Positions 1-26,703 of a stretch of DNA of 26,703 nt are shown here, one piece after another. The DNA lies in the IMG/VR virus record IMGVR_UViG_3300042888_000594, positions 1 through 26,703 of that record. One strand, 5' to 3'. Under the pieces are notes generated by a model. The model did no database searches, was not told the origin of the DNA, and saw only the letters and a list, made by a program, of their open reading frames with translations. The translations under genes were made by a program, and so were the position numbers. Origin of the DNA: a virus. Numbering within the stretch: position 1 is the stretch's first letter; each line of letters begins with the position of its first letter.

Positions 1-656
1 GCGACCGACACGATGTAAAAGCTGTTCGCTGTACCAACACCAGATGCCAGCGCGGGCGTGTTGGTGCTTGCGTTCCAAGTGCCTTTGTAGACCAAAGCCG
101 ATGAGATCAGATTGATCTGGTTTTGCAGGCTGGTCAGTGTGTCCAGCACGCCTTGGCTGGTGCCGCCGCCGTTGGTGATGACCTTGATCTTCTCGGCCAG
201 ATCAGGCGCTACCACTTCACCCACGTTCAGCGATTGACCATCAGACAGGTTGATGACCAGCGAGCCATCAAAGTCAATAAACGCATTGGTGACAGACACG
301 CCGTCCTCACCGTCGCTGCCATCCATGCCGCGTGCGCCGTCCATGCCGCGCGGGCCTGGCGTACCGTCTTTACCATTGCGACCGTCCTTGCCGTCGCGCC
401 CGTCCTTGCCGTCGATGCCGTTGCGGCCATCTTTGATGGTGGACACACGCTTTTCGATCACCGTGGTCACACCGTCGTACTTCTCGCGGATGTCGTTGTC
501 GATTTTCTTGAGCGCCTGGATGACCAACTGCACGTTGCCCGCAACTTTGCGCTTTTGCATCTTCTCTACGCTTAACATGAAGTCATCAACTTCACTCAAC
601 ACATTGTCCGCCAAATCGTCAATGTTTGAGTTATTGAAAATTTTATCGATTGCCAT
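1..656 (-). CDS. Collagen-like phage fibre protein, partial (runs off left edge)
   Basis: The frame is open from an ATG at 656 to the window edge (218 codons), so the C-terminus is missing. Residues 1-70 look helical and charged. Residues 77-119 carry glycine at every third position (15 Gly-X-Y triplets such as GKDGRDG and GPRGMDG), which is a collagen-like trimerising stalk. Around residue 192 the sequence LVYKGTWNASTNTP matches a short motif common in phage fibre and appendage proteins. The start codon lies inside the last codons of the portal gene (14-bp overlap), so the two are probably translationally coupled. The likely role is a virion-surface fibre, either on the head or on the tail. 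Collagen repeats are well known in phage fibres; attachment at the portal end is inferred from position only. Confidence 0.8.
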   Translation of the reverse strand, partial: MAIDKIFNNSNIDDLADNVLSEVDDFMLSVEKMQKRKVAGNVQLVIQALKKIDNDIREKYDGVTTVIEKRVSTIKDGRNGIDGKDGRDGKDGRNGKDGTPGPRGMDGARGMDGSDGEDGVSVTNAFIDFDGSLVINLSDGQSLNVGEVVAPDLAEKIKVITNGGGTSQGVLDTLTSLQNQINLISSALVYKGTWNASTNTPALASGVGTANSFYIVSV

Positions 657-2688
657 TTGTAAGCTCCATGTTCAAAGTTTCGAGGAAGTCATTTTCCGCG
701 TCCACAACATTGTTCTTTGCATTGTTCATTTGCAACTCAACAATCTTGCTCTTGTTCTTGATGTCCGCTTCCTTGAGCATCAGCTCCGCGATCTTAACCC
801 GCTTGTCGAACTCGTTGGACTCGTTGCCCGCTGGCAAGTTCTTGGTGGTCGATGCGATCACCTTGGCCTGCACTTCCTGCGGCATGAGCTGCGCCTCGGT
901 CATCAGCTTGGTCGCCTCTGCCCGGTTCTGCTCAGCCTGCGTCGTGTTGACCGCGATCTGTGCCTGCGCTGCTTGCATCGCCAACTGCTGTTGGGCTTCT
1001 TGCATTGCTTGTGCCTGTGGGTCTGGTTGGCTCATCTGATCGAGTGCTGCCATCAACTCATAGCGGTTGGTCAGACTGGAGTTGTTCAAGATGCCCTTCA
1101 AGATCAGCGGCAGCACCGGGGTGTTTGGACCCAGTGTCTGGAGCAAACCAATGAACTGCTGCTGTTCGTACTCACGGGCGATGATGCCCAGCGTTGCCGT
1201 GGGGATGAACTTCATGTCCACACTCGGGTAACGCTCAGGATCGAACTGCATGTACCGGAACGCCGCTTTTTGGATGAACGGGATCAGGAAATCCTCTTGG
1301 AAGTTCACCAGCGTGCGCTTGTACTTCTTGATGATCGTGGCCACTGCCATGCTCATCCCCGCGCCGTCACGGTTGCCTTGGCTCACCATACCCTGGCTGT
1401 CCAGCGTGCCCGTGGCCTGCAACAACATGCGCTCGAACTCTTTGGCCGTGTTCAGGTTGTTCAGGCTCGTCTCGCCGAACTTGAATGGGTACAGAATCTC
1501 AGCCGGGTTGCCGTTGACCATGAACGCTTTGCCCGGCTTGACCTCGAACCGTGCGCCGCGCGGCAGGCGGGTGGCGTCCATGCCCATCATCGGGCTGGTC
1601 GTCAGCGCCAGCGAGTCCAAGTGGCTGCGCACCTGGGCATCAATCGCCTTTTGCATGTTGTAGGACTTCTCGACCGTGCCACGGCCAAGCAATCGGTTGG
1701 GCACCGTGTCATCTTGGTAGCTGATGACCGGACGGTCCTTCATCATGTACGGGTTTTCTTCTGCTTTGAGCAGCAAACCGTCGTTGGCGATCACAACAAT
1801 CGCCTCCACCATGTCCGAATAGTCCTCGGCTGCGCTGTCGTCGGGGAACAGTTCCTCGACCTCAACGTCTTTTTCGGTCAGGTATTCGCGGGGCACCAGG
1901 CCGTAGTACGTCAGCAGGCGCACCTTTTCGTCGCGGTACTGGCTCAACTCCTGCGTCGGCTCCAGATCGGTGTCCTCATACGTCGGGGTGATGTTCACCT
2001 TGCGGTAAATACCCTTCTCGATGCCCTCAACGATCTTGTGGATGCCTACATACTTCTCAATTGCAACGCCCATGCAGTCGTCCACAGACGTGCCGTTGGG
2101 GTCAAACAGGAAGTTTTTCGGGTTGACGGGCATGATCTTGACCGCAATCCGGCTTTTCTCGACCACACCAATAGCCGCTTGGCCCATCTGGCCAGGAATC
2201 GGCTGAGTTGCAGGCTCGAACACCTTTTCCGTCTTCACAACGATCTCGCCAATGCCAGTGCCGTAGATTTCGGCCATCAATTCGATCTGGTCAATGGCTT
2301 TTCTGATCTTGTCCTGCTTAAAGTCCTCCGTGAGCTGCGCTTTGAGCATCTCAACGTCCAACGGGTTGCCGTTAACGTCTTTCAGGTCGTCTTCGATGTC
2401 GAAAAAGTCGCCTTGCCCGAACACGGCCTCGATAATTTCAGCGTGTCTGGTCTCTACGGCCTGCTGGGTGGCCGGAGTCACGATCCTTGATCGCTCAGAG
2501 TCGCGTGTTTTGTCCTCTGCCGCCCACTCACCACGGAAAATTCTTTCGAATTCTAGATATTTATCAAGAAAGTTTGTATTTCTATAATCTCTCCAACGAT
2601 CACAGTGGTCAACAACAAAGGCCGTCAGCTCTTTGTCCGACTCGGTGGGTTCTTGGTATTCGCTCTGCTTTAGATCGGCCATCTTCAA
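643..2688 (-). CDS. Portal (head-to-tail connector) protein
   Basis: This 681-residue protein lies in the expected place downstream of the large terminase. The portal forms the dodecameric ring at the capsid vertex through which DNA is packaged and ejected. The sequence has the mixed alpha/beta feel and length of P22-like podovirus portals, with a central LLGRGTVEKSYNMQKAID helix region and a methionine-rich SPMMGMDATRLPRGARF stretch. Residues about 550-600 form a Gln/Ala-rich helical segment (QAQAMQEAQQQLAMQ), as expected for a C-terminal barrel or coiled coil. The start ATG overlaps the stop of the upstream HNH gene (ATGA). The family call rests on length, context and sequence texture rather than on a catalytic motif. 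Confidence 0.85.
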   Translation of the reverse strand: MKMADLKQSEYQEPTESDKELTAFVVDHCDRWRDYRNTNFLDKYLEFERIFRGEWAAEDKTRDSERSRIVTPATQQAVETRHAEIIEAVFGQGDFFDIEDDLKDVNGNPLDVEMLKAQLTEDFKQDKIRKAIDQIELMAEIYGTGIGEIVVKTEKVFEPATQPIPGQMGQAAIGVVEKSRIAVKIMPVNPKNFLFDPNGTSVDDCMGVAIEKYVGIHKIVEGIEKGIYRKVNITPTYEDTDLEPTQELSQYRDEKVRLLTYYGLVPREYLTEKDVEVEELFPDDSAAEDYSDMVEAIVVIANDGLLLKAEENPYMMKDRPVISYQDDTVPNRLLGRGTVEKSYNMQKAIDAQVRSHLDSLALTTSPMMGMDATRLPRGARFEVKPGKAFMVNGNPAEILYPFKFGETSLNNLNTAKEFERMLLQATGTLDSQGMVSQGNRDGAGMSMAVATIIKKYKRTLVNFQEDFLIPFIQKAAFRYMQFDPERYPSVDMKFIPTATLGIIAREYEQQQFIGLLQTLGPNTPVLPLILKGILNNSSLTNRYELMAALDQMSQPDPQAQAMQEAQQQLAMQAAQAQIAVNTTQAEQNRAEATKLMTEAQLMPQEVQAKVIASTTKNLPAGNESNEFDKRVKIAELMLKEADIKNKSKIVELQMNNAKNNVVDAENDFLETLNMELTNGNR

Positions 2689-3365
2689 ACCTCGTATAGG
2701 TTGTTTTTGCGCCTGTTGTCCACAGCAGGGATGACGCGCAGGTTGTTGGGTACGTGAAGTCCGCTGACAAACTCACCTTGTAGCGGGATTATATGGTCTA
2801 CATGCCAATCGTAGCCACTTTCCCGGTTGCGCATCGCCGCCAGTTGGTATAGGCACTTGATCTTGAGTAGGTCAAACTCTGTCAACCAAGCTGGTGTGCG
2901 CTTGAGTTTTGCTGCGTTGCGCTTACTGACCCTTGCAACAATAACGGCGCGGTTTTTTTCAACCCAGATTGATTGAGTTTTTTTGTATGCTTCTGTTTTT
3001 CGGTGCGCCGCTCTCTTGGCTTTAATTTGCTCTTTGTTGGCCGCATAGTACCGTTTTTTGTTTTCCGCTTCTTCAGCTTTAACTCTTGCTTCACGAGCTA
3101 TGCTGGTTTCAGGTATACCCATAGGATGGGCGCGAATTTTCGCTAAGTACTTTTCCCGCGTTGTACGGCCTTGGCTATCACGCAATTGATTACGTTTTGC
3201 TTTTAGATCGTCGGAATTCTCTGTGCGGTAGGCTTTTACTTCTGCGTATTTGCAAACTTTGCAGAAATTTAAGTGTCCATCTTTTGCTTCTTTGTGCTTC
3301 GGAAACAACGATAGCAGCTTGACCTGAGCGCAGATTTTGCAAGTTTTAGTCGGCTCAGTGGTCAT
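2685..3365 (-). CDS. HNH endonuclease (free-standing, homing-type candidate)
   Basis: This 226-aa protein has an N-terminal zinc knuckle (C9-x2-C12 and a second CxxC near residues 36-39). A long Lys/Arg-rich helical middle follows. The C-terminal HNH motif at about residues 185-225 reads HVDHIIPLQG, then NNLRVIPAVDNRRKNN. HNH proteins of this layout bind and nick or cut DNA and are often mobile among phages. It sits exactly between terL (14 bp upstream) and portal (ATGA overlap), an arrangement typical of free-standing homing endonucleases in packaging modules. No good Shine-Dalgarno sequence precedes its ATG; the preceding bases are GGGTAAAAAA. Its base composition is visibly more AT-rich than the flanking terL and portal genes, which supports separate acquisition. 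Confidence 0.85.
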   Translation of the reverse strand: MTTEPTKTCKICAQVKLLSLFPKHKEAKDGHLNFCKVCKYAEVKAYRTENSDDLKAKRNQLRDSQGRTTREKYLAKIRAHPMGIPETSIAREARVKAEEAENKKRYYAANKEQIKAKRAAHRKTEAYKKTQSIWVEKNRAVIVARVSKRNAAKLKRTPAWLTEFDLLKIKCLYQLAAMRNRESGYDWHVDHIIPLQGEFVSGLHVPNNLRVIPAVDNRRKNNLYEV

Positions 3366-3378
3366 TTTTTTACCCAGG

Positions 3379-4635
3379 TTAACAGCCCGAAATTACGTCC
3401 ATGGGCTCCCAATCGTCATCTGCTTCTTCAAAGTAGCTAGTTATAGCTAATTGGTCTACATAACTAAGACTATCGGGTAAATCGTCGTGGACGCCTTGAG
3501 ATGGAAACATCAAGAGCTGGTCCACGAACACAGACCAGTCTTCTTCGCTGTTCAGGACGATTCTACCGTGTTCAAACCGCCCCTGCAAAGACCAAATCAC
3601 CCGGTCGGTCTTCTTCCGGTTGCCGTGCGTCAGGTCCACGATGTGACTGTACACGTTGTTCTTCCGCATAAGGTCTGACAAATACGGCAGAACCGCGTTT
3701 TTTAACGCCCCTCTTTCGATCCCGATGCTCAGTGGCCGATAGTCGCGCATCTTCATCAGTATCTTGGCGGCTGTTTCCCTCACGTCCCAGCGTCCGTGTT
3801 CGATCTCTTTCACAAACCACTTGCCGTCGTCCGTCACCTTGACGACTGCAATCGCCGACTCGTCCAACCGCTTCTTGCTGTTCGCCGCCTGCTTGGCCAC
3901 TTCCTCGAACCCGGCCAAGTCCACCGCCACGAAGTAGCTCCCGTAGTCCGGTTCTTCACCGTACTTCAGCCACTCCTCTTTGAACACATCCGCGCCCGCA
4001 TTCGAGAAACTCGCCAGGTATTCCTGCTTGAACGCAAACGTGCTCAGCGTCTTCTTGGCCGACTCGATCTCCGACGGGTCGATCAGCGGGTTGTCCTGCG
4101 TGGTGAAGTGCCAGCTTTTCCAGTCGCTGTCCTGCTCGTCTTGCCCCAACTTCCACAGGTCATGGAACCAGTTTCTACCCTTTGGCGACCCAATAAATAA
4201 CCCGCGACCTTTCTTATCGGACAGCGACGCCCTGATAACTTGTTCCCAAGCCTCGGGCTTAATGTCCGCCACCTCATCGAGTACGGCGTAGGTCAAAGAC
4301 ACCCCGCGCAAAGTATCTGGTCGGTCTGCCCCGCGCACATAAATTCTTGCGCCGTTAATCAAGGTGATGTCCAGGTTATTGACGTGGCTGCTTTGAATGA
4401 CATCGCGGCCCAAATCCAACAACAAATCCCAAATGATCTGACGGCTCTGCCCCATCGTCGGGCTGACGTACAAGACCGCCGACCCTTGCGGGCAGCGCAA
4501 CCCCTCGATGAGCAACGTAATTGCCGACAGCCGCGACTTTCCACAGCGCCGCCCTGCGGCAACAACCTTGAATCGGGTTTTGTCTTTGAAAACTTGCTCC
4601 TGCCATGGCAAGAGGGCGAAGGATAAATCAGCCAT
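3379..4635 (-). CDS. terL: Terminase large subunit
   Basis: This is the ATPase-nuclease motor that packages DNA into the procapsid. At 418 aa it is compact but complete. The ATPase domain shows Walker A GRRCGKS (residues 28-34) and Walker B YAVLDEVAD (D120-E121). The RNase H-like nuclease domain shows FVAVDLAG (Asp near 240), an acidic residue in GIERGA (near 306) and the late HDDLPDSLSY motif (near 386). These fit the Terminase_6/6C type. The ATG at 4635 is preceded by AAGGGA at good spacing. It overlaps the stop of the upstream EndoVII-type gene by 8 bp. Two HNH nucleases bracket it, and a small-terminase candidate lies just beyond. Confidence 0.95.
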   Translation of the reverse strand: MADLSFALLPWQEQVFKDKTRFKVVAAGRRCGKSRLSAITLLIEGLRCPQGSAVLYVSPTMGQSRQIIWDLLLDLGRDVIQSSHVNNLDITLINGARIYVRGADRPDTLRGVSLTYAVLDEVADIKPEAWEQVIRASLSDKKGRGLFIGSPKGRNWFHDLWKLGQDEQDSDWKSWHFTTQDNPLIDPSEIESAKKTLSTFAFKQEYLASFSNAGADVFKEEWLKYGEEPDYGSYFVAVDLAGFEEVAKQAANSKKRLDESAIAVVKVTDDGKWFVKEIEHGRWDVRETAAKILMKMRDYRPLSIGIERGALKNAVLPYLSDLMRKNNVYSHIVDLTHGNRKKTDRVIWSLQGRFEHGRIVLNSEEDWSVFVDQLLMFPSQGVHDDLPDSLSYVDQLAITSYFEEADDDWEPMDVISGC

Positions 4636-5176
4636 TGTGGTCCCTTAAGTACTTGGCTGCACGCTCCATGATGTCAGGGTTGTCTTTCAGCATGCCAATT
4701 CCGACATTGCACTTCGTGCACAGTAATTTTCGGATTTTTCCGGTTACGTGGTCGTGGTCAACGAACATCTTTTTTCCCACGGAATCTTCGTGGTCGTTGC
4801 AAATAGCGCAGCAGAAGCCTTGCTGCGCCCTGAGCAAATTGTACTGCTCAAGCGTTACGCCGTACTTGCGTATCAGCGCGTTGTTTGCTCCGCGCTCTTT
4901 GTTGTTGCTATGCCAGTCTCTTGACCGATCCAGTATTTTCTCTCTGTGCTTTTCATAGTGCCTGCGTTTTTGTTCTTGACGTTTGTCCGGGTTAGCCACA
5001 CGCCATTCTTTTAACGCCGCCAACTTAACCTGTCGTCGCTCCGGCGTCGGGTTTGTGTCGAGTAACGACACGCACGCTTTGCACTTGTACTGATAGCCAC
5101 GGGTTGTGGTCGCCGCTTTATGAAAGCTGGACGCGGGGAATTCGCCTTTGCAGGCGTTGCATAGAAGTTGAAGCAT
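4628..5176 (-). CDS. HNH endonuclease of the recombination endonuclease VII type
   Basis: This 182-aa protein has two zinc-binding halves. The N-terminal knuckle has C6/C9 and C32/C35. The C-terminal domain at about residues 108-182 has KYGVTLEQYNLL, CAIC, FVDHDHVTGKIR and LCTKCNVGIG, the diagnostic order of the endonuclease VII family (beta-beta-alpha metal fold with a four-cysteine zinc site). T4 gp49 resolves branched DNA before packaging, and many phage homologues instead act as free-standing homing nucleases. Placement between terS and terL fits either role. It ends 8 bp inside terL, and 65 bp without a gene separate it from terS. The N-terminal knuckle and Lys/Arg-rich linker resemble the other HNH protein downstream of terL, although the catalytic domains differ. 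Confidence 0.9.
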   Translation of the reverse strand: MLQLLCNACKGEFPASSFHKAATTTRGYQYKCKACVSLLDTNPTPERRQVKLAALKEWRVANPDKRQEQKRRHYEKHREKILDRSRDWHSNNKERGANNALIRKYGVTLEQYNLLRAQQGFCCAICNDHEDSVGKKMFVDHDHVTGKIRKLLCTKCNVGIGMLKDNPDIMERAAKYLRDHNG

Positions 5177-5241
5177 TGATTTCCTCTTTCAGAAGGATTG
5201 GGGTGTTAAGCCACGCGCACCCCAGAACGCGGTGAAAGCTC

Positions 5242-5607
5242 TTACGAGTCGGCTTGCCTATATTCTACATCTTCGGCGTTATTTTCGCCAACGGTTATTG
5301 GCACTTCACCAATCCCAGTAATCGAGATCGTGATGGCGCTGCGCTGGTTCTTGTCCTTCTCGAACATACCGATCGGCAGCGTCCTGTCCATGCACATCTT
5401 CAGCGCCGCCATCTGACCGGGGTGCTCATCATTGAGCGCAATCTGGATCACCTTCTCCGCGACATCCTTGCCGCCAGACCTGATCATCAGCTCTTTCAGC
5501 TCCTTGATGCGTTGGTGATCCGTCTTCGGCAGGATCGCAGGCGGGTTTTCTGCGTACCTCTGGATCGTCATCTTGATCGGTCTACCGCGTTTCTTCGGTT
5601 CTGGCAT
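5242..5607 (-). CDS. Putative small terminase subunit / DNA-binding protein
   Basis: This 121-aa protein would be the DNA-recognition partner of TerL. The N-terminus carries an AT-hook-like KKRGRPIK (residues 5-12), followed by a helical region (HQRIKELKELMIRSGGKDVAEKV) and then a beta-rich RSAITISITGIG segment, and it ends acidic. The same order occurs in small proteins found just upstream of TerL in many podovirus-like genomes. The assignment is by position and architecture, since small terminases are poorly conserved. An AAAGGG Shine-Dalgarno sequence precedes the ATG. It is the first gene of the leftward packaging block, and a TACAAT -10 candidate lies 27-32 bp upstream. Confidence 0.6.
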   Translation of the reverse strand: MPEPKKRGRPIKMTIQRYAENPPAILPKTDHQRIKELKELMIRSGGKDVAEKVIQIALNDEHPGQMAALKMCMDRTLPIGMFEKDKNQRSAITISITGIGEVPITVGENNAEDVEYRQADS

Positions 5608-5633
5608 CTTTTACCCTTTCGGAAGTTAGCGCG

Positions 5634-5639
5634 ATTGTA
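5634..5639 (-). promoter_or_regulatory. -10 candidate for the terS-terL-portal operon
   Basis: Read on the minus strand this is TACAAT (5 of 6 to consensus), placing a transcription start about 20 nt ahead of the terS ATG with its AAAGGG site. I see no good -35 hexamer. An operator-like GGTCAAATAGTCA abuts it at 5640-5652, so the promoter may be controlled by a factor. Confidence 0.35.
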
Positions 5640-5652
5640 GGTCAAATAGTCA
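5640..5652. promoter_or_regulatory. Operator-like site D (GGTCAAATAGTCA)
   Basis: It matches 12 of 13 bases with GGTCAAATTGTCA at 6115-6127 and, inverted, at 6233-6245. It directly touches the -10 candidate of the terS operon. Read toward the gene it controls it is TGACTATTTGACC, the same orientation relative to the downstream gene as the other copies. Confidence 0.4.
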
Positions 5653-5717
5653 TTTTTTCCATTTTCACTTTTTCAGAATGGCAGAAGGTCCTGTAACTTT
5701 TTATCTAACAGCCAGAC

Positions 5718-5838
5718 CCCTCCCCCCCATGCTTTAGGCTTCAACCTTTGAGGCTTCAAGCAAACTGCGAGCGGCTTGGAGCTGAGAGCACTTAACATAA
5801 CGTTGCAGTGGGAGCATGGGGGCCGGAGGGCCCTTTTT
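5718..5838 (+). other. Structured non-coding element: long hairpin with alternative terminator fold
   Basis: Bases 5718-5733 pair with 5813-5830. A 10-bp perfect arm (CCCCCATGCT / AGCATGGGGG) and a 6-bp arm (CCCTCC / GGAGGG) are separated only by a 2-nt bulge. Inside, 5753-5761 (GCTTCAAGC) pairs with 5774-5782 (GCTTGGAGC), and AGGCTTCAA is directly repeated at 5736 and 5751. The 3' arm can instead form GGGCC-GGAG-GGCCC followed by TTTTT (5820-5838), a rightward terminator that excludes the long stem. There is no supported ORF here. It could be a rightward small RNA, an attenuator or anti-terminator switch, or a DNA packaging site beside terS. I see no convincing promoter for a rightward transcript. 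Confidence 0.4.
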
Positions 5839-5842
5839 GCCA

Positions 5843-5862
5843 GTACTTGACCGGGTACTTGA
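5843..5862. repeat. Direct repeat GTACTTGA x2
   Basis: GTACTTGA occurs at 5843-5850 and 5855-5862 with a 12-bp period, just downstream of the 71-aa regulator gene (in its reading direction). A repeat spaced about one helical turn suits a dimeric DNA-binding protein, but two short copies are weak evidence. Confidence 0.3.
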
Positions 5863-5873
5863 TGCGCTGTCTG

Positions 5874-6089
5874 TTATGCCGAATTGTTATATCTGTTATC
5901 TGAAAACAGCATATCTTCGAGGTTGTCGCCAGGGCGAAAACCCGCATTGTGCAACACTGTATAAATTGACAGCAATTCTTTGAACCCGCGTGTCAAGTCA
6001 CCTTGACCAGCTGTCAGCAAAACAGCGCGATCTTGATCTGTCAATTTGCGCTGAAATTCAACTGTGTCTAACTTGCATGGTCTAACCAT
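5874..6089 (-). CDS. Small putative DNA-binding regulator (71 aa)
   Basis: I do not recognise a named family. The N-terminus is a short strand-like stretch (LDTVEFQRKL). It is followed by helix (TDQDRAVLLTAG), turn (QGDLTRG) and helix (FKELLSIYTVLHNAG), which is the strand-helix-turn-helix order of ribbon-helix-helix proteins. The last 20 residues are polar. AAAGG precedes the ATG at 6089. Operator-like site A lies 13-38 bp upstream of the start, a position suited to autoregulation. It stands alone between the structured element at 5718-5838 and the divergent control region, so a switch between the leftward and rightward programmes is a reasonable guess. The fold call is inference from pattern. 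Confidence 0.6.
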   Translation of the reverse strand: MVRPCKLDTVEFQRKLTDQDRAVLLTAGQGDLTRGFKELLSIYTVLHNAGFRPGDNLEDMLFSDNRYNNSA

Positions 6090-6101
6090 TGGAAATGCCT
6101 T

Positions 6102-6127
6102 TCTGGGTCATCTAGGTCAAATTGTCA
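6102..6127. promoter_or_regulatory. Operator-like site A (TCTGGGTCA-TCTAGGTCA-AATTGTCA)
   Basis: The block TCTRGGTCA occurs twice in tandem and is followed by AATTGTCA. Site B at 6233-6249, read inverted, is the same sequence with only one TCTGGGTCA block. It lies immediately upstream of the 71-aa regulator gene. Confidence 0.5.
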
Positions 6128-6194
6128 CCCTAATTTTATCGCCCAATCCTACGCAGCGTGTTTTTGGCGTGTGTCTGATTCTGGGCTGTTCACC

Positions 6195-6206
6195 TATATA
6201 TATATA
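6195..6206. repeat. (TA)6 tract in divergent control region
   Basis: Twelve alternating T/A bases sit in an AT-rich stretch (6191-6240) between operator-like sites A and B. It is easily melted DNA that could serve a promoter or a replication origin. No -35 partner at usual spacing is evident. Confidence 0.35.
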
Positions 6207-6232
6207 CCCTTACATAAAAGTTCATAAAATAA

Positions 6233-6249
6233 TGACAATTTGACCCAGA
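6233..6249. promoter_or_regulatory. Operator-like site B (TGACAATTTGACCCAGA)
   Basis: It is the perfect inverse of the core of site A: TGACAATTTGACC is the reverse complement of 6115-6127, and TGACCCAGA that of 6102-6110. It reads toward the rightward genes starting at 6416. Confidence 0.5.
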
Positions 6250-6282
6250 ATCCCCGCAAAGCCGCGCCAATGCTAGCTTTCC

Positions 6283-6323
6283 TCTGGGTCAAGTCGCCCC
6301 GAAAAGATGACAATTGATTGTCA
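6283..6323. promoter_or_regulatory. Operator-like site C and palindrome TGACAAT-TG-ATTGTCA
   Basis: TCTGGGTCAA at 6283-6292 repeats the outer block of sites A and B. Fifteen bases on, 6308-6323 is a perfect 7-2-7 inverted repeat built from the inner TGACAAT block. This is the expected shape for a dimer-binding operator upstream of the rightward operon. Confidence 0.45.
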
Positions 6324-6362
6324 AGACATAACACAGCCTAAGGGTAAACACCTAGAAAATAC

Positions 6363-6383
6363 TGGTAAAATATCCTTTACAAT
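6363..6383 (+). promoter_or_regulatory. Promoter -10 candidates for rightward early operon
   Basis: TGGTAAAAT at 6363-6371 is an extended -10 form, and TACAAT lies at 6378-6383. Either would start transcription 25-45 bp before the ATG at 6416, which has GGAG upstream. No clear -35 is present, which fits an extended -10 or an activated promoter. Confidence 0.35.
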
Positions 6384-6415
6384 AGAGACTCACACAATCC
6401 AATGGAGTAAACGAC

Positions 6416-6655
6416 ATGAAATACGATCACACAGATTTTTTGGCTAACCCTAAAAAGTACAGCCTGTTTAAGACAGCGACGACAGCAGCGCATTTTTTCG
6501 GTGAAGACGGTAACGACTTACCCGAAGGCACGATTGTGGGCCTTGAATACTTAGGCGTAAGGCGCAACCAACTCTACAGACGCGACGAAGCGATCTATCG
6601 CCTTAACACTGGTCACACTGTTTACGCTAACTCACTGGTCAACTTTGTACTGTAA
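6416..6655 (+). CDS. Hypothetical small early protein (79 aa)
   Basis: I do not recognise this protein. It is soluble-looking, starts MKYDHTDFLANPKKYSLF, and has a central LPEGTIVGLEYLGVRRNQLYRRD that looks like small beta structure. The ATG is preceded by GGAG at suitable spacing. It is the first gene of the rightward block, immediately downstream of the operator-rich control region, so early expression is likely. First early genes of phages often encode host-takeover or anti-defence proteins, but nothing in this sequence proves that. Confidence 0.7.
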   Translation: MKYDHTDFLANPKKYSLFKTATTAAHFFGEDGNDLPEGTIVGLEYLGVRRNQLYRRDEAIYRLNTGHTVYANSLVNFVL

Positions 6656-6658
6656 GAA

Positions 6659-6702
6659 AACACAGCCTAAAGCCTTCACGGGCTTTGGGGTGACTTTTCA
6701 CC
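6659..6702 (+). promoter_or_regulatory. Tandem, partly exclusive hairpins between early genes
   Basis: A 9-bp stem (6666-6674 with 6681-6689, TTCACG loop, one G-T pair) is followed by GGTGA-CTTT-TCACC (6689-6702), so the two hairpins share base 6689. No T-run follows, so this is not a simple terminator. It may be a processing or stability element. AACACAGCCTAA at 6659-6670 repeats 6330-6341 exactly. Confidence 0.4.
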
Positions 6703-6731
6703 AATTCAATCAAATACAGTAAAGGCCCAAA

Positions 6732-7493
6732 ATGTCAAACGTCAACTGGTCAACCCTTTTATCCGATGCTGTCAATCAACCCGGCATTGTGAGCAAGTGC
6801 TACAGCACTTTTCACAATTACAGCATCGGCAACCAGATGCTCGCCTACTCGCAGCTTGCAGCCCGTGAAATGCCACTGTCACCGATAGCGACATTCAAAA
6901 AATGGCAAGAGTTAGGGCGACAAGTCAAAAAGGGCAGCAAAGCAATTGCCCTGGTTATGCCAGTGACAATCAACAAAAAAGACGACGCAGGCGCAAAAAC
7001 TGGTGAAGTGTTTTCCCTTTTCACCCTCAAAAACAACTGGTTCACCCTCGATCAAACCGAAGGCGAAGATTTTGCGAACGAAGTCAACACACCTAACTGG
7101 TGCGCTGATACAGCACTCGCAGCCCTTGACATTCTTCAAGTGCGTTATGACAGCGCAAATGGCAACTCGCAGGGTTACGCTACTGGGCGAAACATAGCGA
7201 TAAACCCGGTCGCAGCCTTGCCCCATAAAACACGTTTCCATGAATTGGCGCATGTAGTGCTCGGACACACACTCGAAGGCGCGATGCACGATAGCGAAAC
7301 TACACCGCGTGATATACGCGAAGTTGAAGCAGAGTCAGTCGCATACATTCTTTGCAGCGTGCTCGCCTTACCCGGTCTGATTGAGTCACGCGGTTACATC
7401 CAAGGCTGGTTAGCTGGTGGCGAGATAACCGACAAATCAGCGCAGCGCATATTCGGGGCAGCCGATAAGATTTTGAAGGCAGGCAAGGCTTGA
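6732..7493 (+). CDS. ArdC-like antirestriction protein with zinc-peptidase motif
   Basis: This 253-aa protein has the two-part ArdC layout. Residues about 1-110 match the ArdC N-terminal ssDNA-binding type (SIGNQMLAYSQ, FKKWQELGRQVKKGSKAIALVMP). The C-terminal part carries a zinc metallopeptidase motif HELAHVVLGH (His near 169 and 173), with a downstream glutamate in REVEAESVAYIL. ArdC of plasmid pSa protects incoming single-stranded DNA from host restriction, and phage homologues are thought to act at DNA entry. AAAGG lies upstream of the ATG. Its position among the first rightward genes fits an early anti-defence job. The motif residues for metal binding all appear intact. Whether it acts against restriction in this phage is inferred from the family. 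Confidence 0.85.
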   Translation: MSNVNWSTLLSDAVNQPGIVSKCYSTFHNYSIGNQMLAYSQLAAREMPLSPIATFKKWQELGRQVKKGSKAIALVMPVTINKKDDAGAKTGEVFSLFTLKNNWFTLDQTEGEDFANEVNTPNWCADTALAALDILQVRYDSANGNSQGYATGRNIAINPVAALPHKTRFHELAHVVLGHTLEGAMHDSETTPRDIREVEAESVAYILCSVLALPGLIESRGYIQGWLAGGEITDKSAQRIFGAADKILKAGKA

Positions 7494-7501
7494 TTTTCAG
7501 T

Positions 7502-7538
7502 GTTAGGGGGCTTACCCCTAACGCGGACAATCCGTCCG
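7502..7538 (+). promoter_or_regulatory. Two adjacent hairpins downstream of the ArdC-like gene
   Basis: GTTAGGGG/CCCCTAAC (7502-7522) is a perfect 8-bp stem with a 5-nt loop. CGGAC/GTCCG follows at 7524-7538. There is no T-run after either, so an RNA stability or processing role is more likely than termination. Confidence 0.4.
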
Positions 7539-7558
7539 GTAACAGTAGAGTAAACATC

Positions 7559-7717
7559 ATGACCAAAATTGGAAACAACTATTTTGCCGAAGTTGAAATT
7601 TATGGCAGACGCTATCTTGCCAAAGTTTTGAAGGCGCACCCATGCGGAACCCTTGACGTTGAATTGTCATCGGGTAAGTGTTTTCGGGTTAGTGGCTTGT
7701 CAGTGGCTAAGGGGTAA
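7559..7717 (+). CDS. Hypothetical small protein (52 aa)
   Basis: Not recognised. The ATG at 7559 gives a compact beta-looking protein (MTKIGNNYFAEVEIYGRRY, then KVLKAHPCGTLDVEL). The frame is open back to a TTG at 7490, but those codons would run through the tandem hairpins at 7502-7538, so the ATG is preferred even though its Shine-Dalgarno (TAGAG) is modest. It ends 4 bp before the next gene's start. Confidence 0.6.
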   Translation: MTKIGNNYFAEVEIYGRRYLAKVLKAHPCGTLDVELSSGKCFRVSGLSVAKG

Positions 7718-7721
7718 GACT

Positions 7722-7925
7722 ATGAACCATAAAACGCATTTGTCATTCTCTCAAAATGGCTGGGTTCTTATCCACCAAGGTTCGCCCTTGTGTGACTATA
7801 AAAAAACCTTTGAAGAAGTTTTAAAGGTTGTTGCCTTCTACCGCGTTACCTTGCCTGAAGTCACTTGGAATGGTGATCGCGGGGAATGGGTCACTACAAA
7901 CACAATTGAGGAAATGACAACATGA
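7722..7925 (+). CDS. Hypothetical small protein (67 aa)
   Basis: Not recognised. The sequence MNHKTHLSFSQNGWVLI is followed by YKKTFEEVLKVVAFYRVTLPEV and an acidic, Thr-rich tail, suggesting a small alpha/beta domain. AAGGGGTAAG just upstream of the ATG is a good ribosome site. The frame is open further back to 7653, but that segment overlaps the previous gene and lacks a ribosome site. Its TGA overlaps the ATG of a 31-aa membrane microprotein (ATGA). Confidence 0.65.
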   Translation: MNHKTHLSFSQNGWVLIHQGSPLCDYKKTFEEVLKVVAFYRVTLPEVTWNGDRGEWVTTNTIEEMTT

Positions 7926-8017
7926 AAAGCCTACTTATTGACCTCGTTAACGCGGCTTTGTTTGCGCTGTTTATCGGCGCACCATTTGCCGGGTTCTTTT
8001 ACTTTTACGGAGCCTGA
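7922..8017 (+). CDS. 31-aa single-span membrane microprotein
   Basis: The frame ATG to TGA encodes 31 residues, nearly all hydrophobic (LVNAALFALFIGAPFAGFFY). It has one Lys near the N-terminus and one Asp, long enough for one membrane helix. It is tied to the upstream gene by an ATGA overlap and lies 4 bp before the next ATG, so it fills the space between two supported genes. Such microproteins in phages can be membrane toxins, exclusion factors or lysis accessories; the function here is unknown. The support is translational coupling, packing and a clear membrane profile. Confidence 0.5.
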   Translation: MKSLLIDLVNAALFALFIGAPFAGFFYFYGA

Positions 8018-8021
8018 CACT

Positions 8022-8285
8022 ATGAAAACTTATCAAATCGAATTGAAGCGGGTTTCTTACGTTAACTTGACAATTGAGGCGGAGACATTAGAAGAAGCTG
8101 AAGACCTTGCATGGGACGAACTAAGTGAAGACGGGTCATATGGTACGGGATCGGATGCCGATTGGACTCTTGAATCTATCATGCTGGATGACACCGTAAC
8201 AGAACCCGCGACAGACGACAGCCGCAGTTATGGCCCGCACCATCAAGATGAAGATCAGTTTTATGGCCCATCGTGCCGCATTTAA
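8022..8285 (+). CDS. Hypothetical acidic protein (87 aa)
   Basis: The N-terminal half, YQIELKRVSYVNLTIEAETLEEAEDLAWDEL, is a strand-strand-helix unit that recurs in small phage proteins of unknown function. The C-terminal half is strongly acidic and low in complexity (Asp/Glu, DDSRSYGPHHQDED), which could mimic DNA or be disordered. GGAG lies upstream of the chosen ATG. The earlier in-frame start at 7938 would overlap the microprotein gene and has no ribosome site. The function is not known. Confidence 0.65.
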   Translation: MKTYQIELKRVSYVNLTIEAETLEEAEDLAWDELSEDGSYGTGSDADWTLESIMLDDTVTEPATDDSRSYGPHHQDEDQFYGPSCRI

Positions 8286-8297
8286 GGAGAATCAACC

Positions 8298-8744
8298 ATG
8301 ATCGAATTCACACACGCCACCACACGTTACACCGTCAAGCCCGAGAACGCTCAGGAATACCGAAAACAAGCCGCGAACCCGCCAAAAATCAAGCGTAAGG
8401 TTGACGCTAAGAACGACAGCATGAAACGCGGGTATCCGGTGTTTGAGCCTGGTATGACGACTGACGACTATGTGAGCCAGTACGCAAGCCTCAATTCTCG
8501 TTTGTTGCTCAAAGGTGAAGGGTTTACGTTTGCCGACCGACCTGCGCCCATGCTGGACGCTGCGCAGCCCGAAGTAATGGAGGAACTGGACGCGGATTAC
8601 GTTTACACACCCACAAAGGCTAAAAAGCAGACAGTCGCAAGCCTGAAAGCCGCCATTGTGCGGGCGATACAAATGCTGGAAATCTCAGACAGACCCGGCG
8701 CAAACGCGGACATCGTAGAATTTTTGGAAGAGGCGCTGCAATGA
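8298..8744 (+). CDS. Hypothetical protein (148 aa), last gene of rightward early block
   Basis: Not recognised. AAGGAG sits ideally before the ATG. Residues about 15-45 are Lys-rich (KQAANPPKIKRKVDAKND), the middle holds GYPVFEPGMTTDDYVSQYASLN, and the last 45 residues form an amphipathic helix pair (VASLKAAIVRAIQMLEIS, IVEFLEEAL). It ends 41 bp before a rightward terminator hairpin and faces the convergent primase-helicase gene. Confidence 0.7.
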   Translation: MIEFTHATTRYTVKPENAQEYRKQAANPPKIKRKVDAKNDSMKRGYPVFEPGMTTDDYVSQYASLNSRLLLKGEGFTFADRPAPMLDAAQPEVMEELDADYVYTPTKAKKQTVASLKAAIVRAIQMLEISDRPGANADIVEFLEEALQ

Positions 8745-8785
8745 TCTACGCTTGTCTGGCGCTGATTTTGCGCATACTAACCAAG

Positions 8786-8808
8786 AGGGGCCCTTAGGGG
8801 CCCTTTTT
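8786..8808 (+). terminator. Rightward intrinsic terminator
   Basis: AGGGGCCC and GGGGCCCT fold over a TTA loop with one central G-G mismatch, followed directly by five T. It closes the 6416-8744 operon. The T-run includes the last base of the convergent primase-helicase stop codon. Read leftward there is no T-run, so it acts in one direction. Confidence 0.75.
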
Positions 8809-11066
8809 CATGTGTTCTCAACGGAGCGCCTGAGCTCCGATTTGCTCATGCGCACGTTATCCGGAGCGCAAAATATGTGTTTCTTGCTCGGGTAATCCTG
8901 CGCAGCGATCCGGCCACAGTCAACCCATCCGGCCTCTTTGATCGCGTGCAATAGAGCACCCTGGACGACCTTAACACCCTGCGGCGCGAGACCCTGCAAG
9001 CGGTCACACAGCGCATGGAAGGGCGAACCAATGACACCACGGGCAAACTCGCCAGACTTGCGGCGCAGCATGTCCACAATGAAGGCTTCGGCAGTGCTCA
9101 TGCCGTGTTCGATCATGATCTGCTTAGCCTCAGTTACGGGCGGCGGTGCGGACGGGTTCCAAGCCGAGACATCCCGCGTGTGCAGGTAATGGGCGACTGC
9201 CTGGAACCCGTTTTGATGCTTGTACCAGTTCCACAGCGCCAGTGCCTCACGCTCAGTTAACCGGGCGGCTTCGCACCAAATGACAAACCAACGGCGGTCT
9301 TCTGAGGGCAGGGAGATAGCGACACGCTCGTTTGAGAACGCAATCACGAAAAGCCGATTGAGGGCATAGTAGGGGTGCAGACCCTTGCGGTTGACGGTCA
9401 GCAGCTCAGGCGGCGCAGCGATGATGGGTTTGAGGGTGTTCTCCAGTGCGCGGCGGTCCTTGGCGTCAGCTTGGCGCAGCTCTGAGATCTCCATCACTTC
9501 GCATTCGAGGGCGTAACCCCACTGTGAGGTGAGGTCTTCATTCTTGACCAGCGAACAGTTGCGCTTGGCGTCACCACCGATGGCCCAAAAGAACGGCGCG
9601 AACATGGTGTCCTTGCCCGAGCCGTGCGTGCCACCCATCAGGATCGCGTGGTTGATCTTATGGCCGGGGAACTGGACCTTGTGGGCGAGAGCGTTTAAGA
9701 GGTGCTCACGCTCGAACTTCTCGGGGACTAAGCGCTCGACATGGCGCAGCCACGGGGACACGTCACCCGCCACTGGTTGAGGGCGTGCGTTAACCCATCG
9801 GTTGCCGTAGGTTAGCCCGTCCCGGTTGACAATCGTACCCGCGCCAGCGGCGTAGGTCACACTGACCAGCGACTGTGCGCCCTTGTCCTGGCGCTGCTCA
9901 TCGAACGAATAGCTGGCCTCAACCTTGCGGCCATTGTGAACAGACTTGCAGCCGATGTGCCGGAACATGGCATTGAAAGTGGAGCGCGACAGCTCGCGCC
10001 TGTCTTGCAGGTCAAAATAGGCGTCATCGTCTTGCAGGTAGGCGAAGCGGTCCCACCAGTCGGCCTTTTCGACCCGCGCCATTTCCTTGCGCTGAGTTTC
10101 GGCCACCACTGTAGCGGCCACGTTGGGGAACTCGACCGTAGGCGTCAGTTTAGACAGGGCCGACTCCATGGCGCTCACCAGCAGCTCGTCGCGCAGGCCG
10201 GGCGAGTGGACCGGGCCGCCACTGTCGGCCACCCACTTGAGGAAAACGGTGGAGTCCAGATCTAGGCAGTGCGAGTGCAGGCAGCAGTAGGCGCGGCTGG
10301 TGGGCAGGTAGCGGCCCTCGGGGTTGCCGTCGGTGTGCTCGGCAGCGTTGGGGCAGGCCACGGCAGCCCAGCCTTCTTGGTTCGGGTTAGAGAGCACCAG
10401 GCCGTTATCCGACAGCCACGCCATCACGTCGTCGCCACCATCGTCTTGGACTCGGACCGGGGCGTAGACCGACTCGACCGGGCCCGGCGTGACGTTCATG
10501 GCCGCGCACAGATCTTCGAGGGTGTACTCACGCTCTGGGTTGAACTCGACCAGCGCAGCGGCGAAGCTGTCGCGGCCCGGTTTCAGGTTGATCGAGCCGG
10601 GCAGCCGGAAGTTGCGCACGGCGTTGATTGCGCCCTTGTCGGTGTAACCCGCCTCGGCGATGGCCTTGATCGCGGCAGCGAAATCACCCTTGCGCGGCTG
10701 CTCACTGAAGGCGTAGCCCCACTGAAACGAGCCGGGCGATGTCTCCATGATCCAAGTCGGGGGCAGGGGGCAAGTGTTGGGCACCTTGTCCGTGCCCACG
10801 TCGTCCAGCACCATAACGATGACGAACTCGCAGTTAGCAGCGGAGGCGCTGACGTGGCCATCCTTGAAACGGTCAACGATGAAGCTGGCGGTGTTGCCGT
10901 ACCAAGCGCCGGGTTTCATCTTGTGGCCGGGCAGGAACGCTGGCCAAGTCGCCTTGATTGCGCCGTCGGCGTGCAGTTGAATCTCACGACCGACGGGTTT
11001 TTGCAACACCATCAAAGCGGTCTCGCCCTCAGCGGGCAGTGAGCAGATATAACTGATAAAATCCAT
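8808..11066 (-). CDS. Primase-helicase fusion (RepB/PrimPol-like N-terminus, SF3-type helicase C-terminus)
   Basis: This 752-aa protein joins priming and unwinding. Residues about 60-185 resemble RepB-type (archaeo-eukaryotic) primases: FVIVMVLDDVGTDK supplies the acidic pair and VRNFRLPGSINLKPGR is the late conserved motif. A Cys/His cluster follows at about 233-268 (CPNAAEH, then CCLHSHC), which is zinc-binding in appearance. The helicase half has Walker A GGTHGSGKDT (near 480), ECEVMEISELRQ as Walker B-like, and FVIAFSNERVAISLPSEDRRW, the DUF5906/NrS-1 helicase style. AGGAG precedes the ATG. It is the last gene of the leftward replication block, downstream of the DNA polymerase after a 75-bp gap holding a hairpin. 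Confidence 0.85.
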   Translation of the reverse strand: MDFISYICSLPAEGETALMVLQKPVGREIQLHADGAIKATWPAFLPGHKMKPGAWYGNTASFIVDRFKDGHVSASAANCEFVIVMVLDDVGTDKVPNTCPLPPTWIMETSPGSFQWGYAFSEQPRKGDFAAAIKAIAEAGYTDKGAINAVRNFRLPGSINLKPGRDSFAAALVEFNPEREYTLEDLCAAMNVTPGPVESVYAPVRVQDDGGDDVMAWLSDNGLVLSNPNQEGWAAVACPNAAEHTDGNPEGRYLPTSRAYCCLHSHCLDLDSTVFLKWVADSGGPVHSPGLRDELLVSAMESALSKLTPTVEFPNVAATVVAETQRKEMARVEKADWWDRFAYLQDDDAYFDLQDRRELSRSTFNAMFRHIGCKSVHNGRKVEASYSFDEQRQDKGAQSLVSVTYAAGAGTIVNRDGLTYGNRWVNARPQPVAGDVSPWLRHVERLVPEKFEREHLLNALAHKVQFPGHKINHAILMGGTHGSGKDTMFAPFFWAIGGDAKRNCSLVKNEDLTSQWGYALECEVMEISELRQADAKDRRALENTLKPIIAAPPELLTVNRKGLHPYYALNRLFVIAFSNERVAISLPSEDRRWFVIWCEAARLTEREALALWNWYKHQNGFQAVAHYLHTRDVSAWNPSAPPPVTEAKQIMIEHGMSTAEAFIVDMLRRKSGEFARGVIGSPFHALCDRLQGLAPQGVKVVQGALLHAIKEAGWVDCGRIAAQDYPSKKHIFCAPDNVRMSKSELRRSVENT

Positions 11067-11090
11067 GCGGTTTCTCCTGTTGGGAACTTT

Positions 11091-11126
11091 AGCCTCCGAG
11101 CCTCAAACTCGGGGGCTTTTCTTTTT
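11091..11126 (+). terminator. Rightward terminator inside the leftward replication operon
   Basis: AGCCTCCGAG pairs with CTCGGGGGCT (10 bp, one T-G pair, 6-nt loop) and is followed on the plus strand by TTTTCTTTTT. Both flanking genes are leftward. In that direction the A-rich tract precedes the hairpin, so it would stop antisense rather than sense transcripts. Confidence 0.65.
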
Positions 11127-11141
11127 AAAAATTTATTTAGG

Positions 11142-13076
11142 TTACGAGTAACGGGTGGTGGTGACGCCCTCGGCGGCTAAGGGCAAGCCCTCGGCCCAGG
11201 CGGGCGGGCTGCACATGATCTGGTGCATGTGGGCGGCGACTGCCTCGGCCTCTTGAGCCGGGCACTCGACAACGATCTCGTCGTGGACGTGAAGGACGAC
11301 GCCATCGAGCTGGCGCAGTGAGTGGCGCAAGATGTCGTGTGCTGCCGCCTGCGTGACATTCTCGCAAGCCAGGCCACGCCACAGACGGGCGCGGGGCCAC
11401 TCCTTGGCGTCGGCGGCGGGTTTCCATGCTGCTTTGGTGTATGTCACGTTGCCTTCGGCGTCAAATTTGGCGTTGGGGTAGCACAGAACCCGGCCAGAGG
11501 GCAGACTGTACCAGAGGGTCTGGCCGTCGAACAAGTACACAATGCGACCTGCGGCAAACTCAAAACCTTTGTTTCGCATCGCCCGAAGGTAGGCGGCTTC
11601 GAGCTGCTGGCCGTGGGCCTGCGCCCAAGGATTGGCCCTGCGCCAGCCCTCCACGGCCTTGTTCACCTCAGACACCGACAGCCGGATACCGTAGGCGCGG
11701 CCAAACACCTCGAACGCGCCCGCACCGCCCAAGAATCCAAGGGCGAGCTCCTGAACTTTCCCCACCTGCCGCTGGTCCGAGGTGACATCGGCGTAGGCCA
11801 CGCCGAACGTCGCGGCTGCGTTGACCTTGTATGGGTCCATGCCCGACCGGAACACGTCCAGCTTGGCCTCGCCTGCCGGGCAGTTGGACAGCCACGGATG
11901 CACACGGCCCTCGATGGCCGACCAGTCGTAAGCGATCAGGACGTGGCCGGGCTTGGCGATCAGCGCGGGCCGGAGCATCCCCTTGAGCACATCTGTAATG
12001 CGGCGACCAAATCTTGGTGTGATTGCGTGCCCACGCACCATAGCGTGGCGTACTTCATCAGGCTCTTTGGCGCATTTGCGGGTAAAGTTGTGAACCTGAG
12101 CGCCATAGCTCGACGCTCGTCCGGTGGCAGCCCCTCCAGCAAAAACGAAAGCGCCTCGGACTCGGTGATCTTCTTCATCGGCGAGATTCGAGAGACGGTT
12201 GAACTTCGCGACCGAAGACGCCCAGAGGTCGTCTGCGCATTGAATAACGTCTGCAACATGGGGCGGAATCTCATCGGGGTCTTCCATCGCGAGCAGGTTG
12301 GCCCGCACAGTCTTGTCAATCGAATACTTCTCGCCCGTCCACATCAGTTTCTTGGCCTCTGGCCCGACACGCTCCAGCACCCACTCGCGCATCTTGGGAC
12401 TGCGCACGCTGGTGATCTCGCCGTCGGTTACCTCGGACACGATCTGCTGAATCTCGACGGTCTCATCGGCGGCGTATTTGATCGCGGCTTGGCACAGCGG
12501 CACGTCCACCAGCACACCACGGTCGTTGATCTGCTCGTTGACGTGGTAATCCTTGAGTTCGTCATCCGACAGCGGGCGCAGCGCTTTGCTGACGAGACGC
12601 ATCACACGGACGTCTTGCTCGCAGTAACGGACCATCTCTTCCATGAGCGCAGCGTCCTCACGGAACTGGCCGTTGGGCTGCGGCACGGACAGCAGGCGGA
12701 TCAGTTGCGAGCCGCGATGGTCCTTGCGCATGTCAGCGCCAGCAAATCGCCCCACGTCCTCCAGCGAGCCAGGCGCGCAGTTGGCGCGGGCCTGCGCTGC
12801 GGTGCAGTAGAACTGCTCCAGCTTGAAATCTATCTGTAAGACGTACCAAAAGATCAGGCGCTCGAAGGCTGCGTTGTGAGCGTAGATCAGGCCGGTATGA
12901 TTGCGGACAGCGGCGGGGAATTCCTGAGAGGGAACCCATGTCTGCACTTCTTCGTCGCCGAAGGCGTAGGACATACACAGCACGTCGGTGCTCGCATCTT
13001 GCGCGTAGTTGTAGACGCCCTTGGCCTTCAAGTCACAGCGCGATCTGGTCTCGAAATCACAGTACAAGACGGTCAT
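11142..13076 (-). CDS. polA: DNA polymerase, family A (PolI-like) with 3'-5' exonuclease domain
   Basis: This 644-aa replicative polymerase has a DnaQ-like exonuclease at its N-terminus: YCDFET (Exo I, D7/E9), YAHNAAFER (Exo II, with Glu where PolI has Asp) and YCEQD (Exo III, YxxxD). The polymerase palm and fingers follow. Motif A is AYDWSAIEGR (near 382), motif B is RQVGKVQELALGFLGGAG (near 440) and motif C is LHVHDEIVV (near 598). No 5'-3' exonuclease domain is present, as usual for phage enzymes. The start overlaps the stop of the methyltransferase gene (ATGA). Use of Glu in Exo II looks like a subfamily trait rather than a defect, though I cannot prove that here. Confidence 0.93.
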   Translation of the reverse strand: MTVLYCDFETRSRCDLKAKGVYNYAQDASTDVLCMSYAFGDEEVQTWVPSQEFPAAVRNHTGLIYAHNAAFERLIFWYVLQIDFKLEQFYCTAAQARANCAPGSLEDVGRFAGADMRKDHRGSQLIRLLSVPQPNGQFREDAALMEEMVRYCEQDVRVMRLVSKALRPLSDDELKDYHVNEQINDRGVLVDVPLCQAAIKYAADETVEIQQIVSEVTDGEITSVRSPKMREWVLERVGPEAKKLMWTGEKYSIDKTVRANLLAMEDPDEIPPHVADVIQCADDLWASSVAKFNRLSNLADEEDHRVRGAFVFAGGAATGRASSYGAQVHNFTRKCAKEPDEVRHAMVRGHAITPRFGRRITDVLKGMLRPALIAKPGHVLIAYDWSAIEGRVHPWLSNCPAGEAKLDVFRSGMDPYKVNAAATFGVAYADVTSDQRQVGKVQELALGFLGGAGAFEVFGRAYGIRLSVSEVNKAVEGWRRANPWAQAHGQQLEAAYLRAMRNKGFEFAAGRIVYLFDGQTLWYSLPSGRVLCYPNAKFDAEGNVTYTKAAWKPAADAKEWPRARLWRGLACENVTQAAAHDILRHSLRQLDGVVLHVHDEIVVECPAQEAEAVAAHMHQIMCSPPAWAEGLPLAAEGVTTTRYS

Positions 13077-13558
13077 ACCAACAACCCTAAGTCTTGCATA
13101 GCTTTAAGCGCGGCCACATTTTCTTCACCCCATGCGGCCAACATCGAACCGCACCCAGCCCCGCTTCCACCAGTCAAGCCTAGCCCATCTACAAATTTGA
13201 TGCGCCCGCGTAAAAACAAAATAGCATCCGCTTTTGCGATTGATTCGTGAAACCAAGAGCAATCTGTCCGGGCGAACACCAACGCCACACCGTTTCGATG
13301 CTCGTGCATTTTTTTAAGCCATGCGGCAGTATGTTTGCCGTAAGGTGGATTTAACCAAACACGACCGCGCCAAGGCGAAGTTAAGCCATCGTCTGCAATG
13401 GTGTAGCGATGTTTTGCGGGTATCCACGCCACCCCTTCTAAGGGCTGGCAAGGGTCAAGGTCGAATGTCAAACCCAAACGGTTAAACACCCACGGCGGCG
13501 TGTACCAATCCACCGATGTGTTGTTTTTATTGTCGTGCGTAAAACCAGTAGCTTTCAT
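13073..13558 (-). CDS. DNA N6-adenine methyltransferase (phage Dam family)
   Basis: This protein transfers a methyl group from S-adenosylmethionine to adenine in DNA. The start chosen is the ATG at 13558 (MKATGF, 161 aa), preceded by AAGGA at ideal spacing. The frame extends to a TTG at 13576, which has no ribosome site. The sequence follows the PF05869 phage Dam layout: WYTPPWVFNRLG, FDLDPCQP, the catalytic VWLNPPYGKHTAAW (DPPY-type NPPY), ALVFARTDCSWFHE and a final GGSGAGCGSMLAAWG. It may protect the phage genome from host restriction and complement the ArdC-like protein. It is coupled to the polymerase by ATGA. Confidence 0.9.
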   Translation of the reverse strand: MKATGFTHDNKNNTSVDWYTPPWVFNRLGLTFDLDPCQPLEGVAWIPAKHRYTIADDGLTSPWRGRVWLNPPYGKHTAAWLKKMHEHRNGVALVFARTDCSWFHESIAKADAILFLRGRIKFVDGLGLTGGSGAGCGSMLAAWGEENVAALKAMQDLGLLV

Positions 13559-13575
13559 GTTGCGTTCCTTTTCCA

Positions 13576-13596
13576 ATGCCCACTGTCACTGGGCAT
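13576..13596. other. Intergenic hairpin between replication-module gene and methyltransferase
   Basis: ATGCCCA pairs with TGGGCAT across a 7-nt loop in the 47-bp gap upstream of the methyltransferase ATG. No T-run follows on either strand. It may affect message processing or translation of the methyltransferase. Confidence 0.4.
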
Positions 13597-13605
13597 CAGA
13601 AAAGG

Positions 13606-14220
13606 TTACGCTGCGCGGCGGCGGCGGGCTGGTGCTTCTTCAGCGGCCACTTCTGGCGCTTCGCCGTCCATGCTCATCCACTCCACGATCTCAAAAACCG
13701 GGGTGTAGATTTTGCCGTAGGACTTGTGCTGGTAATGGTCCTTCTTTAGACGCACGATGGCCACTGGTTTGGTCTGGTCTTTGTCCACCTGATCAGCCAG
13801 GGCCACGGCCAGGGTCTGCACCGCACGCTTACCGCCGACTGACGTCACGGTGTAGCGGGCTTCCAGACCCTTGTCGTCGCCAGAGACGCACTTCATCGAC
13901 ATGCCGACCTGTGACTCCCAGCCCTTCTTGGCACCGGGGGGTGCTTCGTCGAGTTCTGGCAGAGGGTTGGCGATGCCGACCATCTTTTCGCCGAGCACCT
14001 CACCGTCGCCCCAGGCGATGAAGCCGTGGACGAACGACAAAGGATTGACGGCCCAAGTCGAGCCTTCTTCGATCTCGGTCTGGTCTGCACCGAAGACCCA
14101 ATGGCCGCCTTTGTCCATCTTGATGATGGCCACGCCAACGTCGCCACTAACGGGTTGGAGGTTACGCAAGGCGCTGGTCAGGGCGGGGAGGTTTGCTTTG
14201 GAGAATGTTGCGAGTTGCAT
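13606..14220 (-). CDS. Conserved-looking replication-module protein of unknown function (204 aa)
   Basis: I do not recognise a named family. The protein appears beta-rich, with aromatic and glycine motifs WAVNPLSFVHGFIAWGDGE, GKKRAVQTL-like strands and, near the end, HYQHKSYGKIYTPVFEIVEW. The tail alternates acidic residues with a terminal basic patch (ARRRRAA). It sits between a RecB-like nuclease and a methyltransferase/polymerase pair, where many phages carry a single-stranded DNA-binding protein. A beta-barrel ssDNA-binding role is therefore the leading guess, but there is no acidic C-terminal tip of the usual SSB kind. The ribosome site is weak, and only 9 bp separate it from the upstream gene. 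Confidence 0.7.
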   Translation of the reverse strand: MQLATFSKANLPALTSALRNLQPVSGDVGVAIIKMDKGGHWVFGADQTEIEEGSTWAVNPLSFVHGFIAWGDGEVLGEKMVGIANPLPELDEAPPGAKKGWESQVGMSMKCVSGDDKGLEARYTVTSVGGKRAVQTLAVALADQVDKDQTKPVAIVRLKKDHYQHKSYGKIYTPVFEIVEWMSMDGEAPEVAAEEAPARRRRAA

Positions 14221-14229
14221 ATCTTACTT

Positions 14230-15357
14230 TCACTGGAGTTTAGAAATGGCGGCCCGAAGGTCGCCGAGTTGCAACACTGCTGGGCGGGAATCATCCTCGC
14301 TTGCCAGTGTTGTGCCTGATGACACCGACTTGACGAGATCGTCAGGCAGTGCCAACTTGCGCTTTTTCAGCACCTTCTCAATCTGAGCAGGGCTGCGAAT
14401 TTCCTCTGGGCTGAACAGCTCGTCACGGGGCACGCCCATGTCGTGCAGCGCAGCGGTTGCTTTGGCGTCATCGACCCACTGACGACGGGCTTGCTTCTGT
14501 ACAAGTTTATACCCCGGCACGGGCACATTTTTCTCAAGCAACTGAAACGCCAGCGCCCGCAGGTCGGTGATCCAGCCCTCCAGCACGTCAGCCTTGGCCA
14601 GATACTGGCCGAGCGTAGCGGCGTCGATCTCTTTGATCTTCACCAAGGCCGCACGCTCAACAGCGCCCGTCATCTGAGGGCAAACGGGCTTGGCTGCGCA
14701 CCAGCGGCAGTGATCGCCAGAATGCAAAACTGCGTCGGGATACTGAGACTCTTTAACTGCCTGCACCAGCGTCTGCTCAAACTTCGCGATACGCTCTGGC
14801 GTTGTCGTCCAGCGGCGGATCATGGGCGGCTGCACGATCACGCACTCGATCTCGGTCGCGCCCTCGAAGGCCCACTTCAGAGCATCGGTTCGCATCGCGG
14901 CGGCTGCGTAGAACATGAGCTGTTCGTTTTCTTCTGCCGACACCATCACACCATCGCCGAACTTCCAGTCCAGCACCACGGCCTTGTCGCCCATGCGGCC
15001 CACGAAGTCGGTCGAGCCGAACACACCCGGCAGCAGATCACCGAAGCCGACGCGCGTCTCAACTTCGTAGCTCATCTCCTGCTTAGGGTCGATCTCGTCC
15101 AGCAGCGCCAGTGCAGGCACCAGCTTATCGTCGATCAGGTCTTGCGTGAGCACTTGGTCTTGATACTTCTTGCCGAGGAAGGACTCCAGCGGCTGGAGCG
15201 TTGCCAAGTGCTCGGCAATCGTGTCGTGCAGCAGTGTGCCTTCGTCGGCGTACTTGCTGCTGGGCTTTGGGGGCATCTTCTGCACCAGCGCCACACTGCC
15301 AGGGCAGTTGATGACGCGCTTGGCGGTGCTACCGCCGACGATGTTACTGTGCTGCAT
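14230..15357 (-). CDS. PD-(D/E)XK nuclease, DUF2800 / Cas4-RecB-like, probable Fe-S cluster
   Basis: This 375-aa protein has the RecB-nuclease motif order. EGTLLHDTI (motif I) comes first, then GSTDFVGRMG with its Asp (motif II), VVLDWKFGDG (D and K of the catalytic core) and NEQLMFYAAA (motif IV). C18 in INCPGSV, together with CRWCAAKPVCP at about 217-227, gives four cysteines in the arrangement that holds a 4Fe-4S cluster in Cas4/AddB-type nucleases. It likely trims DNA ends during recombination or replication. GGAGG precedes the ATG. It overlaps the upstream 68-aa gene by 14 bp. The C-terminal third (after about 240) is helical and lacks motifs that I know. Confidence 0.88.
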   Translation of the reverse strand: MQHSNIVGGSTAKRVINCPGSVALVQKMPPKPSSKYADEGTLLHDTIAEHLATLQPLESFLGKKYQDQVLTQDLIDDKLVPALALLDEIDPKQEMSYEVETRVGFGDLLPGVFGSTDFVGRMGDKAVVLDWKFGDGVMVSAEENEQLMFYAAAAMRTDALKWAFEGATEIECVIVQPPMIRRWTTTPERIAKFEQTLVQAVKESQYPDAVLHSGDHCRWCAAKPVCPQMTGAVERAALVKIKEIDAATLGQYLAKADVLEGWITDLRALAFQLLEKNVPVPGYKLVQKQARRQWVDDAKATAALHDMGVPRDELFSPEEIRSPAQIEKVLKKRKLALPDDLVKSVSSGTTLASEDDSRPAVLQLGDLRAAISKLQ

Positions 15358-15550
15358 TTCGGGCCTCCATCATGGCATCTGCCCACTGGTAAGCTGTATC
15401 AGCAAGAATGCCCTTTGCAATTTCGTGCATTTCATCACTCTCGTACTCACCCTGCATAGTTTTAAGAATAAAGCGGTGATCTTTACCCATTAATTTATGC
15501 AATGCTTGCACCGCAAAGTAGTCACGCAAGGTTGGTGTGTTATTCGACAT
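15344..15550 (-). CDS. Hypothetical small helical protein (68 aa)
   Basis: Not assigned to a function. The sequence (LRDYFAVQALHKLMG, EIAKGILADTAYQWADAMMEARNA) is largely helical and ends in a YxxADAMMxAR pattern seen in many small phage proteins near replication genes. Its start overlaps the end of the 59-aa gene upstream by 11 bp, and its stop overlaps the nuclease start by 14 bp, so it is locked into the leftward operon. Confidence 0.7.
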   Translation of the reverse strand: MSNNTPTLRDYFAVQALHKLMGKDHRFILKTMQGEYESDEMHEIAKGILADTAYQWADAMMEARNAAQ

Positions 15551-15719
15551 TTTCTGTCTCCGTCAAAGCGATCAGGGCGTCGCGCAGTTGCTCTGCCTGC
15601 TCTTTTGAAAGATGGGTGGATGTGTAAGCGCAGTGGCGATGGAGGCTGATCCAGATGCCACCCTCGTATGGGGTGAGGTTGATGTTGCTGTACTCGGCGC
15701 CTTTAATTGAGTAGTCCAT
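15540..15719 (-). CDS. Hypothetical small protein (59 aa), first gene of the replication operon
   Basis: An ATG at 15719 with AGGA just upstream opens a 59-codon frame. It reads MDYSIKGAEYSNINLTPYEG, then GIWISLHRHCAYTSTHLSKEQAEQLRDALIALTE. The pattern is beta-strands followed by one helix, and the final helix resembles small phage proteins that end SxEqAeqLrdAL. The family is not known to me. It overlaps the following gene by 11 bp. It is the promoter-proximal gene of the leftward replication block, 30 bp downstream of a -10 candidate. Confidence 0.7.
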   Translation of the reverse strand: MDYSIKGAEYSNINLTPYEGGIWISLHRHCAYTSTHLSKEQAEQLRDALIALTETENVE

Positions 15720-15748
15720 TTGACTGTCCTGTAGTTGATGAGGCGTTC

Positions 15749-15778
15749 AGTGTATCACAGAAAATATTTGTTGTGCAA
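15749..15778 (-). promoter_or_regulatory. Leftward promoter candidate for the replication operon
   Basis: On the minus strand TTGCAC (15778-15773) and TACACT (15754-15749) are 18 bp apart. TGTG precedes the -10, giving an extended -10 (TGTGATACACT). Transcription would begin about 24 bp before the 59-aa gene. Confidence 0.5.
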
Positions 15779-15798
15779 ATCTTTTTTTCATGTATTAT
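15771..15798 (+). promoter_or_regulatory. Rightward promoter candidate overlapping the leftward one
   Basis: TTGTGC (15771-15776) and TATTAT (15793-15798) are 16 bp apart. The predicted start of RNA is about 15805, at the ATG of the next gene (15806). There is no Shine-Dalgarno sequence before that ATG, so a leaderless message is possible. The -35 overlaps that of the leftward promoter. Confidence 0.45.
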
Positions 15799-15805
15799 TC
15801 GGGCT

Positions 15806-16126
15806 ATGAACACACGACACACACCCTTTCCTTGGGATATTGGACTTGTTAACAGCGGATTAGACGATGGACACGTTGCGGTGTTCACTGACTACGACGA
15901 CGAAGATGAAGACGACGAAAACCGCGCTAACGGCGGCTGCAACATAGCTATTTGTTTCGGCCCTGACAAATTTGCAAACGCTAGGCTGATCATGGTCGCG
16001 CCAGAAATACTACTCGCATTGGAATGTTTGATGGATGCTTTCCCTCCAGTAGACCGCAAAGGTAAGGCGCTGCACAAGAGGGCTATAGCCTTAATCGCAA
16101 TGGCAAGGGGAGAAGACGATGCTTGA
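15806..16126 (+). CDS. Hypothetical protein with acidic stretch (106 aa), possibly leaderless
   Basis: Not assigned to a family. The protein begins MNTRHTPFPWDIG and includes a run of Asp/Glu (YDDEDEDDEN, about residues 31-40). It then reads CNIAICFGPDKFANARLIMVAPEILLALECL and ends in a helix. The APEILLALE phrase is common in small phage proteins of unknown role. The frame is open further upstream to 15707, but those codons run through the divergent promoters, so the ATG at 15806 is preferred. It overlaps the VRR-NUC start by 8 bp. Confidence 0.7.
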   Translation: MNTRHTPFPWDIGLVNSGLDDGHVAVFTDYDDEDEDDENRANGGCNIAICFGPDKFANARLIMVAPEILLALECLMDAFPPVDRKGKALHKRAIALIAMARGEDDA

Positions 16127-16394
16127 GAAGCAAGTCGAAGCCCACCTCGTCAAGCGCGTCAAAGAGCTGGGCGGAAAGGCGTACAAGTTCACCAGCCCTG
16201 CGCATCGCGGCGTGGCCGACCGGATCGTATGCCTGCCCAACGGCCAGACATGGTTCGTTGAGGTCAAGACCGAGGGCGGCAGGCTGTCGGAGTTGCAGAA
16301 GGTCTTCGCGGCTGACATGGCCAAGATGAATCAGAAGTACGTTTGTTTATGGAATAAGGAGCAGATTGATGGGTGGCTGCGTGAAACTGCGTGA
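16119..16394 (+). CDS. VRR-NUC domain nuclease
   Basis: At 91 aa this is a stand-alone VRR-NUC, the PD-(D/E)XK-type domain also found in FAN1 and in many phages. The sequence shows the order AYKFTSPAHRGVADRIVCLP (conserved Asp near 34), WFVEVKTEGG (the E-x-K catalytic pair near 48-50) and LSELQKVF. Such small enzymes act as structure-specific nucleases, often on Holliday-type or flap DNA, and usually lie next to SNF2-like helicases in phages, as here. GGGGAG lies upstream of the ATG. It overlaps the helicase gene by 26 bp. Confidence 0.9.
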   Translation: MLEKQVEAHLVKRVKELGGKAYKFTSPAHRGVADRIVCLPNGQTWFVEVKTEGGRLSELQKVFAADMAKMNQKYVCLWNKEQIDGWLRETA

Positions 16395-17661
16395 CTACCA
16401 AGAGACAGCGGCTGACTTCTTGTACGAGCACGACCGCGCCATGATCTTGGCTCCGGTGGGTGCTGGCAAGACGGCCATCACGCTGACGGCCATGCAGGAC
16501 GTGCTGATCGACGGCTACGCCATACGCTTCCTCGTGCTCGCGCCCAAGCGCGTCTGCACCGACGTGTGGCCAGTCGAGCAGCCCAAGTGGGCACCTGGCT
16601 GCACCTTGGCCGTGGCCGTGGGCACACCCGCGCAGCGCAAGGCAGCGCTGTACAGTGGCGCTCAGATCATCGTCACCAACTACGACAACATCCAGTGGCT
16701 GGCCGAGCAGAACCTGGCGCACATCAACGCCATCGTGTTCGACGAGCTGACCAAGCTGAAGAACCCCTCGGGCGCACGCTTTAAGGCGCTGAACAAAGTC
16801 ATCGGCGATGTCGGCATTCGTTGGGGTCTGACTGGTTCGTTCACCAGCAACGGCCTTGAGGACGTGTTTGGGCAGTGCAAGATCGTAGACCAGACGCTGC
16901 TGGGCCGCGCCAAGGGCGCGTTCATGCAGCAATACTTCATGCTGATCAACAAAGAATTCGGCGACTGGCAGCCCCGCAAAGGCTCGCTGGAACTGGTCAT
17001 GCAGCGCATCAAGCCTGCGACGTTCGTGTTGGAGCCTGGCGAGTACAAGGACAAGCTGCCGCCCCTGCGCACCGTGGAGGTGAACTGCAAGATGGACATG
17101 ACCAGCTACAACAAGATGAAGAAAGACTTCGTGCTGGACGACGTGGTGGCGGTCAACGCTGCCGTGGTCACGCAAAAGCTCCAGCAGATGTCGTCCGGTT
17201 TCCTGTATTCCGACAACGGCCCAATCTGGCTGTCAGCGCATAAGTTTGACCGCCTTGAAGAACTGCTCGATGAGAACCAACATGCCAACACCCTACTGGT
17301 CTACCAATACCAAGAAGAACTTGCCGAGCTTAAGCGACGGTTTAAACACCTTACGACCCTTGACGACGTCGACGCCATCGAGCGCTGGAACAGAGGTGAG
17401 GTCAGGCTGTTGGCCGTCCACCCCAAATCGGCAGGCCACGGGCTCAACCTCCAGCACGGAGGCTGTCATGTGGTGTTTCTGTCACTGCCGTGGAGTTTGG
17501 AGTTATACGAACAGACCCTTGGTCGTCTGCACCGTTCAGGCCAAAAGAACCCTGTGTGGTGTTACGTCATGCTGACCGACGGCACTGTCGATCACAAAAT
17601 CTGGGCGGCGCTGCACGACAAGCTATCCCTTTCTCAAATCGCCTTGGAGGCACTCAAATGA
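16369..17661 (+). CDS. SNF2/DEAD-like superfamily 2 helicase
   Basis: This 430-aa ATP-dependent DNA translocase is complete. The ATG at 16369 has AAGGAG 7 bp upstream; a TTG one codon earlier is too close. Domain 1 carries LAPVGAGKTAIT (Walker A, about residues 27-38), LAPKRVCTDVW (Ia), VFDELTKLKNP (DExx box in DELT form, about 123-133) and GLTGSFTSN (motif III). Domain 2 carries HPKSAGHGLNLQHGG (motif V, about 350-365) and QTLGRLHRSGQKNPVW (motif VI), the latter characteristic of SNF2-like phage proteins. It may remodel replication forks together with the adjacent VRR-NUC. Its stop forms an ATGA with the next microgene. Confidence 0.92.
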   Translation: MGGCVKLRDYQETAADFLYEHDRAMILAPVGAGKTAITLTAMQDVLIDGYAIRFLVLAPKRVCTDVWPVEQPKWAPGCTLAVAVGTPAQRKAALYSGAQIIVTNYDNIQWLAEQNLAHINAIVFDELTKLKNPSGARFKALNKVIGDVGIRWGLTGSFTSNGLEDVFGQCKIVDQTLLGRAKGAFMQQYFMLINKEFGDWQPRKGSLELVMQRIKPATFVLEPGEYKDKLPPLRTVEVNCKMDMTSYNKMKKDFVLDDVVAVNAAVVTQKLQQMSSGFLYSDNGPIWLSAHKFDRLEELLDENQHANTLLVYQYQEELAELKRRFKHLTTLDDVDAIERWNRGEVRLLAVHPKSAGHGLNLQHGGCHVVFLSLPWSLELYEQTLGRLHRSGQKNPVWCYVMLTDGTVDHKIWAALHDKLSLSQIALEALK

Positions 17662-17819
17662 AACGAATCGACCAATGGAAAGCCAAACTGCGGGCAGCCA
17701 AGTCCGAGTTGCGGCACAAGACGCGCCAGCTCAACGCAGCGCAGCGATCGCACGACCGCACGACCAAACTAATTGACCAACTGGAGAAGAAAATTGAACT
17801 ACACATGGCGAAGTCTTAA
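17658..17819 (+). CDS. Hypothetical basic coiled-coil protein (53 aa)
   Basis: The sequence (IDQWKAKLRAAKSELRHKTRQLN, DRTTKLIDQLEKKIELHM) is Lys/Arg-rich and has heptad-like spacing of Leu/Ile, predicting a short basic coiled coil. GGAGG lies upstream, and ATGA overlaps the helicase stop. It could be a small partner of the helicase or a nucleic-acid binder; nothing more specific can be seen. Confidence 0.6.
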   Translation: MKRIDQWKAKLRAAKSELRHKTRQLNAAQRSHDRTTKLIDQLEKKIELHMAKS

Positions 17820-17985
17820 CGACGTGCTGGCCTCGATGCCAGAGGCCACGGTCAAGTCGCTGCTGGACGCGGAGATGGCTGGCCCTCGCCGCGTCAAGAT
17901 CATCGAGCGCCTGCACCAGCGTTACAACACGCTGCGTGTGGCCAGAGAGAGAGCCGAGCTGCTGACGCTGGCCACCAAGTCATGA
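17794..17985 (+). CDS. Hypothetical protein with TTG start (63 aa)
   Basis: The best start is TTG at 17794, because GGAG lies 7 bp upstream and the next ATG is 15 codons later. The product starts NYTWRSLNDVLASMPEATV and continues LLDAEMAGPRRVKIIERLHQRY and NTLRVARERAELL. The pattern of a short N-terminal helix followed by AGPRR...RLHQRY...ARER recurs in small phage proteins of unknown function. It overlaps the preceding gene by 26 bp and the following one by ATGA. Confidence 0.6.
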   Translation: MNYTWRSLNDVLASMPEATVKSLLDAEMAGPRRVKIIERLHQRYNTLRVARERAELLTLATKS

Positions 17986-18194
17986 ACAGGTTTGCGGCGT
18001 GGGAAGCGCACAACCTGGCCAAGTTTGCCCAAGACGCCGCCAAGCGGTTGTCTGAGCAAGACGAGCTGATCGAGAGTCTGCAAGCGGACTTGAAGACAGC
18101 AATCCGTGCCTATCGGCACTTAGTAATCGAAGGAGCAAATGATGATCTATCCATCCGTACCGAACAAAGATTTCAAGTGGAGCAGCGGGGCTGA
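17982..18194 (+). CDS. Hypothetical helical protein (70 aa)
   Basis: The first 48 residues are one long amphipathic helix (AHNLAKFAQDAAKRLSEQD, IESLQADLKTAIRAY), probably a coiled coil. The last 20 are polar and overlap the next gene by 53 bp. The start is ATGA-linked to the previous stop. The function is unknown. Confidence 0.6.
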   Translation: MNRFAAWEAHNLAKFAQDAAKRLSEQDELIESLQADLKTAIRAYRHLVIEGANDDLSIRTEQRFQVEQRG

Positions 18195-18303
18195 CGTTCA
18201 GGCCACCTGGCGCAAGTGGGGCTGGACCCCACCCTCAGAGAAGATGACACCGCCGCCGCCAGAAAAACAAGTGACATTTGAAAAAGTCAGGAGATTCAAA
18301 TGA
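18142..18303 (+). CDS. Hypothetical Trp/Pro-rich small protein (53 aa)
   Basis: AGGAG lies 6 bp before the ATG at 18142; another ATG one codon earlier is too close to it. The product reads MIYPSVPNKDFKWSSGADV, then ATWRKWGWTPPSEKMTPPPP. The WRxxGWTPPSE phrase is a recurring short motif of small phage proteins, which supports a real gene. The stop forms an ATGA with the next start. A 53-bp overlap with the previous gene in another frame is unusual but consistent with the packing of this region. Confidence 0.6.
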   Translation: MIYPSVPNKDFKWSSGADVQATWRKWGWTPPSEKMTPPPPEKQVTFEKVRRFK

Positions 18304-18509
18304 AAGACGAGGCACTACGCATGGCGCTGGAGGCGTTGGAAAGCATACATCCCAAGGAGTACTGGAATAAGGCCATCACCGCCATCAAGCAAGCACAGGC
18401 TGCACAGCCAGCCGTGCCCGATGCTTTTGGCACGCGAGAGGGTGAGCATCCCCAATACATCCAAGGCTGGAACGATTGCAGAGCAGAGATGTTGAGAGGC
18501 AAGCCATGA
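18300..18509 (+). CDS. Hypothetical small protein (69 aa)
   Basis: The first 35 residues (DEALRMALEALESIHPKEYWNKAITAIKQAQAA) match the common phage pattern of an EALRxALEALE helix followed by an AITAIKxA helix. The rest is polar with HPQYIQGWNDCRAEML. The pattern is common in phages of Gram-negative hosts without a known role. It is ATGA-linked on both sides. Confidence 0.7.
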   Translation: MKDEALRMALEALESIHPKEYWNKAITAIKQAQAAQPAVPDAFGTREGEHPQYIQGWNDCRAEMLRGKP

Positions 18510-18763
18510 CAGCCAAACTCTACCGTGCCCCGGTCGTCACGCTGGCGCTGACCGAGGCCCAAGTTGCAGCGATCACAGAGCCTGCGCTTGCGGGCCTACG
18601 CAAAGAGCATGAGCGCATCTTAAAGCGTGAGGCCAGGAAGCTGGACAAGGCGCTCGCAGCAGCCAAAGAAGCTGCTGCTGACTACCAACGCACCCGTACC
18701 TTGGCACTCAAAGCCCAGGGCGAGATACGCGATCTGAAACACAAACTGAGGGAATACCAATGA
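18506..18763 (+). CDS. Hypothetical coiled-coil protein (85 aa)
   Basis: The ATG at 18506 (MTAKLYRAP) shares ATGA with the previous stop; the open frame upstream of it has no ribosome site. Residues about 30-85 (LRKEHERILKREARKLDKA, AKEAAADYQRTRTLALKA, IRDLKHKLREYQ) form a long charged coiled coil. The function is unknown. It is linked to the next gene by ATGA. Confidence 0.65.
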   Translation: MTAKLYRAPVVTLALTEAQVAAITEPALAGLRKEHERILKREARKLDKALAAAKEAAADYQRTRTLALKAQGEIRDLKHKLREYQ

Positions 18764-18975
18764 ACTGCTGTGACGATTTTGGAGACTGCAATCAAGGCCG
18801 CAACTGCCCGGTGCGTGTGGCTAAGTACAAACCTGTTATGCGGGCCGCTGACCCGCTGCCGCCAAGCATCTGGCGTCAGCAGCTTCGGTACCTAGCCGAG
18901 TGGGTGCTACTTAGCCTTGTCGGCGTGTTGTGGATAGCTTTTTTGTTGTTGCTATTTTGGAGCGTAACCAAATGA
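18760..18975 (+). CDS. Small membrane protein with N-terminal Cys motif (71 aa)
   Basis: The N-terminus MNCCDDFGDCNQGRNCPVR has four cysteines in 16 residues. The phrase CNQGRNCPVR is shared by many small phage proteins and may bind metal. Residues about 47-68 (VLLSLVGVLWIAFLLLLFW) form one membrane helix, leaving the Cys-rich part probably in the cytoplasm. It could belong to a lysis cassette or be a membrane-recruited accessory factor, but no lysis partner is recognisable nearby. It is ATGA-linked on both sides. Confidence 0.7.
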   Translation: MNCCDDFGDCNQGRNCPVRVAKYKPVMRAADPLPPSIWRQQLRYLAEWVLLSLVGVLWIAFLLLLFWSVTK

Positions 18976-19151
18976 ACCCGTTTGAATGGAAGAAAGACCC
19001 GCGCCCGAGCATCTTTATGAAGGATGTCTCGTACCGCGCCAAAGGCGTACCCGCCACGACCGACTACAAGGCGTTTGGCATCTACAGCCGCGCCAAGCCC
19101 AGCGTCAAGCCGCAGCTCAATAAGCATGAGCTGTCCAAGGGACGGCTTTGA
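18972..19151 (+). CDS. Hypothetical small basic protein (59 aa), end of the rightward chain
   Basis: The ATG shares ATGA with the previous stop. The product (MNPFEWKKDPRPSIFMKDV, then YKAFGIYSRAKPSVKPQLN) is Lys/Pro-rich and probably lacks a large fold. It ends 3 bp before the end of the convergent 878-aa gene, with no terminator hairpin between. The function is unknown. Confidence 0.6.
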   Translation: MNPFEWKKDPRPSIFMKDVSYRAKGVPATTDYKAFGIYSRAKPSVKPQLNKHELSKGRL

Positions 19152-19154
19152 GGC

Positions 19155-21791
19155 TTATTCTTGTGGCTCTTGCACAGCGCCGCGAGCAGCGCCTGTTGTC
19201 AGGTCTTGCACAGCGTCAGCAACCCACTGGATGCCGTACTTGCGGCCCACGTCGATGGCGTCTTGGATCTTCTTCTGGTCAAACCCTGCGACGCGGGGTT
19301 GGACAGCCTGGAAAACCTTGACGGCATCGCTTGGGTTGAGCAGCAGCTCTTTCAAACGCGCTTCGGTGGCCTCAGACGCCTTCTTAGCCCAGAACTTGCT
19401 GAACGTAGATGTCACGGCGTACACCCACCCAGACACCGGGTTGTAGATGCGCGACAGCACTTGCTCGGGCGGCAGGCCAGTCATCATCTCAAAACCCGTT
19501 CTAGGCAGCGTCTCACCCCTGAACGGCACGTTGGTAATGTCCTTGGCCAGACGGTCTGTCACGGTCACAAAGTCCTGCACCTTTTGAGCGTAGGTCGGGC
19601 CAAACACGCGGTTGAACACCGCAGCGTTGTTTCGGTCGGACAGCGCAGCGATGGGGTCTTTGGAAGACACCAGGTCGTCCAGCATGAACGACCGCACAGC
19701 GTTGACGGAATCCTTGTTTGCGCCGTACTGCTGCATGAACTTGTTGGTGAACTTTACGTCGCCGTACATCTTGTTGACCAAATCCTGCGGGCTGCCCATG
19801 CCTTGGGCGCTGATGATCTGGTCGCCAGCCACACGCTGGAACTCGGCGTTCAGGCGGCTGCGCTGGGCGATCAACTGCTGCACGTCTTGCGTTGCGCCTT
19901 GCAGCTCATCGCGCAGACCGGGCACCATCGACACGCCGCCTTCGTTCTTCTTGAGCCACTTGGCCGCTGCCTTGGGGTCCAAAACGTCGTTCTTGAGCGC
20001 AGCGTTGGTGAAGCTGTCCAAGAAGGCCGAGCGCACAAGCTGGGTACCTTCTGGCCCCACGGCGTTGACGAACTCGGTGACGTTGGACTTGTTGCCGATG
20101 ATGGCAGGCGCGATCTGCTCCACAAACTTCTTACGGTCCACAGCCGCCAAGGTAGCCGCGTCAAACGGCAGGCCGACCTTTTGCAGATACGCCTTGTCGG
20201 CGTTTCGGTAAGCAGTGACAAAGTCAGGGTCGAGGTTGTCGATGTGACCGCCGACACGCGCCTTCAACTCAGACAGCAGTCGGATGTCGGTCGGCACGTC
20301 GGTCTTGCTCAACTGGCGGTTGATCTCGCGCTTGAGCGAGTCCAAGTCTTCAATCGTGGCCGCGCTGAACTCTCTGCCGCCAGGCGTCATCGGCACGCCT
20401 TCAACGGTCAAGATGGCACTTGGCTCGGTAGCCGTAGGCTTGAACCGGGACTGGACCCGGCTGTAAATAGATGGGAACGTCTTGAACACGTCAGACGCAC
20501 GCTCGCCAGCCACGAAGTTGAAGATGTCGTCCACCGATCCGGCGGGCAATTCCACATTCTTCGCTTTGGCGATATCAAACGCTTCGGTGTAAAGCGGCTT
20601 GACCTCAGCGTAAGCTGCTTTTTCTTTCTGCGCAACCAGGTTGGACACGCGCTGGCCAAACACGTTGGGGTCCACCGACTGGCTCTTGTAAGCGTCGGCG
20701 ATCTGCTCGTCCAGCGAACGAACGCGGCGGGCTTGCGCCTTGACCAAGTCAGGGCCAGTCGCCGTGACAACGGCCTTGGTTGGGTCGCCAAACAAACGGA
20801 TCTGGTTTTGCAACAGCGCGGCTTTGGCCGCTTCGTACTGGTTGCCGTACTGAGCGCGGAACACCGGGTCACGCGACGACAGGTTCTGGATGAAGTTGTT
20901 GATGACCGGGTTGTCGGCCAGCAGGGCGGACACGGGCATCTGCACCGCAGCGCCGCCAGGCGCTTTGAGGGATACGCTCTCTTGCGCCTTGGCAGCGTCA
21001 GTCAGCGTCTTCATGAAGTTGGGGTCGGCAGCGCCTGCTGCGATGAAGATGTTGCTGATGCGGTTGTCCACGTCTTTCAGCAGTTCATCCTCGGGGACCG
21101 TGCCGCGCACCTTGTCCCACTGGCCCTTGACCACATCGAAGCCTTTGCCAACCAAAGGCGTGGCCTTCAAGGCCGTGCCCGCGCTGTAAGCCGAGCCAGC
21201 GCCACCCAACAGGCCGCCAGTAATCTGACCGATTGTTGCACCTGTTTCGCCGCCCATCTTTGCGCCAAACGCGCCGCCCGCTTGGCCACCACCTTCAGCG
21301 CCAGCGCCCACAACGATTTGCTCGGCGGGGCGCATGATGCTCTGGCCAAACATCCCCATGCGGCGAGTTGCTGCCAGCGCGGGGAACAGATACGACTCGG
21401 GCGACGTAGCGGCTTCAATACCAGCGGCTATGATCTTCTGGCCGCCGCCCTGCGGCTGCACACCTGTCGTGCCAAGCGCCTGCATCAGCGGCTGGCGCAC
21501 GGCCTCGCGGCCTGTACGGTAGGCGTCGGCGATGCCCGCAGCGGGCGCTTGCGCTGGCTGACCAGCCGCGCGCATCCCAAGCTCCAGCGGATTAATGCCG
21601 AGCCGGGATAGCGTGTCAAACACGACGTTGGCCGCGCCAGACACCATGCCTGCGCTGCCTGCCAGACCTTTGCGAGCGGCCTCAACGCGGTAGTCGCCTG
21701 CTGGGGCTTCTTGGTCCAGAACAAAGCCAGAAGGCAGTCCTGAAGACTGCGCGGATTCTGGGTCTAAAACAAATCCTGCTGGTAGTGCCAT
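19155..21791 (-). CDS. Large internal virion / DNA ejection protein candidate (878 aa)
   Basis: The N-terminus repeats a short linear motif twice: LPAGFVLDPE at 3-12 and LPSGFVLDQE about 16 residues later. A Gly/Ala-rich, membrane-like stretch follows at about 160-205 (GAEGGGQAGGAFGAKMG, GQITGGLLGGAGSAYSAG). The rest is long alpha-helix with Lys/Asp and Gln. Podovirus ejection proteins share these traits: they are long, helical, carried in the head, and form a channel across the envelope after injection. It is the last of three such genes downstream of the nozzle and fibre genes. GAGG precedes the ATG. I see no peptidoglycan hydrolase motif. The assignment is by context and composition. Confidence 0.65.
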   Translation of the reverse strand: MALPAGFVLDPESAQSSGLPSGFVLDQEAPAGDYRVEAARKGLAGSAGMVSGAANVVFDTLSRLGINPLELGMRAAGQPAQAPAAGIADAYRTGREAVRQPLMQALGTTGVQPQGGGQKIIAAGIEAATSPESYLFPALAATRRMGMFGQSIMRPAEQIVVGAGAEGGGQAGGAFGAKMGGETGATIGQITGGLLGGAGSAYSAGTALKATPLVGKGFDVVKGQWDKVRGTVPEDELLKDVDNRISNIFIAAGAADPNFMKTLTDAAKAQESVSLKAPGGAAVQMPVSALLADNPVINNFIQNLSSRDPVFRAQYGNQYEAAKAALLQNQIRLFGDPTKAVVTATGPDLVKAQARRVRSLDEQIADAYKSQSVDPNVFGQRVSNLVAQKEKAAYAEVKPLYTEAFDIAKAKNVELPAGSVDDIFNFVAGERASDVFKTFPSIYSRVQSRFKPTATEPSAILTVEGVPMTPGGREFSAATIEDLDSLKREINRQLSKTDVPTDIRLLSELKARVGGHIDNLDPDFVTAYRNADKAYLQKVGLPFDAATLAAVDRKKFVEQIAPAIIGNKSNVTEFVNAVGPEGTQLVRSAFLDSFTNAALKNDVLDPKAAAKWLKKNEGGVSMVPGLRDELQGATQDVQQLIAQRSRLNAEFQRVAGDQIISAQGMGSPQDLVNKMYGDVKFTNKFMQQYGANKDSVNAVRSFMLDDLVSSKDPIAALSDRNNAAVFNRVFGPTYAQKVQDFVTVTDRLAKDITNVPFRGETLPRTGFEMMTGLPPEQVLSRIYNPVSGWVYAVTSTFSKFWAKKASEATEARLKELLLNPSDAVKVFQAVQPRVAGFDQKKIQDAIDVGRKYGIQWVADAVQDLTTGAARGAVQEPQE

Positions 21792-21795
21792 GCTG

Positions 21796-23097
21796 TTACC
21801 TCACTGGGGTCCATGTTTTGCCGCCGTCAGTAGACATGATACGTTCTTTGGTCTGGGGGTTAGTGGCGTATTGGGGCGCAACAGCCGCCGCCGCAGCGCG
21901 GGGGGTCAATTCTGAAAAAGTCAGTGCTTCGGTTACCGCGCCAGCATCGTATCCTGGCGAACGCAATGCAATCTTACGCTGCTGTTCAACTTCAGTGGTT
22001 GCTTTGCGCGCAGCGACTTTGCGAATAGCTTCCAAGGTTTGCTTTATTTTGTTTTGCGTATCAACGGTAGGCGTTGAAGTAAACAGTTTGGATGTGAGAT
22101 CGGCAAAACCACCCAGCAATGAGGGATCACCGCCAGCCTGCTCTACATCGCGTTTGCTCAATTGGCTATCGCCCAAAGCCTTGGCAAGTTGAACCCGCGC
22201 GGCGTTAAAAGACACAAAGTTCCCTGTTGCCAGCGAAGTTTCAATCGCTTCTAAAGCCTGATCAGCCGCGTTAACAGCTTTAAGTTGCGGGTCAATAGTG
22301 CTCTGCACTTTGGCGCGGAAGGCTGGGATGTCCACCAAAGCAGTTTGACCTGGCAACGCAAGTGTCGTCGCGCCAGCTTTGGCCTTACTCTTATTTTCAT
22401 CTTCAACGCGCTTGTTGACCACAGCTTTTTGCGTAGGCGTCAACTGAGCAAATGTTTGGTTGTTAAACATTTCACTAGCCACGGCCTCGCGGTCCGCGCC
22501 AAACGCTGGGCCTTTGTCCCCCGGCTTGGCGATGACGTTGCGCAAGTTGGCCAACTGTGTGCCGACGCGGCGCAGCGCAATATCGCGCTCAGGCGACTCA
22601 GGCAGCGCCGTCAGCGTGGTCATTGTTTCTTCAAGATTGGCCAACTCACGCGACACTTGAATGTCTGTTGGCACCACCGCTGTGCGCTCGCGTGTTGCTG
22701 CGGCGGTAGACGCAGCCGCAGCCGCGTTACGCTGGCCGATCAAAGCACCGCTTTCCTGCTGCTGACGGAATATCTGCGCCAACTGCTGCAAGCCCACGGT
22801 GTCGCCCGCCTGCCGCAGCATGGCCATGCCCTGCTGGATAGACGCGGGGTCAGTGAGGTCGATCTGCTGCGCGATCTGCTGACGCGCCGTGATGCGCTGC
22901 AACTCAGGGTCTTGACCACCGAGAGCACCGCCGATAGCGCCGCCCAGCATGTTGGCACCACGGCCAATGGCGTAGTTCGCCCGCTGGAACGGGTCCAGCT
23001 TGGCGTATTGCAGCGCCTGGGCATCGGCCCGGTCTTGCTGCTGCTGTTGGTACATCTGAGGTGAAAAGCCGAACAGGGATGGAACAATATCTGCCAT
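21796..23097 (-). CDS. Structural / ejection protein candidate (433 aa)
   Basis: The N-terminus is Gln-rich (MYQQQQQDRADAQALQYAK), followed by a glycine-zipper-like GRGANMLGGAIGGALGG at about 48-64 and long helices rich in Gln, Ala and Thr (ELQRITARQQIAQQIDL, MLRQAGDTVGLQQLAQIF). No enzyme motif is visible. The composition and order (between two similar genes, downstream of the nozzle) suggest an internal virion protein delivered with the DNA. AGGAG precedes the ATG. It ends 4 bp before the 878-aa gene, whose ribosome site overlaps this stop codon, so coupling is likely. Confidence 0.6.
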   Translation of the reverse strand: MADIVPSLFGFSPQMYQQQQQDRADAQALQYAKLDPFQRANYAIGRGANMLGGAIGGALGGQDPELQRITARQQIAQQIDLTDPASIQQGMAMLRQAGDTVGLQQLAQIFRQQQESGALIGQRNAAAAASTAAATRERTAVVPTDIQVSRELANLEETMTTLTALPESPERDIALRRVGTQLANLRNVIAKPGDKGPAFGADREAVASEMFNNQTFAQLTPTQKAVVNKRVEDENKSKAKAGATTLALPGQTALVDIPAFRAKVQSTIDPQLKAVNAADQALEAIETSLATGNFVSFNAARVQLAKALGDSQLSKRDVEQAGGDPSLLGGFADLTSKLFTSTPTVDTQNKIKQTLEAIRKVAARKATTEVEQQRKIALRSPGYDAGAVTEALTFSELTPRAAAAAVAPQYATNPQTKERIMSTDGGKTWTPVR

Positions 23098-23107
23098 GTC
23101 TTACTCC

Positions 23108-24181
23108 TTAGAACCCGAAATTCTGCGCGGCCAACATCTGCGCTTGCTGAGTCTGCGGGTTCGCAAACGCGCCAGCCAAATACTGGTCTTGCTGACCATA
23201 CGCGCCTTGCGGCGTACCGCCAAACGGGTTGAATTGGTTTGCCAGAGCGTTGGTTAGCTGCTTGTTCTGCGACGCGCCAACCAAAGCCGTGGCAAACGGG
23301 TTGTAGGCGTTGGCCGCAGCGTTAGAGCCAGCCGCTGCCATACCGCCGCCATACAGCGCGTTGGCCCCCGTGGTGTTGACGTTGCGCCCACCCAAAGCCG
23401 AGCCCATGTTCAATGCGTCTTGGCCCAAAGCCTCCAGACCAGTCGCGCCTTGCAGGTACGCTTGGTACGGCCCCAGAGCCGCAGCCTGACCGCCGTAGCC
23501 TTGCGTGAGCAGGTTGCCACCAGTGCCGAACAGACCAGCACCGAACGCCGTCTGCTGCTGCCCGGCTTGCATGGCCTGCGCGGCCAAACCAGCGTCTTGC
23601 TGGGCGATGGCGTTGTAGTACGCCTCCATCTCAGGGCTGGCAGCACCAAGGCCAGCCGCACCGCTTGGGCGCTCGCCTGTGGCCCCAACGGACAGACCGC
23701 CACGGCCAGTCTGGAACAACTGGTTTTGGAGCTGCGCAAACTGACGCTCACGGCTTGGGGCCAAGAGGTTCTGTTGACCAGCCATGTACTGCTGCGCGGC
23801 CTCTTGGGGTGACTGGGCCAGGTACTGCTGGCCAAGGCCAAACAGACCTTGGGCCGCTTGGCCCAAAGGCGCAAACTGCTGCTGCGCTCCCTCGGCTTGC
23901 GACAGCCCGCCACCTGCCAGACCCAAGAAGCGGTCTTGCATGGCCGCCAGTTGGGGGTCGAGCGTGTAGCTGGCCCCAGAGACGCGGCCTTGGGGGTCGG
24001 TCTGGAACTGCGACTGGCCGAAGCGGGTCGTGATGCCGACCGGACGGAATCGCGATTCTTCAGCCGCAATCCGCGCCGCTTCGGTTTGTGCGGCTGCTTG
24101 GGTGCGGGCTGCGCTCCTAGCAGAACTGCCGCCCATAAGACCACCTAGTAAAGAGGCTCCTGCTGCAATCATTGCTGGCAT
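23108..24181 (-). CDS. Gly/Ala/Gln-rich structural protein, ejection candidate (357 aa)
   Basis: The start chosen is ATG at 24181 (MPAMIAAGASLLGGLMGG) because GGAG sits 7 bp upstream; a TTG at 24193 would lie within that site. The N-terminal 20 residues are hydrophobic with glycine zippers, possibly membrane-active. The remainder is low-complexity Gln/Ala/Gly with repeated LGQ and GAG phrases (APLGQAAQGLFGLGQQYL). Proteins of this type occur just downstream of tail fibre genes in podovirus-like genomes and are taken to be ejection proteins. The function is inferred from context only. Confidence 0.6.
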   Translation of the reverse strand: MPAMIAAGASLLGGLMGGSSARSAARTQAAAQTEAARIAAEESRFRPVGITTRFGQSQFQTDPQGRVSGASYTLDPQLAAMQDRFLGLAGGGLSQAEGAQQQFAPLGQAAQGLFGLGQQYLAQSPQEAAQQYMAGQQNLLAPSRERQFAQLQNQLFQTGRGGLSVGATGERPSGAAGLGAASPEMEAYYNAIAQQDAGLAAQAMQAGQQQTAFGAGLFGTGGNLLTQGYGGQAAALGPYQAYLQGATGLEALGQDALNMGSALGGRNVNTTGANALYGGGMAAAGSNAAANAYNPFATALVGASQNKQLTNALANQFNPFGGTPQGAYGQQDQYLAGAFANPQTQQAQMLAAQNFGF

Positions 24182-24182
24182 A

Positions 24183-24476
24183 TCAAACTCCAATCAAAAC
24201 GTCGTCCACCTTTGACGGGTCTTTCTCGTCGGTGGCGTGAATACAAAACCAAACGCAATCCGTGATCGCCTTGACGCCGTGCGTCAAACCAGCCTTGATC
24301 TCAATGCAGGCTGGCGCTTCAACAATGTCAATCTCTGTGCCGCGCAGCACCGCCACCTTGCCAGCGGCCAAGATCGACAGGTGGCTGAACTCATGCGTGT
24401 GCTTCAGGATGGCTGCGCCTGCGTTGAACCGCATCTCTTTGGCGTACAGTCCATCGCTGAAGTGGTGGGTGATCAT
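24183..24476 (-). CDS. Cupin-domain protein (97 aa)
   Basis: The start at 24476 shares ATGA with the upstream zinc-ribbon stop, so the longer in-frame start at 24545 is less likely. The protein has the small beta-barrel cupin pattern: motif 1 is HTHEFSHLSILAAGKVAV (HxH plus a later His) and motif 2 resembles IEIKAGLTHGV with a His. The metal-binding histidines appear present. Cupins can be metal-dependent enzymes or simple binding domains. Here the gene lies among tail and ejection genes, so a virion-associated or late metabolic role is possible. The stop is 2 bp before the next gene's start. Confidence 0.75.
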   Translation of the reverse strand: MITHHFSDGLYAKEMRFNAGAAILKHTHEFSHLSILAAGKVAVLRGTEIDIVEAPACIEIKAGLTHGVKAITDCVWFCIHATDEKDPSKVDDVLIGV

Positions 24477-24694
24477 GCTGTCCATTTGTCCAAAGGACAA
24501 GTATTTGAAGGCACCCGGACTTTGACCCATATCGGGCAAGAACATTCAGTACACATTGTCTTTGGTGCGTCAGCAACGAGTTTACCCAGCATATCTACAA
24601 AGAAATACAGCGGGTCTTCGCTCATATCTTTTGTTTTGTCGCAAGCGGCGCAAGTTTCCATGCGTGTCGCAATGATGTTGCTTGGCGTAATCAT
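24473..24694 (-). CDS. Phage zinc-ribbon protein (73 aa)
   Basis: Cysteines lie at 15, 18, 48, 51, 53 and 66 in the phrases ETCAACDK, MCTECSCPIWVKVRV and TCPLDKW. The order C-x2-C, then C-x2-C-x-C, then CP-x3-W fits a recurring phage zinc-ribbon family found near tail or late genes. The biochemical role is unknown; binding of nucleic acid or protein through a zinc ribbon is likely. Its start overlaps the tail fibre stop (ATGA) and its stop overlaps the cupin start (ATGA), so the three are translated together. Confidence 0.7.
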   Translation of the reverse strand: MITPSNIIATRMETCAACDKTKDMSEDPLYFFVDMLGKLVADAPKTMCTECSCPIWVKVRVPSNTCPLDKWTA

Positions 24695-25440
24695 CTTAGT
24701 TCCGCCCAAACAGTAAAGTCAACGCTACCATTAATACTATATGTTGAACTATTAGGAACAATAAAAGAAAATGGGAAATAAGAAATTTGTGGAACACCAC
24801 AGCAGTCAACAGTATAGGATTGAAGAATAGTAACTCCATCCACAACAGCAGTAGCCGCACTACCTACACTTCCGCCTCTAACAGAACAACTCACCATAAT
24901 TGGTTTGCCTGTAGAGTTTGTGTAGTTTGTGTTTAAAGCACGACTTGGATTTTGCCATGTTTGACCAACTCCAACAGACGCTACAGTAACAGCGCCAGTA
25001 GAACCGTTGACACTTGTCACACCACCGTTTGCTGCTGTGGTTGCGTTCTGAACAGCCGTAGCGCCGATCTGACCCACAATATCCGCCGCGCTTGCAGCAG
25101 CCACTGCGCCAGTGCCAGCACCTTTGAGCAAAGCCCCGGAAGTAAAAGTCGTAGCGCCTGTTCCGCCGTTTGCAACCAAGACAGTGCCTGTGACGTTGGC
25201 GGCTGTGCCAGATGTGTTGCCTGTCACGTTGCCTGTCACGTTGCCTGTCACGTTGCCTACAAAAGTGCCTGTGACGTTGCCTGTAAACGTAGGCGAAACC
25301 AAGTCAGCCTTGGTCGCCACGGCCACGGCGATGTTGTTGAACTCCGTGTTGATCTCGGTGCCCTTGACGATCTTCAGCGGGTCGCCAGACGGCAGCGCAT
25401 CTTTCGTGGCGAAATTGGTGCTCTGTACATAGTTACTCAT
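24691..25440 (-). CDS. Tail fibre / receptor-binding protein with GNVT repeats (249 aa)
   Basis: The N-terminus (about 1-45) contains SGDPLKIVKGTEINTEFNNIA, a virion-attachment segment common to phage fibres. Residues about 50-85 are tetrapeptide repeats (GNVT/TGNV). Next comes VANGGTGATT, a classic fibre phrase, then an Ala-rich stalk and a beta-rich C-terminal head (about 165-249) with CCGVPQISYFPFSF, probably the receptor-binding part. It is short for a fibre. The repeats are encoded by a 12-bp tandem array. It overlaps the nozzle gene and the zinc-ribbon gene by ATGA. Confidence 0.85.
   Translation of the reverse strand: MSNYVQSTNFATKDALPSGDPLKIVKGTEINTEFNNIAVAVATKADLVSPTFTGNVTGTFVGNVTGNVTGNVTGNTSGTAANVTGTVLVANGGTGATTFTSGALLKGAGTGAVAAASAADIVGQIGATAVQNATTAANGGVTSVNGSTGAVTVASVGVGQTWQNPSRALNTNYTNSTGKPIMVSCSVRGGSVGSAATAVVDGVTILQSYTVDCCGVPQISYFPFSFIVPNSSTYSINGSVDFTVWAELR
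25216..25287. repeat. 12-bp tandem repeat array inside the tail fibre gene
   Basis: Three perfect copies of GTTGCCTGTCAC (25216-25251) are followed by three degraded 12-bp units (25252-25287). The unit length keeps the frame and encodes GNVT. Slippage would lengthen or shorten the fibre stalk by four residues. Confidence 0.9.
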
Positions 25441-26703
25441 GACATTTTCCCGTCTTTAGACTGAATCTCAATCCGCTGAATCGACAGCGGTGAGCCGTTG
25501 ATGTTGGTTTCGTATCCGGTTTGCACGATTTTACCGCTGCCGCTTGCGCTGGTCGATAAGGTCTGCAAGGCCACACCTTCCGAATACTCGGCAATGCCAT
25601 ACTCCGCAACGCCGTATTCCGAGATGCCTTGCGTTGGAATCAGCACGTTGGCCGACTGGTAGTTGGCTATGAAATCAAAGCCCCACTTCATCGTCACAAA
25701 CTGATTCGTGCCGCCGATCACCACCACCTTTAGCCGCTTGAGCAGCGACGTGACGTTCTGGTTGCCCAGATCGGCGTGGTTGGTGAAGTACTGCATCCGG
25801 TAGGCCGAGGTGTAATCTTGGTAGGTGCTGTACTTGCCGATGTACCCGTTCTTGCCAATCAACACGTCACCGTTGCGCCGCGAAAGCAGCGCCGTTGGCT
25901 CAATCGAGTTCCAGTTGGTGACGCGAAACGAGCCGTCTTGCAACTGCACGCGGGTGTCAAAGCAGTACACCTCTTTGACTGATGGCAGCGTCACCAGATA
26001 GAACGCCTCTGCCTCTGAGTACACCGACTTGATGTTGGCCAGCGTCTCGCCAGCCACAATCGACATGAAGTCGCTGCGGATGTTCTTGGACAGGTCACCC
26101 AAGGGCGCTGACTTCTCAACAATCGTCCTGGCGAACGACCGGATGCCTGAGTTAGACAGGAACAAGATGTCCTTGCCAGTGCTCTGGATGGTGTCACGGG
26201 CGATGCAACCAATGCCCCCCACCGTGTCGCTCAGGCTCATCGTGGCGGGTGTCGTGGCGTTGGCGTACACCAGAATCTGGCGCTTGCCGAAGATGATCAG
26301 AAAGCCGTTGTGGGCAGCTAGGCCAGTCACCTCGTCTGAGCCGTTGGGCCACACCCGGTCGATGTTCAGCGTGCCCGCTGTGCCCGTGCTCCAAACGTGG
26401 CCGGACAGCAGGTCAGAGAAGAACACCGTCACGTTGTCGGTGGCGGTATCCGCAACCCACAAGCGGCCAAAGGCCGACAGCACGATGTTGCCCGAAGGCA
26501 CAGTTCCAACGTAGCCTGACTTCTCGCTGACGCGGCGATACGTTGTGGTGCTGATGGTAGGGTCGAAGATCAGCGGGTCGTGGCCCGTCTGGAAGAAGTA
26601 GGTGATGCCGTTGAGCGAAGCCACCGACCAGTTGCTGGCGCTGATGGTGGGCGCAGTGCCCCCGCCCCCATAGGTCAACTCAGACACAGCGTTGGAGCCG
26701 TCC
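25437..26703 (-). CDS. Tail nozzle / tubular protein B-like, partial (runs off right edge)
   Basis: The frame is open to the right edge; the GTG at 26687 is internal, since DGSNAV precedes it in frame. About 422 residues are visible. They are beta-rich and full of Trp/Gly/Asp turns (FGRLWVADTATDN, VFFSDLLSGHVW, AAHNGFLIIFGKRQILVY, DILFLSNSGIRSFAR). This is the propeller-like style of podovirus nozzle proteins such as T7 gp12 and P22 gp10, which extend the tail below the connector. AEYGIAEYS is a short repeat near the C-terminus. It overlaps the fibre gene by ATGA. The family choice between T7- and P22-type is uncertain. Confidence 0.75.
   Translation of the reverse strand, partial: DGSNAVSELTYGGGGTAPTISASNWSVASLNGITYFFQTGHDPLIFDPTISTTTYRRVSEKSGYVGTVPSGNIVLSAFGRLWVADTATDNVTVFFSDLLSGHVWSTGTAGTLNIDRVWPNGSDEVTGLAAHNGFLIIFGKRQILVYANATTPATMSLSDTVGGIGCIARDTIQSTGKDILFLSNSGIRSFARTIVEKSAPLGDLSKNIRSDFMSIVAGETLANIKSVYSEAEAFYLVTLPSVKEVYCFDTRVQLQDGSFRVTNWNSIEPTALLSRRNGDVLIGKNGYIGKYSTYQDYTSAYRMQYFTNHADLGNQNVTSLLKRLKVVVIGGTNQFVTMKWGFDFIANYQSANVLIPTQGISEYGVAEYGIAEYSEGVALQTLSTSASGSGKIVQTGYETNINGSPLSIQRIEIQSKDGKMS

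Follow-up and report, generated by a model that had tools for sequence, protein, structure and literature searches.

Repeated words between two divergent transcription units of a freshwater podovirus are likely replication-origin iterons that change together with the wing of a helicase-primase

A family of short repeated sites occupies the intergenic region (6090-6415) that separates two divergent transcription units in a 26.7-kb IMG/VR fragment of a freshwater podovirus encoding a P22/SU10-like portal and a large terminase. The question raised by this locus is which protein reads the sites and what they are for. We analyzed the whole fragment (IMGVR_UViG_3300042888_000594, 26,703 nucleotides, here called the window) together with its relatives, and we consider it likely that the sites are the iterons of a replication origin at 6090-6415, bound by the wing of the phage's own helicase-primase, with wing and words changing together. 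The features discussed are collected in Table 1. Rfam and tRNA scans of the window gave no matches, its GC skew was uninformative and gave no origin signal, and evidence on hosts is limited to bins of Rhodoferax and other beta-proteobacteria.

Table 1. Coordinates of the features discussed, in window positions
Feature	Position	Strand	Remarks
Putative terS, 121 aa	5242..5607	-	upstream of terL (3379-4635); identity from position and conservation
terS-proximal site GGTCAAATAGTCA	5640..5652	+	minus strand TGACTATTTGACC, then TACAAT
71-aa protein gene	5874..6089	-	first in the leftward late unit; fold not assigned
Candidate left iteron cluster	6102..6127	+	half-site TCTGGGTCA at 6102-6110 and composite GGTCAAATTGTCA at 6115-6127
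AT-rich stretch between the inverted composite sites	6194..6235	.	candidate unwinding element; contains tatatatata
Candidate right composite iteron site TCTGGGTCAAATTGTCA	6233..6249	-	inverted partner of 6115-6127; GGTCAAATTGTCA on the minus strand at 6233-6245, TCTGGGTCA inverted at 6241-6249
Outer half-site TCTGGGTCA	6283..6291	+	sequence read directly
Two opposed TTGTCA words, TGACAAT-TG-ATTGTCA	6308..6323	.	not kept even by the closest relatives
First gene of the rightward early unit	6416..6655	+	replaced by other genes in relatives with the same word (L004)
752-aa helicase-primase (DUF5906), proposed initiator and word reader	8808..11066	-	Pfam DUF5906, E value 2.9e-10
Predicted wing hairpin, codons 715-733	8868..8924	-	AlphaFold strands 715-722 and 725-733; covariation peak

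Reading the sequence confirmed every site position listed in an initial annotation of the window, including those of GGTCAAATTGTCA, GGTCAAATAGTCA and TCTGGGTCA. Its proposal of a set of related sites also proved right for the starts of two divergent units: GGTCAAATTGTCA with at most one mismatch has exactly three matches in 26.7 kb, compared with 0.01 expected, and none of 100 shuffles gave as many. All three matches are intergenic; at three mismatches, the count (16, compared with 6.9 ± 2.6) was near background. The sites are thus genuine and not a product of chance, and they form a family of putative protein-binding words beside two divergent starts. Each composite site consists of two short words in tandem, repeating every 8 bp in the window's lineage and, as read from the sites, every 9 bp in most other lineages. 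Several copies of one short word cluster in the region in both direct and inverted orientation, as in iteron origins. The left cluster immediately precedes the start of the 71-aa gene (6089), and the stretch at 6194-6235 includes a 40-mer that is joint AT-richest in the window. The element at 6308-6323, described earlier as a perfect palindrome, turned out to be two 7-bp arms flanking a non-palindromic center; one half of it is kept in L006, and its counterpart in L004 and L005 is two direct TCTGGGTCA words.

About 250 relatives in IMG/VR retain the layout of two facing composite sites with AT-rich DNA between them and extra copies outside. In closer relatives, the composite sites mostly lie about 90 to 160 bp apart upstream of the 71-aa gene, with half-sites outside. 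The 50 bp inside the first arm averaged 75% AT in 95 relatives, compared with 45% for the whole locus, and an AT-rich region between iterons, another feature of iteron origins, is therefore present. The word itself, by contrast, differs between phages (GGGTCAaatTGTCA, TAGTCAtgTAGTCA, ATGGTCAaATGGTCA, TGTGGACAATGTGGACAA, GAGGGCAATGAGGGCAA and GTTGGCTATGTTGGCTA). GGGTCAaatTGTCA is the word of the window and its neighbors, TTAGTCAtgTAGTCA that of L009, L017 to L019, L025 and others, and further relatives use ATGGTCA, TGTGGACAA, GAGGGCAA, GTTGGCTA or CACGTCA. Within one phage, all array sites carry the same word, and the array copies follow the word class (6-mers of the phage's own word exceeded those of other words in 94 of 95 phages); the counterparts of the left cluster at 6102-6127 change their word together with the other sites. 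Counted on a helicase-body tree, the word label, which was assigned by pattern and is imperfect in a few cases, changes at least 31 times.

We looked for the reader of the words by comparing 19 window genes between 13 phages of the GGGTCA class and 8 of the TAGTCA class. Residues that separated the two classes perfectly occurred in only 1 of the 19 genes, that of the helicase-primase, and there only in the C-terminal tail (721 A/M, 726 P/T, 740 and 741). This protein has a DUF5906 helicase domain; Pfam gave no match to a bacterial-type (Toprim/DnaG-like) primase domain and only a sub-threshold one to RepB_primase. Four further scans with helicase tails yielded 334 loci with that C-terminus. 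In a relatedness-corrected sliding-window scan of the last 310 helicase residues in 63 distinct phages with both the 71-aa gene and a site, the association with word similarity peaked at residues 718-727 (partial r = 0.46, compared with a median of 0.004 elsewhere) and reached at most 0.205 N-terminal of residue 712; none of 2,000 permutations attained the association observed for segment 719-728. We also performed a mutual-information test on 147 non-redundant loci, many of them lacking the 71-aa gene, with words shuffled within clades. Residues 721, 722 and 726 together carried 2.33 bits on the word, compared with 1.705 ± 0.056 after shuffling (0 of 2,000), and the best columns were 721, 726 and 723. 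Columns beyond the wing scored as well (690, 731 and 739 by mutual information and 630 in the sliding window).

Pairs of phages gave an equivalent picture. Where bodies were at least 97% identical, word similarity was 0.94 if the tails were at least 90% identical (465 pairs) and 0.65 if they were at most 50% identical (93 pairs); in the clearest pair, L112 and L061, the bodies are 99.6% identical and both wings and words differ. In the other direction, an MS..[TS] wing accompanies TAGTCA on distant bodies (L009, L361, L288, L291, L223 and L209), and a KS..D wing accompanies TGTGGNC words in nine clades. A locus from a bacterial genome collection, binned with Rhodoferax (L415), had played no part in deriving this wing-word code; it has the wing KSRRHDSKK and the site TGTGGATAATGTGGACAATG, and its word is the one predicted from its wing. 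Two further genome-contig loci with the helicase and downstream DNA (L412 and L413) had no clear site. Among named phages, the best helicase homologue (49% identical, uncultured podovirus MW202483) had, in the region searched, a self-palindrome only and no comparable array. The iteron sequence is thus specific to its own initiator, as in iteron origins, to the extent that covariation of sequences can indicate. In a search of the open literature, we found no description of such covariation.

The AlphaFold model of residues 578-752 was confident over 658-752 and placed a helix, a short strand, two helices and a two-strand hairpin in the order of a winged-helix domain. A Foldseek search with the model returned no significant PDB match, so that the winged-helix assignment is one of predicted topology, and a PDB profile search with the tail gave nothing meaningful. 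The covarying residues 718-728, chiefly 721, 722, 723 and 726, lie on the hairpin, at the tip of the predicted wing, and the presumed recognition helix (702-711, the ALLHALKEAGW region) hardly varies across word classes. The most parsimonious reading is that the word is selected by the wing; in the model, specificity appears to reside in the wing and not in the recognition helix. We propose only tentatively, and with less confidence than the origin itself, that the wing is a compact recognition module in which about four residues (721, 722, 723 and 726) set the word, and that the family keeps rewriting its origin language because it is costly to have one in common with co-infecting phages, satellites or origin-directed nucleases.

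The initial annotation had suggested another reader, with the sites serving as operators through which a small phage regulator, such as the 71-aa protein, coordinates early and late transcription. In favor of this, each of the two divergent starts has sites, a related site precedes terS, and the 71-aa protein is small, conserved and modeled as helix-helix. It has 25 close relatives in IMG/VR and many more homologues near related terminases, but L009 shares its residues 1-55 unchanged with the window and nevertheless has another word, which argues that the protein is not the reader. Moreover, its partial correlation with the word was just 0.18, falling to 0.12 once the helicase tail was included, and sites were called in 114 loci with at least 5 kb of downstream DNA and no detectable 71-aa homologue, some of these calls being noise (in loci without the gene, automatic calling catches unrelated palindromes in perhaps one-third of KSD phages). 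Neither Pfam nor PHROG matched the protein, Foldseek with its model found no fold match, no profile or fold search supported a ribbon-helix-helix (the monomer model consists of helices with no strand), and named phages contained no homologue. We therefore rejected the 71-aa protein as the word reader and consider operators of it or of a similar regulator very improbable. The first early gene was also discarded as a candidate reader, since other genes take its place in L004, whose word is unchanged.

If the helicase-primase tail is the reader, the words might still be transcriptional operators, with the replication origin elsewhere. The sites do coincide in part with the starts of two units, half-sites are densely packed at the 71-aa start codon, and covariation by itself cannot distinguish an origin from an operator. 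However, the AT-rich core between inverted iterons and the precedent of initiator helicases that bind iterons through a C-terminal domain (PMC4234260, PMC7581432) favor an origin, and we regard the operator explanation as unlikely. Covariation could also arise solely from co-transfer of the helicase 3' end and the array as one recombining block. Nucleotide identity between the window and TAGTCA-class phages indeed falls abruptly at codon 717 (from 0.86 to 0.56 versus L018), which resembles recombination. Against this, several exchangeable genes separate the helicase gene from the array, the same pairing of wing and word reappears on bodies only 50 to 70% identical with different flanking codons and in up to nine clades, and hitchhiking would not restrict the signal to the wing; co-transfer as the only cause has, in our judgment, hardly any chance of being correct.

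In the origin model that we favor, a C-terminal winged helix of the helicase-primase would bind the iterons through the wing hairpin (residues ~718-728). The protein would assemble on either side of the AT-rich stretch at 6194-6235, open it and then prime, and wing and words would have changed together many times within the family. Binding of the initiator probably also dampens the promoters of the 71-aa gene and of the rightward unit, as the outer iterons overlap both start regions. The sequences themselves establish the layout, the concerted switching of words and the covariation of wing and word, whereas physical binding, origin function and promoter control are inferred.

The closest functional likeness is to P4 alpha, which combines primase, helicase and a C-terminal winged helix in one protein, the winged helix binding origin repeats (PMC4234260). 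The window protein likewise has a helicase domain, with a C-terminal tail whose predicted topology fits a winged helix, and the repeats are its candidate target. P4 alpha has a bacterial-type primase domain, which the searches described above did not detect in the window protein, and by analogy we suggest that the latter works like P4 alpha without classing it as a member. To our knowledge, large-scale word switching with wing covariation has not been described for P4. SaPI Rep and SCCmec Cch2 are also initiator helicases in which a C-terminal domain recognizes short iterons (PMC7581432). Their origins lie directly downstream of the helicase gene, whereas the window array sits between divergent units at a distance of about 2.6 kb, and they work with a separate primase, whereas primase and helicase are fused in the window. 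In the PLE satellites of Vibrio cholerae, the origin covaries with the DNA-binding domain of RepA, and the two have been exchanged together as a module more than once, possibly driven by an origin-targeting phage nuclease (PMC8263062). The PLE protein is of the RepA_N type and exchanges a whole domain between two replicon types, whereas the present case involves a small variable element of about ten hairpin residues, at least eight word classes and at least 31 changes, within the phages' own replication module. The replication proteins pRN1 Orf904 and that of phage BIP-1 share the broad plan of primase/polymerase, SF3 helicase and C-terminal winged helix; a stem-loop origin without iterons has been proposed for both (PMC4234260), whereas the window's relatives have iterons.

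For freshwater podoviruses of an abundant, uncultured group, the locus thus points to where replication may begin. It also offers a natural experiment on target change, with near-identical proteins that have different targets and distant proteins that have the same one, and the question of why phages keep changing the word of their own origin becomes testable.

The site near terS behaves differently from the array. The initial annotation had placed it under the same regulator; its sequence TGACTATTTGACC resembles the window's iteron, but it is near-identical in TAGTCA-class phages, in which the other sites have switched, and absent in phages with other words. Its match to the phage's own word (10.0 of 14) was only slightly above that to foreign words (9.3). 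The site does not follow the word class and was excluded from the iteron system; most likely it is a promoter or operator element in its own right. The putative terS has no PHROG or Pfam match and is conserved in relatives. Before it lies a conserved noncoding element of about 65 nt (5667-5732, minus strand; ATGGGGGGGAGGGG...AAAAAGTTACAGG...CTGAAAAA), kept in at least 110 loci and 69 variants whatever the word class. It gave no convincing covariation for RNA structure and is perhaps a packaging site.

Other elements were observed around the array. In several relatives (window 6090-6127 and class B), the distance from TAGAAT to the ATG that begins the 71-aa homologue is only some 6 nt, which suggests a leaderless transcript starting inside the iteron array. 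Many relatives (for example L125, L138 and L290) have recurrent GTTAGTGAGCACTCACTAAC-type palindromes downstream of the helicase gene, between the array region and terS. A second layout is found upstream of the 71-aa homologue in L021, L059, L078, L034 and L041, with words such as TTGCACA, CTTACACA, GACCCTAA or CGCCCCTAA around a near-constant GGGGCAAAACAGC core and a long dyad. In L021 and L041, the second-layout loci with long flanks, we found no homologue of the window's helicase, and another initiator may thus read these words. Near the rightward promoter of the window, CCTAAGGGTAAACACCTAGAAAATA (6338-6362) is almost constant across word classes, unlike the iterons, and is possibly a separate operator or promoter element.
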